Source: Pontibacter sp. G13 (GTDB taxonomy: Bacteria > Bacteroidota > Bacteroidia > J057). Taken from it: a stretch of DNA of 64,000 bases. The translations under genes and the position numbers were made by a program. The stretch spans positions 3,864,501 through 3,928,500 of the forward strand of contig NZ_CP134696.1 in NCBI RefSeq assembly GCF_031851795.1, given 5' to 3'. This document shows, in pieces, positions 1 through 64,000 of this stretch. Below the pieces are notes generated by a model, which did not search any database, was not told the origin of the DNA, and worked only from the letters and a program-made list of their open reading frames with translations. The stretch's first letter is position 1, and the number at the start of each line of letters is the position of its first letter.

Positions 1-1
1 G

Positions 2-526
2 TGGATGGGACTAGGAAACCCCTGGAAAACCTTGTTCTTGGAAAACCTGGAGATGGAGTATGATGATCCAATGGCGAATATTCATCGGGTATTCTCATTG
101 GAGGAGCTGGACTTGAGCCGTTCCGAGATTCGTGACTTGTCTCCACTCAAATATTTTGGCAATCTCCGTTATCTGGATTTGTCCATGACGGATATAGACG
201 ATCTGACTCCTCTGGAGGATTTGGTGAATCTTCAGGAGCTGCATTTCACTGGTTCAAAGAATCTGGATGTCAGCCAGCTTTCCCGAATTCCCAATCTAGA
301 GGTATTGGATTTGTCGTATCCCGAGACGCCCCCAGTGAACTTTGATGAGCTCTACAAGCTTGATCAGCTCAAAGCTTTCTATGGCAATGGATGTTCACTC
401 AATTCTATCGCAGAATTTGTGGCACTTGATCAGTTGGAGGTATTGTGCCTCTACTTCAATATAATCCCTGCCAAAGAGCTGAGAGCTTTCAAGGAGCTTT
501 ATCCAGATTGCAAAGTAATGTGCTAG
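2..526 (+). CDS. Leucine-rich-repeat protein, 3' part only
   Basis: The reading frame is open back to the first base of the window, so this is the C-terminal part of a longer protein; the ATG at base 5 is just the first internal Met. The 174 visible residues hold about four leucine-rich repeats of 22-23 residues with the pattern LxxLxLSxxxIxDLxPL, the internalin-like spacing, followed by a short cap that ends in CKVMC. Such repeats form a curved protein-binding solenoid. No catalytic motif is visible, and location and partner cannot be told without the N-terminus. A strong terminator follows the stop codon. Confidence 0.75.
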   Translation, partial: WMGLGNPWKTLFLENLEMEYDDPMANIHRVFSLEELDLSRSEIRDLSPLKYFGNLRYLDLSMTDIDDLTPLEDLVNLQELHFTGSKNLDVSQLSRIPNLEVLDLSYPETPPVNFDELYKLDQLKAFYGNGCSLNSIAEFVALDQLEVLCLYFNIIPAKELRAFKELYPDCKVMC

Positions 527-566
527 GCTTACGGCCTATGCTCAAAGGAATCGGAATCTATATACG

Positions 567-606
567 AAAGTAAAAGGCCATCTCAATTGAGGTGGCCTTT
601 TACTTT
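567..606. terminator. Bidirectional rho-independent terminator
   Basis: An 18-bp stem with one G-U pair (567-584 with 589-606) and a 4-base loop is flanked by A-rich and T-rich runs on both sides. It lies between the convergent LRR gene and rsfS and can serve both strands. Confidence 0.8.
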
Positions 607-649
607 TGTTCAAAAAATTGGCCAGTCATTTCTGACTGCCCGTTTGGAT

Positions 650-1021
650 TTACATATCGGGAATTCGTTCGATATCAGCATCTCCCCAAAGGGATTCAAG
701 CCGATAGAACTCTCTTTTCTCTTTTAAGAAAATCTGCACAATTACATTCACGTAATCGATCAATACCCATTCGCAGACATCCATGCCTTCCTTGCTGATG
801 GGAATATCTCCGCTTTGCTCTTTGACTGTCTTCAAGACAGAATCAGCCAATGCCGAAACGTGAGTGTCAGACGTACCCGTGCAAATGACAAAATAATCAG
901 TCATGGCACCATCTGTCTGGGACAGATCCATCCGCACGATCTCTTTTCCTTTGAGGTTTTGAAGGCCTTCAATCACCAGATCTGTCAATGCCTTCGCGTC
1001 CAAGGCGACTTTTTGCTCCAT
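650..1021 (-). CDS. rsfS: Ribosomal silencing factor RsfS (Iojap/YbeB)
   Basis: The 123-residue protein matches the Iojap/RsfS family over its full usual length. Recognisable parts are the N-terminal helix LVIEGLQNLKGKEIVRMDLS, the core TDYFVICTGTSDTHVSALAD, and the C-terminal WVLIDYVNVIVQIF followed by FYRLESLWGDA. In the family, RsfS binds ribosomal protein L14 on the 50S subunit and blocks joining with 30S when nutrients run low. It is cytoplasmic. The gene is alone on the minus strand between a terminator and the diesterase gene, whose 3' end lies 98 bp upstream of it. The family assignment is secure; the role in this organism is inferred from homologues. Confidence 0.95.
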   Translation of the reverse strand: MEQKVALDAKALTDLVIEGLQNLKGKEIVRMDLSQTDGAMTDYFVICTGTSDTHVSALADSVLKTVKEQSGDIPISKEGMDVCEWVLIDYVNVIVQIFLKEKREFYRLESLWGDADIERIPDM

Positions 1022-1119
1022 TCAGTAAAATTGCTCGTTTTGATATGGTTGGGCGAATTTCGGAAACACCCGCCTATTATTAAAGATAACCCTTTTTCCC
1101 TTAAAAAGGAATAAAGCAA

Positions 1120-2040
1120 TCATTTGACAGTTGGGCGCACCCGATCCGGATAATCCGTAATAAAACCGTCTACGCCCATCTCTTCCAATTGTTTGGCTGC
1201 TTTGGGATCATTCACAGTCCAAGGAATTACCCGAATGCCCGCTTCGTGAAGCTGCTGAACGGCCGCTTGGTTAAGAAGCGAATATTCCGGACTGTATATC
1301 GAAGGCGTGAATCCTAGTCGATCGAGATGAGATTGGAATGGGCCAGCTTCTTCCACCAAGAGCGCCAATGGCAAATCTGGATAGTGTTGGTGAGCTGCTT
1401 GCAAGGTGCGGACATCGAATGATTGTAGAATGGTCCGCTCTGCTATTCCGCCCTCTTGGATGACTTCAACTACCAGTTGGGTGAATACTTCTGGGGATGG
1501 ATGGAAGACATGGTCTCGACCCGGCTGTGATTTGGTTTCGATGTTGTAGGACAATGGGGCTTTTCCCTGTGAGGCAGAATATGCCTCCATTTGCTGAATG
1601 ACCTCGGACAGTAGAGGTTTCCGGACGTCCATGGAGGCTTGCTCTGGAAAACGAGGATGGGGTTTGCTGCCGCAATCATAGGATTGGATTTCCTGATAAG
1701 TCATCTGGAACATATTGTAGGATTGTTCCAATTCCTCAGAGATAGGATTGCCATCCAGATCTAAGCATATTTCGTGGGAGAGGAATGGCTCGTGGGAAAC
1801 GACCACCAAGCTGTCTTTGCTGATCACAACATCCAATTCTAGGGTGGTGACTCCAAGATCTATGGCCTTTTTGAAGGCTGGAATGGAATTCTCGGGAAGG
1901 AGTCCACGACATCCTCGATGGCCTTGGAAATCGAAGGGCTTTTCTTGGGGGGGCATCGGTTTCTTTTCGGGGGAATGGCAACTGGAAAAAATTCCTAATA
2001 ATATGAGGAAAGGTGCAAAAAGGGCCTTGAAATGACGCAT
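1120..2040 (-). CDS. Glycerophosphodiester phosphodiesterase lipoprotein
   Basis: The family hydrolyses glycerophosphodiesters to glycerol-3-phosphate and an alcohol. The start at 2040 gives a 306-residue protein beginning MRHFKALFAPFLILLGIFSSC, a lipoprotein signal with Cys21 as the likely lipidated residue; the frame is open further upstream to 2292, but that stretch runs into the TonB-receptor gene and reads as nonsense. The GDPD barrel starts at about residue 36. The catalytic signature is visible: His41-Arg42, Glu50-Asn51, Glu68 and Asp70 in TLELDV, and His83. The C-terminal half has IPWTVND and DGFITDYPD, also typical. It is probably anchored in the envelope and scavenges phospholipid head groups. 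It lies downstream of the TonB receptor on the same strand with a 121-bp gap. Confidence 0.92.
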   Translation of the reverse strand: MRHFKALFAPFLILLGIFSSCHSPEKKPMPPQEKPFDFQGHRGCRGLLPENSIPAFKKAIDLGVTTLELDVVISKDSLVVVSHEPFLSHEICLDLDGNPISEELEQSYNMFQMTYQEIQSYDCGSKPHPRFPEQASMDVRKPLLSEVIQQMEAYSASQGKAPLSYNIETKSQPGRDHVFHPSPEVFTQLVVEVIQEGGIAERTILQSFDVRTLQAAHQHYPDLPLALLVEEAGPFQSHLDRLGFTPSIYSPEYSLLNQAAVQQLHEAGIRVIPWTVNDPKAAKQLEEMGVDGFITDYPDRVRPTVK

Positions 2041-2161
2041 AATCAGGAGAATTGAGATTGAGGGCCCAAGTATTTGAGCCAATGAAAATCCTCTCAACCT
2101 CGGAAAAGCACCGCAATTATGAGTAATCCTAGTGTCAATTTTTTTGACACCTCCCCAAGAA

Positions 2162-4633
2162 TTAAAAGTGGCCTCGTAGGGTGAGATAAATATTGCGTCC
2201 TGGAGCAGATATCCGAGAGCTATGCACGCGATAATGGCGATCCAATAGATTTTCGACTCCCGCTTGAACATTGAGGAAAGAGGACACAGCATAGGATGCC
2301 TTCAGGTTGAGCGTCCACCATGCGGGACTGCCTGCTGGCGTGGCATATTCGATATTGTCCAAATCGCGCTCACTGTAGTTTTCCACTCGCTTCCAGCCTT
2401 GATAGGCTACAGAACACGAGCCTTCGAACCCTTTGGCATGATATTTCAATCCAAATCTTCCAAATACCGGCGGTATGTGATCCATCGGAATCACAGATTC
2501 AAGTGGATCATCCCCAAGCGATGTGATGCTCCCCGCAGTATATGTTACCGTTTGAAAAAGGTCCCAACGGCCAGTGATATGCCAAAATGCATGGAAATTG
2601 GCACCCGCAATAAATGCCTGCTGAGCATTGGTATTGGCTTTGACCTCACTCAATACACCTTGGTAGAGAATGCTATCTTGACCATTGAAAGTTGTAGGCT
2701 GCAGGATGATCGCCTGATCATATATCGTATAAAATCCAGTAGCTTCAAGGCCTACCTTTTCTGCGAATGTCCTGCCCACAGTAACCTCAAAATTGTAGGT
2801 GTACTCGGGAGTCAAATCAGGATTGGGAACCACAATCACTGCATCGCCTGAATCAAAAATCTTAGCGACATCATCTAGATTAGGTGCCCGAAAGCCGGTG
2901 GCAAACTGGGCGGCAATTTTCCAAGGCTGGCCATGATAGGTGATGCCTAGGTTTCCGCTCAAAGCAGCATGATGTTGGTGGATGGACGTAAAGGGAAATT
3001 CGTAAAAGCTGTTGTCTACAATGGAGCTGTTCAGGATGACGTCTGTAAAACGGAATCCTCCAACGAGGGTCCAGTCGTGTTTGGGCCGATACTCCAGCGT
3101 TGCGTATGCCGCCGCAGATCCCATGTAGGTACCGCCATCTGGGTATCTTGTATCCAAGGGTCTATCTTCTGGGAAATTCGGAGAGCTAAGGAATGCATCC
3201 GAAAGTACTTGATTGCCTGCGTATTCCAGACCATACCCCAAGATTAGCGCTTCTTTGAAGAGGCTTTTTCGAGCATCTGCATTGACACTATACACCCTGA
3301 CCCGCTCTAGCCTATTCTCAAGATTGGGAGATTGAAAATCGCGCGTGTGTCGGCTTTCCTCAATATGTTGAATAGCTGCGGTGACGGTAAGCTGGTCGTA
3401 AATCCGGGTTTCTTGGTGCTTGAGCTGATAAGTGCCCATGATTCGGAGTTGTGGGCCATAATACCATTCTGCATGACGGAGACGACCATTTCTGAGTCTT
3501 GTCAGCCGATCAAACCTCGGGACATTGGACGAGTTGGACACCTGAATATTCAGGGTATGGCTCAATCGGTCATTGGGGACAAAGAGGATCTTTTGGAGGA
3601 AATCCCATTGCTCATATCCTGAAGGGGTCATTTGGTACACATCAGGATTGGCGACGATCGTGTCCCGATCTGGCAATACCACTACAAAAGAGTCTCTTTC
3701 CCCAAATCCAGCTGGATATACTTCTGGGTAATTTTCTCCCACCCTCAGGTCTCCAAAGCTTGAAAAGCTCAAGCTCGACAGACTGCCCCATTTCGCTCCA
3801 CCCACCGATACATCACCATGCACATTGAAAGATCTGCTGGCACTCCCAAATCGGATCGAACCATTTCCGCTGACTTTCACCTGACCTGTGGAGGATAGGG
3901 TCGGACTTTTGGTATAGAAATGCATGACTCCGCCAAGGGCATCGCTTCCGTAGATCGTGGAACTGGGACCAAAAAGCACCTCTGTACGTTCGATGATTTC
4001 GGGATCTATTGTGATGACATTTTGAAGGTGTCCCGATCTGTAAATCGCGTTGTTCATCCTGACGCCATCGATCACGAGCAAGACCTTATTGGCCTCAAAG
4101 CCACGAAGGTTGGGACTTCCGCCTCCTTGTTGGCTGCGTTGGACAAATACCTGTCCACCCTGTTCCAATAGTTCTGCAGAAGTCAAGGGGTTTTGAAATT
4201 GAATTTCTTGAGCCTTGATGACCTGGATTTGCTGGGGAATTTCTTCTGATTGGTTTTGATACTTGCTGGCAGAGAGCACCACGTCATTGAGGGAATAAAT
4301 AGCCTCTTTAAGGAAAATCTGATTGGCTTGGGAGGCTACCTGTTCTAGACCGATCCGTTGATCTTGGTAGTTGGGGTGCTTGAATTCCAAAACGGAAAAT
4401 GGAGAGAGGGTATCTGGAAGGTCAATTCGTCCGGCGAGATCTGACTGGCCCAATAGAATCTCTTCGGGGATGATACCTGGGGGGTTGATGATTTTGATGG
4501 AAACTTCAGAAACGGGGGATAGTAGTACCTCGTCCAAGATTCTCAAGGATAGGGTTTGGGCATTTGCCAAGCTACCTGTGCAAAGTATGCAGAGCAGCAT
4601 TCCCCAAAATCCTGCTTGAATCTTACCAACCAT
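2162..4633 (-). CDS. TonB-dependent outer-membrane receptor, heme/hemoglobin-receptor-like
   Basis: The 823-residue protein starts with a signal peptide (residues 1-26, ending ANAQ). Residues 27-115 form a carboxypeptidase-like regulatory extension, common in Bacteroidota receptors. The plug domain spans about 120-245, with SPNLRGFEANKVLLVIDGVR and a gate segment GPSSTIYGSDALGGV. A 22-strand barrel follows and ends with the terminal aromatic residue in LTLRGHF. The plug sequence is closest, by eye, to the heme/hemoglobin and lactoferrin receptor subgroup rather than to SusC. Uptake would use TonB-ExbBD energy, and no TonB genes are in the window. The substrate is not proven: no SusD partner and no heme-pathway gene lies nearby. 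Confidence 0.9.
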   Translation of the reverse strand: MVGKIQAGFWGMLLCILCTGSLANAQTLSLRILDEVLLSPVSEVSIKIINPPGIIPEEILLGQSDLAGRIDLPDTLSPFSVLEFKHPNYQDQRIGLEQVASQANQIFLKEAIYSLNDVVLSASKYQNQSEEIPQQIQVIKAQEIQFQNPLTSAELLEQGGQVFVQRSQQGGGSPNLRGFEANKVLLVIDGVRMNNAIYRSGHLQNVITIDPEIIERTEVLFGPSSTIYGSDALGGVMHFYTKSPTLSSTGQVKVSGNGSIRFGSASRSFNVHGDVSVGGAKWGSLSSLSFSSFGDLRVGENYPEVYPAGFGERDSFVVVLPDRDTIVANPDVYQMTPSGYEQWDFLQKILFVPNDRLSHTLNIQVSNSSNVPRFDRLTRLRNGRLRHAEWYYGPQLRIMGTYQLKHQETRIYDQLTVTAAIQHIEESRHTRDFQSPNLENRLERVRVYSVNADARKSLFKEALILGYGLEYAGNQVLSDAFLSSPNFPEDRPLDTRYPDGGTYMGSAAAYATLEYRPKHDWTLVGGFRFTDVILNSSIVDNSFYEFPFTSIHQHHAALSGNLGITYHGQPWKIAAQFATGFRAPNLDDVAKIFDSGDAVIVVPNPDLTPEYTYNFEVTVGRTFAEKVGLEATGFYTIYDQAIILQPTTFNGQDSILYQGVLSEVKANTNAQQAFIAGANFHAFWHITGRWDLFQTVTYTAGSITSLGDDPLESVIPMDHIPPVFGRFGLKYHAKGFEGSCSVAYQGWKRVENYSERDLDNIEYATPAGSPAWWTLNLKASYAVSSFLNVQAGVENLLDRHYRVHSSRISAPGRNIYLTLRGHF

Positions 4634-4685
4634 AAACTACCTACTAACTACCTTGACTTTGAATCCAGTGGATTCTTTGCGTATC

Positions 4686-4693
4686 CAAACTTA
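4686..4693 (-). promoter_or_regulatory. Candidate -7 element of the TonB receptor gene
   Basis: The minus strand reads TAAGTTTG, an exact match to the Bacteroidota -7 consensus TAnnTTTG, 52 bases before the receptor start codon. No clear -33 TTTG is seen at the usual spacing. Confidence 0.4.
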
Positions 4694-4777
4694 TCAGTAA
4701 ATCTTCGGTATTTTGACCTGCTTCCGACCGGGTGGGATATGTGGCTAAAACCGTGTCAATTTTTTGATCAAGCGTGA

Positions 4778-5377
4778 TTACCCATCTCGATTGTCACTCC
4801 ATCCATCGTCGTCTTCGGAAGGAACTCCCTGATCTCTTTCAAGCACTTTTTCCTTGAAAAGAAAGCTGACCATCTCTAGACGAATTCTTGCTCCACGATG
4901 CTCATCGTATCCGAGCTCGCATACAAAGTTTCTTGTACCAATCGGGAAATTGAACTGGTTGTTCAGGCCGTGCGCTCGAAATTTTTGGGCAAATATTCGC
5001 TCAAAATCGGGCTGCATCTGCTGATAATCCAATTGTTGCCAATAGACTTTTTGCATCATGGATTCTACCTCCGTGATCCAAAAGTCAGCGCTTGATTCCA
5101 CCTGATTGGGACTGATGATCAACGAAAAGGTGGTATGGTGTCGCTTGCATCCATCTTGGGTGATGATCAACAACCGATCTTTTCCCATTCGAGCCAGTTC
5201 CATTTGTGTCTCTCCGTCCCATCGATGATCCGAAAAGAAGGGATTGAAGCGCTGAATTACCGGCTTCAGGGTTGCAGGATCAAGTCGGCAGTCTTGGGCA
5301 TGAAGGAATGCGGTGGATACCATTCCCATGGTGAAAATGGCTAGCCAATACCGCAATAATTGAAAATTCGTCTTCAT
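4778..5377 (-). CDS. Secreted protein of unknown function
   Basis: I do not recognise this family. Starting at the ATG at 5377 (MKTNFQLLRYW...) gives 199 residues with a signal peptide that ends near FLHAQ, so the protein is exported. The mature part has three cysteines (in AQDCR, QDGCKRHH and FVCELGY) that could form a disulfide. The C-terminus is acidic (SEDDDGWSDNRDG). No domain or active-site motif is visible. It has its own short intergenic regions on both sides, between the chimeric glycosyltransferase and the TonB receptor, and nothing in the context gives it a role. Confidence 0.65.
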   Translation of the reverse strand: MKTNFQLLRYWLAIFTMGMVSTAFLHAQDCRLDPATLKPVIQRFNPFFSDHRWDGETQMELARMGKDRLLIITQDGCKRHHTTFSLIISPNQVESSADFWITEVESMMQKVYWQQLDYQQMQPDFERIFAQKFRAHGLNNQFNFPIGTRNFVCELGYDEHRGARIRLEMVSFLFKEKVLERDQGVPSEDDDGWSDNRDG

Positions 5378-5508
5378 ACCGGATCTTATCATCAACAAAC
5401 TTGTACAGAAAGCAATGCGCCCGCGAGAAAGTGGCTTTCAATCCTAAAAGTTACTGGTAGAAACCCCAATCACCAAATCCGATTGGATTCCATTACCCAG
5501 TTGAAAAC

Positions 5509-7500
5509 CTAGATATTCCTCCATCCTCTCAACAAGATTTCCAGATCCAGATCCCACCGATATCGTTGGGCATAAAGCTGATCTAGCCCTTGGGTATTGA
5601 TGGAAGTGTTTTGGCCAGATTTGGATTGGAACATCATATTCAACAACCCCTGACGCAAAGTCGGAAGATCAGGCGTATCCGGGTGAATATATCCGACCAT
5701 GTGTTTTTTCCGAAACAATACCTGAGTCAATTTCTTGAGAACGCCAAGCGGTTTCTTGTAGAACGGAAATAGGAGGGGAAACGTCAATAGCAGCACGCTG
5801 CTGCTCACCAGATCGAACAGGCGTTTCTGAATCTGATTTTGACGATTCTTGAGTTTGAAATCTAACCCCTGTGAGAATCTGGAGGTGTGAATGGCTTGAG
5901 GACCCACAATATAATCAGCTCCCTGAGGGACAATTTTGTACGCTACCTGCAGATCTCGGATGGTGGTCATCGTCTGCAAAATGGCCTCCGTAGAAAGGTC
6001 TTGATTGGGGAAAATAATCTCATCCACCCGATAGAATTGGAGAATTTCCCGCAATTGTTCCTGAGGACCAAGATGGAGCAAATTGCCCAGTTGGGACTGA
6101 TAATCACTATCTGAAACATAACCCACCAGTTCAACTGGATAGTCAAGTTCTTGCTGGATCAACTTTGCCGCGTGTTCGATCCCATTCGATTCTCCAAACA
6201 GAATGGCTCTTCTCACACGCTCTTCCATGAAGAAGAAGGTGCCCTTTTCCCGTTGATTGATCAATCCCCGGGTAGCAATGGCGATGATCATGGTGAATAC
6301 CGCCGAAAGCCCTACGATAGCTCTGGAAAAATTCAAGATACCATCAAACATGTACGTACACGTCGCGATGAAAACGAATGCCCAAAATGGCGCTGAAATC
6401 AGCGGACGAATGCGGAAGGGTTTTTTATAGGCGCCTGCTAGCCACAAAAACGCCACGAAGACGAGGGTGTAGGCTGGCATATACACAAGGCTGAATTCTT
6501 GTGGGTAAAATCCTCCTTCAATGAATTTTACATAGTGCTCCCAGTATTCCTTGATGCCAAAGATCGTCCCATAGATCAGGCCAGCTTCCATCAGGGGAAA
6601 CCCTAATCGATCGACCATTCTCCTCAAAATGGCAATGAAGGCACGGAAATAAACCGCCATGTGGATCGCTGTGATGAAAAGGCGCTTCCGTCTTCCTCCG
6701 AAGTGCTTTTCGGCAAAGATGATCATGGCTTGGTAGAACACCCGAACGTAGTTGAGGCTTCCCTTTTTGGTACTTTCCCCTTTGTAATGGATGATCTGGG
6801 TATCGGCCAAGTAGTAATTCTGGTAGCCCGCCAAGATAAAGCGGTAAGAAAGGTCGATATCCTCTCCATACATGAAGAAGGTCTCATCCAGATAGCCAAT
6901 TTCGTCCAGCGCGGTCTTGCGCATGAACATGTAGGCTCCTGAAAGAATTTCTATTTCGTGGTTTTCGTCCTTGTCGAGATAAGTGAGATGGTATTGACCA
7001 AATCGCTTGCTTTTGGGGAATATCGAGGCCAGTCCAAAAATCTTGTAGAACGAAACGGCAGCTGTTGGAAGTGCTCGTTTGGATTCCGGGAGGAACTCTC
7101 CTTGGCCATCGATCATCTTCACGCCAAGTGCCCCAGCTTTCGGACGAGCATCCATGAAGTCGATACACTTCTTGAAGGTGTGTTCCTCAACCACAGTATC
7201 TGGGTTCAGAAGGAGGACATATCGACCTTTGGCTATTTGGATTCCTTGGTTATTGGCTTTGGAAAACCCCGGATTATCGGTGTTCTCAATCAAGATGATA
7301 TCCTCCGAAAATTTGTCTTTCAGCATTTGCTGACTTCCATCGACGGAGTTATTGTCCACTACAATCACTTCAGCCTGGATGCCTTCGCAAGCGGCCTTCA
7401 CAGAGAGCAGGCATTGCTCTAGGAAGTGCTTGACGTTGTAGTTGACGATGATTATGGAAAGATCAAACGTTTCGATGGCTAGGGGATTATCGGGGTTCAT
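5509..7500 (-). CDS. Membrane glycosyltransferase 2 fused to a sugar-phosphotransferase-like tail
   Basis: The ATG at 7500 (MNPDNPLAIE) is preferred over an upstream TTG, giving 663 residues. Residues about 13-265 are a GT2 domain of the rhamnosyltransferase/WcaA type: SIIIVNYNVK, VVDNNSVDGS, the metal-binding LNPDT, and GEDIDLSYR. Four to five membrane helices follow (about 275-415). Residues 430-530 form a Rossmann-like region (ILFGESNGIEHAAKLI) like that of UndP sugar-phosphotransferases of the WbaP/WcaJ class. The end keeps their entry helix, KRLFDLVSSSVLLLTFPLL, but the catalytic PxFFxQxRxG segment is missing and only a condensed tail with KHMVGYIHPD remains. Role: surface polysaccharide synthesis, by inference. 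The gene follows recR by 18 bp. Confidence 0.85.
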   Translation of the reverse strand: MNPDNPLAIETFDLSIIIVNYNVKHFLEQCLLSVKAACEGIQAEVIVVDNNSVDGSQQMLKDKFSEDIILIENTDNPGFSKANNQGIQIAKGRYVLLLNPDTVVEEHTFKKCIDFMDARPKAGALGVKMIDGQGEFLPESKRALPTAAVSFYKIFGLASIFPKSKRFGQYHLTYLDKDENHEIEILSGAYMFMRKTALDEIGYLDETFFMYGEDIDLSYRFILAGYQNYYLADTQIIHYKGESTKKGSLNYVRVFYQAMIIFAEKHFGGRRKRLFITAIHMAVYFRAFIAILRRMVDRLGFPLMEAGLIYGTIFGIKEYWEHYVKFIEGGFYPQEFSLVYMPAYTLVFVAFLWLAGAYKKPFRIRPLISAPFWAFVFIATCTYMFDGILNFSRAIVGLSAVFTMIIAIATRGLINQREKGTFFFMEERVRRAILFGESNGIEHAAKLIQQELDYPVELVGYVSDSDYQSQLGNLLHLGPQEQLREILQFYRVDEIIFPNQDLSTEAILQTMTTIRDLQVAYKIVPQGADYIVGPQAIHTSRFSQGLDFKLKNRQNQIQKRLFDLVSSSVLLLTFPLLFPFYKKPLGVLKKLTQVLFRKKHMVGYIHPDTPDLPTLRQGLLNMMFQSKSGQNTSINTQGLDQLYAQRYRWDLDLEILLRGWRNI

Positions 7501-7518
7501 CTTGAATCTGGTCCGCAA

Positions 7519-8136
7519 TTACGGATTGGGGTTGGAGGTCAGTTGGACACGATTAACAATGGATCTAGCCAAGGTTACTTCGTCTGTGAATTCCAGATCG
7601 GTCCCAACGGGAATTCCACGTGCAATGCTGGAAACCTTCACGTCGTGCGGAGCCAATTTTTTGGATAGGTAAAATGCTGTGGTGTCGCCTTCGATGTTGG
7701 AGGTAAAGGCAAAAATCACCTCTTCGATTTCTCCTGCTACCACTCGTTCTACCAAGCTGTCAATGTTCAACATGGACGGCCCAATACCCTGAAGTGGATT
7801 GATCAATCCCCCCAACACATGGTAAACGCCATGATATTGATGGGTACTCTCTAGAGCCATGACATCCTTGGTGTCTTCGACGACACAGACCAATCCTTTA
7901 TTTCGGCGAGGATGACTGCAAATATGGCAGATATCATCATCGGAAATGTTGTGGCAAACTTTGCAGTAGGAGATATTGGTGCGCATCTCGATCAATGCCT
8001 GTCCCAATTGTTGGGCGGCAGTTTCAGGTTGTTTGAGAATGTGCAAGGCGAGGCGCAGTGCTGTCTTCTTACCGATTCCCGGTAGATTGGACAATTCGTT
8101 TACTGCATCCTCAATCCGTTTTGAGGGATATTCCAT
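7519..8136 (-). CDS. recR: Recombination mediator RecR
   Basis: The 205-residue protein has the full RecR layout: an N-terminal helix-hairpin-helix (LPGIGKKTALRLALHIL), a zinc finger with Cys58, Cys61, Cys70 and Cys73, a Toprim domain (LVCVVEDTKDVMALE...), and the C-terminal part (SSIARGIPVGTDLEFTDEVT) with the Walker-B-like motif. RecR acts with RecO and RecF to load RecA at single-stranded gaps. The length is normal. The gene is followed 18 bp later by the glycosyltransferase and preceded by queA on the same strand with a 91-bp gap, so the three may share a transcript. Confidence 0.97.
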   Translation of the reverse strand: MEYPSKRIEDAVNELSNLPGIGKKTALRLALHILKQPETAAQQLGQALIEMRTNISYCKVCHNISDDDICHICSHPRRNKGLVCVVEDTKDVMALESTHQYHGVYHVLGGLINPLQGIGPSMLNIDSLVERVVAGEIEEVIFAFTSNIEGDTTAFYLSKKLAPHDVKVSSIARGIPVGTDLEFTDEVTLARSIVNRVQLTSNPNP

Positions 8137-8227
8137 ACTTCCACTCGTATCCGTCTGGTTTGGAAGGAATCCAGTGAGATCCCCTTCTGAACAAACTTAC
8201 GAAATATCTGACAAGCTTCCGGCAAGG

Positions 8228-9469
8228 TCAGCCATTTGGTAACAGCAAGGAAGAATCCCCATAACTCAGGAAACGATAATCTGAATCCAAGGCTGTTTGG
8301 TAGATGCGTTCCCAATCCGATCCGACTAGTGCTGCCACGAGCAGGATCAGGGTCGTCTCCGGCATGTGAAAATTCGTGATGAGTCCTCTGCAGACCTGAA
8401 ATTGGTAGCCCGGGAGGATGAAGATTCGGGTGTCTCCAACCCACGTTTCCAGCCCATTGCGATCGAGATAGTCCAAAATGGCTTGAACAGATTCCTGCGG
8501 AGTCGGCAAATCTGCGAAGGATTTCCGATAAGGGAGATCTTGCTCAATCAAAAAAGGCTTCCCAGCAGGAAATTGATCGGGATCTTCCAATAGGAGGGTT
8601 CCTACCCAGTACATGCTTTCAAGCAAACGCATGGAGGTCGTTCCTACCGGTACCAAATTCCCTAAGGAAGGGAACAACGCCTCGATTTGATCTCGATTGA
8701 GAATCATCTGTTCGGCATGCATGTCATGTTCCGCTACCTCATCGGATTTGACAGGGAGAAAGGTTCCTGCGCTAACATGAAGCGTGACAAAGCTCCGCTG
8801 AATATTTCGGGCATCCAGATCCGCCAACACTTCTGGGGTCACGTGCAGCCCGGCAGTTGGAGCTGCAACTGCGCCTTGATGTTGGGCATAGACGGTCTGA
8901 TACTGGCGATGGTCTTCCTCGGTGGCTTTACGATGGATATAGGGAGGCAAAGGCAATTCACCCAAATGTCCCAAAATATCCACAAACGTGATAGTGGGAA
9001 CATCCCAAGAAAATTCCACCAAATTTGCCGCTCTGTCCTGAAGTCTGGCGCTGATATTTACAGGAGTTCCATTGACGGTAACGGAAAGTGTCAACACTTC
9101 ATCATCCTTCCACCTTTTCTTTTTCCCGATCATACAGGACCAAACGCAAGAGCCAGTTGCCATCATGGCTAGATTGACCTCATGCGGGGTATGGGGATTG
9201 AGGAGAAGCGTTTCGATGATCGCCCCAGTCTGACGCGGAAAATGAAGCCTTGCCCGGATCACTTTGGTATCGTTGAATACCAAGCGCATATCTGAGGTCA
9301 ATTCTGATCCGATATCCCGAAAGCGAAGGTGGGATATTTCGCCTTGCTTGTAGACCAATAGCTTGGAAGCGTCCCGTTGTTCGAGCGGGTGATCAGCTAT
9401 TCGTTCAGCAGGCAAGGAATAGGTAAAATCAGACAATCGGATGTCGGAGGGATCAGAGTGGTAAGACAT
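8228..9469 (-). CDS. queA: tRNA preQ1(34) S-adenosylmethionine ribosyltransferase-isomerase QueA
   Basis: QueA transfers and isomerises the ribose of S-adenosylmethionine onto preQ1 at tRNA position 34, giving epoxyqueuosine. The ATG at 9469 (MSYHSDPSDIRLSDFTYSLP) is chosen because family similarity begins there; the extra upstream codons do not look conserved. The protein has 413 residues, longer than the roughly 350 of proteobacterial QueA but in line with Bacteroidota members. Conserved pieces are YSLPAERIADHPLEQRDASK, VAAPTAGLHVT, SFVTLHVSAGTF, GTTSMRLLES and LITNFHMPETTLILLVAAL. No other queuosine gene lies in the window. Confidence 0.95.
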   Translation of the reverse strand: MSYHSDPSDIRLSDFTYSLPAERIADHPLEQRDASKLLVYKQGEISHLRFRDIGSELTSDMRLVFNDTKVIRARLHFPRQTGAIIETLLLNPHTPHEVNLAMMATGSCVWSCMIGKKKRWKDDEVLTLSVTVNGTPVNISARLQDRAANLVEFSWDVPTITFVDILGHLGELPLPPYIHRKATEEDHRQYQTVYAQHQGAVAAPTAGLHVTPEVLADLDARNIQRSFVTLHVSAGTFLPVKSDEVAEHDMHAEQMILNRDQIEALFPSLGNLVPVGTTSMRLLESMYWVGTLLLEDPDQFPAGKPFLIEQDLPYRKSFADLPTPQESVQAILDYLDRNGLETWVGDTRIFILPGYQFQVCRGLITNFHMPETTLILLVAALVGSDWERIYQTALDSDYRFLSYGDSSLLLPNG

Positions 9470-9733
9470 GGTCCTTGACGTTGGAAAACTCTCGAAAAGC
9501 CCTGCAAAGGTACCAATTCTTTGAATCATGGTCAGGGGTAATTTTCCGAGACCAGACCATCAATTTCGGGATTGGATCGTATGGGAGAAGATAATTCAAG
9601 GGAGGACAATCCGACTCATTTCACTTGGAACGAGAATTGAATGTCTGGCGAAAGGTTGTAGCTAAATGAAAATTTCGCCGCTTCCATACCTGAAAATCCC
9701 TAAATTCGAAGACGCACAAATCTGCAACTGCTT

Positions 9734-11515
9734 ATGACGAAGCAAGTTCCTCCCCTTTATGGAAGGTTTCAGTTTTCCTCCATCGGCTCCTATCTCCAAC
9801 GACTCGGACTGGTGTCAGAGGCATTTATGGGAACGGCACCTTTCAATTCCTATGTCACCACCTTTGATGGAAATCGCCAGTATGGGTTGACAGCGGATGA
9901 ATTGCAGGAACTATTCGTCCATTCACAGGGACAGATTCACACCATGCGTGCTTCCTGTTCAGGACCTGAAAATCGCAGTGTCAATATCAATGTCAAATTC
10001 GCCAAAGGTGAAGAGGCGGGGGAAGGCCAATTTGTGATTGTTGCTCGCAGCCCTTTCGAGAACAGGCAGATCAGCGATATGCTCAATGGCGTTTGGCATC
10101 CTCAAGAACCTGATCAAACCGAGAAGTATGAGAGAATAGGGGAGATCATCACTTTCGTCCGATCAAGAAGAGCCCATTTGGACGAGGAAGAGCGGAAGCG
10201 TGTAGCCAAGGTGCGACTTGCTCCTCCAGCTCCTCCCAAACCCAAGCCCAGTCCGCATATCTATCGACACCAGACGGTTCGGGACCGATTTACCTTCCAA
10301 GACCAGATTCCGATTGGGACTATCCTCAGCATGATGGATCAGATTTCCTATCAATATTTGGGCGGCGCTCCCTTTAATATCAGAATCATCACCAATCAGG
10401 GCGACCCCATTTCTGATTTGAGCCCTAATGGATTAAGGAAATTTTTCGATAAACGCAGAGCCCAAGTCCTCAAGATTCTCATGGATGCTGCCACTGCCAA
10501 AGGAGAATTGGTCGATCTGGTCCTGCTGTATGGTATGATGGCTACCCGTGAAAACGCAGAGTTGCAAGTCAATCACCCCCGCGCCAAAGAAATCCAAAAT
10601 CTAGTCCGCACAACCCTTGAGCAGCGGATCGCCAAAGTCGGTATCTCGGATGAGGTCAGTACTGAGTTATTCCAATTTGAGCGTAGTAATTTTTCCATTG
10701 AACGGGTCATCAAGTTGATGGAGGCGATTTCCTCCAAATATCTGGAGCGACAAAGACCACTGGTTTTCCTGACTACTTTTGATGGAGATATCTATCCGTC
10801 ATTGACGCTGGATCAGGTTGAACGATTGTATACTCGGCTTCACAAGCATACCAGCAATCTGCTATTCGGGGTCAATCATCCCGCAACGAGGCAGACCTTC
10901 AGCTTGCTTTTCCAGTTTGAGACCAAAAATCAGTCCCCTTATGGAAGTGTCAGTATGAGGTGGGGAAGCGAGAAAACGCACCGGATGATTCAAGGTATCA
11001 TCCGCGAACAGCTTCAATTGAAGCCGCTGAATGAACCCATCGAAATTGCCAATACACTTCCCTATGATGGAAAACCCAGTCAAATGGTGATTTCGCCTGT
11101 TTTTGAGGGTCGGGACTTTGACTTTCAACAACGGACGGCATTGATCGCCATGCCACTAGAAGCATATTGGTCGGATACCATTTGGATGCAGATTTCACAG
11201 TCGCTCAAAAACATTGGTTGGGACACGATGCGTGCCGAGGCCTTGTTTGGCAAACAAGTCCTTGAACCTACTTGGAATTGGCTCAATGAGGTGGATTTGC
11301 TTGTGGCAGACCTCACCTACAAGCATCCGGATGTATTCTACAAATTGGGAATGGCCCACACGCTTGGGAAAAAGGTGATCATGATTTCGCAGCATGCACG
11401 GGATTTTCCCCCAGATTTCAAGAAGTTCCCACATATCGTCTATGACAACAATATCCACGGACTTCAGCGTCTCGCCAATCGACTTGTCGAAATCGTCAAA
11501 TCCCAATCCAGCTAG
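9734..11515 (+). CDS. Three-repeat protein with C-terminal deoxyribosyltransferase/TIR-like domain
   Basis: The first part is not a family I recognise. Residues about 12-122, 185-298 and 313-427 are three divergent copies of one roughly 115-residue unit. Each has a helix ending in S-x-x-Y/F-L/M-G, then a strand like APFN..TTFDG, a turn, LTxDxLxxLF, paired strands, and a closing helix. A proline-rich linker (APPAPPKPKPSP, 163-174) joins copies 1 and 2. Residues about 465-590 resemble nucleoside 2-deoxyribosyltransferase/TIR-like NAD-processing folds: TALIAMPLEAYWSDTIW, then VDLLVADLTYKHPDVFYKLG and MAHTLGKKVIMI. Relatives usually read YELG where this reads YKLG, so the expected catalytic Glu is Lys538. 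No signal peptide or membrane segment is seen. It stands alone, divergent from queA. Confidence 0.7.
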   Translation: MTKQVPPLYGRFQFSSIGSYLQRLGLVSEAFMGTAPFNSYVTTFDGNRQYGLTADELQELFVHSQGQIHTMRASCSGPENRSVNINVKFAKGEEAGEGQFVIVARSPFENRQISDMLNGVWHPQEPDQTEKYERIGEIITFVRSRRAHLDEEERKRVAKVRLAPPAPPKPKPSPHIYRHQTVRDRFTFQDQIPIGTILSMMDQISYQYLGGAPFNIRIITNQGDPISDLSPNGLRKFFDKRRAQVLKILMDAATAKGELVDLVLLYGMMATRENAELQVNHPRAKEIQNLVRTTLEQRIAKVGISDEVSTELFQFERSNFSIERVIKLMEAISSKYLERQRPLVFLTTFDGDIYPSLTLDQVERLYTRLHKHTSNLLFGVNHPATRQTFSLLFQFETKNQSPYGSVSMRWGSEKTHRMIQGIIREQLQLKPLNEPIEIANTLPYDGKPSQMVISPVFEGRDFDFQQRTALIAMPLEAYWSDTIWMQISQSLKNIGWDTMRAEALFGKQVLEPTWNWLNEVDLLVADLTYKHPDVFYKLGMAHTLGKKVIMISQHARDFPPDFKKFPHIVYDNNIHGLQRLANRLVEIVKSQSS

Positions 11516-11608
11516 GAACTCCATTCCCAATCATTTTCGGTAACTTTCGACATACAATGGGCGCTGCCAACCCTGCGCCCCTTTCGATGTATCGGACAAC
11601 TGATCTGC

Positions 11609-13501
11609 ATGCGTACCAGGTTTTTTTATGTGTTGGTGGCCCTCCTGATGGTTGGGACCATCGTATTCCGCTGTTCTCAAAGAGCCACTACATGGAGTAG
11701 CTTGGACCCCGAAAACGCATACACGGGAATCGAATCTTGCCAATCCTGCCATCAGCGAATCTATGATTCATTCCTTCAGACCGGCATGGGCAAATCCCTT
11801 TATCGGCCAGATCCTCACCAGCAGATCGAAGACTTTAGGCCCGATGTTGCGGTGCATGACACCTCCCGAAATTTCTGGTATCAGCCACTTTGGAAAGGGG
11901 ATTCCATGTACATCAGGGAGTTTCGGCTGTCGGAAATGGATACGGTGTATGTCCGGGAGGAACGCATAGATTACGTGGTGGGCTCGGGGCATCAAACGCG
12001 ATCGTACTTGATCGAGCGCGAGGGATTTCTTTACGAAGCTCCGATTACCTGGTATGTCCAAGCGGGGATTTGGGATATGAGCCCCGGGTATGCCGAGCAT
12101 AATTCTCGATTTGATCGCGAAGTAGGACAAGATTGCATGGGCTGCCATACCGGGCATATTGATTATGTAGAAGGCTCCAAAAATCGATACCGATATATTT
12201 CTGCGGGCATAGACTGTGAGAAATGCCACGGCCCGGGTGAAGATCACATTCGGAGGATAGAAGCTGGACAATTGATCGATGTGGGCGAGGAAACGGATTT
12301 TTCGATCGTCAATCCCGCCAAACTCCCAGTGGAGGAACAGTTTTCTGTCTGTCAACAATGCCACTTACAGGGTACCAATGTCTGGAAGTCCAACGCTACG
12401 AGCATTCTGGATTTTAGGCCAGCGATGAAATTGGAGGAAGTAGTAGATGTCTTTTTGGTAGATGATGGACAAACAGAGGACTTTGGGATTGCTTCGCATG
12501 CTGAAAGACTTCAAGCATCTCAATGTTTCATTCAGTCTCAGGGGAAACTGACTTGCACTACTTGCCATGATCCGCACCGCGCACTCGAATCAGGGGACAC
12601 GCAAGTGTACATTCGTCAGTGCCAGCAATGTCATCAATCGGATAAACACCTCACTTGTGGAGTGAATCCAGAGCAAATGGAATCAGCAAAAGGAAATTGT
12701 GTGAGTTGCCACATGCCATCCAGTGGTACATCTGATATTCCCCACGTCCGATTTCACGATCATAAGATCCGTGTCGTGTCTCAGGATACAGTGAAGGTAG
12801 ACGAAGTGATCGAATACTTTAGGTTGTTTCCTGCACAATCTGGCAATGTGTCTCCTTCCATTCAAGGTAGGGCATGGTTGAGTTGGTACGAAGAACAATC
12901 CTCCAGCCCTCAATGGCTAGATTCTGCCTTGTCGAGTCTGAGACCTTCCGATGGTTTTGCTTACGCTAGGGCGCAGTACTATGCTGGCAAATATCAAGAA
13001 GCACTTACCGTATTGAATGCCAGCCCCTCCGAGCCAGCTTCTCAATTTCTGAAAGGAGAAGTGCTGGAGTCAATGGGTAAATTTGCAGAGGCGGAGCAGG
13101 TATTCCGAGGAATATTCGAAGAAAACCCCAATCGTCTTGAAGCAGGATACCGAGCTTTGACTGCTCAGCTGAAGGCGCAAGCGGGGAATCCTCAAATCTT
13201 GGACAGTGTGCAGGCTCAGATTCAACAATTGTTGGCCATCAAGCCATTTGATGTTCGATTTTTGGGTACGAGCGGATTCCTGTATCTCAATCAAGGAAAC
13301 CTCAGATCGGCGGAGCGAATGTTGGTGCAAGCTCTCCGATTGGACCCGGACAATCTGCAAGCGCTGGAAAATATGATCTACACTCAAGCGATGAAAGGGA
13401 ATGAAATTCAGGTGGAAGAATATCTGAATCAACTCCGGAATTTGGGTCCGGATCAGGCTTTGATTGATCGCGTGGAGCAGCAACTGACAGTTTGGAAATA
13501 A
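11609..13501 (+). CDS. Seven-heme c-type cytochrome with C-terminal TPRs
   Basis: The 630-residue protein begins with a hydrophobic export signal or anchor (residues 5-22) followed by Cys22; the context is not a clean lipobox. Seven CxxCH heme-binding motifs are present: CQSCH, CMGCH, CEKCH, CQQCH, CTTCH, CQQCH and CVSCH, all in residues 50-375. Distal His residues such as HTGH and HDPH look like cytochrome c554-type ligands. The last 190 residues contain tetratricopeptide repeats (YYAGKYQEALTVL, FLKGEVLESMGKFAEAEQVF, NLRSAERMLVQALRLDPDNL). The family is periplasmic or surface electron transfer, and the partner is unknown. It may head a run with DUF4286, PrcB-like, M48 and speE genes, with gaps of 8-60 bp. 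Confidence 0.9.
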   Translation: MRTRFFYVLVALLMVGTIVFRCSQRATTWSSLDPENAYTGIESCQSCHQRIYDSFLQTGMGKSLYRPDPHQQIEDFRPDVAVHDTSRNFWYQPLWKGDSMYIREFRLSEMDTVYVREERIDYVVGSGHQTRSYLIEREGFLYEAPITWYVQAGIWDMSPGYAEHNSRFDREVGQDCMGCHTGHIDYVEGSKNRYRYISAGIDCEKCHGPGEDHIRRIEAGQLIDVGEETDFSIVNPAKLPVEEQFSVCQQCHLQGTNVWKSNATSILDFRPAMKLEEVVDVFLVDDGQTEDFGIASHAERLQASQCFIQSQGKLTCTTCHDPHRALESGDTQVYIRQCQQCHQSDKHLTCGVNPEQMESAKGNCVSCHMPSSGTSDIPHVRFHDHKIRVVSQDTVKVDEVIEYFRLFPAQSGNVSPSIQGRAWLSWYEEQSSSPQWLDSALSSLRPSDGFAYARAQYYAGKYQEALTVLNASPSEPASQFLKGEVLESMGKFAEAEQVFRGIFEENPNRLEAGYRALTAQLKAQAGNPQILDSVQAQIQQLLAIKPFDVRFLGTSGFLYLNQGNLRSAERMLVQALRLDPDNLQALENMIYTQAMKGNEIQVEEYLNQLRNLGPDQALIDRVEQQLTVWK

Positions 13502-13552
13502 TCGGGTCCTTTTCCACCGTTTTCCGTAAATAGCAGCAAAATCTAGATACTC

Positions 13553-13876
13553 ATGAAAATTTATAGCGTGTCGGTTTCGGTGCTCAAAGATGTGGAGCCA
13601 GCGTGGAAGGTATGGATGCAAGAAACCCATATTCCTGAGATGATGGCTACAGGTTTTTTTTCTCGATATTTGATGATGAGACTCCTCGAACCGATCGTGG
13701 ATGAGTCCATGGTGACCTACTCGATCCAATATTGGTGTGAAGCCCAATCGGATCTGGATGACTATCTGGAAAAGGCCGCTCCTGCCATGCAGGAAGATCA
13801 TAACAATCGCTTCCCGAACCAATTTGTAGCCTTTAGGACCATTTTGGAACCTATCCAGGAAAGCAAGACCCACTAA
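13553..13876 (+). CDS. DUF4286 family protein
   Basis: The 107-residue protein fits DUF4286: it starts with MKIYSVSVSVLKDVEPAWKV and continues HIPEMMATGFF and SIQYWCEAQSDLDDYL, the family's typical blocks. The predicted fold is a small dimeric alpha-beta barrel (ferredoxin-like); the function of the family is unknown. It has no signal peptide and is presumably cytoplasmic. It sits 51 bp after the multiheme cytochrome and 30 bp before the PrcB-like lipoprotein. Length is normal for the family. Confidence 0.88.
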   Translation: MKIYSVSVSVLKDVEPAWKVWMQETHIPEMMATGFFSRYLMMRLLEPIVDESMVTYSIQYWCEAQSDLDDYLEKAAPAMQEDHNNRFPNQFVAFRTILEPIQESKTH

Positions 13877-13906
13877 TCTCTATCCCCGACTTTCAACTCA
13901 ACTTTT

Positions 13907-14401
13907 ATGAATCGACTATTGCTCATATTGTCTGTCGGTCTGACCATTTTGGTGGCCGCATGCCAAGGAACCAAAATCACGCAGACTGAAGCTTCTAGTT
14001 CCGGTGATACCATTCCATTCGAAGTATTGGAGAAAGGTAGCTACAGTGCGATCGAGCAAGCTGGGCAATACCTGATCGAATCCGAGGCAGATTGGGAGAC
14101 TTGGTGGAAAAAGATTCAGGCGAATCGCGAACCCCTTCCTGAATTGCCAAAGATTGACTTTGAGCAAAAAACACTGGTAGCTTGCTTTATGGGAATGCGT
14201 ACCAATGGAGGCTACAGCATCGAGATTTCGGATATCCGTAAGGACGGAAATGCCCTCAATGTTCAAGTCATCGAACGAGAAGCAGGTGCCAATTGCTTTG
14301 TGACGGAAGCCATTACACATCCATTTGTCATTGTGACAATTGATAAAGTCTCAGGAGCTAAAGCATCCTTCAATTCCACCAAAGAGGTAACTGACTGCTA
14401 A
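13907..14401 (+). CDS. PrcB-like lipoprotein
   Basis: The 164-residue protein has a lipoprotein signal, MNRLLLILSVGLTILVAAC, with Cys19 the likely lipidation site. The mature part (about residues 40-150) matches the PrcB C-terminal domain: SGDTIPFEVL, a 'DWETWW' block, FEQKTLVACFMGMRTNGGYS and a closing FVIVTID strand. In oral treponemes PrcB is part of the dentilisin protease complex; the isolated domain is widespread and its role elsewhere is unknown. It lies 7 bp before an M48 protease gene, a context that would suit a protease partner, but that is inference. Confidence 0.82.
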   Translation: MNRLLLILSVGLTILVAACQGTKITQTEASSSGDTIPFEVLEKGSYSAIEQAGQYLIESEADWETWWKKIQANREPLPELPKIDFEQKTLVACFMGMRTNGGYSIEISDIRKDGNALNVQVIEREAGANCFVTEAITHPFVIVTIDKVSGAKASFNSTKEVTDC

Positions 14402-14408
14402 TCAATCT

Positions 14409-16556
14409 ATGCGATTTTTTCCCACCTGGAAGTTCCTTGCTCCAAACAAGTGGCTACACCTTTGGGCCTTGATGGGGCTTTTAGGTGGGATTCAGTACGC
14501 GTGGGGGCAAACTCTTCCTTACCAACCAGTCAGATCACAAGGGCCAATTCCTGAGTTGTTTCGCAGCAGCTTACAAGAAAAATTCGATGAAATCGCGAGC
14601 GATAGAGTCGAGGAAATGACCGAGTGGGAGTCTGCTTTTCACAAGGAGAATCTGTACCATCTCAATAAGCTGTTACTCAGCGGAAAGGTACTTTACCGAG
14701 ATCCTTTGACAGATTTGGTGAATCGTGTCGCAGATTCCTTGTTGAGGTTTAGGCCGGAACTCCGAAGTCAAATCACGTTCCTGGTAGCCAAATCTGCTAC
14801 AGTAAATGCCTACGCAAGCCAGTATGGATGTATTCTCGTGAATGTGGGTTTGCTCGCTAAGCTCGAAAACGAAGCTCAGTTGGCATTTATCCTCGCACAC
14901 GAGATCTGCCATATCGTAGAATCACACCCCTTCCAGATCTATCGTCTCGAACAAAAGCGGAAGGCACGCGCCCTGATCGCCCAGCGCTTCGGTAGTAATG
15001 CCAATTGGTTGGTAGATCAGAATGCCTACAATCAGCAAAAAGAAGAGGAAGCCGACGCCTGGGGGTTTCAATTGCTGTTGGAAGCCGGATATGACCCCCG
15101 AGAGGCGGCTAGGACGTTTGATATGCTGGAGGAGCCCGGAATCTTGGATGATTCTGCTCGTTTTGCCTCAGAAAGTCTCGGGATTCCCTCCAGTTGGTTC
15201 GAATCTCTCGCTACCCCATCACAATTGAGTGACACACTAGCACCAAGACTGGGAACTCATCCCAGCCCTGCTTTCCGAAAATCTGAAATCAAACGTCGAA
15301 CGCGCCTCCAGCGAATCCGATCAGGAGCGAGTTTTCTGGGGGATTCAACCGAGTTTCTCAGGGTTCAGCGATCAGCCAGGTTTGAGCGAGTGAGGCTATT
15401 GGTGGAATCCCGAGCGTATGCACAGGCCATCGCGGAAATCGGGTTGCTGATGGATCAAAATCCCCATGATTCGTATCTGCTATCATTGATGGCGCATTCG
15501 ATGTATGCCGTAGCACAATACTCCCATGCGGGCAGATTTTGGGATTTGAAAGGTGTACAGGGACCACTCACGCCGCTTGGGACTCGTGTCTCACTTTCCA
15601 TGGAGCGGCTGAATGGAATGAGTTGGGGCTTATTGGCACTAAGTCGACTATCCTCCTATATTCAACAACATCCAAATGCCGCGGAATCTTGGAAACTGAA
15701 GCGAGCGGACCTGCTGGCTGATTTATGGCTGAATTATGATCAGGAACTCGCAGATTGGATGCGATCAGATTATGTCTACGAGCACCTTGAACCAGCTCAT
15801 CAAATTTTGAGACTAGATGAGCGGGTCATGGAAACTGTGGAGGATCCTCATGCGCGGAATGATCTGATTCAACAAAAGATCGCCTATCAGCCCCTCAACC
15901 TGCAAGGGGCCCGGAAAATGGAGAGAAGGATGTACCTCAAGGGATTCAATCTGGGATTGGATCGAGTGGTCTTTGTAGATCCTTTTTACCAAAAGTTGGA
16001 TAGACGCTCCGAACCCAAGGATCAATTTTTCGAAGCAGATCAGGCTGAACTCGAATTTATCCAATTGATAGAGGATCAATCTTTCCAATTGGGACTTTCT
16101 CATGAGATGTTGGCCCCTAGACTGATGAACGACCGACATGAAGAAAATTTTCAAGACGTCACTTTGCTGAATGCATGGATTGCCGAAAAGGGGGTACACG
16201 GAGAGTTGGATTTGATCAGCTTATTTCATGATGATGTCCAATATCTGGTAGACAAGTACGAAACTCCTTATTTCGTTTGGACGGGTGGCGTATCCACCAA
16301 AGAAAACCGGAGTCGTAAAGGCTTGGTTATGGCCGCCGGTGTGCTATTTTTCTACATTCCTCCGGTATTGCCGTACGCCATTTACTATTCATTGACTCCT
16401 CGACATCAACTTGTCCTCTACACCGTGGTCTATGACTTATCCTCAGGCAAAAATCTGCTCCGTATGCCCAAAAGGATCAAGCAAAAAGACCGTAGAGATG
16501 TGCTCAAAGGAGCTACCTATGATCTGATTCTGCAGTTGTCGATGCAAGATCCCTGA
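14409..16556 (+). CDS. Exported M48 family metalloprotease
   Basis: The 715-residue protein has an N-terminal hydrophobic stretch (residues 15-33, ending AWGQ) that fits a signal peptide. The zinc site is clear: His164-Glu165 and His168 in LAHEICH, with the third ligand in EEEADAWGF (Glu212, Asp216). Before it, AKSATVNAYASQYGCILVN is the strand and loop typical of M48. Only residues about 90-310 belong to the protease domain. The remaining 400 residues have TPR-like stretches (RVRLLVESRAYAQAIAEIGLL) and a late hydrophobic segment (MAAGVLFFYIPPVLPYAIYY, near residue 645) whose function I cannot name. The likely role is periplasmic quality control, as in BepA, by family analogy. Confidence 0.88.
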   Translation: MRFFPTWKFLAPNKWLHLWALMGLLGGIQYAWGQTLPYQPVRSQGPIPELFRSSLQEKFDEIASDRVEEMTEWESAFHKENLYHLNKLLLSGKVLYRDPLTDLVNRVADSLLRFRPELRSQITFLVAKSATVNAYASQYGCILVNVGLLAKLENEAQLAFILAHEICHIVESHPFQIYRLEQKRKARALIAQRFGSNANWLVDQNAYNQQKEEEADAWGFQLLLEAGYDPREAARTFDMLEEPGILDDSARFASESLGIPSSWFESLATPSQLSDTLAPRLGTHPSPAFRKSEIKRRTRLQRIRSGASFLGDSTEFLRVQRSARFERVRLLVESRAYAQAIAEIGLLMDQNPHDSYLLSLMAHSMYAVAQYSHAGRFWDLKGVQGPLTPLGTRVSLSMERLNGMSWGLLALSRLSSYIQQHPNAAESWKLKRADLLADLWLNYDQELADWMRSDYVYEHLEPAHQILRLDERVMETVEDPHARNDLIQQKIAYQPLNLQGARKMERRMYLKGFNLGLDRVVFVDPFYQKLDRRSEPKDQFFEADQAELEFIQLIEDQSFQLGLSHEMLAPRLMNDRHEENFQDVTLLNAWIAEKGVHGELDLISLFHDDVQYLVDKYETPYFVWTGGVSTKENRSRKGLVMAAGVLFFYIPPVLPYAIYYSLTPRHQLVLYTVVYDLSSGKNLLRMPKRIKQKDRRDVLKGATYDLILQLSMQDP

Positions 16557-16616
16557 GGCCCACCATCGGATCGCCGAGATTCCGTATTTTCGCCATAGAG
16601 ATCGAAAACGACGACC

Positions 16617-18236
16617 ATGCAAGATTCTCCCACCGACATTGCTGAGGACCAAGAATCCTCCCTTTCCTCCAAATCTCCCGCAGAAATTGGGATTCTATTG
16701 GTTTCTGTAGGGATCATTGCCATCTGTGGCATCCTCTACGAATTGCTGATCAGTAGTATCACTTCCTATTTTCAAGGAAGCAGCATCACCCATTTTTCGA
16801 TTGTGATCGGGTTGTTTCTATCATTCATGGGCGTGGGATCTTACCTGTCGAAATTCATCCGCAAGGACCTATTGCAATGGTTTGTCCGATTCGAAATTTT
16901 ACTTGGGATCATTGGAGGGGTATCCGCCGGATTGTTATATGCGGCATTTTCATTGACGCCCTATTTCTATGCGGTAGCCTTTCTGCTGATCGCTTCACTT
17001 GGCTGTTTGATCGGATTGGAAATTCCCATTCTCACCCGAGTGATGCGAGAGTTTGATTCACTGAAGGATGCAGTCGCCAATGTCTTGGCCTTCGATTACC
17101 TAGGATCGCTAGTCGCTTCTGTGGCATTTCCGCTGATCCTCCTTCCATTTTTGGGGATCATGCGTACGTCCTTTTTCATTGGAATCCTGAACCTATGTGT
17201 GGCTGCCGTGAATATATGGGTGTTCAGAAATGAGCTCAAGCAAGTCCGCAGCTTGTTTGTGAACACCGGCCTTTCTATGCTGCTCCTGATTGTGGGATTT
17301 GCAGGCTCCTTCCAAATCAATGGATTCTTTGAGCAATTCCTTTTCAAGGATGAGGTCATGCTATCCAAGCAATCCACCTATCAGCACATGGTCTTGACCA
17401 AGCGAAATCAAGACATACGATTGTTTATCAATGGAAACCTCCAATTTGCTTCGGTAGACGAACATCGATATCACGAACCGCTAGTTCATGTGCCAATGAC
17501 CATGGCCCTGAAACCTGAGAAGGTGCTGATCCTTGGAGGAGGCGATGGCTTGGCTTTGCGGGAGGTATGGAAACATCAGGAGGTTCAACATGTCGATCTT
17601 GTGGACCTTGATCCTGAAATGACCCACATGGGAACTCGCCATCCTGTTTTCACACGTCTCAATCAGTCTTCTATGCTTGATCCAAGGCTGACGGTGTATA
17701 ATCAGGATGCCTTTCAATTCGTGGAGAAAAGCTCAAATTTTTACGATGTCATCATCATCGACCTGCCTGATCCTAACCATGTCGGCTTGGGGAAATTATA
17801 CGCTAAATCCTTTTACGAATTGATCCGAGATCGACTCTCTCAAGGTGGGGTAATGGTGACTCAATCCACCTCTCCCTATTTTGCAAGACCTGCCTTTTGG
17901 TGTATTCACGAGACCGTGAAATCTGTTTTTCCGACGACTGTTCCCTATCAAGTGTATGTGCCTTCTTTTGGCCAATGGGGATTCAATCTAGCCATGAAAA
18001 CACCGGGAAGAATCAAAGCAGGAAAAGAGGTTTCACCTGCTCAAGACCAGATGACGGACATTCTGGGAGAGCGGCTGTTTGCCGATTCTACCATTACCTA
18101 CCAATTTCTGGCACCCAATATGATTCCCGCTTTGTTCACGTTCGGAGCAGACGTGGCACCTGTTCCTGTGGAGGTCAACCAGATGGACAATCAACAATTG
18201 GTCAGATACTATGACCAAAGCTGGGAGCAATGGTAG
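16617..18236 (+). CDS. speE: Membrane-anchored spermidine synthase-like aminopropyltransferase
   Basis: The 539-residue protein has an N-terminal membrane part with six to seven helices (residues about 25-240) and a C-terminal aminopropyltransferase domain. The latter shows the decarboxylated-SAM site GGGDG (residues 307-311), VDLVDLDPEM, the catalytic-loop block DVIIIDLPDPNHVGLGKLYA, and a late WGFNLAMKTPG. This fused architecture is known for bacterial SpeE-like proteins. Whether the substrate is putrescine or another amine is not shown. It starts 60 bp after the M48 gene stop and is closed by a terminator. No ornithine or arginine decarboxylase gene is in the window. Confidence 0.9.
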   Translation: MQDSPTDIAEDQESSLSSKSPAEIGILLVSVGIIAICGILYELLISSITSYFQGSSITHFSIVIGLFLSFMGVGSYLSKFIRKDLLQWFVRFEILLGIIGGVSAGLLYAAFSLTPYFYAVAFLLIASLGCLIGLEIPILTRVMREFDSLKDAVANVLAFDYLGSLVASVAFPLILLPFLGIMRTSFFIGILNLCVAAVNIWVFRNELKQVRSLFVNTGLSMLLLIVGFAGSFQINGFFEQFLFKDEVMLSKQSTYQHMVLTKRNQDIRLFINGNLQFASVDEHRYHEPLVHVPMTMALKPEKVLILGGGDGLALREVWKHQEVQHVDLVDLDPEMTHMGTRHPVFTRLNQSSMLDPRLTVYNQDAFQFVEKSSNFYDVIIIDLPDPNHVGLGKLYAKSFYELIRDRLSQGGVMVTQSTSPYFARPAFWCIHETVKSVFPTTVPYQVYVPSFGQWGFNLAMKTPGRIKAGKEVSPAQDQMTDILGERLFADSTITYQFLAPNMIPALFTFGADVAPVPVEVNQMDNQQLVRYYDQSWEQW

Positions 18237-18258
18237 CTATTACAGAGAATTTGCTAAA

Positions 18259-18291
18259 AAAATATGGGGCTATCTCGAGAGAGATAGCCCC
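18259..18291. terminator. Terminator between speE and the PNGase F-like gene
   Basis: A perfect 11-bp stem (18266-18276 with 18281-18291) with a GAGA loop is followed, on the minus strand, by a run of seven Ts. It serves the minus-strand gene and may stop plus-strand transcripts too. Confidence 0.8.
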
Positions 18292-18316
18292 AATGTCATT
18301 ATGATAACCGATTACT

Positions 18317-21300
18317 TTATTGAATGACAATCGTCCTTGAAGTCCGTTGTCCTTCGGTAGCAATGTTGACCACGTATACGCCGGGTTCCACCTTAAGATT
18401 CATCGGAATGATGGACATGGCGGAAGCAGTGTGGCGAGAGGTGTAGACGCGTTGCCCAAGCGGATTGAATACCTCAATCTGGATTGCCTGAGGACGTGTC
18501 AGCCCCAACTCGATGGAGAATTCACCTGCATTCGGATTCGGATAAATACCCAAGCTCTCGAAATCGGATGGCAAAATCGCAGGATCGACCGATGTGGTGG
18601 TATCCGCAAATTCCTCGCATTCCAGCTCAGGGAAGTAAGTATATCCCTGTGTGTAGCCCATCGTGAATTCGTAGAAGATATCCATGCCAAAGTCAGGCTC
18701 AAACGTTTTGAGGATGCTGCCTTGTGGATCGAGGATTCTCACGTAACCGCTTCCATCGTTGTTTGCCCACCAAGATATCCCGTCTTGACCATTGAAGCCT
18801 TCATCCTTGAAATGGAAGGTATAGCATCCCAAAGGAAGATCGAGGGTGTCACGGTAGGTGGTGTTGGTAGACATTGGGCCTTGGTTCTTCACGACGTTTC
18901 CATCGCGATCGAGGATTTGATAGCTGTTTTCAAATCCTGCAAGGTTGGTCCGAATTTGAATGATGGCATTGTTGGGAAGCGTTTCCACTACATCGAAGCC
19001 AGTCTCCATTCGGTTGTTCTGCGGGTTCTCATCTGCGAATCCATTCGGATTGTCCAACTGGACAAAGAACACAGGATTCTGGGCGTTGAGGCCAAAGAAG
19101 TTGAAGAGCGGAAGGTCTACAATCTCAGACTCCCCAAATGCCAGATCTCCTTGCCAGATGTAGTAGCATGGCTTGATTCCGCCTTCTACGCCATAGGTGA
19201 TGTATACTTTGGTGAGGTTCGTCGCGCCATTGTTGCGAATCTCGATGCGAGGATTGTCGCAGATAGGGTTTCTTCTGCTGAAACGCACATCATTGTTCGG
19301 TGCCATGATCTCCACTACTTCCACATCGTGCTGATAGGCTTGAGCCTCATAAGTGATCAGCTGGCCTCGGAAGATGTAGTTTCCTTCCGGCGCATAAGGA
19401 GCAGGATCTTCAATCTGGTAGTCTATACTGACTGTCTGACCCGGGGTGACCAATGGCGTAAGCTCAAAATCATAGGTACTCACTGGCGCGCCCGGACACC
19501 ATCCGGCACGGTCGTAAATCCAGGTTCCCCCTTGTGGATACACGAAGTTGTCCGCACATTCATTCCAGACATGCCATTCGAATTGCTGGACTCCGTCAAT
19601 GCTGAGGAAATGGCTTCTGTCGCAGAACTCCGCACAGTTGGAATTACCGCCGAATCCATGACCACTCAATCGCATCCGGACCGCGTAGGAATCCGCATCT
19701 GGATCAAGTGTTTTGGAAACTGCCTTCGCTTGCGTGTCATTGAACAACGCGCTATAGGTAAAGCTGCCAGACCAGAGATTCTCGATCTTCTTGACCTTGC
19801 GAGCAGGAGTTCCTTCGACCATCACAAATTTGAGATCCAATAGCTCCTGGTTGTTACCCGCTTGCAGATACACATGATCATGAAGCAATGGCGCATAGTC
19901 CGTCACATCGAATATCCAGCGAGTTCCATCGGGGCCCAGATCCAATCCAATCCCGTAAGGCGTGATGTATCGGCCGATTTCATAGCGGACAATGTTGCTG
20001 TAGTACTCGTGGAGGCCACGGAAGATGGTGGTATCTTTCTGTGCAACTTGGGTAGAAACGATCGAGCCGTCAGGACCGAATGTCGTGATAGGATTCTCAG
20101 TCAGCCAAATCAGCAAGGTATCCGTGGGATCGGATGGGTGATTAGGCATATTTTCAGGGATGATGACTGGAGCCGTGCTATTGCCATACATGATCACCTG
20201 TACAGGATCTCTTGGGATGGCCGTCTCATAGATGACGGTATCGATCTGAGTCGTGAAGACTCCCTGCTCGAAAGTTGCATTGGGACGGAACTGTGTCGCT
20301 TCCATTCCGAAAGCCAATTCCCCCGCATCCTTGGTAAACCATGTCGGCGCACCCAGAAGGGCTCCGTCAAATCCATTTCCGGAAGCGTCTGCAGCCATGG
20401 TCCCCATTCCTTCATCAAAAGGCAAGTAGGTCGCCAACTGATTGTATTGGGGGTGTTGGGCAGCCAATGGACGATTCATCCAATCCCGGATGGTCGCTTC
20501 ATCCAGCGCCGAATTCCATACGCGAAATTCATCGATCTTCCCGTTGAATCGGCTATTGTTCCAACGACCTACCCAGATATCATTGGCACCAGTATTCAAC
20601 GCTGGCGTGTTTTGCTGACCGACCAATTGCCCATCGACATAGAGCTTGGTGGTATTGCCATCGAAGGTCACAGCGTAGTGGTGCCAAGCGTTCAAGCTGT
20701 TCGGAACCGTCACATCGAAGTCATAGCTTCCCCACAATTGCACACGCCAGAGGTTGTTGGTCCCCATGGTCCGCAATGAGAAGTCGCGAGAATTGGCGCC
20801 AGTGATACCCGCCTGGAACAAGCCTCCGCCATTGAAGGACTCTGCATATCCCCAGCACTCGATGGTACGAGGGGCATTGCCAGTGGGCTGTACAGCTTGA
20901 TCGATGGAGACGATATCCCGTGATCCATCGAAATCCAGATAATAAGGATCAGAATTGGTGAATACCCCATGCGGCAAAGCATGACCGTAACCATCCAACG
21001 TCGTAGTCATAGCGCCGGTAGGCTCATCATAAGAGAGGTCTACCACGATGTCAGAGGTGCCATCCCAGGTGAAGGGCTGGTAAAAAAGGAAGTCTTTCCA
21101 TCCAGTAGCATCAAAATTGGCCGACTGAACATATACCTCCGTGAATCCCGCCTGGTGGAAGTTGGAAGTAGAAAGGGAATCCTGAGTTGTCTCTTTCAAC
21201 CGGATGGAGAGATTCGACAAGCTGTCTCCAATGCTCGCGACATCCAATTTCAAACTGGTGATATCGCCTGCTACCAGACCTTGAGCTGACAACTCAGCGC

Positions 21301-21832
21301 CTTTCCAGAGGAATTGAGCCCGTCCACGCGGATAGGGAGAGAGGAATGGAGCACTCGCAGGTACCAATCCCGTCGTGATTTGGGCCTGCGCGTAGCTGGT
21401 GGTGTCGGAGTACGAAGCCTCAAATTGATAGTGTTGGGCAATATCCGATAGCGGCTGGTAGGATAGGGGAAGGGAATCAGGCGTTGTTCCAGAAATGTAG
21501 GAATACGTCGGATTGCTGAGGTAGGTAGAGTCCATCGTTCCACTGGAATCCACTACCCAGATGTACGTCAAATAGTCCCATTCGCCACAATTGTAGTTGT
21601 CATGGGCGGTTGCCGGGTCACACTTGAGGGTGTAGTACATGAGGACCTTTTCCCAAGAATTGGTGGTGTCTGGAAATTCAAAGGTGCCTCGATAAGGAGC
21701 CGACCAGCCGGTAGGACTGGGATCGCTGAAGCTGAAGGCCTGGACGATGGTGGTATCGCCCCCCTGACCGAGCATGGTAGCTGGCGCCAAGCAAGCCAAC
21801 CATACCCAGCATGCAAGTAAATGTCTCTTCAT
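18317..21832 (-). CDS. PNGase F-like glycosidase with large LamG-containing insertion and T9SS tail
   Basis: The 1171-residue protein starts with a signal peptide (to about residue 23). Residues 50-95 match the start of peptide-N4-(N-acetyl-glucosaminyl)asparagine amidase F, including CGEWDYLTYIWV. The fold resumes only at about 610 with YEIGRYITPYG and FDVTDYAPLL, and continues through CAEFCDRSH and DRAGWCPG (774-781). Asp86 and Glu735 line up with Asp60 and Glu206 of the classical enzyme; its Glu118 position (in YTETW) falls in AGNNQ here. The roughly 510-residue insertion holds a LamG concanavalin-like domain (297-500). A Por secretion sorting domain ends the protein (YPNPNAGEFSIELG to SRTIVIQ). 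The expected substrate is N-glycoprotein or another glycoconjugate; the missing Glu makes activity uncertain. Confidence 0.85.
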   Translation of the reverse strand: MKRHLLACWVWLACLAPATMLGQGGDTTIVQAFSFSDPSPTGWSAPYRGTFEFPDTTNSWEKVLMYYTLKCDPATAHDNYNCGEWDYLTYIWVVDSSGTMDSTYLSNPTYSYISGTTPDSLPLSYQPLSDIAQHYQFEASYSDTTSYAQAQITTGLVPASAPFLSPYPRGRAQFLWKGAELSAQGLVAGDITSLKLDVASIGDSLSNLSIRLKETTQDSLSTSNFHQAGFTEVYVQSANFDATGWKDFLFYQPFTWDGTSDIVVDLSYDEPTGAMTTTLDGYGHALPHGVFTNSDPYYLDFDGSRDIVSIDQAVQPTGNAPRTIECWGYAESFNGGGLFQAGITGANSRDFSLRTMGTNNLWRVQLWGSYDFDVTVPNSLNAWHHYAVTFDGNTTKLYVDGQLVGQQNTPALNTGANDIWVGRWNNSRFNGKIDEFRVWNSALDEATIRDWMNRPLAAQHPQYNQLATYLPFDEGMGTMAADASGNGFDGALLGAPTWFTKDAGELAFGMEATQFRPNATFEQGVFTTQIDTVIYETAIPRDPVQVIMYGNSTAPVIIPENMPNHPSDPTDTLLIWLTENPITTFGPDGSIVSTQVAQKDTTIFRGLHEYYSNIVRYEIGRYITPYGIGLDLGPDGTRWIFDVTDYAPLLHDHVYLQAGNNQELLDLKFVMVEGTPARKVKKIENLWSGSFTYSALFNDTQAKAVSKTLDPDADSYAVRMRLSGHGFGGNSNCAEFCDRSHFLSIDGVQQFEWHVWNECADNFVYPQGGTWIYDRAGWCPGAPVSTYDFELTPLVTPGQTVSIDYQIEDPAPYAPEGNYIFRGQLITYEAQAYQHDVEVVEIMAPNNDVRFSRRNPICDNPRIEIRNNGATNLTKVYITYGVEGGIKPCYYIWQGDLAFGESEIVDLPLFNFFGLNAQNPVFFVQLDNPNGFADENPQNNRMETGFDVVETLPNNAIIQIRTNLAGFENSYQILDRDGNVVKNQGPMSTNTTYRDTLDLPLGCYTFHFKDEGFNGQDGISWWANNDGSGYVRILDPQGSILKTFEPDFGMDIFYEFTMGYTQGYTYFPELECEEFADTTTSVDPAILPSDFESLGIYPNPNAGEFSIELGLTRPQAIQIEVFNPLGQRVYTSRHTASAMSIIPMNLKVEPGVYVVNIATEGQRTSRTIVIQ

Positions 21833-21970
21833 ACAGATAGGTTAGGGGTAGGAAAATCTTCGTAAAGAATCTAAGATAATATGTCTATCCTAATTGTCGG
21901 AATTTTGGATGGGTATTCTTTTCGAAGTTTTTGGGAATCTTGGCCTTACGTTGTTCTAGATAGGATTTTT

Positions 21971-22154
21971 GGGCGTGCCCCAGCGAACTCAAAATGATGG
22001 CCGCGCTCAGATGGCGGTCGCTGGGTCTGGCCCTTACGTGCTCGCTGACGCTCGGTCTCGGATCTGGAGGCGAGATGTCGCCGCCTCCAGATCCGAGACT
22101 CCTCCTATCGGAGTCCACTCCAGGCCCATCACGCCGCCGCAGGCCATCTGCACC
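21971..22154 (-). repeat. Dispersed GC-rich intergenic repeat, copy A
   Basis: Read on the minus strand, this segment begins GGTGCAGATGGCCTGC and ends GGGGCACGCCC. It shares several blocks in the same order with the segment at 56195-56357: GGTGC-GATGG, GTGA-G-GCCTG, GACCGAGCG-TCAGCGAG, GACCC-GCGAC, ATCTGA and GGGGCAC-CCC. It lies in the upstream region of the PNGase F-like gene, is much richer in GC than the flanks, and contains a 17-bp perfect inverted repeat. Nothing in it looks coding. Confidence 0.65.
22056..22098. repeat. Perfect 17-bp inverted repeat inside repeat copy A
   Basis: Arms 22056-22072 and 22082-22098 are exact reverse complements (TCTCGGATCTGGAGGCG), with a 9-base loop. No T-run follows on either strand, so it is not a simple terminator. 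Copy B lacks this hairpin, which suggests variable interior sequence. Confidence 0.8.
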
Positions 22155-22173
22155 TTTATTCACAGCTCAACCA

Positions 22174-22200
22174 CAAAAAGCCAATTCCGGAGAATTGGCT
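22174..22200 (-). terminator. Terminator of the small T9SS gene
   Basis: A perfect 9-bp stem (22179-22187 with 22192-22200, loop CGGA) is followed by TTTTTGTGG on the minus strand, 29 bases after the stop codon of the gene at 22229. Confidence 0.85.
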
Positions 22201-22228
22201 ACGAACAAGTCAATAGAGATTAAATGGA

Positions 22229-23098
22229 TTATTCGAGGATGATCTTCCGAGACATGGAGCGATCGCCTTGTGTAAGCGTCAAAATGTACATGCCGGCTGG
22301 CTGTTGGGATAGATCAAATTGGTGCTGGAATACATCTACCGCTTCAGTCGTGCGGTGAGAATAGCAGATTTTGCCCTGCAAGTCGCGGATCGTGAGCTGG
22401 ATATTGCCAGTGGAGGCAGGAATAGCATCTACCGTGAATTGTCCATCGCTGGGGTTGGGATAGCAGTTAAAGGCCTCCATTTCTAGACCAGAGTCCAACA
22501 TTTGGCGATCGGTACCCGCATCTTTCAGCGATTCGAAGTCGGTTTCATCCAAGACTGTCACCTCGGAGCGGATGACGAAAAATCGAGCCTCTCCGGATTC
22601 CATTTTTTTGAGGTCGACCCCAGCCGCTTCAACTCTTGCGACCATCTCTGGATGCGCTTTCATCAGCTCTTCCATAGAGATATTGGCACCTTCGTCATTC
22701 TTGAGTTGGATCACACGGATTTCTTGTGATTCGCCCAGCTTCAAGTTTTCCATCGTGCCTTCATGACCTTCCTTACGAATGATCCGGAAATGCATGCTAT
22801 CGGTCATTTCTTGATTCGATTTTAGAAGATTTCCTGCTTCCTGATGAACTCGGACGATCATCTTCCTATCTCCAATTTCATCTTCGGATACCTCCAGATT
22901 GATCTGAGATAGTTCGATTCCCATTTCGTCCAAGGTTTTCTGTAAATGGACATGATCCTGGGTGAAGCTCGTGTCGATGGTGGTTTCTCCATTGACCTGC
23001 TTGATGACCTTCACTTGAACCGCAGGGGTTTGGGCCATCAGGGTGTGAGTTGTCAGGCTCAAAAGCAGGATGCTGAGCCCTTTCATGAATGGTTTCAT
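22229..23098 (-). CDS. Secreted protein with T9SS sorting domain, unknown core
   Basis: The 289-residue protein has a signal peptide (MKPFMKGLSILLLSLTTHTLMAQ). The core (residues 25-200) is rich in charged residues and contains repeated mentions of Met, Glu and Lys; I see no known domain. The last 80 residues are a Por secretion sorting domain: FNCYPNPSDGQFTVD, then LTIRDLQGKICY and GMYILTLTQGDRSMSRKIILE. It would be exported by the T9SS and attached to the surface. It is divergent from the histidine kinase gene, and the 133-bp gap contains the repeat array proposed as the regulator's operator, so co-regulation by that system is likely by inference. Confidence 0.82.
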   Translation of the reverse strand: MKPFMKGLSILLLSLTTHTLMAQTPAVQVKVIKQVNGETTIDTSFTQDHVHLQKTLDEMGIELSQINLEVSEDEIGDRKMIVRVHQEAGNLLKSNQEMTDSMHFRIIRKEGHEGTMENLKLGESQEIRVIQLKNDEGANISMEELMKAHPEMVARVEAAGVDLKKMESGEARFFVIRSEVTVLDETDFESLKDAGTDRQMLDSGLEMEAFNCYPNPSDGQFTVDAIPASTGNIQLTIRDLQGKICYSHRTTEAVDVFQHQFDLSQQPAGMYILTLTQGDRSMSRKIILE

Positions 23099-23124
23099 GT
23101 TTTTGGAATTTAAAAGGTTTAGGC

Positions 23125-23132
23125 CAAAACTA
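23125..23132 (-). promoter_or_regulatory. Candidate -7 element of the small T9SS gene
   Basis: The minus strand reads TAGTTTTG, an exact TAnnTTTG match, 26 bases before the start codon at 23098. The -33 region overlaps the TTAAAG repeat array. Confidence 0.45.
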
Positions 23133-23155
23133 GCGGCTGGGGCAATTGCTGCGTT

Positions 23156-23193
23156 TTAAAGCGTGGTTAATGTCTGTTAAAGGCAGGTTAAAG
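23156..23193 (+). promoter_or_regulatory. Four in-phase TTAAAG-like direct repeats, probable response-regulator operator
   Basis: Copies begin at 23156 (TTAAAG), 23167 (TTAATG), 23177 (TTAAAG) and 23188 (TTAAAG). Spacings are 11, 10 and 11 bases, one helical turn each, so all face the same side of the DNA. Direct repeats with this period are what OmpR-family regulators bind as dimers or tandem dimers. The array ends three bases before the proposed -33 element of the kinase gene, and lies between the kinase gene and the divergent T9SS gene. The binding protein is inferred to be the regulator encoded at 24855. Confidence 0.6.
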
Positions 23194-23196
23194 ATG

Positions 23197-23227
23197 TTTC
23201 ACCTCCATCGGGAGACAGGTACATTTG
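23197..23227 (+). promoter_or_regulatory. Promoter of the histidine kinase gene, nearly leaderless
   Basis: TTTC (23197-23200, one mismatch to TTTG), a 19-base spacer, and an exact -7 element TACATTTG (23220-23227). The GTG start codon is at 23232, so transcription would start at or very near the first codon. Confidence 0.55.
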
Positions 23228-23231
23228 TAAA

Positions 23232-24782
23232 GTGAAGAAGTATCAAATCCATATTGTCATCGGATTGATGAGTGTGGCGCTCATGGGAATCATTGGCTTG
23301 CAGGTAAGTCAGGTACAAGAGGCTATCAAGGTCAATGAGGCCAACTTCCAATCCAGTGTCAACCAAGCGATGAATCAAGTCGTGGAGCAATTGCAAGGCT
23401 CCATGATGCGCAATTCGGTGTTTCGGGTCTATCGAAAAATGGATATCGAGGCAGATTCGAATGCTGCCATGGTGAGTGGCTTGAGACTCAATCTCGGAGA
23501 GATGTCCCCCAATCAGCGGGTCATCACCATTTCGGATAGTTTTGCCATCGTTACCCGTCAAGAGGCATTGATCCCAAGTGATATGCTGCCGATGGCGGAT
23601 AATGTCAGCATGATTTTCAGCTATCAGGATTCTTCGGGATCTGCGCCCAATAGCAACCTGAATCTGCAAGGAAATCCGCAAGCCTTTGAGCTATTCAACA
23701 GAACCATCAATGAGCTGATGGGAACACAGCGTACGCAGGAAGAGCTTGATTCCACCGAATTCACCACGCTTCTTGGAGAGTCCCTTCAGGATCACGGGAT
23801 TTATCTGGACTATGATTTTCTCGTGGGAAGTTCTCCGGAAGATGTGGCCATCCAGTCACAAGTGAATCAAGATGTGCAGGCAATTTTTGAATCTCGACAT
23901 CGAGTAAAGCTCAACCCATTGCTCCGCCCATTGGAGAAGCAGTATCTCTACCTGCAGTTTCCCAACCAAAATCTATTTATCCTGAAAAGAGTCTGGCTTC
24001 AGGCTTTGCTGTCGATTCTGTTTTGTGTCATCATTCTGGCGTGCTTTGGGCTCTCGATCCGAACCATCTTTAGACAGAAAAAACTCTCAGAGATGAAGAA
24101 TGACTTCATCAACAATATGACTCACGAGCTCAAAACGCCTATTTCTACCATTTTCCTCGCTACAGACGCATTGGCCAATCCACGCATCCAATCCGTGCCG
24201 GAAAGTGTGACCCGATATTTGAAGATTATCCGAGAGGAGAACAAACGGATGCATCGTCAGGTGGAACGGGTCCTTCAGGCGGCCATGTTCGATCGAAAGG
24301 AAATGGAATTGAAACTGCAGCGGGTAGATCTTAACCCGCTGGTTGAACAAGTGGTGGATCAATTTGCGCTACAAGTGAAGCAGCGAAATGGGACATTGAC
24401 CATGCATCTAAATGCCGAGCCTTCCTCAGTCGAAGCTGACAAGGAGCACTTGGTGGGAATGGTGTTTAACCTACTGGATAATGCCAATAAGTACAGTCCG
24501 GATACCCCGCATATCACGGTTGAGACCCTTACACAAGGCGAAGAAGTCGTGATCCGAGTACAAGATCAGGGGCGTGGAATTGCCAAATCTGACCTTCAGC
24601 AGATTTTCCAGCGATTCTTCCGCGTGTCTACCGGTAATTTGCACGATGTGAAAGGATTCGGGCTTGGCCTCAGCTACGTGAAGGAAATGGTGGAGGCACA
24701 TGGAGGATCGATCAGTGCCAAAAGCCAAGTAGGGAAGGGGAGTACATTTGAAATTCGGCTTCCGCTTCAGACGGAGGACTAG
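23232..24782 (+). CDS. Sensor histidine kinase, membrane bound
   Basis: Starts with GTG; the first residues MKKYQIHIVIGLMSVALMGI form the first membrane helix, which supports this start. A periplasmic part of about 225 residues without a recognised sensor domain follows, then a second helix (255-278). There is no clear HAMP domain. The dimerisation/phosphoacceptor block is NNMTHELKTPISTI with His298. ATP-binding boxes are visible: NLLDNANKYSP, DQGRGI, FQRFFRV, and GFGLGLSYVKEMVEAHGG. The 516-residue layout resembles the RprX-type kinases of Bacteroidota. It autophosphorylates and passes phosphate to the regulator encoded next. The signal is unknown. The gene is headed by a repeat array and followed by a terminator-like hairpin. 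Confidence 0.93.
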   Translation: MKKYQIHIVIGLMSVALMGIIGLQVSQVQEAIKVNEANFQSSVNQAMNQVVEQLQGSMMRNSVFRVYRKMDIEADSNAAMVSGLRLNLGEMSPNQRVITISDSFAIVTRQEALIPSDMLPMADNVSMIFSYQDSSGSAPNSNLNLQGNPQAFELFNRTINELMGTQRTQEELDSTEFTTLLGESLQDHGIYLDYDFLVGSSPEDVAIQSQVNQDVQAIFESRHRVKLNPLLRPLEKQYLYLQFPNQNLFILKRVWLQALLSILFCVIILACFGLSIRTIFRQKKLSEMKNDFINNMTHELKTPISTIFLATDALANPRIQSVPESVTRYLKIIREENKRMHRQVERVLQAAMFDRKEMELKLQRVDLNPLVEQVVDQFALQVKQRNGTLTMHLNAEPSSVEADKEHLVGMVFNLLDNANKYSPDTPHITVETLTQGEEVVIRVQDQGRGIAKSDLQQIFQRFFRVSTGNLHDVKGFGLGLSYVKEMVEAHGGSISAKSQVGKGSTFEIRLPLQTED

Positions 24783-24788
24783 ATATAT

Positions 24789-24827
24789 GGGGGGAGTGGT
24801 TTTTGAGGACCATTCCCCCTATCTTTT
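24789..24827 (+). terminator. Terminator-like hairpin between kinase and regulator genes
   Basis: Twelve base pairs with two G-U pairs (24789-24800 with 24809-24820), an 8-base loop, then ATCTTTTAAT. It begins 6 bases after the kinase stop codon and precedes the regulator gene. The T-run is short, so it may act as a partial terminator or an mRNA 3'-end protector. Confidence 0.55.
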
Positions 24828-24854
24828 AATTCGCTATTCAACAGAACAAGTCTC

Positions 24855-25550
24855 ATGGAGAAAATTTTGCTGGTAGAAGACGAGGCCAATTTCGGGGCAG
24901 TGCTTCGGGATTATCTCCAAATGAATGATTACGATGTGACCTTGGTGGAAGATGGAGAAGCTGGCTGGAAAGCTTACAATCAAGGTGCTTACCGATTGTG
25001 CATTTTGGATGTGATGATGCCCAAAAAAGATGGATTCACATTGGCCAAAGAAATCCGTGAGCGCGACACGGATACGCCGATCATATTCCTGACTGCCCGC
25101 TCCTTACAAGAAGATGTCCTCAAGGGATTCAAGACGGGCGCCGATGATTATATCACCAAGCCTTTTGATTCTGAGGAATTACTGCTTCGGATCAGAGCCA
25201 TCCTTAAGCGCACCCAACAAACAGAGGAGGAGGAGCCTATTTCTGATCAGGAGGAATTCGAATTCGGGGAGTTTCATTTCCATCACCGTTTCCATCAGCT
25301 GACTCACCAAGGGGAAACAGAAAGACTCTCGCCCAAGGAATCAGATTTGCTTCGCCTGCTATTGGTTCATCGGAACGATCTGCTGACTCGCGAGACTGCC
25401 CTCCGAACACTCTGGGGAGACGATAACTACTTCAATGCTAGAAGCATGGATGTATTTATTAGCAAGCTCCGAAAAAGATTCAAAGTCGATCCTCGGATCA
25501 AAATCGACAATGTACACGGCAAGGGCTTCTGCATGATCATTCCTGAGTAG
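24855..25550 (+). CDS. OmpR-family response regulator
   Basis: The 231-residue protein has a receiver domain (1-120) with the acidic pair Glu8-Asp9-Glu10 region, the phosphoacceptor Asp52 in LDVMMPKKDG, Thr80 and Lys102 in DDYITKPF. A linker rich in Glu follows, then an OmpR/PhoB winged helix (about 138-231: FEFGEFHFHHRFHQL, LSPKESDLLRLLLVH, SMDVFISKLRKRFKVDPRIKI, NVHGKGFCMI). It resembles RprY of Bacteroidota. It is paired with the kinase just upstream (72-bp gap). The TTAAAG-like array upstream of the kinase is its probable binding site. Its last 14 bases overlap the 3' end of the convergent DUF218 gene. Confidence 0.94.
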   Translation: MEKILLVEDEANFGAVLRDYLQMNDYDVTLVEDGEAGWKAYNQGAYRLCILDVMMPKKDGFTLAKEIRERDTDTPIIFLTARSLQEDVLKGFKTGADDYITKPFDSEELLLRIRAILKRTQQTEEEEPISDQEEFEFGEFHFHHRFHQLTHQGETERLSPKESDLLRLLLVHRNDLLTRETALRTLWGDDNYFNARSMDVFISKLRKRFKVDPRIKIDNVHGKGFCMIIPE

Positions 25551-26157
25551 GCCAACTTCTCAAAGCATAGTAGTAAAAGCCAATCCACTCTCTGAACAGA
25601 GACCAGGCATCGCGAAAATGGACCCCAGAGTGAGCATATCTTGTTCCGGGGACCGCTAGACTCATTTTCTCCAAAGCCAATCGACACCTCACCACATGAA
25701 AATAATGGGAGACCGGAATGACGGTCTTCCAATCGTTGGCTTGGCAAATCTCCGCTGTGTGAACCGCTGAAAAGTATGTATGGTCTCCCAGCGAATCTCG
25801 GACTACCGCCTGCACTGGTACGCCATGCTCGAAGAGATATTCGGCCATTTTCAGGCTTTCATCATGACCTTCTTTTCCGATCCCTCCCGAAACGATAAAA
25901 TGTTGGGTCTCTCCTGATTCATACATCTCGATTCCTCTATCAAGCCGAGTCGCCAATCTTGGATGAACCGTCCCATCGGGATTGACGGTGGTGCCCAAGA
26001 TCAGGGCCACGTCACATGATCCTCCGGATTCCTGAAGACCTAGGATTACGATAGCCACCGAGTGAAGTACGCCCCATGAGATCACGGCTGCAATTATTCC
26101 GATCAAGATCCGCCTTCTCTTTCTGCTAGATGGATTATATTGAGTTTTATTCATCAT
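25537..26157 (-). CDS. DUF218 / YdcF-SanA-like membrane protein
   Basis: The frame is open back to 26232, but the start at 26157 (MMNKTQYNPSSRKRRR) is preferred: it gives a basic N-terminus followed by one membrane helix (ILIGIIAAVISWGVLHSVAIVIL) and avoids overlapping the divergent M61 gene. The 206-residue protein then shows the DUF218 pattern: VALILGTTVNPDGTVHPRLATRLDRG, FIVSGG, LGDHTYFSAVHTAEI and VIPVSHYFHVVRCRLAL. The Escherichia coli relatives SanA and ElyC affect envelope integrity and cell-wall precursor lipids; a similar role here is inference. Only 16 bp separate its start from that of the M61 gene. Confidence 0.85.
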   Translation of the reverse strand: MMNKTQYNPSSRKRRRILIGIIAAVISWGVLHSVAIVILGLQESGGSCDVALILGTTVNPDGTVHPRLATRLDRGIEMYESGETQHFIVSGGIGKEGHDESLKMAEYLFEHGVPVQAVVRDSLGDHTYFSAVHTAEICQANDWKTVIPVSHYFHVVRCRLALEKMSLAVPGTRYAHSGVHFRDAWSLFREWIGFYYYALRSWPTQE

Positions 26158-26173
26158 TATTTCTTTTGCTCGT

Positions 26174-27991
26174 ATGATACGAACCAATCGATTTCTCCTA
26201 ATCATCTGTGCGCTTATGTCCTCTCTGGCCATGCAAGCGGCCGATTATGACTATCAATTGTCATGGTCCGCACCGAATACACATACCTATGAAATAGAAG
26301 CTACCGTAGCTTCGGAGACTGATACCCACACAGATTTCAAGATTCCCGCTTGGCGTCCGGGTCGGTATTTTTTGCAAAATTATAGTGCAGCGATATCCAA
26401 GTTTGAGGCGGTGAATGCAAGTGGAAACCCACTTGAAGTTCAAAAAATTGATAAGGATACGTGGAGGGTGTTTCATCCGGGCGCTGGTCGAGTCACTGCC
26501 AAATATGCAATCTACGCCAACAATATTGATGCAGGTTCGAGTCTGCTGGCACCCGGTCAAGCCTATTTCAATCCTGTGAACCTGTTTGTCTATGTCCCCG
26601 GAAGATATGATGGCTCAGTGACGCTCAAGGTACCCAGTATGCCAGAGGATTGGAAGGTCGCCTCTGCCATGTCGTTCGATGCCACTTCGAAGACATTTAG
26701 TGCAGCTACCTATCACGAATTTGTAGATTCTCCGACTGTGCTCGCCAAAGAGATCCGGCAACTGAAATTTGAGCTAGAGGACGTGGACTTTTACCTGCAT
26801 TTCCACGGCGACTATCAGGGAGATGAAGAGACAGATAAGGCCATCGTGGATGCTGTAACCAAGATCTGTCTGGAGCAAAAAGCCATCTTTGGGTCCTTTC
26901 CGTTCGAAGAATATCACTTCATCTATCGTCTGCTTCCCTACCAGATTCGACATGCAGTTGAGCATAGCAATTCCGCAAGTTTTGCCCTTCCTGCGAATGT
27001 GTCTCAATCTCCAGAACGCATCGTGAATCAGGTTTCCGGAATTACTGCTCATGAATTTTGGCATGTCTGGAATGTCAAAAGGATTCGTCCTGCGGCTTTG
27101 TGGCCTTATGATTACAGCCAGGAGCAGTACACTACGCTGCATTGGTTTACAGAAGGGGTGACAGATTATTACACGCAGTTGACGCTTGTGAGGGCTGGGA
27201 TTAAATCTGAAGAAGGCTTCTTAAATCAAGTTGGACGGACGATCCAAAGTCTGGAAAATAGCTATGCTGCTACCGTCGTTTCTCCTAGTCAGTCGAGTTT
27301 TGACAGCTGGCTAGATGTTTCTCCCTACAAGCATCCAGACCTTCAGATATCCTACTACACCTTGGGAAGTCGAGCGGGTTTTATGTTGGACTGCGCCATT
27401 CGAACAGAAACTAAAGGGAAAGTCACTTTGGATGATGTGTTTCAGGATCTCTACAAAAGCTATTTTCAACAGAATCAAGGAGTACCTGAGGATGGTATTC
27501 TGAAGTCTGTGGAAAAACTCACCGGAAAATCTTGGGAGTCTTATTTTGCGGCGCATATCGACGGAGTGGAGGCTTATCCTTATGAAAAATTCCTCAAATC
27601 TCTGGGGTTGGTCTGGGAGGAGCAACCATCCGATGGGACAAGCTTGAGGGATTTGGGAATCACCAGCATTGATGAGTTGGATCAAGGAATCCTTATTCGA
27701 AAACTACATCCCGGGGGAGATGCCTATTTGGCAGGATTGTCTACCGATGAACTGATCATTCAGATTGACGGGAAATCCGCCAGTACCCTAGACATCGATG
27801 AGTGGTTGTCGACCTTGAAGCTGGGAGATGAAATTGTCCTTCAGGTATTTTCTGTAGATGGCCAACGTGAAGTGAGCATGACTTACGAGGGACATCAAGC
27901 TCCCCAAAAGTACCAGCTCAAGCGAGTGAAAAATCCCAAGAAATCTCAAGAGGAAGCATTTCAGGATTTGATTCGCTCAAATGTACAGTAA
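26174..27991 (+). CDS. M61 family peptidase with PDZ domain
   Basis: The 605-residue protein has a signal peptide (to about residue 22, MQAAD). An N-terminal beta domain (23-190) with IPAWRPGRYFLQNYS is typical of M61 glycyl aminopeptidases. The zinc site is His293-Glu294 and His297 in TAHEFWHVWNVKRIRP, with Glu327 in WFTEGVTDYYT as third ligand. The substrate-side block AVEHSNS is near residue 261; in relatives this is usually GGLEH. A PDZ domain lies near 510-575 (GILIRKLHPGGDAYLAGLSTDELIIQIDG). It is probably periplasmic, cleaving peptides with N-terminal Gly or Ala, by family. A terminator follows the stop codon. Confidence 0.93.
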   Translation: MIRTNRFLLIICALMSSLAMQAADYDYQLSWSAPNTHTYEIEATVASETDTHTDFKIPAWRPGRYFLQNYSAAISKFEAVNASGNPLEVQKIDKDTWRVFHPGAGRVTAKYAIYANNIDAGSSLLAPGQAYFNPVNLFVYVPGRYDGSVTLKVPSMPEDWKVASAMSFDATSKTFSAATYHEFVDSPTVLAKEIRQLKFELEDVDFYLHFHGDYQGDEETDKAIVDAVTKICLEQKAIFGSFPFEEYHFIYRLLPYQIRHAVEHSNSASFALPANVSQSPERIVNQVSGITAHEFWHVWNVKRIRPAALWPYDYSQEQYTTLHWFTEGVTDYYTQLTLVRAGIKSEEGFLNQVGRTIQSLENSYAATVVSPSQSSFDSWLDVSPYKHPDLQISYYTLGSRAGFMLDCAIRTETKGKVTLDDVFQDLYKSYFQQNQGVPEDGILKSVEKLTGKSWESYFAAHIDGVEAYPYEKFLKSLGLVWEEQPSDGTSLRDLGITSIDELDQGILIRKLHPGGDAYLAGLSTDELIIQIDGKSASTLDIDEWLSTLKLGDEIVLQVFSVDGQREVSMTYEGHQAPQKYQLKRVKNPKKSQEEAFQDLIRSNVQ

Positions 27992-28029
27992 CGGAAAATT
28001 GACCTCCAACTAGGGGGGATCACAAAAAA

Positions 28030-28062
28030 GCGGGAAAGACGTGTTGGTCTTTCCCGCTTTTA
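28030..28062. terminator. Bidirectional terminator after the M61 gene
   Basis: A perfect 11-bp stem (28030-28040 with 28047-28057, loop GTGTTG) with TTTTATT after it and AAAAAA before it. It separates the convergent M61 and FG-GAP genes. Confidence 0.88.
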
Positions 28063-28078
28063 TTCGTCTGAAAGGCTA

Positions 28079-30367
28079 TTAATTGCCTATCAGCAATTTC
28101 GTTAACCCTCGTCTATGGGGTTCCAAGATTTCTACGATATACATGCCAGCGTTCAGATGCTCCAAAGAGAGAATCACCTGCTGTGCCTGGCTTCGCACCT
28201 CAAATACTTGCTGCCCTACCGTGTTCCAAACTCTGATGGTTCGGCTAGCAGGCTCGTTGAATTCCAGATTGGCAATTCCTTCGGTTGGATTTGGGTACAG
28301 GTTGAAGAATGATTTTTCTTCCAAAGGAGGAAGGTGGGTGCTCGTAGAGTCTGTCGTATCGACCACCACAGCGGGGACAAATTGATGAAGCAATAGACCA
28401 CCACGTTCTGTGCCTACGATGAGGACAGGCTTTCCGGTGGAATCGATCGTAGCGGATGCCGGAGCAGATAAAGACCCAAAATCTCCCATATCGTATGCCA
28501 CCTCCAGAGAATCATTTAATCCCGCTACAGCCTGAAGGAAGACATAAACTTTACCATCTTCCGCACCCACCAGAAGATCTACCGAGGTATCATTGTCAAA
28601 ATCTAGGAAACGAGGTTTTGCGTAGCCGGATACTGGGCTCAGGTAGTCATTGTAGACTCTTACATCTCCAAACTTCTCCGTAACGAATTGGAAGGAAGGT
28701 GAATTCTGAGTGCCGATATTCTCATAGAAATAGATGGTTCCCCCTCTTTGTCCAATGAAAAGATCCAGGTCATCATCACCGTCAATGTCATACAGTTCGG
28801 GTGCACTCGCGACAGTGACATCTATTTCAATTCCAATATCATCGAGGAGCTTCGGATTGGAAGCTGCGACAAAATTGGCAGGCTGGTTCGGATTGGCTGT
28901 ATTGATGAAATGATAAATGGTACCCGCAGTGTTGCCCACCAAGAGGTCATCATCATTGTCTCCATCCAAGTCACCGAAAGCTAATGTCACATCAGAAAGC
29001 GGAGGGCTGAAGCTTTGAATGTTGAGATAATTGTCATCAATGAGTTTGAAGATCGGCTTGTCCAAGGTGCCAATATTCTCGAAAAGCATGATTGTATAGT
29101 AGTACTGGACGGTATCTTGGAATTTCTCCGTGGCAATCCGGCTACCGATGACGAGATCCATCAGGCCGTCTTGGTTATGGTCAAAAAATGCTGGAGCAGA
29201 TGCTACGCCCGCATCAATTTGTTCATTCGCCAGAAATCCTCGATTGTCAAAGGTGAATTGTACATCGTTGTCGAAACCCAAATTTTGATAGAGTACAATG
29301 TTATTCACTGTCTCTCCACCTTGACTGGTATTGGGGCCGATGACTAGATCCCGTACTTGGTCATTGTTCACGTCCACATAAAAGAAAGCTGGGAATACTT
29401 CCACATCGATCATCGAATCAAGCTGCGGATAATCTGCTTCCACACTGTCCATTTCTGCATCAGTCATCGTCCCTGCATTGTAGGAGACGACAGCGGTTGA
29501 GTAGGAGATATCTCCAATCATCACGTCTACCAGGCTATCGGCATTGAAGTCTTCTACCAGGAGTGTAGACCCAACATGTCGGTTGGCAGGATCGATCGGA
29601 TCTCTTCCGCCACCAGTTCTAGGACAGGCAATCGTATCCTTGGTCACGATGGTGTTTCCTGAGCCGCTTTCCAAAAATCCTCCCCAGCATCCAGACTCCC
29701 GCTCGTAGATCAGGGTATCGCAACGTCCCAGGGTTTCCATGGCCACATTTCGGTGGAGAAGGAAAAAGTTGAACCCAGAGGTACTGGCCACGACATCTAT
29801 ATCGCCATCATTATCGACATCCACGATGGCCGGAATGTCAGTCCTTTCTTGATACAAATATTGAGGAGAGTTGGTGTAAGACAAAATCGGGTCCATGACC
29901 AGTTCAAAGCCAACACTATCTCCATAGATGACCTGTTTGTACAATTTGAAATTCTGACCTACTCCTCGCCCGCACCAGATGTCTGGCAATCCATCACAGT
30001 TGTAATCTTTCAGCAAAGCCCATTGGATACAGTCGCAACTGTCAAAATTGGCGGCATACTCCGGTGCGTACTCGTAGTCAATTTGGCCTACTCCTCCAGT
30101 ATGGAGAAATACCGTGAAGCTAGAGCCATCTTGATTAAAGGCAACCAGATCCTGTACCCCGTCCAAGTTCATGTCAATGTTGGAAAACTGGGTCACATTG
30201 AATCCGCCCGCCCAAGGATAACGCAAAGGTTGGCCTTGGGCATTTTGCACTTCGATGGCATTACTCAATTGATATTGCTGACCCAAGAGCGATGTCGGAA
30301 GGAGGACGATTGCCAGCAACCAAGCCAAAATTTGGCTTTGGGGTAAGAGGGTAAAATAGAATCTCAT
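28079..30367 (-). CDS. FG-GAP repeat surface protein with T9SS sorting domain
   Basis: The 762-residue protein has a signal peptide (LLPTSLLGQ, to about 29). I count nine or more FG-GAP/VCBS repeats, each with a calcium-binding loop of the form DxDxDGxxD: DMNLDGVQDL, DYNCDGLPDI, DVDNDGDIDV, DFNADSLVDV, DVNNDQVRDL, DHNQDGLMDL, DLDGDNDDDL, DIDGDDDLDL and DFDNDTSVDL. They would fold into an integrin-like beta-propeller. A Por secretion sorting domain ends the protein (FFNLYPNPTEGIANLEF, GMYIVEILEPHRRGLTKLLIGN). It is a surface protein of unknown ligand. A TAnnTTTG element lies 69 bases upstream of the start. Confidence 0.92.
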   Translation of the reverse strand: MRFYFTLLPQSQILAWLLAIVLLPTSLLGQQYQLSNAIEVQNAQGQPLRYPWAGGFNVTQFSNIDMNLDGVQDLVAFNQDGSSFTVFLHTGGVGQIDYEYAPEYAANFDSCDCIQWALLKDYNCDGLPDIWCGRGVGQNFKLYKQVIYGDSVGFELVMDPILSYTNSPQYLYQERTDIPAIVDVDNDGDIDVVASTSGFNFFLLHRNVAMETLGRCDTLIYERESGCWGGFLESGSGNTIVTKDTIACPRTGGGRDPIDPANRHVGSTLLVEDFNADSLVDVMIGDISYSTAVVSYNAGTMTDAEMDSVEADYPQLDSMIDVEVFPAFFYVDVNNDQVRDLVIGPNTSQGGETVNNIVLYQNLGFDNDVQFTFDNRGFLANEQIDAGVASAPAFFDHNQDGLMDLVIGSRIATEKFQDTVQYYYTIMLFENIGTLDKPIFKLIDDNYLNIQSFSPPLSDVTLAFGDLDGDNDDDLLVGNTAGTIYHFINTANPNQPANFVAASNPKLLDDIGIEIDVTVASAPELYDIDGDDDLDLFIGQRGGTIYFYENIGTQNSPSFQFVTEKFGDVRVYNDYLSPVSGYAKPRFLDFDNDTSVDLLVGAEDGKVYVFLQAVAGLNDSLEVAYDMGDFGSLSAPASATIDSTGKPVLIVGTERGGLLLHQFVPAVVVDTTDSTSTHLPPLEEKSFFNLYPNPTEGIANLEFNEPASRTIRVWNTVGQQVFEVRSQAQQVILSLEHLNAGMYIVEILEPHRRGLTKLLIGN

Positions 30368-30435
30368 GTTGATCAGATCTCAGGATACAGAAAAAGGAAA
30401 TGGGCTGAAGGTGTGGAATGGGCTTTCGCCCTAAA

Positions 30436-30443
30436 CAAATATA
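30436..30443 (-). promoter_or_regulatory. Candidate -7 element of the FG-GAP gene
   Basis: The minus strand reads TATATTTG, an exact TAnnTTTG match, 68 bases before the start at 30367. No TTTG at the -33 distance. Confidence 0.4.
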
Positions 30444-30606
30444 ACTGATTTCCTTATCTGTGTACAGGTAGAAAAGGAGTCATATTCCAAATACCCTAAA
30501 AATTAAGTTTTCGAACTATCGGCTTATCATGTTAGCCTTTTGTCCAAAATCTCTTCAATTGTTGCACTGCTGGGGTTTTGATGCCAATCAGGTGTGGTTT
30601 TTGTCG

Positions 30607-30614
30607 TAGTTTTG
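30607..30614 (+). promoter_or_regulatory. Candidate -7 element of murF
   Basis: TAGTTTTG, an exact TAnnTTTG match, 39 bases before the chosen murF start. This location supports the start at 30654, since the longer reading frame would begin upstream of the element. Confidence 0.45.
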
Positions 30615-30653
30615 AGCGCATCAATTTTCGATAATCTCTCAAAATTGACCCTT

Positions 30654-31976
30654 ATGTATTCCACCTCCGATCTTCTTGCCTTGTTTCACGAACACCCTGC
30701 TGTTTCTACAGATACTCGCAAGATTCAAGCTGGCGATCTCTACGTTGCACTCAAGGGCGCTCGATTTGATGGGAATCAATATGCACAGAATGCACTTGAA
30801 ACAGGGGCATCCTTTGCGATTGTAGATGATGCCTCGGTGATTCCAGAAAATGATGATCGGTATATCCTTGTGGAGAATGGGCTGAAAGCACTCCAAGATT
30901 TGGCCACTGCCTACAGAAGAGAGTTTGATATCCCAATCATTGGGATCACTGGCAGCAATGGGAAAACCACCACCAAGGAGTTGATGCACGCAGTATTGGC
31001 TACCGAGAAAAAGGCCTATGCGACTGCTGGCAATTTCAACAATCATATTGGGGTTCCATTGACATTGCTCGGGATGCCTCGTGATACTGAAATCGCCATT
31101 ATAGAAATGGGGGCCAATCAACCTCGAGACATTGCAGAGCTTTCTACAATCGCTGAGCCTACCCACGGGGTGATTACCAACATCGGCCATTCGCACCTTG
31201 AAAGATTGGGAAGCATTGACGGCGTACAAAAGGTGAAAGGGGAATTGCCTGATTTTATCCGTGCGCATGATGGGCTCTTTTTCCAAAACGCCGCAGATGA
31301 AAGAGTCGTGGCAACTTCTCAGGGGATTAAGCAATTGGTCTCTTTCGGAACTCAGGATTCAGATTATTGGGCTGAGATAGAGAAACATGAACTCACGGGA
31401 ATGACCCTGAATATCCATGCCCAATCAGGAGAAGCCTTCCGTGTGGAATCGCAAATGAGTGGAAGCTATAATGCGCACAATATGTTGGCGGCGGCAGTGA
31501 TTGGCTTGACGATGGGAATTTCTGTGAAAGGGGTCCAAGGAGGGATTGCAGGATACGTTCCTACTAACAATCGTTCGCAAATTATTCGAAAAGGCGAGCA
31601 CGTGATTTGGATGGATGCCTATAATGCGAATCCCTCTTCTATGAAGGCTGCGATCCGGCATCTGTTCGATGTACAGCCAGAAGGGGTCGCCCTTGTTTTG
31701 GGGGACATGTTCGAGCTAGGGGAAGAATCCAAAGAGTTGCATGCCGATTTGGGTAAGTTCATCTCAGCATTTACCCCAGTGATGACAGTTGGAGTGGGAT
31801 CCGAAATGCATGCCATGATCGATCAATTGTCTTCCCCCAAACGACATTATCTTGATATCACGGAAGCAGCTCCCACCATCTGGCAGGATCTGGCATCTGC
31901 GAAGGTCATTTTGATCAAAGGCTCGAGAGGAATGGCCCTAGAGAAGGTGATGGAATTACATCCCCTCAACTCCTGA
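30654..31976 (+). CDS. murF: UDP-N-acetylmuramoyl-tripeptide--D-alanyl-D-alanine ligase MurF
   Basis: MurF adds D-Ala-D-Ala to the UDP-MurNAc-tripeptide, the last cytoplasmic step of the peptidoglycan precursor. The ATG at 30654 (MYSTSDLLALFHEHPAVSTDTRKI) gives 440 residues; the frame is open to 30594 but those codons lie upstream of the promoter element. The three domains are visible: the N-terminal UDP-binding part, the central ATPase with the P-loop GITGSNGKTTTKE and the GNFNNHIGVPLTLL and IIEMGANQPRDI blocks, and the C-terminal ligase part with DAYNANPSSMKAAI and IKGSRGMALEKV. The family assignment is secure. Its 3' end overlaps gldH on the other strand by 21 bp. Confidence 0.96.
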   Translation: MYSTSDLLALFHEHPAVSTDTRKIQAGDLYVALKGARFDGNQYAQNALETGASFAIVDDASVIPENDDRYILVENGLKALQDLATAYRREFDIPIIGITGSNGKTTTKELMHAVLATEKKAYATAGNFNNHIGVPLTLLGMPRDTEIAIIEMGANQPRDIAELSTIAEPTHGVITNIGHSHLERLGSIDGVQKVKGELPDFIRAHDGLFFQNAADERVVATSQGIKQLVSFGTQDSDYWAEIEKHELTGMTLNIHAQSGEAFRVESQMSGSYNAHNMLAAAVIGLTMGISVKGVQGGIAGYVPTNNRSQIIRKGEHVIWMDAYNANPSSMKAAIRHLFDVQPEGVALVLGDMFELGEESKELHADLGKFISAFTPVMTVGVGSEMHAMIDQLSSPKRHYLDITEAAPTIWQDLASAKVILIKGSRGMALEKVMELHPLNS

Positions 31977-32405
31977 AGCAATTTCCACTCCTACAGAACG
32001 AATATGGCATAGCGATTCAGTCCGCATGTACTGGGTCACGAATCCCTTTGCGCCGGTTTTGCTACTGTTTGGAAGGTTGGTTGGGATCTCGACAGTTGCT
32101 TGATTGCCACTTAGAGGCAGCAGCCAATCTCCCGTTGGAGAAATGAGGGTATCCCCGATGACCACCGTTTCCATTCCCGAATCACCCTTTACCCCTGCCA
32201 AGAGATAGATGTTCTGATAGCCATAATCAGCCTCAATTTGCATCGAGACGCTTAGTTGTGTGGTTGGGGATTCCGGTAGCTCAAACCAGAGTGTGTCGGA
32301 TTGTTGCCAACAAGCACCATCAAATTCCTGATAGGCCTGATAATTGGAAGGCTGGCAAGCAGCTAGGATCATAGCCAAGCTGCTTGCCAGAATCAAATTT
32401 CTCAT
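31956..32405 (-). CDS. gldH: Gliding motility lipoprotein GldH
   Basis: The 149-residue protein has a lipoprotein signal, MRNLILASSLAMILAAC, with Cys17 as the lipidation site. The mature part matches GldH: YQEFDGACWQQSDTLWFELP near the start and a conserved beta-rich core. GldH is found in gliding and in many non-gliding Bacteroidota, and in Flavobacterium johnsoniae it is needed for gliding and affects the type IX machinery. Its start codon overlaps the ricT stop codon (ATGA), so translation is likely coupled. The order ricT-gldH is common in this phylum. Confidence 0.88.
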   Translation of the reverse strand: MRNLILASSLAMILAACQPSNYQAYQEFDGACWQQSDTLWFELPESPTTQLSVSMQIEADYGYQNIYLLAGVKGDSGMETVVIGDTLISPTGDWLLPLSGNQATVEIPTNLPNSSKTGAKGFVTQYMRTESLCHIRSVGVEIASGVEGM

Positions 32406-33901
32406 GTATCGCTCGAATCTTTGGGCGGTTTTGGTTTGGGCTTTCTTCTCCGGTTTTGCGGATTGTTAGATGGCCCTTTTTTGGCGCCTCCGTTTTGAGG
32501 ATTTGGCGTGCGTTTTTGTTTAGCCTGAGGATTGCCCGATTTTGGGTTCCCTCCCTTTTGCTCCTGTTGAGCAGGCTTGTTGGTTCTGCGGCGATTATTG
32601 GATTTAGCTTGGGCATTGCCTTGTGGGGCGCGCTTTTGCCGGTTGCCATTTCCTGCCTTTGGTTCAGTCTTTTGCTGATTACCTGGGGCTTGCTGTTTAT
32701 TGCCGCTGGCACTTGGTCTTTGACGTCGACTGCCCTGCTGGCGGTTGTTTTTGCGATTGCCGCCTCTTCGGTTCTGGCTATTACCTCCCCGACCTTTTTT
32801 CTTCTGCTCAGGAGCGGGTACATTTTTACCCACTACATCGACAAAATCGAAGTGATCTTTTTCAAAGTCTGGGGAATCGCCAAGCTCACCTGGTGCAGGT
32901 TCCTTGGCTACTAGTGCCTCACCTTTCTTTCCAGCATCATTCAGAGAGATGTACACCTTGACCTCTTCGGTGGTCAAAGGATACCAAGTGGTTTCAGATG
33001 GATAGCTGAACCACATTTTCCCTTTGAAGATATCTGTCTTCTGGAGAAATGCTCTGCCCTTTTCGGTGTCGATAGAGTCAGCCTTTGGAAATCCTTCCAA
33101 GGCATCCATGTAGACATCGAGTTCGAAGTTTAGGCAGCACTTCAGGCGACCACACAACCCTGAAATCTTCATGGGGTTGAGGGACAGATTTTGGTATCGA
33201 GCGGCTGAGGTGGAAACGGTTTTGAATTCTGTCAACCAAGTAGAACAGCAAAGTTCACGGCCACAAGACCCGATTCCCCCTACCAATCCTGCTTCATGGC
33301 GCAGGCCAATCTGCTTCATTTCCACACGGATACGAAATTCCCGAGCAAGTACTTTAATGAGTTCTCGGAAATCGACTCGATGGTCGGCGATGTAATAGAA
33401 AATGGCCTTGGCGTTGTCACCTTGAAATTCCACATCGCTGAGCTTCATATCGAGATTCAGCTCATTGATGATTTCGCGGGTGCGTACCATGGTTTCGTGC
33501 TCTCGTTTCCGGACGGACTCGAGCAGTTCCAGATCGTTTTCGTTGGCTTTTCGATAGATTCGGGGAATATCCTTGAGCGGTTTGAGTCCCCCTTTCTTCT
33601 TCATTTGGAATTGGGCCATGACCCCTCCAAGAGAAAGCACGCCTACATCATAGCCACGATCGCTTTCTACCACAACAGGGTCTCCAATGAATAGGCGTAG
33701 CCCATTGACATTGCGATAGAAGCCCTTGCGGGTATTTTTGAATCGAACTTCGTAAATATTGTCAACCTCCGTCTGATCTGGAGGGAGCATGTTATTGAGC
33801 CAGTCGTAGGTGTTGAGCTTGTTGCATCCGCCGGTGGCGCATCCGCCATTTTGGCCGCATCCAGCTCCACAGCTACCGCTTGCGCAAGATCCACATCCCA
33901 T
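32402..33901 (-). CDS. ricT: PSP1-domain protein RicT with basic low-complexity tail
   Basis: The 499-residue protein begins with a cysteine cluster: Cys3, 6, 11, 15, 21 and 26 among glycines. The PSP1/RicT domain follows (about 45-300), with EVRFKNTRKGFYRN, FYYIADHRVDFRELIKVLA, GLVGGIGSCGRELCCSTW and GLCGRLKCCLNFE. The last 135 residues are an Arg/Lys/Gln/Asn-rich disordered tail, probably an RNA-binding or phase-separating region by composition. In Bacillus subtilis, RicT forms an Fe-S-carrying complex that promotes RNase Y maturation of transcripts; here partners RicA and RicF are not seen. The N-terminal cluster occurs in Bacteroidota homologues as I recall. It is the upstream partner of gldH. 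Confidence 0.92.
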   Translation of the reverse strand: MGCGSCASGSCGAGCGQNGGCATGGCNKLNTYDWLNNMLPPDQTEVDNIYEVRFKNTRKGFYRNVNGLRLFIGDPVVVESDRGYDVGVLSLGGVMAQFQMKKKGGLKPLKDIPRIYRKANENDLELLESVRKREHETMVRTREIINELNLDMKLSDVEFQGDNAKAIFYYIADHRVDFRELIKVLAREFRIRVEMKQIGLRHEAGLVGGIGSCGRELCCSTWLTEFKTVSTSAARYQNLSLNPMKISGLCGRLKCCLNFELDVYMDALEGFPKADSIDTEKGRAFLQKTDIFKGKMWFSYPSETTWYPLTTEEVKVYISLNDAGKKGEALVAKEPAPGELGDSPDFEKDHFDFVDVVGKNVPAPEQKKKGRGGNSQNRRGGNRKNNRQQGSRRQRPSASGNKQQAPGNQQKTEPKAGNGNRQKRAPQGNAQAKSNNRRRTNKPAQQEQKGGNPKSGNPQAKQKRTPNPQNGGAKKGPSNNPQNRRRKPKPKPPKDSSDT

Positions 33902-34189
33902 GTTGATTCCTGCTTTTATGTTAACTAAATGGAAAAAGATGGATGGAGGGCCATACTTTCCGAGCGTGATCAGGGAAAGTGGGGCGAATTACAGGTAGGT
34001 TTAGTCAATCGATCTGACCGATTGTGATTATCCAGTAATTGTATATAAATGCAAAGAGATGTATCTATAGAATCGTAGCCTATGCCACAGAATCCATCTT
34101 CACATACCTAACTCCATCTAGATTCCTTCTACTATAAAATTAAGGAAATATTTTCAATTCCAGCAGGGGAAAAATGTGGACCTATTTGG

Positions 34190-35215
34190 CTATTTCATGG
34201 GGGATTCTTGCAGATTCTTAGCCTTGCGTTTTTCGATTCGGACTCGTTCCTGCAAAAATCGAAGGTAACGCTTACTGGCAAAATCCTGTTGGTGACTGGA
34301 TAGCAGCGCTTCGGCCTGAAGGAGATTGCCAATAGACAAGCACTCCAAAATAGTTCTAGTCATGAACACATCCTTGGCTGAACCCTCCAATTGCTGGTCA
34401 GCAAGCTGCATCATTTGGGCTTGTTTACTTCCACTCAAAACAGAATCTCCCTTCAGAATTTTATCCTGAAAGCATGCCTTGAGATACATGTAGTAATAGT
34501 AAGAAAACAACGCACGATGGTTATAGAGGGCAAGTTGCTGAGTTTGTTTGTCCGTTTGTGTGCTATCGGGACCTCGATTGAGTTTGAGATAGGCGATTTG
34601 GTAGAGAATTTCACTTTTCTCCAGATCTACAAACCATTGGGGGAGAGATTCAAATATTTCTTGTTTGGCCAAAAAAGCCAATTCCTGGGCAGCCAATGAA
34701 TCGAGTTTGGCTGAATATGCCAATGACGACGAGCCCCGCAAGGTGGTGTAATTTCTTCGCAAGTCGGATTCCCCAAATTCTTCTAATCGCTCACGGTAAT
34801 ACCGGCACTCCTGCTCTGTCCCGCCCAAGAATCCGACAGAATCCAAAACCCCTTCCTTCAGATCAGCAAATACATGTAGGGAAGTATCCCCAGGGCGAAG
34901 AAAAATTTCGATCAGTTCATCATTCAAATACAGCAGCGCAGGTCGTGGAGAGTTGATCCGAAAAACGAGTTCTGCTGTGCTGTCAGTCACTACACGTGCC
35001 TTCGTAAAGATTCTCTGTTCTTGAAGAATACTGTTGTGTTGGCAAAAAACCGTATGAGGCCCCGCTTGTCCTGAAATATGCACATGGACGGCTGTGGTAT
35101 CATAGAAGCGATAGGCCGGACCGGGAGGCGTCCGATGAGACGAATAGTAATTCAGTCCGAACAGGTAGATCCCAAGCATGATGGTAAACAGCCAAGGGAG
35201 GACAGGGGCATTCAT
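34190..35215 (-). CDS. Membrane-anchored protein of unknown function
   Basis: The 341-residue protein has an N-terminal hydrophobic stretch (VLPWLFTIMLGIYLFGLNYY) and no cleavage motif, so it is probably anchored in the membrane with the rest outside. The next 100 residues look like the beta-rich DUF4369-like module that precedes thioredoxin domains in Bacteroidota (ELVFRINSPRPALLYLNDELIEIFLRPGDT), but no thioredoxin CxxC follows. The rest is helical (LYNHRALFSYYYYMYLKACF). I do not recognise the family as a whole. It sits between holB (53-bp gap) and ricT (288-bp gap), an unusual interruption of a neighbourhood that is often compact. Confidence 0.6.
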   Translation of the reverse strand: MNAPVLPWLFTIMLGIYLFGLNYYSSHRTPPGPAYRFYDTTAVHVHISGQAGPHTVFCQHNSILQEQRIFTKARVVTDSTAELVFRINSPRPALLYLNDELIEIFLRPGDTSLHVFADLKEGVLDSVGFLGGTEQECRYYRERLEEFGESDLRRNYTTLRGSSSLAYSAKLDSLAAQELAFLAKQEIFESLPQWFVDLEKSEILYQIAYLKLNRGPDSTQTDKQTQQLALYNHRALFSYYYYMYLKACFQDKILKGDSVLSGSKQAQMMQLADQQLEGSAKDVFMTRTILECLSIGNLLQAEALLSSHQQDFASKRYLRFLQERVRIEKRKAKNLQESPMK

Positions 35216-35268
35216 GTTGTCAGGTCAATGAATAAGGGAAAGCAGGAATAGAAATCGGCTGAAAGGCG

Positions 35269-36390
35269 TTAGGAGCGAAGGATTGAATGCGTTCGAAGTG
35301 ATAAGGCTGTGAGCACCATTTTGGCTTGGGCATTGCCTGAAATTTTTCTCAAGCTGGATTCCATTTCTGCCGTGATACGGTCCACTTTATCCAAATCAAC
35401 GTAAGTCGCAAACTTCTCTTGGAAGGCTCGCTCCTCTCTGGTCACGAGGGCCAACTTCGTTGTCCCAAGGTGAAATAACAAGGAGTCGCGCATTTTTTTG
35501 ATGGAGATTTTCAAAAATAGTTTCTGGAACTCCTTACTCTCCTTGATGATCCGCTCTACTTGGGCTTGGATCTTCTGGAAATCACCCACAAATGCTGCAC
35601 GAAGCCATTCGGTGTATATTTCTCGAATCGCTGATTGGTGATCATTGAGGTATTCGGATGCATTACCGATGCTCCCTTCTGCAATCGAGGCAATTTCTTG
35701 TGCAGATACTGCCTCCATTCCTTTGTATTGAACGAGATAATGCTGCACTTCCATAGGACTCAATCTCCCCATCTGGATACGTTGGCAACGAGAATTGATG
35801 GTGGTGAGGAGCTTGCCCGGGTCACTGCAGGTCATCAAAATGAGGGTACGCTCAGGTGGTTCTTCCAAGAGTTTCAGAAACGCATTGGCACCTTCTACAT
35901 TGATGCGTTCAGCATTCCAAATGATCACGACCTTGTAGTTAGCCTCAAATGACTTGAGATAAATGCCCTTTTTGAGCTCCCGAATTTCGTGGACACTGAT
36001 GAATAGCTGTTTGTTGTCGCCTCCCAAATGCGCCTGCCAGCTTCCAAAGGGATAATAGGGATCTTGAAAAAAATGCTCCCGGAATCCATCGAAGAAGTCT
36101 GCTGTCAATTGGCGTTTTCCTCCTGTAGTTTTGGAGATGATCGGCAGGACATATTTGAAGTCAGGATGAACGCCCTTTTGGATTTTGAGGCAGCTAGGGC
36201 ACTTGCCGCAACTATCGGTTTCCGAAGGATTATGGCAATTGACATATTGGGCAATTGCATGTGCCATAGCCATCTGCCCAACTCCTTCTGGACCTGTCAA
36301 CAGCAATGCATGTGCAAGTCGGTCGTTGTGGATGGAATCGAGGATTTTTTGCTTGGCTTCAGCTTGGCCAATGATATCACTAAACTTCAA
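35269..36390 (-). CDS. holB: DNA polymerase III delta' subunit HolB
   Basis: The protein of 373 residues starts with TTG (an in-frame TGA lies two codons upstream, leaving no better start), giving MKFSDIIGQAEAKQKILDSI, the typical HolB N-terminus. The AAA+ domain shows LLLTGPEGVGQMAMAHAIAQ (P-loop), a zinc motif CGKCPSCLKI, WNAERINVEGANAFLKLLEEPP and the arginine-containing INSRCQRIQMG. It is part of the clamp-loader complex that places the sliding clamp on DNA. It starts a minus-strand run with the unknown membrane protein, ricT and gldH. The right-hand neighbour, a PfkB kinase, is divergent. Confidence 0.94.
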   Translation of the reverse strand: MKFSDIIGQAEAKQKILDSIHNDRLAHALLLTGPEGVGQMAMAHAIAQYVNCHNPSETDSCGKCPSCLKIQKGVHPDFKYVLPIISKTTGGKRQLTADFFDGFREHFFQDPYYPFGSWQAHLGGDNKQLFISVHEIRELKKGIYLKSFEANYKVVIIWNAERINVEGANAFLKLLEEPPERTLILMTCSDPGKLLTTINSRCQRIQMGRLSPMEVQHYLVQYKGMEAVSAQEIASIAEGSIGNASEYLNDHQSAIREIYTEWLRAAFVGDFQKIQAQVERIIKESKEFQKLFLKISIKKMRDSLLFHLGTTKLALVTREERAFQEKFATYVDLDKVDRITAEMESSLRKISGNAQAKMVLTALSLRTHSILRS

Positions 36391-36501
36391 TGCTCAAATT
36401 TTGGAGACCTAGGGTTCATAAAGGTAGCGTTTTTGGCGAAAGTGCCCCAACTTCGGAGTACCAACCTCTCCACTTATTTGGCTATTCCAAACTGAATTTC
36501 A

Positions 36502-37347
36502 ATGAAAGGACTATTCATCGGATTGACCACGATTGACCTGCAATATGTGTTGCCATCATTTCCAGCTACCAATTCGAAGCACAAGACTTCACAGATGCAA
36601 GTCGATATAGGTGGACCAGCAACGAATGCTGCAGCAACTTTTGCTTGTTTGGGAGGTGATTCCGAGGTCTGTACAATGGTCGGCGATCATGCATGGACCT
36701 TTTTCATACAACAAGAGTTTCGGCGGTATGCCCTTAGGCTTTGGGATTTGATCCCCAATGAATCCATTCTTCCGCCACTTGCTTCAGTGTGGACAACCGC
36801 AGATACGGGAGATCGGACTATTGTCGTCAATCAACTAGCTAGTCCTCAATGGTCTTCCTCCCAACTTGAAGAGCTGGATTGGACAGGAATCGAGATCGTG
36901 CTTGTGGATGGATTTCATCTGGAGGCGGCCATTCCGCTAGCCAAAATCGCTAGGCAAAGGGGAATTCCAGTCGTTTTTGATGGGGGAAGCTGGAAGCCTG
37001 GCTTGCCTGAGTTATTGCCTTGGGTCGATATGGCAATTTGCTCAGCAGATTTTAAGGTACCCGGATCAACCTCTGTATTCAATGGATTAAGGACATTTGG
37101 GATTCAGAGTATGGCCATTACTCAAGGATCAGGTCCTATTCTGCTGGAAATATTGGGGAAACAACATTCGATTCAGGTAGAAAAGGTTCCGGTCGTAGAC
37201 ACCTTAGGCGCAGGGGATGTGTTTCATGGAGCAGCCTGTATGGGGTGGTTGAAATTTGGGAACTGGCCCAAGGCTTTGAAATACGCATCGGTCATTGCAG
37301 GGAAATCCGTGCAATATGTGGGAGCCAAAACGTGGATACATGAATAG
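36502..37347 (+). CDS. PfkB family carbohydrate kinase
   Basis: The 281-residue protein matches the PfkB/ribokinase fold. Signature 1 is the N-terminal DIGGPATNAAATFACLGG, which binds the sugar. Signature 2 is VVDTLGAGDVFHGAACMG near residues 231-249, with the catalytic Asp in GAGD. Glycines of the ATP site are in between (ITQGSGPILLE). The closest relatives have diverse substrates (sugars, nucleosides), and the sequence does not tell which is used here. It is somewhat short for the family (about 300) and lacks a visible lid extension. It is divergent from holB and convergent with the Brp/Blh gene, whose stop codon begins 2 bases after its own. Confidence 0.88.
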   Translation: MKGLFIGLTTIDLQYVLPSFPATNSKHKTSQMQVDIGGPATNAAATFACLGGDSEVCTMVGDHAWTFFIQQEFRRYALRLWDLIPNESILPPLASVWTTADTGDRTIVVNQLASPQWSSSQLEELDWTGIEIVLVDGFHLEAAIPLAKIARQRGIPVVFDGGSWKPGLPELLPWVDMAICSADFKVPGSTSVFNGLRTFGIQSMAITQGSGPILLEILGKQHSIQVEKVPVVDTLGAGDVFHGAACMGWLKFGNWPKALKYASVIAGKSVQYVGAKTWIHE

Positions 37348-37348
37348 A

Positions 37349-38272
37349 TCAAAGGCTAGGTTTCGACGGATACAATTGACGATAAAACCCATCCATGATA
37401 ATGCTGTGCGGAAGGGTTAATATGGATAGCATGACCAAAACCATCAAGATTTCTGATACCTGTATCCAGCCCAGCAGAGAAATGGCTATGATCATGGTGA
37501 TCCCAAAAATACTGAACAGCGTGAAGGGGATCAGTAGTTTCACAAATCCCCAAAACGTCAGGGAAGGTTTTCGACTTCTAATAATCCCGTAATCCTCGCC
37601 CATGACCTTGGCCGAATGCCAAACCACGAAATAAACACAGAATCCAACCAGCAAGGGGAGTACCCAAAAACATATATGAATGAGGCAAAAAATGGCGATC
37701 TCGTAGCCCAGTCGAGGTTTACCAATATAGCCGCCCATGTACGCCATCACCAATCCTCCGAAAGCCACAATGGTACTCCCGCGCCAGATGCCATCAAACC
37801 ATTCGTAGTTGAGAACTACAGCCATTTGGCTGAGATCCGGGGATTGTAACAGGAGCTGCTCAATAGATTCAAAATGATAGAAGATCAACCCGGACAGAAT
37901 GCTTGTGCCCCAACTCCCAGCCATGATGACAAATACCCACTTGGGAATTTTGCTCAAATCTGAAAACTGAGATTGCCCAAAATGAAAGGCCGAAAGCAGC
38001 AAGAATATCGAGATGCTAAATGCCGGAAAACTGATCCAAGACAGTAAATAGAGGCCCACCAGACTCATGTATCCTACATAAAACCAAATCGGATGGACAG
38101 GATATTGGGCGCGAAACGATACGTGATCTACTGCTCCGTGCGGGATTCCCACAATGAGGATCAAGGCAAAAGCCCAGATGGTTTCTATATGAGGAGGAAT
38201 TGGCTGGAAAATGTGACCTGCAATGAGGACCACCAAAGTAATTCCCAAGAATAAAAAACGAGACTGACCCAT
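37349..38272 (-). CDS. Brp/Blh family beta-carotene 15,15'-dioxygenase
   Basis: The start at 38272 (MGQSRFLFLGITLVVLIAG) gives 307 residues; an upstream ATG at 38350 would add 26 residues that do not look conserved. The protein is an eight-helix membrane protein with the histidine motifs of the Brp/Blh family: GIPHGAVDH, SAFHFGQSQF, and YFVVWHSAKV, then TLPHSIIMDGFY. The family cleaves beta-carotene to retinal, the chromophore of rhodopsins. No rhodopsin or carotenoid gene is present in the window. Its stop is 2 bp from the PfkB stop, and the two are convergent. Confidence 0.9.
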   Translation of the reverse strand: MGQSRFLFLGITLVVLIAGHIFQPIPPHIETIWAFALILIVGIPHGAVDHVSFRAQYPVHPIWFYVGYMSLVGLYLLSWISFPAFSISIFLLLSAFHFGQSQFSDLSKIPKWVFVIMAGSWGTSILSGLIFYHFESIEQLLLQSPDLSQMAVVLNYEWFDGIWRGSTIVAFGGLVMAYMGGYIGKPRLGYEIAIFCLIHICFWVLPLLVGFCVYFVVWHSAKVMGEDYGIIRSRKPSLTFWGFVKLLIPFTLFSIFGITMIIAISLLGWIQVSEILMVLVMLSILTLPHSIIMDGFYRQLYPSKPSL

Positions 38273-38396
38273 TTTTTGGCACTTTAATGCGAGTAGGACA
38301 AGCTGAATTCCTAGTTCCCAACGGCAAGTGTAGATGCTGTATGAAACCAATCAATCAAAAGATCCTTTTATCGCCTAAAATATGTTGCCCAAACGG

Positions 38397-39941
38397 TCAT
38401 CCTGCCCAACTCTCCCGATCCAAACTACGGTATTGGATGGCTTCAGCCACATGATCCGGCTTAATCTCTTCGCTTCCTGCTAGATCCGCAATGGTTCTGG
38501 CGACTTTCAAAATTCGATCGAAAGCCCGTGCCGATAGATCGAGCTTCTTCATGGCAATTTTGAGGAGACTTTCGCCAAATTTGTCAATGACACATACCTT
38601 TCGCACCATCTGAGGAGGCATCATCGCATTGGAGTAAATTCCCGGATGGTCCTTGAATCTTTCCAACTGGATCTCTCGAGCTTTGATCACCCGTTGCTGA
38701 ATGTCGATACTCTTTTCTCCGTCTTCCTTTGCTGCCAATTCTTCGAAAGGTACAGGAGTCACCTCGATATGAAGGTCAATCCGATCCATCAGTGGACCAC
38801 TGATTTTGGATAAATACCGCTGAACTACCTGAGGCGCACAGACGCATTCCTTGTCTGGATGATTGAAATAGCCACATGGGCAGGGATTCATGCTTGCGAT
38901 CAACATGAAGCTGGCAGGATACTCCACCGTGAGCCTCGCTCTGGAAACCGTGATTCTGCGTTCTTCTAGCGGCTGGCGAAGTACTTCCAGAACTGATCGC
39001 TTGAACTCAGGCAGTTCATCGAGAAACAGCACGCCATTGTGAGCAAGGCTAATTTCGCCGGGCTGAGGATTTCCTCCTCCTCCCACCAAAGCAACATCCG
39101 AAGTGGTGTGGTGTGGAGACCGGAAAGGGCGATGGGCAACAAGCGATGACTCTTCCCCCAAAAGTCCAGTAACCGAATGGATTTTGGTAGTTTCTAGTGC
39201 TTCATGTAGCGTGAGCGGAGGGAGAATGGTGGACATTCGTTTGGCCAACATGGTCTTGCCTGAACCAGGCGGTCCTACCATGATGGCATTGTGTCCTCCT
39301 GCGGCAGCTACCTCCATGGCGCGTTTGACATTTTCCTGTCCCTTGACATCGGAGAAGTCGAAGGGAAAATCTGTTTGTGCGTGAAAGAAAATATCGCGGG
39401 TGTCCCGTACCAATGGCTTGATCTCAAACTGCCCATCCAAAAACTCCGCAGCCTCTCTAAGGTGAGCAACCGGAATCACTTCTAGCTCATTGACGATCGC
39501 TGCTTCAGACGCATTTTGCTTGGGGAGAATGAGTCCCTTGAATCCACGCTTTCGAGCTTCAATCGCAATGGGGAGGGCTCCTTTGATGGGCCGGAGAGAT
39601 CCATCCAAAGACAATTCTCCCATAATCAGGTACTCCGACAACAAATCTGGCCGAATCTCATGATCGGCAGCCAATAACCCCATCGCAACAGTCAAATCAT
39701 AAGATGCTCCTACTTTGAGAATATCTGCAGGTGCCATATTGACCGTTACAACCTTGCGCGGCAATTTGTAGCCGTTGTTGTTGAATGCGGTTCGGATTCG
39801 ATCCCTTCCTTCTCGAACTGCGTTGTCGGGGAGGCCTACGATATAGAAAGAGGGATTTCCGCCGAGGGCGACATTCACCTCGACCGTGATGATAGTGGCA
39901 TGGATGCCAGAGACGGCACTGCCAAACGCTTTAACGAGCAT
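38397..39941 (-). CDS. comM: YifB-family Mg-chelatase-like AAA+ ATPase (ComM)
   Basis: The 514-residue protein matches YifB/ComM along its length. N-terminal LonC-like part: VEVNVALGGNPSFYIVGLPDNAVREGRDRIR (given here as the recognised region 25-55), then PADILKVGASYDL. The AAA+ part has Walker A GPPGSGKTMLAKR, FRSPHHTTSDVALVGGG and FLDELPEFKR (Walker B). A cysteine-rich insertion follows (MNPCPCGYFNHPDKECVC). In Vibrio cholerae, ComM is a hexameric helicase that extends branch migration during natural transformation. Whether this organism is competent is unknown. A 455-bp gap with a hairpin separates its start from the next gene on the right. Confidence 0.94.
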   Translation of the reverse strand: MLVKAFGSAVSGIHATIITVEVNVALGGNPSFYIVGLPDNAVREGRDRIRTAFNNNGYKLPRKVVTVNMAPADILKVGASYDLTVAMGLLAADHEIRPDLLSEYLIMGELSLDGSLRPIKGALPIAIEARKRGFKGLILPKQNASEAAIVNELEVIPVAHLREAAEFLDGQFEIKPLVRDTRDIFFHAQTDFPFDFSDVKGQENVKRAMEVAAAGGHNAIMVGPPGSGKTMLAKRMSTILPPLTLHEALETTKIHSVTGLLGEESSLVAHRPFRSPHHTTSDVALVGGGGNPQPGEISLAHNGVLFLDELPEFKRSVLEVLRQPLEERRITVSRARLTVEYPASFMLIASMNPCPCGYFNHPDKECVCAPQVVQRYLSKISGPLMDRIDLHIEVTPVPFEELAAKEDGEKSIDIQQRVIKAREIQLERFKDHPGIYSNAMMPPQMVRKVCVIDKFGESLLKIAMKKLDLSARAFDRILKVARTIADLAGSEEIKPDHVAEAIQYRSLDRESWAG

Positions 39942-40031
39942 GTAACAAAGAAATATTGGAAGCGGCTACTTCGGGAAGGATGGGAAATTTACGCCAATTG
40001 GAATCAACTTCCAACTCTCTTGAGCTAGTGG

Positions 40032-40093
40032 CCCTAAAAGTAAGCCGGATATTCCTTTGCTGTATCAACAGGTGGAATATCCGGCTTTTAGGG
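40032..40093 (-). terminator. Long hairpin after the small membrane protein gene
   Basis: Arms 40032-40055 and 40074-40093 pair over about 20 bp with a 2-3 base bulge. The core AGCCGGATATTCC is perfectly matched. On the minus strand it lies 66-127 bases past the stop codon at 40159; a long T-run is missing, so it may terminate weakly or stabilise the mRNA. Confidence 0.55.
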
Positions 40094-40158
40094 GGTGGAT
40101 AGAAGGAATCCGAATACGATAAAATCAACGACTCAATCGCATCTAAGCCATTGGATGA

Positions 40159-40560
40159 TCAATTGCTCTTTAGGGCCTCGCCCAGCAGGTTTCCAGTCAT
40201 AGCAGAAAATCCTCCTACCAAGCCTGCAATCAAGGCTGAAACAAGCACAAGGAAAATCCCCGGTTCCATAGGGGCACCACCATCACCTAAAATAATGGCA
40301 GAAATTTTTCCGGCAAGTAGGCCTCCATTTCCGCTATTTTGGATAAATGCAAAAACCCCTACCAGCAGAAATAATGCGATAAGCCCCGCGAGGAATGCAA
40401 GCGCGGGCGGTTGCTTTTTCCCAAACATACGGCGCTTTTTGGCTTGAGAGAGCAGGAGTCCCACTACGAATGCCACCACTGCACTTGACCACCAAGGCAA
40501 GAACATCAAGGCTGGCCAAGACAATCCGGCTATCAATACGATTCTGAGGAAGAACTTCAT
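40159..40560 (-). CDS. Small integral membrane protein, unknown family
   Basis: With the start at 40560 (MKFFLRIVLIAGLSWPALMFLPW) the protein has 133 residues and four predicted membrane helices (about 1-22, 22-38, 52-72, 95-125). The ends are GGLVGG and GEALKSN, rich in Gly. I do not recognise a domain. The start codon overlaps the stop codon of the penicillin-acylase-like gene in an ATGA, so the two are probably translated together. That makes a role with the acylase, for example in its assembly, a possibility but nothing more. Confidence 0.6.
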   Translation of the reverse strand: MKFFLRIVLIAGLSWPALMFLPWWSSAVVAFVVGLLLSQAKKRRMFGKKQPPALAFLAGLIALFLLVGVFAFIQNSGNGGLLAGKISAIILGDGGAPMEPGIFLVLVSALIAGLVGGFSAMTGNLLGEALKSN

Positions 40561-43025
40561 TCTGTCTGAGCGTTTTTGATGATCAAATGCTGAATAGGAG
40601 TGTTTCTCGCGTCTTGAGGACCATCCATGAACCACAATTTGTAGTAGGAACCTTGAGCCCAATCACCCACGAATGCATCATATCCAGCATCTCCTGGATT
40701 GCCAGATTGTCCACCGGGGTAGATTCCGTATGCTTCCACTTCGTCTCCCAATGCGACGACCATACGCCAAGAAGGCCCATGACGCTTACCGGTGGCATTC
40801 AGGATGGCTGCATTTCCATCGGTCGGGATTCCCAACACACTGAACGGAGAAAGTACCCGTGTCAGGTGCAAGATATCTGTCTGCTTTTCCCCCTCCCAAG
40901 TCCAGTCAGCTGGATCGGGCTTGGCAGCCAACAAGTCATCCATAGCAGCATGGAAGGAGCGATTAATCAATTCCGTTCTGGATACCGATACGCTGTCGCC
41001 TGCCTTGCCGTAAAATTCAAATTGCTCCCGAGTCATCAGCAATCCGATAGTCGTATGGCGCTGTGGCCATCTCAGAGGAAGGTCAGACATGGCGATATCG
41101 TCATACCACATCATAGAATCCAGCGTGGTCCACCATTGCTCGAAGAGCGTGGGTTCTTTGGCAGCCTTCACATACATGAAGTCCTCCCAATTGGCAAGCA
41201 TGTCATAAGCCACTCGGCGGGTGCCTGTGATGGACGAAGTATCGAGTTTTTCCAACAGAATAGGAAGCAAATCAGCAGCGTAGACACTGTAATTGTCCAG
41301 CTGGTAATCCATCATGTCCTTGACGGTGAATGTATCCTTGGAGGCCAATAAGTCGTGGATTCGACGACCCCGGTATGGGCTGAATCGGCCATTGTAATAA
41401 TATGGGAATGCATCCGTAGTAGGCCGTTGATTGGCAGAACTGACGAATCCTTCAGCTGGGTTATGCACATGCGGAACTTGTTCTTGTGGGATGAATTCAT
41501 TCCACATGTGGTCTTTTCGACTGGCATCTAGAACGAATTTTCCTTGCTGTGGCCATTTGTTGACGTATTTCCCCTGTTGCCAGATCGCAATATCTCCAGC
41601 AGCACTAGCAAACACGAAATTCTGTGAAGGGCAGGAATAAGTCGTCAAAGCCTCCAGATAATCCGCATAGTTTTTGGAGCGGTTGAATGACAAGAAGGTC
41701 CGTAGCTCATTCGACGCCTCATGCGCCATCCAACGGATCGCCAGAGGAACTTCTTGTTCTCCAAATCGCTCATCGTACATGACTGGGCCTACATGTGTGT
41801 AGTAAACGGTGTCGATGAATGGTGCTTGGCCTTTTACCAAGAAGGTGTCGTACTGCACCTTGACTGGAATCCATTGTCCGTCGAATAGACATTCTTGCTT
41901 GGATTCATCTCTAAATTCTACTGCATAGAAGTCCAGTACATCTTGAGAACCATTGGTAGAGCCCCAAGCAATCGAATCATTGAATCCCAAGATGACGCCT
42001 GGGGATCCCGGGAAGGTGGCTCCATAGGAATTGGTTCCCGGTGCAGTCAATTGCATTTCGTACCAAATCGCCGGGAGATTCAAACCGAGGTGAGGATCAT
42101 TGGCAAGCATGGGCTTTCCGGTTGCGGATTTGGAACCAGAAACTGCCCAGTTGTTCGATCCCACGATTTCGCTGGATTTCTCGAAGGAAGTATAAGACTT
42201 CAGGAGAGAATCAGGATGGTAGGTTGCCGGAGTGGCTGGCTGCGGTTCTGCATCTCTTTTTCTCCAACGTGTATTGGCAGGGACGATAGGATCATTGTCG
42301 TACTCGGTATCTGGATAGAGCAAGGCCACTAGTTCTGGTCCCCAAAGGTGCAGGGCGTTGGTGTGTTCCAAGTCATAGGCTCCAGAGGCCAATGAGTTGG
42401 ACATATATTTGAGGAAAATGGCCGTTTTGAGCGGTGTCCAAGGTTCCGGCTTGTAATTCTGGAGCTTGTATTCAATGGGCAGATCTCTTTCAGAAAGGGA
42501 TTCGATGTATGCATTGATACCTGCGGAGTACGCCTCGGCAGCATTCATCGTCAACGGATCTGATTTCCAGAAATTGAGAGAGCGCTCAGCCCCGAAGATC
42601 ATTCCCTTTCTTCGGTTTTCGCGATCCATGTCCAAAATGACTCCGTCAGGACCCGAACCAAAGATTTCTGAAAGTCTTCCAGATGCTGCAAATACCTGAA
42701 ACTCCATTTGCCAGAGACGATCCTTGGCGTGGAGGTAGCCCTGCGTGAAGTACAGATCGTGGTCGTTTTGAGCGAATACATGAGGGACATGTCGATCATC
42801 GATCACTACCTGGACAGGCGCCTTCAGCTCGGGAAGATTGAGCTCAGCATCATCGGTAGGCAAGGTGGGGCTTGCCTGTTTCCAGAATCCGTGAAAAGGA
42901 GAGAAGAATTCCCCCAGAGAAAAAGGAACTCCCGGGAAGGATTCGCTTTTGGAGATAGGTCCAGCCAAGAGGTACAACAGGAACCCCGTGATGATGGCTG
43001 ACAGGATGAATTTTATCCAACGCAT
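40557..43025 (-). CDS. Penicillin acylase-like Ntn hydrolase
   Basis: The 822-residue precursor has an N-terminal hydrophobic anchor or signal (residues 5-22). The alpha-chain starts around residue 65 (VQVVIDDRHVPHVFAQNDHDLYF, a typical entry block). The autocleavage site and nucleophile are Ser290 in VGSNNWAVSG; the beta-chain is residues 290-822 and includes DPHLGLNLPAIWYEMQL, PGSPGVILGFNDSIAWGSTN and a late GQSGNPGDAGYDAFVGDWAQG. The family cuts amide bonds of beta-lactams, aculeacin or acyl-homoserine lactones; the substrate here cannot be told. It would act outside the cytoplasm. The next gene downstream starts within its stop codon. Confidence 0.92.
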   Translation of the reverse strand: MRWIKFILSAIITGFLLYLLAGPISKSESFPGVPFSLGEFFSPFHGFWKQASPTLPTDDAELNLPELKAPVQVVIDDRHVPHVFAQNDHDLYFTQGYLHAKDRLWQMEFQVFAASGRLSEIFGSGPDGVILDMDRENRRKGMIFGAERSLNFWKSDPLTMNAAEAYSAGINAYIESLSERDLPIEYKLQNYKPEPWTPLKTAIFLKYMSNSLASGAYDLEHTNALHLWGPELVALLYPDTEYDNDPIVPANTRWRKRDAEPQPATPATYHPDSLLKSYTSFEKSSEIVGSNNWAVSGSKSATGKPMLANDPHLGLNLPAIWYEMQLTAPGTNSYGATFPGSPGVILGFNDSIAWGSTNGSQDVLDFYAVEFRDESKQECLFDGQWIPVKVQYDTFLVKGQAPFIDTVYYTHVGPVMYDERFGEQEVPLAIRWMAHEASNELRTFLSFNRSKNYADYLEALTTYSCPSQNFVFASAAGDIAIWQQGKYVNKWPQQGKFVLDASRKDHMWNEFIPQEQVPHVHNPAEGFVSSANQRPTTDAFPYYYNGRFSPYRGRRIHDLLASKDTFTVKDMMDYQLDNYSVYAADLLPILLEKLDTSSITGTRRVAYDMLANWEDFMYVKAAKEPTLFEQWWTTLDSMMWYDDIAMSDLPLRWPQRHTTIGLLMTREQFEFYGKAGDSVSVSRTELINRSFHAAMDDLLAAKPDPADWTWEGEKQTDILHLTRVLSPFSVLGIPTDGNAAILNATGKRHGPSWRMVVALGDEVEAYGIYPGGQSGNPGDAGYDAFVGDWAQGSYYKLWFMDGPQDARNTPIQHLIIKNAQTE

Positions 43026-43188
43026 ATAGGGAAGGCGTTACAGCATTACTTGTTCCCGCTTCCCCTGATAGGAGATTTCTGGAATGATCGATGGAACCCA
43101 ATCGTCATGATTTGACAAATCCTGAAAGCAAGGTCCCTATCCTGAGAAAGGGGGTAAAGTAAAAATGCAATCCATCCGGCCCAAATGC

Positions 43189-43217
43189 AAAAATGCCCCC
43201 GCTCTCGGAGGCATTTT
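43189..43217 (-). terminator. Terminator of the A-type Fe-S carrier gene
   Basis: A stem of 11 bp with one mismatch (43190-43200 with 43207-43217, loop GCTCTC) is followed by TTTTTGC on the minus strand, 33 bases past the stop codon at 43250. Confidence 0.7.
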
Positions 43218-43249
43218 CCCGAAATCGGGATAATCTATGGCTGGAAATG

Positions 43250-43588
43250 TCAGACTGAAAAGCTTTCTCCGCAAGCACAAGTTCTGCTTGCATTGGGATT
43301 GCTGAAGTGGAATCCCTTGCCAGAAAGACCGCCCGTATAATCCAGCTCCGTGCCGACCAGATAGAGGAGGCTCTTCATATTGACGAAAATCTTGACGCCT
43401 TTGTCCTCAATCACCTGATCGCCCGGTTGCTCGGCATTGTCAAAGTCCAATTTATAGGTAAGACCTGAACAACCGCCGCCTTCCACGCTTACGCGGAGAC
43501 CATAGCTGTCGTCCAAGTTCTCCGATTCGCGGAGCTTGTGGATGTGCGCAAATGCTGCATCCGATACTTTGATCATGGAATCTTGCAT
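43250..43588 (-). CDS. A-type iron-sulfur carrier protein (IscA/ErpA family)
   Basis: The 112-residue protein has the family pattern: IKVSDAAFAHIHKL at the start, RVSVEGGGCSGLTYKL with the first conserved Cys, IFVNMKSLLYLVGTELDYT, and a C-terminal pair in ASRTCACGESFSV. The three cysteines bind Fe or a [2Fe-2S]/[4Fe-4S] cluster and pass it to apoproteins. Which subtype (IscA, SufA, ErpA) cannot be told by eye. The first ATG (43588) or the one at 43576 may be used; the promoter element lies 20 bases upstream of the first. It is followed by a terminator and is divergent from the HsdR-N gene. Confidence 0.92.
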   Translation of the reverse strand: MQDSMIKVSDAAFAHIHKLRESENLDDSYGLRVSVEGGGCSGLTYKLDFDNAEQPGDQVIEDKGVKIFVNMKSLLYLVGTELDYTGGLSGKGFHFSNPNASRTCACGESFSV

Positions 43589-43608
43589 GGTATTCAGCCT
43601 CTTTTCAA

Positions 43609-43616
43609 CAAAGATA
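43609..43616 (-). promoter_or_regulatory. Candidate -7 element of the Fe-S carrier gene
   Basis: The minus strand reads TATCTTTG, an exact TAnnTTTG match, 20 bases before the start at 43588. A TTTA sits 17 bases further up. Confidence 0.5.
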
Positions 43617-43769
43617 ACGAGAATTTTGCGGTCTAAATGCCAAATTAAGCCAACCGCTAAACATGAATCGGTGTACGAATCCTTCCTCTACAAGTTAATG
43701 CCTTTCCCGGAATGCGCGAAATATGCGTGGCTATTCCCAGAATTGGCCGCTTGTGTCCATATTTGCAGG

Positions 43770-44210
43770 ATGATGGAAGAGTTGATTTTCCCAGCATATC
43801 CGCTCCATACGCATGAAGAAGATGGACAAACCTACATTTGGGACATCATTCGCAAAAAATGGATGGTGCTCCAACCAGAGGAATGGGTACGCCAGCATCT
43901 GGTGCACTTTCTCATCCTCGATCGGCAGGTTTCCAAAAATCGAATTAGCGTCGAAAAGGAAATTCGGTATCTGAAGCAGCGCAAACGATTTGACGTAGTG
44001 GTGTACGATGCCTACGGAAAGCCCTTCATCCTATGCGAATGCAAGGCGCCGGAAGTACCCATCAAGCAGGCGGCATTTCATCAGGTCGCTCGCTACAATC
44101 AGCAAATTCAAGCCCCTCATTTGCTGCTGACCAACGGCAAAGTCTTCTATTTCTTCTCTCTGGCAGAGGATGGCTCTTACGCTCTCCAGGAAAATGCTTG
44201 GTACGAATAG
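43770..44210 (+). CDS. Solitary HsdR N-terminal-domain protein
   Basis: Start at the tandem ATGs at 43770/43773 (MMEELIFPAYPLHTHEEDGQ); the frame is open further upstream to 43536 but that stretch overlaps the divergent gene's 5' region and is not family-like. The 146-residue protein matches the type I restriction HsdR N-terminal domain with the nuclease core RFDVVVYDAYGKPFILCECK (Asp and the ECK of a PD-(D/E)XK site) and VARYNQQIQAPHLLLTNG. It has no helicase or translocase part and no HsdS or HsdM neighbour, so it is not a complete restriction system. Solitary proteins of this kind are common in Bacteroidota; the function is unknown. It converges on sbcC, 2 bp apart. Confidence 0.87.
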   Translation: MMEELIFPAYPLHTHEEDGQTYIWDIIRKKWMVLQPEEWVRQHLVHFLILDRQVSKNRISVEKEIRYLKQRKRFDVVVYDAYGKPFILCECKAPEVPIKQAAFHQVARYNQQIQAPHLLLTNGKVFYFFSLAEDGSYALQENAWYE

Positions 44211-44212
44211 GG

Positions 44213-47200
44213 CTATATCTCCCAGCTTGGATTCACCTTACTACCGTTTTCCCCAGAATTCTCGATTTGCAAATAGGTGTCGATTTCTTGCTGGAGATCT
44301 TCTACGTGTGAAATCACCCCGACAATCCGGTTTTCCTTTCGGAGGGATTTGAGCGTCTGGAAAATGATCTGGAGGGAATGCTTGTCCTGTGAGCCAAATC
44401 CCTCATCCAAGAAAAAGAAATTACGCTCAGAATGGGCCTGCTGATGCACCTGATCCGCGAGTGCCAATGCTAATGATAGCGCGGCTTGAAAGGTCTGGCC
44501 ACCCGACAAAGTCTTCACCGATCGAGTCTGGCCGTCATTCAGGAAATCTCTCACCTGAAAATGATTGTTGGATACTTCCAGCGACAAGGCTCTTCGGGTG
44601 AGTTGGGTGAAACGGTGATTGGCGGCTACACAAAGATGTTGCAGGTATCGGGTCGAAACGTAGTTCACAAATCCGCTTCGGTTGAACATATTCTTCATGA
44701 TTCGCAGGTTTTCTGCTCGAATCTGCAATTTGCGAAGCGACGCTTCTAGCTTGGTTTTTTCCGCCAAATCTGCCTTTAAGCGCTCCTGTTCTTTTTGTAG
44801 GGCCCCCTGCTCAATCTGGCGCTGGGCAATCCACGATTCTATGGATTGGATTTCCTCCTGTAGAGCTTCGAATGCTTTCGGGTCAAAAGACTTGCCTTTG
44901 GCTTGTGCCTGCGCCTGCGAAAGCTGAGTGGTCACTGTGTGGAGTTCCTGATGGAAGGAACGGATCGCCTGCTGCTCGGCTTCGATGGAGAGGTTGAGAT
45001 GTAGAATCTCATGAATTTGGGACACGGATTCGAAGTCGGATTGCTTCAATTTTTCCGTCAATCGTTGGTTCCCCTTGGCTTGATCTAATTGGAGGGTTTT
45101 GGCTTGCTTGTGCAATTCGTTGATCTCACCTTGCAAGGTAGCCAGATTGGATTGGCGTTTCTGAATTTGAGATTCGGTGCGCTGATAGAGTGTGCCAATG
45201 CTCTCATACTGTTTGAGGGATTCGACGGCTCTCTGCTCTAGCGTAGAGTTGGCCGTTTGAGATTCTTCCTGAAAACTCAGGTGCCTCAATGCTCCCTGAA
45301 GCTGGTGAAAGGCGAGTTCATCCTGCTTGATTCCTTGCTCCAACTCCGCCAGTTTGGCTTCATAGGCTTGCCTCTTTTGCTCGTCCTTGGCGCGTTCATT
45401 TTCTAGCCCTTCTTGCTGCTGAATCAAGGCCTTGATCGCATTCTCCAAATCGCGAATCTGCTGAATTTCCGCTTCTACCTTTTCCTGATCCGCTATTTGG
45501 TAATCGGACCACTGAAAACTCCCGATGTGCTGATCGATATCTCCTTGAACCTTTTGGAGTGCTTTTCGAGCGGAAGTCGTTCGATCTTCCAGCCAATTGA
45601 AATTTCCCGCATGAGCATTGAGCTTATGCAAAGTGGCTATCAAGGATTGCTGTTGGGTGTTGAGTTCGCCTAGAGTTTGTTCGGCGGTAGCCAAAGCCGG
45701 AGAAAGGTGTCTCGCCTCGGCGGGATCTGGGTGATGTATGGAACCGCAAAGAGGACAAGGATCTCCATCGGTCAGCTGATCTGCATACTGTTCCAATTGA
45801 ACTTTTAGCCTCAGTTGAGCAAGATCAGACTCCAATTGAAGACGCTTGGTCTCTCCTGTCGATTGACGTTGCTGAATGAGTGCTTGCAGATCCTTTACCT
45901 CCAACCCCCATTGGGACCGATCAAGACGAGCTGCTTCGGCGAATCCCTTTTTCTCTTGTTCCCAAGCATTCATGCGTTGCTCGGCCTCATTCAACTCTTG
46001 TGTCAGTCTTTGCTGTTCGTTCGCAAGTTGCGAATGCCGTTGGAACCAGTCTCGGATTCTCAGGAGACGATCCAGATCAGGCTTTTTGGCTTGCTTGTCC
46101 CGGACTTGCTGCGAAATGCTGGATATACGCTGTTGGGTCAGCTGGATGTTCTCGATGACTTTTTGGGTCATCTGCTTGCCATTGGTCAGTCGGTCTTTGG
46201 TGTGGACAATCCGCTGTTGCAGCTCCTTCAGCTCAATGATCCGATTGAGGTCTTCGTGAGTTTCCTTGAAGGACTCTCTCTGATTGTATTGCTCCGAAAT
46301 AGATTCGAAGGTTCGCAGATTGCGTTCCAGTTCGGATTTTCCTGCCTGATGGGCTTCTTCCTTGGTTTGAATGGATTCCTGAACCTGTTGGGTTCTTGCA
46401 GCCCGTTTTTCAAGCTCGTCCATCATCGGCTTGAATTCGATCAGGCAGTCTTGGTATTGGGAAAGGGTTTTCGCTCGAAGATCATACTTGGGAACTTCAG
46501 CAGAAAGCGCCGCGTGCTGCCGGGTGAGACTTTCTATTTGGGCGAATAAGGTCTGGAGTTCGGCCCAAATGGTCAATTGCTTTTCTTGCTTGGCAAGGTG
46601 TTGCTGTTTTTCAGAAATGGAACGTGTGAGCGCCTCGATTTCCTGATCGATTGCTTTCAGCTTCTCTTCAGAAGCATGAGACAATTGGGTGATCTGGGCC
46701 TCATGTCGGGCGATATTCTCCTGATTTTTCCGATCGAGGGACCCAGCTTTGATTGCGAGTTCATATTTCCCCAACCCAAAAATCTCCCTGAGCATCCGAG
46801 TTCGATCCGTCTGACCCATCGACAGGAATTCCTGAAATTTTCCCTGAGGAATGATGATCGTTCTCCGGAAGTTGGGATAACTCAACCCCAGAATGGGCTC
46901 TGCATCTGGTTTAGGCAATGGAGACCAGTCCGAATCCTTCCAGATGAATGCTTCCCTTTTGAGCGTACCGACATCTTCGTACCGCTTCGAATTGCGCTTT
47001 CCCTTGGTGATAAATCGGTACTGATGCTTTCCCGCTTCGAATTCAAAATCGATGAGGAGCTTGTTGGATTTCAAGTTCATCATATTGTAGCTCCTGCCAT
47101 CCTGCGAATTCAGTCGCTCGATTTGCCCATACAAGGCAAAGGTGATGGCTTCCAAGATCGAGGATTTGCCACTCCCAGTAGCTCCGAAAATGCCGAAGAT

Positions 47201-47287
47201 CTGGGCTTCTGTGAGCTGGGAAAAATCGATGGATTGAGGCGCTTGGTAGGAGTACAGGCCTTGAATGACTAGTCGAATCGGAATCAT
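44213..47287 (-). CDS. sbcC: SbcC-type SMC-like exonuclease subunit
   Basis: The 1024-residue protein has the full SbcC/Rad50 layout: Walker A in GIFGATGSGKSSILEAITFALYG (residues 32-54, core GATGSGKSS), FRRTIIIPQGKFQEFLSMG, two long coiled coils (about 170-500 and 540-850), and a zinc hook CPLC near residue 510. The C-terminal half carries the signature KTLSGGQTFQAALSLALALA and the Walker B/D-loop FFFLDEGFGSQDKHSL. With SbcD it forms an ATP-controlled nuclease that cuts hairpins and blocked ends. It starts 13 bp after the sbcD stop codon, and the two are an operon. Confidence 0.95.
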   Translation of the reverse strand: MIPIRLVIQGLYSYQAPQSIDFSQLTEAQIFGIFGATGSGKSSILEAITFALYGQIERLNSQDGRSYNMMNLKSNKLLIDFEFEAGKHQYRFITKGKRNSKRYEDVGTLKREAFIWKDSDWSPLPKPDAEPILGLSYPNFRRTIIIPQGKFQEFLSMGQTDRTRMLREIFGLGKYELAIKAGSLDRKNQENIARHEAQITQLSHASEEKLKAIDQEIEALTRSISEKQQHLAKQEKQLTIWAELQTLFAQIESLTRQHAALSAEVPKYDLRAKTLSQYQDCLIEFKPMMDELEKRAARTQQVQESIQTKEEAHQAGKSELERNLRTFESISEQYNQRESFKETHEDLNRIIELKELQQRIVHTKDRLTNGKQMTQKVIENIQLTQQRISSISQQVRDKQAKKPDLDRLLRIRDWFQRHSQLANEQQRLTQELNEAEQRMNAWEQEKKGFAEAARLDRSQWGLEVKDLQALIQQRQSTGETKRLQLESDLAQLRLKVQLEQYADQLTDGDPCPLCGSIHHPDPAEARHLSPALATAEQTLGELNTQQQSLIATLHKLNAHAGNFNWLEDRTTSARKALQKVQGDIDQHIGSFQWSDYQIADQEKVEAEIQQIRDLENAIKALIQQQEGLENERAKDEQKRQAYEAKLAELEQGIKQDELAFHQLQGALRHLSFQEESQTANSTLEQRAVESLKQYESIGTLYQRTESQIQKRQSNLATLQGEINELHKQAKTLQLDQAKGNQRLTEKLKQSDFESVSQIHEILHLNLSIEAEQQAIRSFHQELHTVTTQLSQAQAQAKGKSFDPKAFEALQEEIQSIESWIAQRQIEQGALQKEQERLKADLAEKTKLEASLRKLQIRAENLRIMKNMFNRSGFVNYVSTRYLQHLCVAANHRFTQLTRRALSLEVSNNHFQVRDFLNDGQTRSVKTLSGGQTFQAALSLALALADQVHQQAHSERNFFFLDEGFGSQDKHSLQIIFQTLKSLRKENRIVGVISHVEDLQQEIDTYLQIENSGENGSKVNPSWEI

Positions 47288-47300
47288 GGGCTAATGGAAA

Positions 47301-48518
47301 TCAGGCGTCTTCTGCCAATATTTCTTGAAAAAGGTCCAGCATATCGTCTTGAGGAGCTTGGCCATGCTTGTGCTGGAAATAATCCACAAACAGGTCTTGC
47401 ATGCTTTTGCTGAGATCAATCTCCGGGGCATCCGGAATTGCAGAATCGGAATTTGCGATCTGTGGAATGATCGCTACGATGCCCTCATGAGCTCCCAATA
47501 GTCGCTTTCGATCCTCAGAACTCAGAAAGTCATCGGATACCATCGTCAATTCCACCCAGCATTCAGGATGATCGGTCAACCACGTGATCGCGTCATCTAC
47601 TTGCGAAAAGGTCTTTCTGACAAGCGGTTTCCCTTGGGTCAACGCGATCTCTCGTAGAGAAACGGATTCACCCGGTCGGGCTTCGATGATGGTTACGGAC
47701 TTCTGCTGGCCCGCTTCACTCATGGAGTAGGAGAGGGGACTACCGGCATACATAATCGGAAATCGCGAATCTGAGACTTGATGCCTTCTATGCAAATGCC
47801 CCAATGCGACATACTGAATTCCGTCTGGGAAATTTTCCGTGAAGATTTCCTGCGCACCGCCAACAGTGAGAATGGGTTTTTCATCATCCGGCTCAATGGG
47901 GCGTTCCCCTTGCTTGGAGACGACAAACAAGTGCGTCATGAGGATATTGACTCCAGCTTGATCGCAAAATGCAGAGGCGGTCTCCTGCCAATGTTGGGCG
48001 AGAATTGCTCTCAATTCGGCTTCAGGATCTTCGTTGCCGAGGAATCGTTTCATCCTGATTCCGTTGGCGTATGGCGTCAGAATTAATCTGAGCGGGGTCT
48101 CCGAATCAGGTAGTTTCAATTCCAGAAAACCGGGGGCCGATTGGGTAATCGCAAGGCCGGATTCGAGCGTAAATGGCCGAATTTCTGAAAGCGGATGACC
48201 GATCAATATGATCCCGCATTCTTTGGCAAGTGGGTCAGGCGCCTCGATTCGGTCCGGTGAATCATGGTTCCCGGCAATGCCGATGAGCGCTCGTTTGCCA
48301 TTCGCAGTGAGTCGCTTGGAGACCTGATAAAATAGCTCTAATGCTTCGATAGAGGGGTTTACCGTGTCAAATATGTCTCCGGCAAGTAGGATAGCATCGA
48401 CGGATTCGCGTTCTGCAATTTCGCAAATCTCCTCAAGCACAAGGCGCTGTTCAGGAAGTCGGGAAAATGGGTCGAGGCGTTTCCCAAGGTGCCAGTCAGC
48501 AGTATGAAGAATCTTCAT
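47301..48518 (-). CDS. sbcD: SbcD-type nuclease subunit
   Basis: The 405-residue protein shows the metallophosphoesterase motifs of SbcD/Mre11: ILHTADWHLGKRLDP, LLAGDIFDTVNP, IGIAGNHDSPDR, LMTHLFVVSKQ and YVALGHLHRRHQV. These supply two metal ions. A capping domain follows in the last 130 residues (ITWLTDHPECWVELTMVSDD). The product is the nuclease partner of SbcC and processes DNA hairpins and protein-blocked ends. It is the first gene of the sbcDC pair, with a terminator of the M16 gene 89-129 bp upstream, so its own promoter must lie in 48519-48606. Confidence 0.95.
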   Translation of the reverse strand: MKILHTADWHLGKRLDPFSRLPEQRLVLEEICEIAERESVDAILLAGDIFDTVNPSIEALELFYQVSKRLTANGKRALIGIAGNHDSPDRIEAPDPLAKECGIILIGHPLSEIRPFTLESGLAITQSAPGFLELKLPDSETPLRLILTPYANGIRMKRFLGNEDPEAELRAILAQHWQETASAFCDQAGVNILMTHLFVVSKQGERPIEPDDEKPILTVGGAQEIFTENFPDGIQYVALGHLHRRHQVSDSRFPIMYAGSPLSYSMSEAGQQKSVTIIEARPGESVSLREIALTQGKPLVRKTFSQVDDAITWLTDHPECWVELTMVSDDFLSSEDRKRLLGAHEGIVAIIPQIANSDSAIPDAPEIDLSKSMQDLFVDYFQHKHGQAPQDDMLDLFQEILAEDA

Positions 48519-48606
48519 GGAAGAGGCAGTTGCTTGGCCATTGAACGAGGTGGAGAAAAAGTGTGAATAGCCACCTGTATAAATTGATTGAAGTTAAGAT
48601 AGCATC

Positions 48607-48647
48607 AAAGCCCGCAACATCCACATTTGTGGATAATGCGGGCTTTC
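48607..48647 (-). terminator. Terminator of the M16 protease gene
   Basis: A long stem around AAAGCCCGCA / TGCGGGCTTT with inner ATCCAC / GTGGAT arms, just past the stop codon at 48665 on the minus strand. The tail after it (TTTGATGC) is only weakly T-rich. Confidence 0.7.
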
Positions 48648-48664
48648 AGACAAGCGGTTTCATC

Positions 48665-49894
48665 TTATCCAGCCAGATAGGTGATCCGAGAGACTTGTTG
48701 GTGGCGGAAAATCTCCTGCGCCGCGTCTTGAATCTGGGCGGCAGTGACAGATTCCACCGCTTCTACATAGTCCGAGAAAGGTGATATCTCGTCCCAATCA
48801 AGGAGGTCTTTGGAGTCTCCCAGCATTTGATTGAGCAGGTTTTCGTACCCGAGTGTGATTTGCCCAATGAGCTGCTTTTTGGCTTGGCTCAGTTGGAGTA
48901 TGCCAAGCTTTTTGTCGGCCAGGCTTTTGAGCTCCTTTTCGACCAGTTTTCGGATCTTCCCGAGATTTTTGCGTTCGCAGGCAAAATAGATCCCCCACAT
49001 GCCGCTATCCTGATAGGGCCGATAGAAGGAGCTGATACTATAGGTCAGTCCATGTTTCTCGCGGATGTTTAGATTGAGCCTGGAGTTCATGGCCGGACCT
49101 CCTAGAAGATTATCCATGAGCAAAAATGGCACATAATGTCCCTTTCGCATGGCGTATGCTCTGCCCCCGATGATCTCGTGGCATTGGCCTGTGGAGATTT
49201 CGACTTTGCGATCTTCCCCTTGGGTGAGGTTGGGGACCATTCGGATCGTTTCTCCCGTGGGTAGTTCCAAAGGCGCCAGGTATTTGTCGATCACAGCTTT
49301 CACTTCTCGCTCTTGGACATTTCCCACGATTCCATACACCACATTTCCCTGAAGGAAAGTCCGTTTCAAATGGGCACGGAGATGATCTTGGGTAAATGTG
49401 CTGATGCTGGACTTGGTCCCAAGGATAGGTTTGCCAAGGCTATGCTCGGGATAAATCATGTCGTCGAAGTCCTCAAAAATGGCTTCGTCATGCATGTCCC
49501 GATACATGTCGATCTCTTCGGAGATGACCTGTTTCTCCTTGACAATTTCTTGGGAAGGGAACGTAGAGTGGAAGGTGATATCTGTCAATAGCTCTGTGGC
49601 ACGTCCAAAATAGTCCGAGACCATCGATGCGTAGAGACAGATTTTGTCCTTGGTAGTATAGGCGTTGAGATCTCCCCCAACTGACTCCAAGTAGTTGAGA
49701 ATGTGGTAGGTTTTCCGTTTGGCTGTCCCCTTGAAAACCATGTGTTCGATGAAGTGAGCCATTCCCATCTGGTCGTCGAGATCGTCTCTACTCCCAGTAT
49801 TGATAATGAATCCACAATGCACCGCTCTGGTGTAAGGGATGTATTTATGAACGACACGGATGCCGTTGGGTAGTTCGTGTATCTTGGTATCCAT
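48665..49894 (-). CDS. M16 family zinc peptidase
   Basis: The ATG at 49894 (MDTKIHELPNGIRVVHKYIP) is used because a strong AGGAGG lies 5 bases upstream; the longer frame would need a TTG. The 409-residue protein has the inverted zinc motif His47-x-x-Glu50-His51 in MAHFIEHMVFKGTAKR, the third-ligand block VISEEIDMYRD, and the C-terminal half with RLNLNIREKHGLTYSI, typical of the mitochondrial-processing-peptidase branch. No signal peptide is visible, so it is probably cytoplasmic. The usual second, non-catalytic partner gene of M16 pairs is not adjacent. A terminator follows. Confidence 0.92.
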   Translation of the reverse strand: MDTKIHELPNGIRVVHKYIPYTRAVHCGFIINTGSRDDLDDQMGMAHFIEHMVFKGTAKRKTYHILNYLESVGGDLNAYTTKDKICLYASMVSDYFGRATELLTDITFHSTFPSQEIVKEKQVISEEIDMYRDMHDEAIFEDFDDMIYPEHSLGKPILGTKSSISTFTQDHLRAHLKRTFLQGNVVYGIVGNVQEREVKAVIDKYLAPLELPTGETIRMVPNLTQGEDRKVEISTGQCHEIIGGRAYAMRKGHYVPFLLMDNLLGGPAMNSRLNLNIREKHGLTYSISSFYRPYQDSGMWGIYFACERKNLGKIRKLVEKELKSLADKKLGILQLSQAKKQLIGQITLGYENLLNQMLGDSKDLLDWDEISPFSDYVEAVESVTAAQIQDAAQEIFRHQQVSRITYLAG

Positions 49895-49899
49895 CTTAT

Positions 49900-49920
49900 C
49901 CTCCTGCAACTACAAAAATA
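49900..49920 (-). promoter_or_regulatory. Shine-Dalgarno and -7 element of the M16 gene
   Basis: AGGAGG at 49900-49905 (minus) lies 5 bases before the ATG, rare for this phylum, and decides the start. TATTTTTG (49913-49920, minus) is an exact TAnnTTTG match, so the mRNA leader would be only about a dozen bases. Confidence 0.55.
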
Positions 49921-50042
49921 AAGGATTCCCAGCCAATCCGGTATAGAAATTCAGGTAAGTTTTGGGGGCCGGTGGGGAGATTGGGAATTTAGGCGTTATA
50001 TTTATGCACTATCCTAGACTTACCATCTAAATTGGCTTTTGT

Positions 50043-50555
50043 ATGAAACCTTCCTTGAGCTGGATGTATCTGCTGGCATGTCTGTTTGTTGTCGGGCTGA
50101 CCGCATGTGAAGAAACTTGTAATCCTAACCTAGACGAAAAAGTCGGCGATGAGTTTTTCACCGTCACGTTTTTGGACTCCGCGGGTTTGAATCTGATCGA
50201 CACATGGAACCCCGCCGACATCGTGGTCTACCTCGATACCATGGGAGGAAGACCGGTAGAATTTAGACCCGGATATACCCCAGATGGCGTTTTCGGTCCT
50301 TTCAACTACACCCAATATGATGTAGTTGATCCTGAGTTGCAAGAGGTATTCTACCCAGGGCTGTACTTTGACCGCCGTGTGTATACCTACTACTTTAGAA
50401 AGGACATGGATGGCGAAGACACACTCCGTGTGGAATTCGTGTTGGAAGCTGATGATTGCAATCGTTTCTGGAGAGAGATCCAATACTTCTACAATGGAAG
50501 CGAGTTGGAGCAATACCGGAACCAGCAGCAAGCCAATATCATCATCCAGGAATAG
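50043..50555 (+). CDS. Lipoprotein of unknown function
   Basis: The 170-residue protein has a textbook lipoprotein signal, MKPSLSWMYLLACLFVVGLTAC, with Cys22 as the likely acylated residue. The mature part is acidic and beta-rich with several aromatic blocks (FNYTQYDVVDPELQEVFYP, RRVYTYYFRKDMDGEDTLRVE). Two further cysteines occur in ETCNP and DDCNRF. I do not recognise a domain. It lies between the divergent M16 gene and the SH3-like protein gene, followed by a strong terminator, so it is its own transcription unit. Confidence 0.7.
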   Translation: MKPSLSWMYLLACLFVVGLTACEETCNPNLDEKVGDEFFTVTFLDSAGLNLIDTWNPADIVVYLDTMGGRPVEFRPGYTPDGVFGPFNYTQYDVVDPELQEVFYPGLYFDRRVYTYYFRKDMDGEDTLRVEFVLEADDCNRFWREIQYFYNGSELEQYRNQQQANIIIQE

Positions 50556-50582
50556 TTAGGCTCGGTTTTATCCAATCATATC

Positions 50583-50624
50583 CCCAGATTCTCCCTTTTC
50601 GAGGTGGAATCTGGGCTTTTTTTT
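50583..50624 (+). terminator. Rho-independent terminator of the lipoprotein gene
   Basis: A perfect 9-bp stem (50583-50591 with 50607-50615) and a 15-base loop are followed by CTTTTTTTT. Confidence 0.9.
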
Positions 50625-50712
50625 ATGGTGAATAATCAGGTTATTCGTATGGTAGGCGTTTGAAAATCAGGCATGATTTTTTCCGACTACGAAATTCCAA
50701 TTTCATTCTTCC

Positions 50713-52086
50713 ATGATCTCAACCCGTTTATCGCGTCTCCCTAGCCTTCTTTCCCTCATGCTCATGGTGTGTCTGGTCAGTACCAGTAGACAAGCATTTG
50801 CCCAATGCAATGTCTATGAGGATGCCCTCGAAGCCATGTTTTTCGATTATGAACCCGGAACACCTGTGAAGATCCGGACGGTGGAGAAATGGTATGTCAG
50901 GTGCGATAAACCCACCGAGAAAATGGAACTGATTTATCAATTCTTCAAATCCTCGGATGCAGCTACCAATGAAATGTTGACGGATCGGGCAGCGTACGAA
51001 GATGCCTCTTTTTACTTTGATCAAGCCGTTCCACATTTCCCTTACCTGTGGAATACAGCGCCGGAGTTGCAAGCATTTATTTCGTTGTACTACGAACGAA
51101 TGGAAGAATTGGAATCCCATCTTTGGAGTGAAGCCAATCGCCTTCGAATCAAGCGGGAACGCCGAATGTCTGCAGAGGTCCAGCAAAACTCAGCTAGAGG
51201 TAATGAGAATGAACCCAATGTTGAGGCTCCCAAACCGATTCGTTCCGGTGCCTCTGATGTTGTTCGTGGACAGGAATCTCCATTGCCTATTCAAGGGACC
51301 TCCGAGAATCGCCGAGAAAAAAAGACGATTCTCGGGGAAACCTATGGAACGATTGGCAAAATTTCAGATGTGAATATTCGATCCTACATGGCTTGGAAAC
51401 AGCAAGTGAATCGACATCTGAAAAACCAACAGGAGAGCGAGAGCGTCGCAGCACCAGCAGGCGGAGAAGGCCGCAGACTTAGAAACCCCGAAATAGAGGA
51501 GGTGGAAACTGTGCCAGAATCTAATCATTATGCGGTATCTCAACATGGTCTACCGCTTTATCAGGGTCCTGGGGTCGGTTCAGTCTTGGTGGGAAATCTG
51601 ACCTTTGGGGCCTATGTCTACTTGGTTGAAGGAGAGCAAACTGTCACTACAAGCGGCAAAACATACGCAAGGATTCAAGCCCGCAACGGCAAGTCTGGAT
51701 GGGCAGAACTAGCAGGACTGGTTAAAGCTGGAGAAGTAGCGGTCTTGTTGAGACCTATTCAGGGTTTCAGTCGACTGTCAGATATGGGACGAAATGCTCC
51801 AAGCCAAACTTTGGCACCCGCTGACCTCGTGATTTTGGAAGATACTGCAAGAGGGAATGTGCTGGTGGTGTCTCAAAAGGATGGAATGCATGTCTGGCTT
51901 CCGGGGTACAGTGCGCTTTCATTGGACCCTGTGGAAATCGAAATCGCCAATCGGATTCATGAGGCGATGGCTATCACTGCGCTATACGTTCGCAAATCTA
52001 AACTCATCGAGATTCGATCTATGGAGGGATTCGAAGATTCTGTCCTGAAAAAATATGTATATGATCTGCTGGCTGCTACCCAGTGA
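50713..52086 (+). CDS. Secreted protein with SH3-like domain
   Basis: The 457-residue protein has a signal peptide ending near FAQ (residue 31). The middle has a charged, low-complexity linker (about 150-265). Residues about 268-340 look like a bacterial SH3 domain: HYAVSQHGLPLYQGPGVGSVLVG and YARIQARNGKSGWAEL. Bacterial SH3 domains often bind peptidoglycan or peptides. The N-terminal 110 residues are cysteine-containing and unfamiliar, and the C-terminal 110 residues also match nothing I know. It abuts the SDR gene on the other strand; the two stop codons share the sequence TGATCA with no gap. Confidence 0.68.
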   Translation: MISTRLSRLPSLLSLMLMVCLVSTSRQAFAQCNVYEDALEAMFFDYEPGTPVKIRTVEKWYVRCDKPTEKMELIYQFFKSSDAATNEMLTDRAAYEDASFYFDQAVPHFPYLWNTAPELQAFISLYYERMEELESHLWSEANRLRIKRERRMSAEVQQNSARGNENEPNVEAPKPIRSGASDVVRGQESPLPIQGTSENRREKKTILGETYGTIGKISDVNIRSYMAWKQQVNRHLKNQQESESVAAPAGGEGRRLRNPEIEEVETVPESNHYAVSQHGLPLYQGPGVGSVLVGNLTFGAYVYLVEGEQTVTTSGKTYARIQARNGKSGWAELAGLVKAGEVAVLLRPIQGFSRLSDMGRNAPSQTLAPADLVILEDTARGNVLVVSQKDGMHVWLPGYSALSLDPVEIEIANRIHEAMAITALYVRKSKLIEIRSMEGFEDSVLKKYVYDLLAATQ

Positions 52087-52821
52087 TCAGAGTGAAAGTC
52101 GCTGGAATATCCGCTCAGGTATATTTCGAATGATCCACATGATCAAACGCCATGTCCTCAAATAATAGAGGGTATGGCGTTTCTTTTTAGCAGCTGAAAA
52201 TATCGCTTCAGCCAAATCCGATGGTTGGGTCGTCAAGGGGGCAGGAAGGGGCATGTGGGCGGTCATACGGGTATCAACGAAGCCGGGCTTGACAGTCAGT
52301 ACATGAATGCCATGTGTGGACAATTCGTTCCTAATGCCACTCAAAAGTGCTGTAAAACCTGCTTTTGCAGCTCCATAGGGGTAGTTGCTCGCTCTGCCTC
52401 GTTCTCCTGCGACGGAAGAAATGCCGATGATAGTCCCCCGTTTTTGGGCAGTCATCATAGGAATGAGTCGATGCAGGATGGACGCAGCTCCAACGAGATT
52501 GACCTGAAGGCTTTCATGATAGTCATCCCAAGAAATCTCTGAAGGTGTGCCAACAGGAAGATATCCGAATGCAAGAACCACAACGTCGGGCGCAGTTGGC
52601 AATGCCTGTACCCATTCTTCATGAAGGCGAAAATCAGTTGCTTCAAACAAAAAGCACTTAACCTCGGCGTCATGGCGAATCTCGAGATCTGAGGCCTCTT
52701 TCTTGAGGGCAGTTTCATTTCTGGCAGCGAGCCAAAGGGAAGCGCCACTCCGGGCGTATCGGTGAGCGATTGCACGGCCGATATCCGAAGTGGCGCCTAG
52801 TATCAGGACGTTTTCTGGCAT
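52087..52821 (-). CDS. Short-chain dehydrogenase/reductase (SDR)
   Basis: The ATG at 52821 (MPENVLILGATSDIGRAIAHRY) is preferred; the upstream extension overlaps the DUF368 gene. The 244-residue protein has the SDR cofactor glycines ILGATSDIGRAIA, a central VVLAFGYLPVG, the catalytic region GTIIGISSVAGERGRASNYPYGAAKAG with Ser, Tyr and Lys, and PGFVDTRMT. The substrate is unknown; some Bacteroidota relatives are annotated in sphingolipid or decaprenylphosphoryl-type pathways (DprE2-like), but that is only a resemblance. It is 8 bp downstream of the DUF368 gene, so they may form an operon. Confidence 0.88.
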   Translation of the reverse strand: MPENVLILGATSDIGRAIAHRYARSGASLWLAARNETALKKEASDLEIRHDAEVKCFLFEATDFRLHEEWVQALPTAPDVVVLAFGYLPVGTPSEISWDDYHESLQVNLVGAASILHRLIPMMTAQKRGTIIGISSVAGERGRASNYPYGAAKAGFTALLSGIRNELSTHGIHVLTVKPGFVDTRMTAHMPLPAPLTTQPSDLAEAIFSAAKKKRHTLYYLRTWRLIMWIIRNIPERIFQRLSL

Positions 52822-52829
52822 CCTATAGG

Positions 52830-53786
52830 TTATTGTACCTCTACCTCCGCGGCATTGGAATTGGAGAACCTTTCGGCCATTTTTTCCATGCCCCAGACAG
52901 AGGCGATTCCCAAGACAATCAATCCTATTGCCACCCACGTTTCTGTAGCAGCAAAATCGGGAATGTACCATTCGTATCCGGAAATCACAGGTTTGCCCTT
53001 TTTCATGACTTCCACACCATTTTCCATCAAATGTAGCTCATTCTTCCAGGGCCAGATGATGGTCAGTGATCCCATGATGAATCCGGTCATTAGGGAAATG
53101 GTCACATCTCTGTGATGCTCGAAAATCCAACTCAGGACACGAGAGAAGGCAAGCAGGCCCAAAATGGCTCCAACAGCTACGGGGCCCAAAATGGTGAAGT
53201 TCAATTCGCTCACAGCATCCAGCATGATCAGCTTGTAATTTCCCAAGATGATCAGGACAAATGACCCTGAGAGCCCCGGCAAAATCATGCTACACATGGC
53301 AATGACGCCACAGAGTAGAAGAAAGGGCAGTGAATCGTTTTCAGACGCTGGGGTGAGAAATGCGATGCTGAGTGCAGCAATCAATCCTATGACCAAGGCG
53401 ACGATGGATTTGGCATCCCATTTTTCTACGGTTTTGCCTACCGAGACAATAGAGATGGCGATCAATCCCAAGAAGAAAGCCATGAGCCAGACCGCATAGG
53501 TCTCGTTTTCGAGGAGGAATTTGAAGGCTTTGGCGATACTGATCAAGCTCACCCCAATCCCGAGAAAGACTGCGACGAGGAATGAACCATCAATATGCTC
53601 CCAGAAATCCTTGAACTTTCCTTGAAAGATCAACTTGACAGCATCGAGATCGAAGGATTTGACCGCATGGATCAAGCGCTCATAGATTCCGGTAATCAGG
53701 GCAATGGTTCCCCCAGAAACGCCGGGGATTACGTTGGCTGCACCCATGGCAAGCCCTTTCAAGAATAACAGTAACAGAGATTTCAT
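52830..53786 (-). CDS. DUF368 undecaprenyl-phosphate translocase-like protein
   Basis: The 318-residue protein has nine or so membrane helices and the DUF368 signature near its N-terminus: LKGLAMGAANVIPGVSGGTI, repeated in the second half as MILPGLSGSFVLIILGNYK, giving an inverted repeat typical of the family. Recent work on the family (PopT) shows it recycles undecaprenyl phosphate across the membrane for cell-wall and polysaccharide synthesis. The assignment to DUF368 is secure; the transport role is from those studies. The next gene, an SDR, begins 8 bp after its stop codon. The acidic tail (NSNAAEVEVQ) is short. Confidence 0.9.
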   Translation of the reverse strand: MKSLLLLFLKGLAMGAANVIPGVSGGTIALITGIYERLIHAVKSFDLDAVKLIFQGKFKDFWEHIDGSFLVAVFLGIGVSLISIAKAFKFLLENETYAVWLMAFFLGLIAISIVSVGKTVEKWDAKSIVALVIGLIAALSIAFLTPASENDSLPFLLLCGVIAMCSMILPGLSGSFVLIILGNYKLIMLDAVSELNFTILGPVAVGAILGLLAFSRVLSWIFEHHRDVTISLMTGFIMGSLTIIWPWKNELHLMENGVEVMKKGKPVISGYEWYIPDFAATETWVAIGLIVLGIASVWGMEKMAERFSNSNAAEVEVQ

Positions 53787-53905
53787 CTGAAGAAGAATTG
53801 AGGGTCGAAGGCGGCAGGTAATTCAAAATATGCCGCTGCTACGCCTGCAAGCAATGGATTCCTGATAGAGCGAGGATCGAAGAGCTGGGTGGGTCTTGGG
53901 CAGGG

Positions 53906-53936
53906 GATAAAAAACGTGACGGGGCCGAAGCCCCGT
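53906..53936 (-). terminator. Terminator of frr with UUCG loop
   Basis: On the minus strand ACGGGGC-TTCG-GCCCCGT is a perfect 7-bp stem with the extra-stable UUCG tetraloop, followed by CACGTTTTTTAT, 8 bases past the frr stop codon. Confidence 0.9.
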
Positions 53937-53944
53937 GTATGAGA

Positions 53945-54508
53945 TTAGATGGTCATGATCTGGCCTTCCTTTTCCTTGAGCATATCATCTACTTTCTTGG
54001 AATAGGAGTTGGTGAGATCTTGAACTTGAGTTTCGGCTCCTTTGATGGCATCCTCGGACTCTCCATCCTTCTGCAATTGCTTGAGCGAGTTGTTGGCATC
54101 TTTACGCGTGCTGCGAATGGAAACCTTGGTGTCCTCTCCTTCGGCTTTGGCCTGCTTGACGAGGGTCTTACGACGATCTTCAGTCAAGGATGGGATAGGA
54201 ACGCGTACCATTTCGCCATCACTACCGGGGTTGAATCCCAAGTTGGCATCACGGATAGCCTTTTCGATCGCGGGGATCATATTTTTTTCCCAAGGAGTCA
54301 CAGTGATGGTACGAGCGTCCATGGCACTGACCTTGGCTACTTGTGCAACAGGAGTGGGAGTTCCATAGTAATCGACCCGCACGCTGTCGAGCATGTCCGG
54401 AGAAGCTTTTCCGGCTCGGATTTTCAACAGGGCAGATTTCAAGTGCTCGATGGCTGCATCCATCTTGAGGGTCGCGTTGTCGATGACCGACTTAATACTA
54501 TCGTCCAT
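53945..54508 (-). CDS. frr: Ribosome recycling factor
   Basis: The 187-residue protein matches RRF: KMDAAIEHLKSALLKIRAGKASPDMLD, VDYYGTPTPVAQVAKVSAMDARTITVTPWE, IPSLTEDRRKTLVKQAKA and a long coiled coil to the end. It releases ribosomes from mRNA after termination together with EF-G. pyrH, its frequent neighbour, is absent, and gatB is upstream with a gap of 132 bp. It has its own terminator. Confidence 0.97.
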   Translation of the reverse strand: MDDSIKSVIDNATLKMDAAIEHLKSALLKIRAGKASPDMLDSVRVDYYGTPTPVAQVAKVSAMDARTITVTPWEKNMIPAIEKAIRDANLGFNPGSDGEMVRVPIPSLTEDRRKTLVKQAKAEGEDTKVSIRSTRKDANNSLKQLQKDGESEDAIKGAETQVQDLTNSYSKKVDDMLKEKEGQIMTI

Positions 54509-54640
54509 AACGATTTGATTGTTGCTTATGAATCTTGTGCTTTTTTCCAGCTTCTAAATTAAGGGGATTTGGAAAAAGTTGGAAATGAAAGGAGGACATT
54601 TTCCCGCATGCCTGCTTTTATGGCCAATCTTCATGCCTAA

Positions 54641-56104
54641 CTAGGATTTGGCCCATTCCATCACCGCAGTTTTGATGGCTTTGGGGTCTGCCTTGCCCTT
54701 GAATTTTTTGTTGGCTTGCCCGATGAAAAAGCCAATCAGCTTCATTTCTCCTTGCTTGAGACGATTGGCTTCTTTGGGAAATGCGTCGAGTACTTCTTGC
54801 AAGATTTTTCCAATTTCATCCGCCTCCGGTTTCCCAAGAAGATCTAATTGTTGGGCAATACGCTCAAGCGGTGCAGAAGGTGATTCTACCCATGCAGGAA
54901 GAACCTGAGCGATGGCTACCTGCCGGGAGAACTGTCCCTTTTTGACCCAAGTAATCAATTCAACCAACTGGTCCACGCCCAACGGAAATTGCTCGATGGA
55001 TTGTCCAGACTGATTGAGAAAGGCTTTCACCGGTCCAAGCAGCCAGTTGGCAGCGGTTTTGGACGAATCGACCTGTTCAACCAATTGGTCAAAGTACGCT
55101 GAAAGTTGGATCTGCTCGATCAGTGCCAATGATTCATTCACGGAAAGGCCAGCTTCCAAGTACCTCCGATAGCGGTCTATAGGAAGTTCCAACAATTCTG
55201 CTTTTCGGGCGCTCATCCAAGCTTCTGAAAGATGAATCGGCAGCAGATCGGGTTCCGGAAAATAACGGTAATCGTGGGCGTTTTCCTTGTCCCGCATCCC
55301 AAATGTTTTGCCTGCCTGAGCATCCCATGTACGAGTTTCCTGAACGATTTCCTCTCCAGCCTCTACCAATTGAACTTGCCGCTGGAATTCGTATTTCAGG
55401 GCGCGGATGACAAAGTTGATGGAGTTGACATTTTTGATTTCTGCACGTGTGCCGAGGGTTTTCACTCCTTTTGGGCGAATGGAAATGTTGGCGTCGCATC
55501 TCAGGTTGCCTTTCTCCATGTCTCCGTCCCCGACATCTAGATAGCGTACCAATCTTCGGACTTCGGCCATCAATGCACCAGCTTCTTCGGGCTCATGAAG
55601 CGTTGGAAGCGTAACGATTTCAATCAGTGGAGTGCCCGCTCTGTTGAGGTCTACCTGCGTATAAGGCTTGCCAGCTTGATGAAGGGATTTGCCCGCATCT
55701 TCCTCAATGTGAATGTGATGCAGATCAATCCCTCGAATTTCACCATCCGGCATCGGAAATTCAATCCTGCCTCCCATACAATAGGGCTTGCCATCTTGGG
55801 TCATCTGGTAACCCTTTGGGGAATCCGGATAGAAATAATGCTTTCGGTCGAAGTAACAGGTTTGTGCAATCTCTCCATGGATTGCCATGCCAAATCTCAC
55901 GGCTTTTTCCACGCCACCTAGATTGATGGATGGCAATGCACCAGGATGTGCCATAGCAATGAGCGATACGTGCCGATTGGGGCCGGGGGCAAGACCTGCA
56001 GCCTCAGTGGCGAACATTTTACTTTGGGTGGAGAGCTGTACGTGAATTTCGAGACCGATGACCGCCTCGTACTTGGCGAGTATTTCGGAAGGCAATTTTT
56101 TCAT
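54641..56104 (-). CDS. gatB: Aspartyl/glutamyl-tRNA(Asn/Gln) amidotransferase subunit B
   Basis: The 487-residue protein matches GatB: YEAVIGLEIHVQLSTQSKMF, RKHYFYPDSPKGYQMTQ, HIHIEEDAGKSLHQ, DLNRAGTPLIEIVT, EIKNVNSINFVIRAL and the C-terminal helical GatB/YqeY part. It converts mischarged Glu-tRNA(Gln) or Asp-tRNA(Asn) with GatA and GatC. Its partners gatA and gatC are not in the window. Length is normal. A GC-rich dispersed repeat lies about 90 bp upstream of the start. Confidence 0.97.
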   Translation of the reverse strand: MKKLPSEILAKYEAVIGLEIHVQLSTQSKMFATEAAGLAPGPNRHVSLIAMAHPGALPSINLGGVEKAVRFGMAIHGEIAQTCYFDRKHYFYPDSPKGYQMTQDGKPYCMGGRIEFPMPDGEIRGIDLHHIHIEEDAGKSLHQAGKPYTQVDLNRAGTPLIEIVTLPTLHEPEEAGALMAEVRRLVRYLDVGDGDMEKGNLRCDANISIRPKGVKTLGTRAEIKNVNSINFVIRALKYEFQRQVQLVEAGEEIVQETRTWDAQAGKTFGMRDKENAHDYRYFPEPDLLPIHLSEAWMSARKAELLELPIDRYRRYLEAGLSVNESLALIEQIQLSAYFDQLVEQVDSSKTAANWLLGPVKAFLNQSGQSIEQFPLGVDQLVELITWVKKGQFSRQVAIAQVLPAWVESPSAPLERIAQQLDLLGKPEADEIGKILQEVLDAFPKEANRLKQGEMKLIGFFIGQANKKFKGKADPKAIKTAVMEWAKS

Positions 56105-56194
56105 GATCCAGGCAAACTAACATGCTGGAGGGGGAGGGCTGTTGAAGTTGGGGATACTTCATCAAACATCCAAATCATGCGATATCTAGCTCTA

Positions 56195-56357
56195 GGTGCG
56201 GATGGGGTGCAGGGGTGTGAAGTGCCTGAAAGGCCGACCGTAGGGAGGGTCCCGGAGCTCGCAGAGGGACCGAGCGATCAGCGAGTCTGGAAGGGACTGA
56301 CCCGGCGACTCAATGTGCCAGGTAGGGATCTGACTGCCAGCACGCCGGGGCACACCC
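56195..56357 (+). repeat. Dispersed GC-rich intergenic repeat, copy B
   Basis: Begins GGTGCGGATGGGGTGC and ends GGGGCACACCC. It shares ordered blocks with the minus strand of 21971-22154 (see copy A), including GACCGAGCG-TCAGCGAG and GACCC-GCGAC. It lies between gatB's start and the ferredoxin terminator. It lacks the perfect inverted repeat of copy A. Nothing in it looks coding. Confidence 0.65.
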
Positions 56358-56370
56358 AAATGAAACTAAA

Positions 56371-56403
56371 GCAAAAGGACCCGCTCAAGGTCTGAGCGAG
56401 TCC
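56371..56403 (-). terminator. Terminator of the ferredoxin gene
   Basis: An 11-bp stem with one mismatch (56377-56387 with 56393-56403) followed by TTTTGCTTTAGTTT on the minus strand, 29 bases past the stop codon at 56432. Confidence 0.75.
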
Positions 56404-56431
56404 GTGGATATCGTGAGAGATGCTGCGAAGG

Positions 56432-56794
<363 letters not shown>

Positions 56795-56808
56795 TTATGG
56801 TTTTGTGT

Positions 56809-56841
56809 CAAAGTTAGGAAGAAACTAAATCATTAACCAAA
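56809..56841 (-). promoter_or_regulatory. Promoter of the ferredoxin gene
   Basis: TTTG (56841-56838, minus), a 21-base spacer, and TAACTTTG (56816-56809), an exact match to the Bacteroidota consensus TTTG-N19-21-TAnnTTTG. It is the clearest promoter in the window. Confidence 0.7.
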
Positions 56842-56866
56842 ACCCAGATTTATTGTTTCGGCGGGT

Positions 56867-56874
56867 TATTTTTG
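56867..56874 (+). promoter_or_regulatory. Candidate -7 element of the acyl-CoA reductase gene
   Basis: TATTTTTG, an exact TAnnTTTG match, 49 bases before the ATG at 56924. Confidence 0.4.
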
Positions 56875-56923
56875 AGGGTTTAAAAGGCACAAGGCCGGTT
56901 GAAAGTTCAAGATCTTGCAGGAA

Positions 56924-57943
56924 ATGTCAAACGAGTCCCATCCATCAGAATCGCTTTCTCGGTCGCAGCTGATTGCGGCCATGGTCAAGTTGGGGAAAGC
57001 AATTCATCCAAATCAGCTTCCAGAGGCCGTATTGCAGGCAAGTCTGACACAGAATCCGTGGTTCACGGAATTTTATGTGCGTCAATCCCTGATGGCTATC
57101 CAGCCGTGGTTTGTGGAGGAGATGCTGACGAAATTTTTGGATCGTTATCCTCGTCCTAGGCATGGAGGGCAACGAGTGGGGATTATCGCGGCTGGAAATC
57201 TGCCCTTGGTGGGATTGCACGATGTCCTAATCACCGTATTGGCTGGACACCATGCCTATGTCAAAGCATCTCATCAGGACCGGGTCTTGATGGATTGGGT
57301 GTTGGGTACTTGGTCAAAGGTTGCGCCTGAAATCAAAAAATTCTTACATCCGGTCGATTCGTTGAAAAGGATTGATTTCCTGCTTGCAACGGGCAGTAAC
57401 AATACGGCACGGTACCTAGAACATGCTTTTCATTCTGTACAGCGGATTGTACGAGGCAATCGTTTTTCTGTCGCGATTTTGGACAAATATACCTCTGAGA
57501 GTGAATTGGAGGCACTTTGTATGGATATATATCTATACAACGGTTTGGGATGTCGCAATGTCAGCAATCTATTGGTGGTAGGTGATTTTGAACCGAAAGA
57601 TTGTTTGTCTTACCTGAATGAATATCCACTTGAACAATTGAACTATTTGTATTTGGAACGGGTTTTGTACGAAACAGCACGGATGAAAACATTAGGTACA
57701 ACGTTTTGGGGAACTTCACGTTGTGTGCTGATTCCCAATGAGACGCTCACCTATTCATCCATGGGGTATTTGAACATGGTAACCGTTCCTTCCCGGGAAC
57801 AAGCATTGCACCACGTCCAAGCGAACCGGGATCGAATCCAGTGTGTAGTCGGCTTGGACACGGACTTCGGAACTACCCAATATCCGAATTTCGATGTCTT
57901 CGCAGACCAGCTGGATACCATGGATCGACTGACTAGCCTGTAG
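56924..57943 (+). CDS. LuxC-type acyl-CoA reductase
   Basis: The ATG at 56924 (MSNESHPSESLSRSQLIAAM) is used in place of a TTG 9 bases earlier, giving 339 residues. The protein matches the LuxC acyl-CoA reductase family: GIIAAGNLPLVGLHDVL (cofactor binding), FLLATGSNNTARYLEHAF and the nucleophile Cys210 in LYNGLGCRNVSNLLV. LuxC proper reduces fatty acyl-CoA to aldehyde in bioluminescent bacteria, together with LuxE and LuxD; neither is here. Bacteroidota have this gene next to a 2[4Fe-4S] ferredoxin, as here on the opposite strand. The natural product is unknown. Confidence 0.88.
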   Translation: MSNESHPSESLSRSQLIAAMVKLGKAIHPNQLPEAVLQASLTQNPWFTEFYVRQSLMAIQPWFVEEMLTKFLDRYPRPRHGGQRVGIIAAGNLPLVGLHDVLITVLAGHHAYVKASHQDRVLMDWVLGTWSKVAPEIKKFLHPVDSLKRIDFLLATGSNNTARYLEHAFHSVQRIVRGNRFSVAILDKYTSESELEALCMDIYLYNGLGCRNVSNLLVVGDFEPKDCLSYLNEYPLEQLNYLYLERVLYETARMKTLGTTFWGTSRCVLIPNETLTYSSMGYLNMVTVPSREQALHHVQANRDRIQCVVGLDTDFGTTQYPNFDVFADQLDTMDRLTSL

Positions 57944-58144
57944 GATTTGTTTGAAAATGTGGATGTTAGGAACATCGGAATGATGAGCTCCGCATTTCAT
58001 GGAAATTTGGCTTATTGGAATATGGAAAGATTGCATATTTCGGTCATGTCGGAATCCAAGTTCAAATTGCCTACCCCACATTTCACGTTCTTTCTACCTA
58101 TTGAGGATGATCGAAACATAGCCTGTACTTGCAACTTGTAAATC

Positions 58145-59881
58145 ATGAGACGCCGGAACATTTTACCCTCTTTTCGCTGGCTGACTTGTCTCTGTGTATT
58201 AGCCGTCACTGTCTTACCTAATGACCTCTTGGGCCAACAATACCGTAGTGGGCGCAATCAAGATGTCGAGGTATTGTTCGAGGATGAATTCTTGGACAAC
58301 CGAAACCACTGGGAGCTCGAATCCCATTACGCTGAAGAGTCCATCTTCAACGACGAATTTCACATCACGACGCTCAATGAGATGCGTCGGGTGCAGACCA
58401 AAAACATCCCACTCGATCCTTACGGGGACTACGAGATCAACCTGAGTTTCCGCTTTCAGCCATCCGAAGGCAACACTTTTAGTGGAATCACCTTTGGTGG
58501 AGACCGGGCGAGTGAGTTCATGTTCTTGGTCAACCAAGAAGGACGTTTTGTCGTCAACCGCTACGACCGCGGGCGTCAAGACAGCTACTTGGATCAAAAA
58601 AATCGCTACGGATTCCACAAGTATGGTTATCAAAACTTGACTGTAGCCAAACAGGGAAATCTTTGGATTTTCTTGGTGGGAGGCAAAGAATTGTACCGAA
58701 TGGAATCCCGCACCTTCTTCGGATCTGAAATCGGATTCGTAGTAGGAGGAAAATCGAACCTGGAAATCGACTTCTTGAAAGTCACCCAGATTCCCGTTCG
58801 TGATTTCGATGGACCACAGATCTTCATCTCTCAACCGATGTTGAACGACAACGGGATGATCTTCGTGAACGAACGTCAGCAAAAGATCAAGGGAAAAGTT
58901 TATGACAAAAGCGCCATCTCGCACTTGGTGATCGGAAATACCCGCATCAAAGTCAACAACGGTTCATTTGAGGCTGGCTTCGAATTGAAAGACAATCGCC
59001 CGTACCAAATCGATGTGACCTGCTTCGATACTTACGGGAACTCTTCCACAGAGACCTTCCGCATCCAGTATGTGGACTCTCCGCAGGACGAGCTTGTCTA
59101 CCAGCCATACAACACACAGGGCAATGAGTATCAGTACCAAAACAACGCTACTCGTACGCCCAAAAGAGAGGAGAAAAAGCCGACAATTGGCGAGAATTAT
59201 TTGCTGGTAATCGGGGTGAATAGCTACTCCCAGTGGAATCCCCTGCACAACGCAGTCAAGGATTGCAAGGACATCGCCAACACCTTGACCACTTATTACG
59301 ACTTCTCACCAGACCATGTGATCTCTCGCTTCAATGAAGAGGCCACACGAGAAAATATCCTCGAAACGTTCGAGTACCTTCAGGAGCGATTGACCGAGCA
59401 TGACAACTTGATCATTTACTACGCCGGTCATGGCTACTACGACAAATCTTCTGAATTGGGGTACTGGGTACCGGTGGACGCTAGGTTGAACAAGATTCCA
59501 GATTACATCCGGAACTCTACGATCCACGATTACCTCAGAACGATCGACACCAAACACACTTTCCTGATTGCTGATGCATGCTACGCCGGATCATTGTTCG
59601 GAACTACCCGAGGAAATCTCGACCGAGATGCAAGATCGCGCTGGGCATTCACATCAGGAGATATCGAAAAAGTATGGGATGGCCGCCCTGGCACCAACAG
59701 CCCATTCGCTAAGTACTTGATCAAATTCCTCCGTGAGAATCCCAAGAATACCTTCACGGTAGAAGAATTGATTCAGTCAGTCAGCCCACTCGTTCAACGC
59801 AATACCCAACAGAATCCTCAGGGAGCGGCTCTTCGCCAAGTAGGAGATGACGGTGGCGTGTTCGAGTTCACGAGAAGATAA
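58145..59881 (+). CDS. Exported caspase-like (C14) protease with jelly-roll and Ig-like domains
   Basis: The 578-residue protein has a signal peptide (to about residue 30, DLLGQ). Residues 40-215 look like a concanavalin/jelly-roll domain (NITFGGDRASEFMFLVNQ-like pattern in TFSGITFGGDRASEF), residues 245-310 an Ig-like beta domain (KIKGKVYDKSAISHLVIGN). From residue 350 comes a caspase p20-type fold, NYLLVIGVNSYSQWNPLHNA. The catalytic pair is His429 in IYYAGHG and Cys479 in LIADACYAGSLF. The small C-terminal part includes FAKYLIKFLREN. It acts outside the cytoplasm, an unusual place for a metacaspase. A terminator follows, and an ECF sigma gene begins 97 bp after its stop. Confidence 0.9.
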   Translation: MRRRNILPSFRWLTCLCVLAVTVLPNDLLGQQYRSGRNQDVEVLFEDEFLDNRNHWELESHYAEESIFNDEFHITTLNEMRRVQTKNIPLDPYGDYEINLSFRFQPSEGNTFSGITFGGDRASEFMFLVNQEGRFVVNRYDRGRQDSYLDQKNRYGFHKYGYQNLTVAKQGNLWIFLVGGKELYRMESRTFFGSEIGFVVGGKSNLEIDFLKVTQIPVRDFDGPQIFISQPMLNDNGMIFVNERQQKIKGKVYDKSAISHLVIGNTRIKVNNGSFEAGFELKDNRPYQIDVTCFDTYGNSSTETFRIQYVDSPQDELVYQPYNTQGNEYQYQNNATRTPKREEKKPTIGENYLLVIGVNSYSQWNPLHNAVKDCKDIANTLTTYYDFSPDHVISRFNEEATRENILETFEYLQERLTEHDNLIIYYAGHGYYDKSSELGYWVPVDARLNKIPDYIRNSTIHDYLRTIDTKHTFLIADACYAGSLFGTTRGNLDRDARSRWAFTSGDIEKVWDGRPGTNSPFAKYLIKFLRENPKNTFTVEELIQSVSPLVQRNTQQNPQGAALRQVGDDGGVFEFTRR

Positions 59882-59906
59882 GCAATACAACGTACAAGTT
59901 ATGGAG

Positions 59907-59945
59907 ACAGCCGATCTGGGAACCCAGGTCGGCTGTTGTTTTTGG
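59907..59945 (+). terminator. Terminator of the caspase gene
   Basis: A 14-bp stem with one G-U pair (59907-59920 with 59923-59936, loop AA) followed by TGTTTTTGG. It closes the caspase transcript before the sigma gene. Confidence 0.85.
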
Positions 59946-59977
59946 GGCTGGTTTTCTTGTATATTCGTTGAACCGCT

Positions 59978-60580
59978 ATGTTGTTCCGAAAACGCAGAAA
60001 TATCCAGGACTGGACCGACGAGGAGTTGGTCGAGCAATACAAATCAGACGGTGATGAGGCGTGTATGGGGGAATTGTTCCAACGTTACACGCACTTGGTG
60101 TTCTTGATTTGTATGAAATACCTGAAGGATCCTTCGGAGAGTGAAGACATGTCTATGCGCATCTTCGAAAAACTCATGAAGGATCTAAAGAAGTATGAAG
60201 TCAGAACCTTCAAATACTGGCTTCACACCGTCGTGCGCAATCAATGCCTGATTCATCTAGACAAACAGAAACGAATCAGAGAAAAGCGTGAAGATTTTCA
60301 GCGTTCAGAAGCGGAACATGTGGAATCTGCCCCTGTTTTCGATCTACTAGGGGAGGGAGATTCCAAAGAATTACAACTTCAATTGATGGAACAGGCTATT
60401 ACGCAGCTCAAGGATGAGCAGCGGGTCTGTGTGGAATTATTTTACCTGAAGCAGAAGAGCTATCAGGAAGTAGCCGATGAGACCGGATATACCCTCAAAC
60501 AAGTCAAGAGCTATATCCAGAACGGGAAACGAAACTTGAAGATCTTGATGACCAAGATGTCGGCGAATACCTCCAACTGA
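59978..60580 (+). CDS. ECF-type RNA polymerase sigma factor
   Basis: The 200-residue protein has the sigma-70 region 2 (about 12-80): DEELVEQYKSDGDEACMGELFQRY, DPSESEDMSMRIFEKL and TFKYWLHTVVRNQCL. Region 4 (about 140-195) has DEQRVCVELFYLKQKSYQEV and the helix-turn-helix YTLKQVKSYIQNGKRNL. There is no region 1 or 3, so it is an extracytoplasmic-function sigma. Its possible -7 element TATATTCG (59960-59967) has one mismatch and would give a nearly leaderless mRNA. The next gene starts 5 bp after its stop codon and encodes its likely membrane-bound regulator. Confidence 0.92.
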   Translation: MLFRKRRNIQDWTDEELVEQYKSDGDEACMGELFQRYTHLVFLICMKYLKDPSESEDMSMRIFEKLMKDLKKYEVRTFKYWLHTVVRNQCLIHLDKQKRIREKREDFQRSEAEHVESAPVFDLLGEGDSKELQLQLMEQAITQLKDEQRVCVELFYLKQKSYQEVADETGYTLKQVKSYIQNGKRNLKILMTKMSANTSN

Positions 60581-60585
60581 ATGAG

Positions 60586-61893
60586 ATGAAGGAACAAAAC
60601 CATACCTCACATAATTACCCAACCCTAGAAGAGCTGAAAGCCTACTGGGAAGGTGGTCTATCCGAGGAGGAGCGCCAGCGCATCGAAGCGCTTGCGGTGG
60701 ATGATCCTTTGTTTGCGGATGTATTGGAAGGGCTCAGTGAGGTCAAGGACACTGCGGTCGTTGCTGCTGCGGTCCAGCGTATTTCTTCTACGAATACTAA
60801 GCGACTTTCCCAGCGACAAGCTAAGCGGGAGAAGCTCTCCAAAAGACAATCCCGAGTCATTCCCACCCAATATTGGCAATACTTCGCTGGTGCTGCTGCA
60901 TCCTTGGCCTTGCTGCTTGTTTCTGTTTGGCTCATTCGTCAGCCTGCCAAAAAAGCGAACATGATCGCTTCTGAACAAGCACCGATGGAAACTCAGGATA
61001 CTGAAATTCCGGAGGAACTGACTAGTTCTAGAGGCGGTTTAGAGACCCCCATTGTAGATTCGACTATCACCTTTGCGGATGCGATTGCGAGTGAAACGCT
61101 TGTTGATCAGCCAGCTCCAGAATCGCCTGCCATACAGCGAGAGCTGATCGCTGCCAACCACCCAGTTGAACCTGAAATTGCAGAGGAGGCTGTCCCTAGC
61201 ACTATGGAGACTCCTACAGATGGGATGGGTCAGTCAGTCTATCTCAATAGCAACAGTACAACTCCTGCCATCAATCCAGCGGAAATGCTGGACGATGAAG
61301 AGCTCATTGTAGCAGCCCCGGCACCTGATCCAACTGCTCCGGCTACTGAGGCTAATTCTACAGATGATTCCTACGATGATTTTAAAGGGATACCGCTAGA
61401 AGGAATGAGTGGAAGTGGAGATGAGATTGCGATGGACCGCAAAGAAAGATCTGCTCGTCAGGTAGTGTCACAGCAGGTGACCGAAGTGCCTGTTCTTTCT
61501 GAAGAGGAGCAAGTTCAAGGATCTTTGGCCAAGGTGACTGCCGTATCAGATTTGATGCTGGAGGGTATTCAGCTCTACGATCAAGGTTCTTATCCTACTG
61601 CCAAGTTGAAATTTGAAGAGGTCCTGATTGCGATTCCAGCTCATGTGGTCGCACATTTCTACCTCGGCAAGGTAGCAGTTCAAGAAAAGGACTATAAGAC
61701 TGCCATAGCCAAATTCAAATATGTCCTCAAGTATCCAGAAGCCAATTCCTACGATGAGGCAGAATGGAACTTGGCACTGACATATGAACTGGCCGATAAG
61801 GAAAATCAATCCAAACGCCTTCTTCAGCGCATTGCGAACTCTAGCAGTGCCTACGCTCCCCAAGCCCAGCAGAAATTACTGGAGGGCAATTAA
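60586..61893 (+). CDS. Membrane protein with anti-sigma-like N-terminus and TPRs
   Basis: The 435-residue protein starts with LEELKAYWEGGLSEEERQRI and DPLFADVLEGL, a helical block common at the start of Bacteroidota anti-sigma-like proteins, without the usual zinc-binding HxxxCxxC. One membrane helix lies at residues 98-118. Then comes a long, Glu/Ala/Pro/Thr-rich low-complexity region (about 120-310). The C-terminal 120 residues have two to three tetratricopeptide repeats (LYDQGSYPTAKLKFEEVLIAIP, HFYLGKVAVQEKDYKTAIAKFKYVL). The N-terminus would be cytoplasmic and the TPRs periplasmic. It is translated right after the ECF sigma gene (5-bp gap), so an anti-sigma role is likely but inferred. 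Confidence 0.75.
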   Translation: MKEQNHTSHNYPTLEELKAYWEGGLSEEERQRIEALAVDDPLFADVLEGLSEVKDTAVVAAAVQRISSTNTKRLSQRQAKREKLSKRQSRVIPTQYWQYFAGAAASLALLLVSVWLIRQPAKKANMIASEQAPMETQDTEIPEELTSSRGGLETPIVDSTITFADAIASETLVDQPAPESPAIQRELIAANHPVEPEIAEEAVPSTMETPTDGMGQSVYLNSNSTTPAINPAEMLDDEELIVAAPAPDPTAPATEANSTDDSYDDFKGIPLEGMSGSGDEIAMDRKERSARQVVSQQVTEVPVLSEEEQVQGSLAKVTAVSDLMLEGIQLYDQGSYPTAKLKFEEVLIAIPAHVVAHFYLGKVAVQEKDYKTAIAKFKYVLKYPEANSYDEAEWNLALTYELADKENQSKRLLQRIANSSSAYAPQAQQKLLEGN

Positions 61894-61940
61894 TCTAGGA
61901 AGTTGACAGCTAGGTCGATCCTTGAGTAACTTGCCTGTGC

Positions 61941-62774
61941 ATGACAAATCCGGCTGACCAGACATATCGTATCCATTTGCCCCAATTTGAAGGGCCGTTT
62001 GATCTATTGCTGTTCTTCATTGAACGGGACGAATTGGATATTCACGATATCCCCATTGCCAAAATCACCAAAGACTTTTTGGGTTACATGCAGCAAATGC
62101 GCGAGATGAATATTGAGCTCGCTGCTGAATTTATCTTGGTGGCCAGCACACTCATGCGCATCAAGGCCAAGATGTTGTTGCCAAGACCCGTATTGGATGA
62201 AAAAGGAGAGGAAATAGATCCTCGGGCGGAACTCGTTGCTCGTTTGATTGAATACAAAAAATACAAATCTGTAGTCGACGATATGGCTCAGATGGAATTC
62301 GATCAGGCTCAGCGCGAGGTACGACAATTTGGCAAGCAAGAGGAAAAGCTGTTTCTCCAAAGCGAGTTTCCCGAGGAGGAGTTGGTCGGCATGGATCTCT
62401 ACCGAATCATGCGTACCTACAAACGGATTTGGGAGCGTCATCATGAGAAGCTCCAAAAACCTCAGCATGTGATCCGGAGATATCCCTACAATGTGGAGGA
62501 GGTAAAAGGCCGGCTTCTGGAAGAAGTCGAGGAAGCGGACCGGATTGATTTCGTTTCATTTGTCCTTCAGGAGTCAGAGCGAATTTTCATGGTATTTGCC
62601 TTCTTGGCGATTTTGGAGTTGGTCGCTTCGCAAAAATTGGCACTGACGCTCGGTACTGGCTACAATAATTTCTGGATAGAAAAGAAGGTAGTTGAGCCAT
62701 CTGATGAAGATGAAACGGTTGCCGAAGACTGGGATGAAGACGAATCCCTGAACGAGCCCGAAAAAGAAGCCTAA
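61941..62774 (+). CDS. scpA: Segregation and condensation protein ScpA
   Basis: The 277-residue protein matches ScpA: YRIHLPQFEGPFDLLLFFIERDELDIHDIPIA at the start (recognised region 10-41, core EGPFDLLLFFIERDELDI), LGYMQQMREMNIELAAEFILVASTLMRIKAKMLLP, and the C-terminal winged helix with FLAILELVASQKLALTL. ScpA is the kleisin bridging SMC heads with ScpB in chromosome compaction. The tail (KVVEPSDEDETVAEDWDEDE) is acidic. ScpB and SMC genes are not in the window. It follows the sigma operon by 47 bp. Confidence 0.95.
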   Translation: MTNPADQTYRIHLPQFEGPFDLLLFFIERDELDIHDIPIAKITKDFLGYMQQMREMNIELAAEFILVASTLMRIKAKMLLPRPVLDEKGEEIDPRAELVARLIEYKKYKSVVDDMAQMEFDQAQREVRQFGKQEEKLFLQSEFPEEELVGMDLYRIMRTYKRIWERHHEKLQKPQHVIRRYPYNVEEVKGRLLEEVEEADRIDFVSFVLQESERIFMVFAFLAILELVASQKLALTLGTGYNNFWIEKKVVEPSDEDETVAEDWDEDESLNEPEKEA

Positions 62775-62978
62775 TCTTCGGGTTTTCCCCTTGTAAATCT
62801 TACAATGGTTTGGTTTGTTGAAATTCTCAGAACTTGCAGAATCTTGCATTTCGATCTCTGCTGGTATCTGAGCCTCACCCTATCTATCTCCGCTGATTCA
62901 AGGATTTAGCCGCTAAACCCGTTCTCCTAGCCACAATTCATTACACTTCTTTCATACATTTCCGTTCACCGAATCACT

Positions 62979-63170
62979 TAAATTTGACGGGGTGCGGCTA
63001 TTTTGTGTCATTTTGTGTCTTTGGAGAAAAACAATTCCCCCTTATATTGGATTTAGTTATTAAGGCATTACGCCAGATACAGAAGCTAGGGGTTAGGGTT
63101 GACTCTCCCAATTTGGGATTGAGTCCCCTAATTTTTTTATACCTATCCCAACGATTCGAACGTTGATAGG
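62979..63170 (+). ncRNA. Possible small RNA or leader before the GlsB-like gene
   Basis: The gap between scpA and the GlsB-like gene is 435 bp. It holds a -7 element TAAATTTG (62979-62986, exact TAnnTTTG), and a terminator-like hairpin at 63101-63125 (GACTC and TCCCA arms) followed by seven Ts (63132-63138). A second hairpin (63142-63170, arms CCTAT/ATAGG and CAACG/CGTTG) follows. Transcription from the element would give an RNA of about 145 bases. No conserved open reading frame is seen in it. No -33 match was found, and the function is unknown. It could also be a 3' end of the scpA message. Confidence 0.35.
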
Positions 63171-63209
63171 TCACTTAACCCAAAGATTAACTCATTAACC
63201 CTCAACACA

Positions 63210-63449
63210 ATGAACATACTCGTATCAATTCTTGTCGGTATCGCTGCCGGATGGATCGGCGGTCAACTCATGAAAGGACGTGGTTTCGGCCTGTTCGGAA
63301 ACCTCCTGCTCGGGGTAGTAGGGGCTGTAGTTGGTGGATGGGTCCTCAACTTCTTCGGATTCTACGCGGGTAGCAGTTTGCTTCCGACTTTGGGAACATC
63401 CGTTTTGGGGGCGGTGATCATCCTGTTCATTGCGAGACTGATCCGCTAG
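63210..63449 (+). CDS. GlsB/YeaQ/YmgE family small membrane protein
   Basis: The 79-residue protein matches the family of small stress-associated membrane proteins: three hydrophobic helices rich in glycine, VSILVGIAAGWIGGQLMKGRG, LFGNLLLGVVGAVVGGWVLN and LGAVIILFIARLIR. The two GxxxG-rich helices are typical. E. coli relatives (YeaQ, YmgE) are induced by envelope or acid stress; the molecular role is not known. It sits alone after a long intergenic region with a possible small RNA, and its 3' end overlaps the AlkB gene by 23 bp. Confidence 0.93.
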   Translation: MNILVSILVGIAAGWIGGQLMKGRGFGLFGNLLLGVVGAVVGGWVLNFFGFYAGSSLLPTLGTSVLGAVIILFIARLIR

Positions 63450-64000
63450 TCGGAGGAATGAATCGATAGGTGAGATTTATTCTTGGGCCCACTTGGCGTT
63501 TGGTCTTCGAGATTTGATGCTGCCAATGCGCCTGAGTTTTCCCTGACATATACAAAAGACTCCCATGAGCCAAGTCCAATCGGATCTTGGCTCTTTCTTT
63601 TTGGAGTTTGTGGCGTAGGTGAAATCTCCTTTCACTTCCCAAGCTGATGGATGCGATCGCGGGATCTTCCCCTAATTCGGGTTCGTCGTCACTGTGCCAT
63701 CCCATCCTGTCTTGACCATCTCGATACAGATTCAGCAATACACAATTGAAAGGAGTTTGGCACTCTTCTTCCAATTTTTCTCGCAAACCAGCCAAAACCG
63801 GATGCCAGGAATTCGGCTCCAAAGTGAGATTGGAATAGGAGTATGTACAATGAGGGTCCCCATACCAAGCAATGAGCCGAGGTTGTGGAACCCATTTCCC
63901 AAAAATCTGAATGGAAGATTGCTCCCAATGGATTTCTTCTGAAAGGATTTCCATGCAGGATGAAGCCTCTTCCATCGAAAGGAAGTGCGGATCATACCAA
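63427..64000 (-). CDS. AlkB-like alpha-ketoglutarate-dependent dioxygenase, 5' end cut by the window
   Basis: Read on the minus strand, the frame stays open to the window edge, and the codons upstream of the ATG at 63975 still read like the family (WYDPHFLSMEEASSC), so the true N-terminus is outside. The visible 190 residues have the Fe(II) motif HxD in GWHSDDEPELGEDPAI, the SLGSERRFHLRH strand, GSLLYMSGKTQAHWQHQI and the closing RINLTYRF with the alpha-ketoglutarate-binding Arg. It repairs alkylated bases in DNA or RNA by oxidative demethylation, by family. It is convergent and overlapping with the GlsB-like gene. Confidence 0.93.
   Translation of the reverse strand, partial: WYDPHFLSMEEASSCMEILSEEIHWEQSSIQIFGKWVPQPRLIAWYGDPHCTYSYSNLTLEPNSWHPVLAGLREKLEEECQTPFNCVLLNLYRDGQDRMGWHSDDEPELGEDPAIASISLGSERRFHLRHKLQKERAKIRLDLAHGSLLYMSGKTQAHWQHQISKTKRQVGPRINLTYRFIPPTSGSVSQ

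Follow-up and report, generated by a model that had tools for sequence, protein, structure and literature searches.

Gene and repeat architecture

The window, a stretch of 64,000 nucleotides of Pontibacter sp. G13 DNA, carries on its forward strand a gene encoding a protein with three related repeats and a C-terminal domain of the kind found in DNPH1 and the NDTs. The features of the gene and its product are the following, in window positions.

9734..11515, + strand: full open reading frame, 593 amino acids, ATG start (homologues collinear along its length)
9755..10087, + strand: repeat 1, residues 8–118 (profile comparison, predicted structure, shuffles)
10109..10216, + strand: long predicted linker helix, residues 126–161 (AlphaFold2 model; poorly conserved stretch)
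10271..10621, + strand: repeat 2, residues 180–296 (profile comparison, predicted structure; residues 180–300 folded alone)
10658..11014, + strand: repeat 3, residues 309–427 (profile comparison, predicted structure, shuffles)
11030..11098, + strand: low-confidence linker, residues 433–455 (pLDDT < 50)
11123..11512, + strand: predicted DNPH1/NDT-like C-terminal domain, residues 464–593 (sequence match to Rcl; predicted-structure comparison)
11342..11344, + strand: codon of Lys537, at the site of the nucleophilic glutamate of YELG (alignment to Rcl; family and outgroup counts)

Homologues mostly start just ahead of a conserved PLYGRF motif. The family alignment comprised 12 members, the window protein and 11 others with 24–46% identity to it; one of these, L022, was truncated by the end of its contig. 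A second copy in the same genome shared 26% identity with the window protein (E = 1.8e-43), and its surroundings held ORFs that, named by reading, were RecX-like and D-Ala-D-Ala ligase-like. The window protein had no match in NCBIfam and solely sub-threshold matches in Pfam: PF05014 scored 13.5 bits, where the gathering score is 28.8, and APP1_cat 12.4 bits, where it is 27.1. PADLOC returned two weak TIR-type matches (E = 0.019 and 0.036), and the PHROG matches (best E = 2.1e-15) were restricted to residues 435 onward, barring one at E = 0.37.

The three units of about 115 residues are homologous. Comparison of family profiles, built from sub-alignments of 11, 12 and 12 sequences for repeats 1, 2 and 3, gave E-values of 2.9e-15 (repeats 1 and 2), 3.6e-13 (1 and 3) and 8.3e-14 (2 and 3) over 107–117 aligned columns. 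With the window protein alone, the observed score was reached by 0/500 shuffles for repeats 1 and 2, 0/500 for 1 and 3, and 4/500 for 2 and 3; in the same shuffle test, each repeat scored at background against the C-terminal domain. The same order of elements was seen three times in the predicted structure. The preliminary description, made from the letters of the sequence, had placed three repeats at residues 12–122, 185–298 and 313–427, limits that fit these results. It had also read literal motifs as recurring in all three copies, and this was not borne out: APFN occurs in repeats 1 and 2, TTFDG in repeats 1 and 3, and YLG in repeat 2 alone, so that what recurs is the profile. The full-length AlphaFold2 model, made from the 12-sequence alignment, had a mean pLDDT of 79.1 and a pTM of 0.32; the latter value makes the placement of the domains relative to one another uncertain.

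For fold comparison, repeat 2 was modelled by itself (residues 180–300) from an alignment of 22 of 35 collected repeats. The model was of high confidence (pLDDT 95.5, pTM 0.86), with the element order b-a-b-b-a-b-b-b-a. Foldseek against the PDB returned nothing at an E-value of 0.001 or better. By VIA-align, the top match was residues 2540–2690 of SZT2 (9o5a_D; Z 8.7, rmsd 2.6, 112 aligned), with an AdoMetDC-like fold (1vr7_B; Z 8.2, 90 aligned) and spermine synthase (3c6k_A; Z 8.2, 82 aligned) close behind; these Z values are about what the tool gives as usual when a model has no clear match. The SZT2 region, which belongs to KICSTOR, and the N-terminal fold of AdoMetDC and spermine synthase are thus the nearest solved folds to repeat 2, at 8–13% identity, which does not imply a common function, and we treat the relation as a lead only. 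A longin/roadblock identity was considered and is not claimed: in the search with the full-length model, the rows for MON1-CCZ1 and GATOR1-KICSTOR that had suggested it showed TM-scores of about 0.1 and rmsd above 20, and with repeat 2 alone just the SZT2 region remained at the top. The lack of any other prominent family is not itself evidence. No family rose above weak chance levels when the repeats of the 12 members were compared with Pfam, or those of the window protein with NCBIfam, PADLOC and PHROGs. The repeat is therefore, as had been proposed, a domain with no match in the family libraries searched and no convincing solved counterpart; it appears from the model to be a confidently predicted domain, undescribed in those libraries.

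The C-terminal domain and its missing glutamate

An NDT- or TIR-like fold at the C-terminus had also been anticipated. By sequence the evidence was weak: among PDB chains, Rcl/DNPH1 matched at E = 0.0021, with YKLG of the window protein opposite YELG, and PF05014 was matched by 8 of the 12 family members (best E = 0.0073). By predicted structure it was clear. In the comparison of the whole model, human DNPH1 (8rps_B) aligned to residues 464–592 with Z 14.9 and rmsd 2.2 over 122 residues, and TMt to the DNPH1/Rcl rows was 0.63–0.75. Deoxyribosyltransferases followed at Z of about 12–14 and TIR and SPARTA chains at about 12–13, including 8qlo_A (Z 13.2, 122 aligned) and 4c6t_B (Z 13.2, 127 aligned). 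The TIR likeness, which lies below the best DNPH1 match, is one of fold class. The family differs from DNPH1/Rcl and the NDTs of PF05014 in two respects: its domain is fused to three repeats, and the nucleophilic glutamate has been replaced.

The preliminary description had correctly recognized that lysine takes the place of the glutamate in YELG but numbered it 538; the residue is Lys537 (Y536-K537-L538-G539). The nucleophilic glutamate was present in none of the 12 family members, compared with 48/48 distinct outgroup domains, and position 537 of the family was occupied by K (six), Q (three), R, I and A (one each). The outgroup domains came from the 52 best-scoring loci among a longer list of matches (L035–L057 and L083–L111); an earlier count with a smaller outgroup had found the glutamate in 23/23 domains. 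Asn at position 533 showed the same division, being absent from all 12 members and present in 46 of the 48 outgroup domains. Y536, G539 and A541 were invariant in the 12 members. The catalytic aspartate of DNPH1, D80, fell opposite T513 in a pairwise alignment, in a stretch that aligns unreliably and where I, V or M is found in the outgroup domains. In a FastTree tree the family formed a single clade (local support 0.911). Because this one clade is the one without the glutamate, the nucleophile was most simply lost once, in the family's ancestor.

A precedent exists for a member of this fold that binds its substrate and does not cleave it. According to PMC10603095, Glu104 of human DNPH1 is the nucleophile and the E104Q substitution inactivates the enzyme, and E104Q DNPH1 was crystallized with intact hmdUMP bound.

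Conservation of the domain depended on the set of members compared. Among the seven closest members (the window protein and L018–L023), mean pairwise identity was 0.521 in the C-terminal domain versus 0.407, 0.351 and 0.411 in repeats 1, 2 and 3, and 0.175 (residues 123–179) and 0.226 in the linkers. With the full set of 12, the C-terminal domain stood at 0.354 and the three repeats at 0.373, 0.299 and 0.317. Within the closest seven, position 537 was always K, Q or R; His531 and Asp533 each occurred in six of the seven, and His531, Asp533 and Lys537 together in four. A paralogue in G008 (L028:8958-10226, − strand) retains three repeats but lacks the C-terminal domain, and in its G009 counterpart, L026, which shares neighbors with it, the C-terminal domain has diverged. 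Judged from these sequences, the domain is kept in the main clade and is not required everywhere.

Distribution and genomic context

Homologues were present in 9 of the 13 genomes of the window's family, the window's own included; the copy in G005 was cut by a contig end. The underlying scan with the window protein had matched 10 of the 13 at E = 0.001 or better, with two rows from G012 representing one protein. One genome, G004, was removed as spurious, its match (E = 2.2e-5) being by reading an SMC-like coiled-coil ORF. A second match in G005 was likewise set aside as a separate protein: L029:419-2713 (− strand), of 764 amino acids, has two tandem NDT-like stretches that by reading both keep the glutamate (PF05014, E = 1.5e-7), behind an N-terminal half that looks helical.

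Outside the family, the window protein matched 0/9 genomes from other families of its order. In a sample of the class, a repeat profile matched 11/395 genomes at E = 0.01, seven from the window's own family and four weakly (E = 0.0017–0.007); in a sample of the phylum, an N-terminal profile matched 1/395 genomes, the window's own. Clear repeats outside the family were therefore found in neither sample of 395 genomes. Viral scans found no relatives. One of two genome-contig scans gave no match and the other confirmed 4 of 18 candidates, in Bacteroidetes or Bacteroidia MAGs; these four loci were taken to be G012, G006, G005 and G001 and added no members. Among the matches listed for phages (both of 2 records, two accessions of one phage) and plasmids (8 of the 20 records), the aligned part was confined to the C-terminal third, starting no earlier than residue 407, and no phage or plasmid record covered 80% of the protein.

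Outgroup relatives of the C-terminal domain carry partner modules other than the repeats. In L037 the module is AbiJ_NTD5 (Pfam, E = 3.5e-35), and L039 and L040 were judged alike by reading only. All three have a homologous C-terminal domain behind an N-terminal module; unlike the family they retain the glutamate (YETG), their N-terminal module is unrelated to the repeats, and they are 256–267 amino acids long. AbiJ-NTD5 is described as fused to TIR domains and AbiJ-NTD1 to nucleoside deoxyribosyltransferase domains, in what are read as conflict systems, in PMC3710099. Since a glutamate-bearing relative stands behind AbiJ_NTD5 in L037, a defense ancestry is possible.

Upstream of the repeat gene, on the opposite strand and across a gap of 204 bp, lies queA. 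By NCBIfam cut-offs the flanking genes also include recR and a polyamine aminopropyltransferase; below the cut-offs there were matches nearby to a glycosyltransferase/sugar-transferase, a multiheme cytochrome with TPRs, a PrcB-like, an M48-like and a T9SS-sorted protein. Ten flanking proteins, four upstream and six downstream, were compared with PADLOC at E = 1e-5. Nine had no match; the tenth matched the mad2 model (1.8e-15) and the NCBIfam polyamine aminopropyltransferase (1.6e-182). No defense partner adjoining the repeat gene was recognized among the ten. The polyamine aminopropyltransferase gene (window 16617-18236) lies about 5 kb downstream and belongs to no cluster shared with the other loci compared; its nearness is curious, the AdoMetDC/spermine synthase fold being among the nearest to repeat 2.

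That the gene is encoded alone, as had been suggested, is uncertain. A gene for a multiheme cytochrome c with C-terminal TPRs (window 11609-13501) follows on the same strand after 93 bp, and the two genes adjoin in three genomes: in G012 the cytochrome gene is also directly downstream, and in G006 it overlaps the repeat gene if its first possible start codon is used. We considered the cytochrome as a partner of the repeat protein and rejected it, because elsewhere the two genes are present or absent independently. The cytochrome gene occurs in 14/22 genomes of the order (E = 1e-30), among them G002 and G007, seven other-family genomes that have no repeat gene, and G008 and G009, where it lies elsewhere in the genome. 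It was not found in G001, G005, G010 and G011, all of which carry the repeat gene and three of which are fragmented drafts. We read the adjacency as inherited.

Other neighbors are shared as well. Clusters 0 and 1, by reading GDPD-like and TonB-receptor-like, lie directly upstream of the repeat gene in G006, and cluster 0 has the same place in G010. In the window both lie upstream beyond four other genes. Three neighbor clusters are common to the second-copy loci of the window's genome (G000) and G012, and each of the two G008 loci has neighbors in common with its G009 counterpart. These shared clusters favor inheritance with the chromosome, and point to a vertically inherited gene over a mobile defense gene. 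In two genomes of one genus (G008, L024:5031-8774; G009, L025:11288-15053), two genes common to both, of about 271–274 amino acids (cluster 11) and 974–978 amino acids (cluster 10), come after the repeat gene on its own strand, closely spaced as in an operon.

A candidate pseudoenzyme and its alternatives

The reading that we favor, and to which we would give an even chance, is that the protein is a chromosomal pseudoenzyme in which a scaffold of repeats is joined to a catalytically dead binding module. With the glutamate replaced by K, Q, R, I or A throughout the family, the C-terminal domain would be unable to form a glycosyl-enzyme intermediate and might still bind a partner or a ligand resembling a (deoxy)nucleotide. 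The repeats would act as a scaffold that binds partners or self-associates, and occupancy by the ligand would alter their assembly. The protein, presumably vertically inherited even though 4 of the 13 family genomes are without the gene and, as judged by eye, cytosolic, would then serve as a regulator or adaptor and not as a nucleotide-cleaving toxin. Ligand binding is suggested by the predicted fold of the domain and its conservation. Binding of a ligand or partner may not be family-wide, since over the 12 members the domain is no better conserved than repeat 1, it has diverged in L026, and the G008 paralogue does without it.

The same paralogue and L026 agree with a different account, in which the C-terminal domain is a purely structural remnant without a small-molecule ligand, and the function lies in the repeats alone, as scaffold or oligomer. 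The disappearance of Asn533 together with the glutamate is also consistent with decay of this kind. A remnant would not, however, be expected to be the best conserved part of the seven closest members or to hold Y536, G539 and A541 invariant in all 12, and we regard this account as possible but doubtful. A rebuilt pocket is very improbable. It would carry out another reaction with His, Asp and Lys of the HPDVFYK stretch, which co-occur in four of the closest seven, but alternation among K, Q and R at position 537 even in those seven is unusual for a catalytic residue.

The remaining alternative is an active immune or stress effector whose repeats sense a trigger and whose C-terminal domain cleaves NAD+ or a nucleotide by means of other residues. 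The fold held in common with DNPH1, TIR and SPARTA chains is compatible with this, as are weak matches to a TIR effector model of PADLOC, reached at E = 0.01 by five of the 12 members (best 4.7e-5) and by the window protein at 0.019 only, and the relative L037 with its AbiJ_NTD5, a domain reported as fused to TIR and other presumed defense domains (PMC3710099). Against these stand the loss of the nucleophile in every member, the housekeeping-like flanks with their lack of a recognized defense partner, and the failure of any phage or plasmid record to cover 80% of the protein. An immune effector was for this reason set aside as first choice, its neighbors being housekeeping-like and its gene order shared, and such a role is unlikely. 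The preliminary description had offered a ligand-responsive effector and a degenerate binding module side by side; of the two, the absent glutamate, the paralogue that has no C-terminal domain and the neighborhood favor the binding module.

Extending the pseudoenzyme reading, the repeat may found a new domain family restricted to one family of Bacteroidota, its triple array forming a sensor or scaffold that works together with a pseudo-NDT receptor for nucleotides. A nucleotide-cleaving domain of the effector type would then have been turned once into a signaling or housekeeping ligand receptor, an idea that we offer as speculation. A search of open-access PMC for papers on a pseudoenzyme with a deoxyribosyltransferase found none. 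The C-terminal domain itself is a known fold in degenerate form. It represents an apparent single loss of a catalytic residue in a fold used for nucleotide sanitation and in presumed immune effectors, both TIR-like and NDT-like. As the domain stayed conserved in the main clade, the family offers a natural case for learning what NDT/TIR-like domains that no longer cut may bind.
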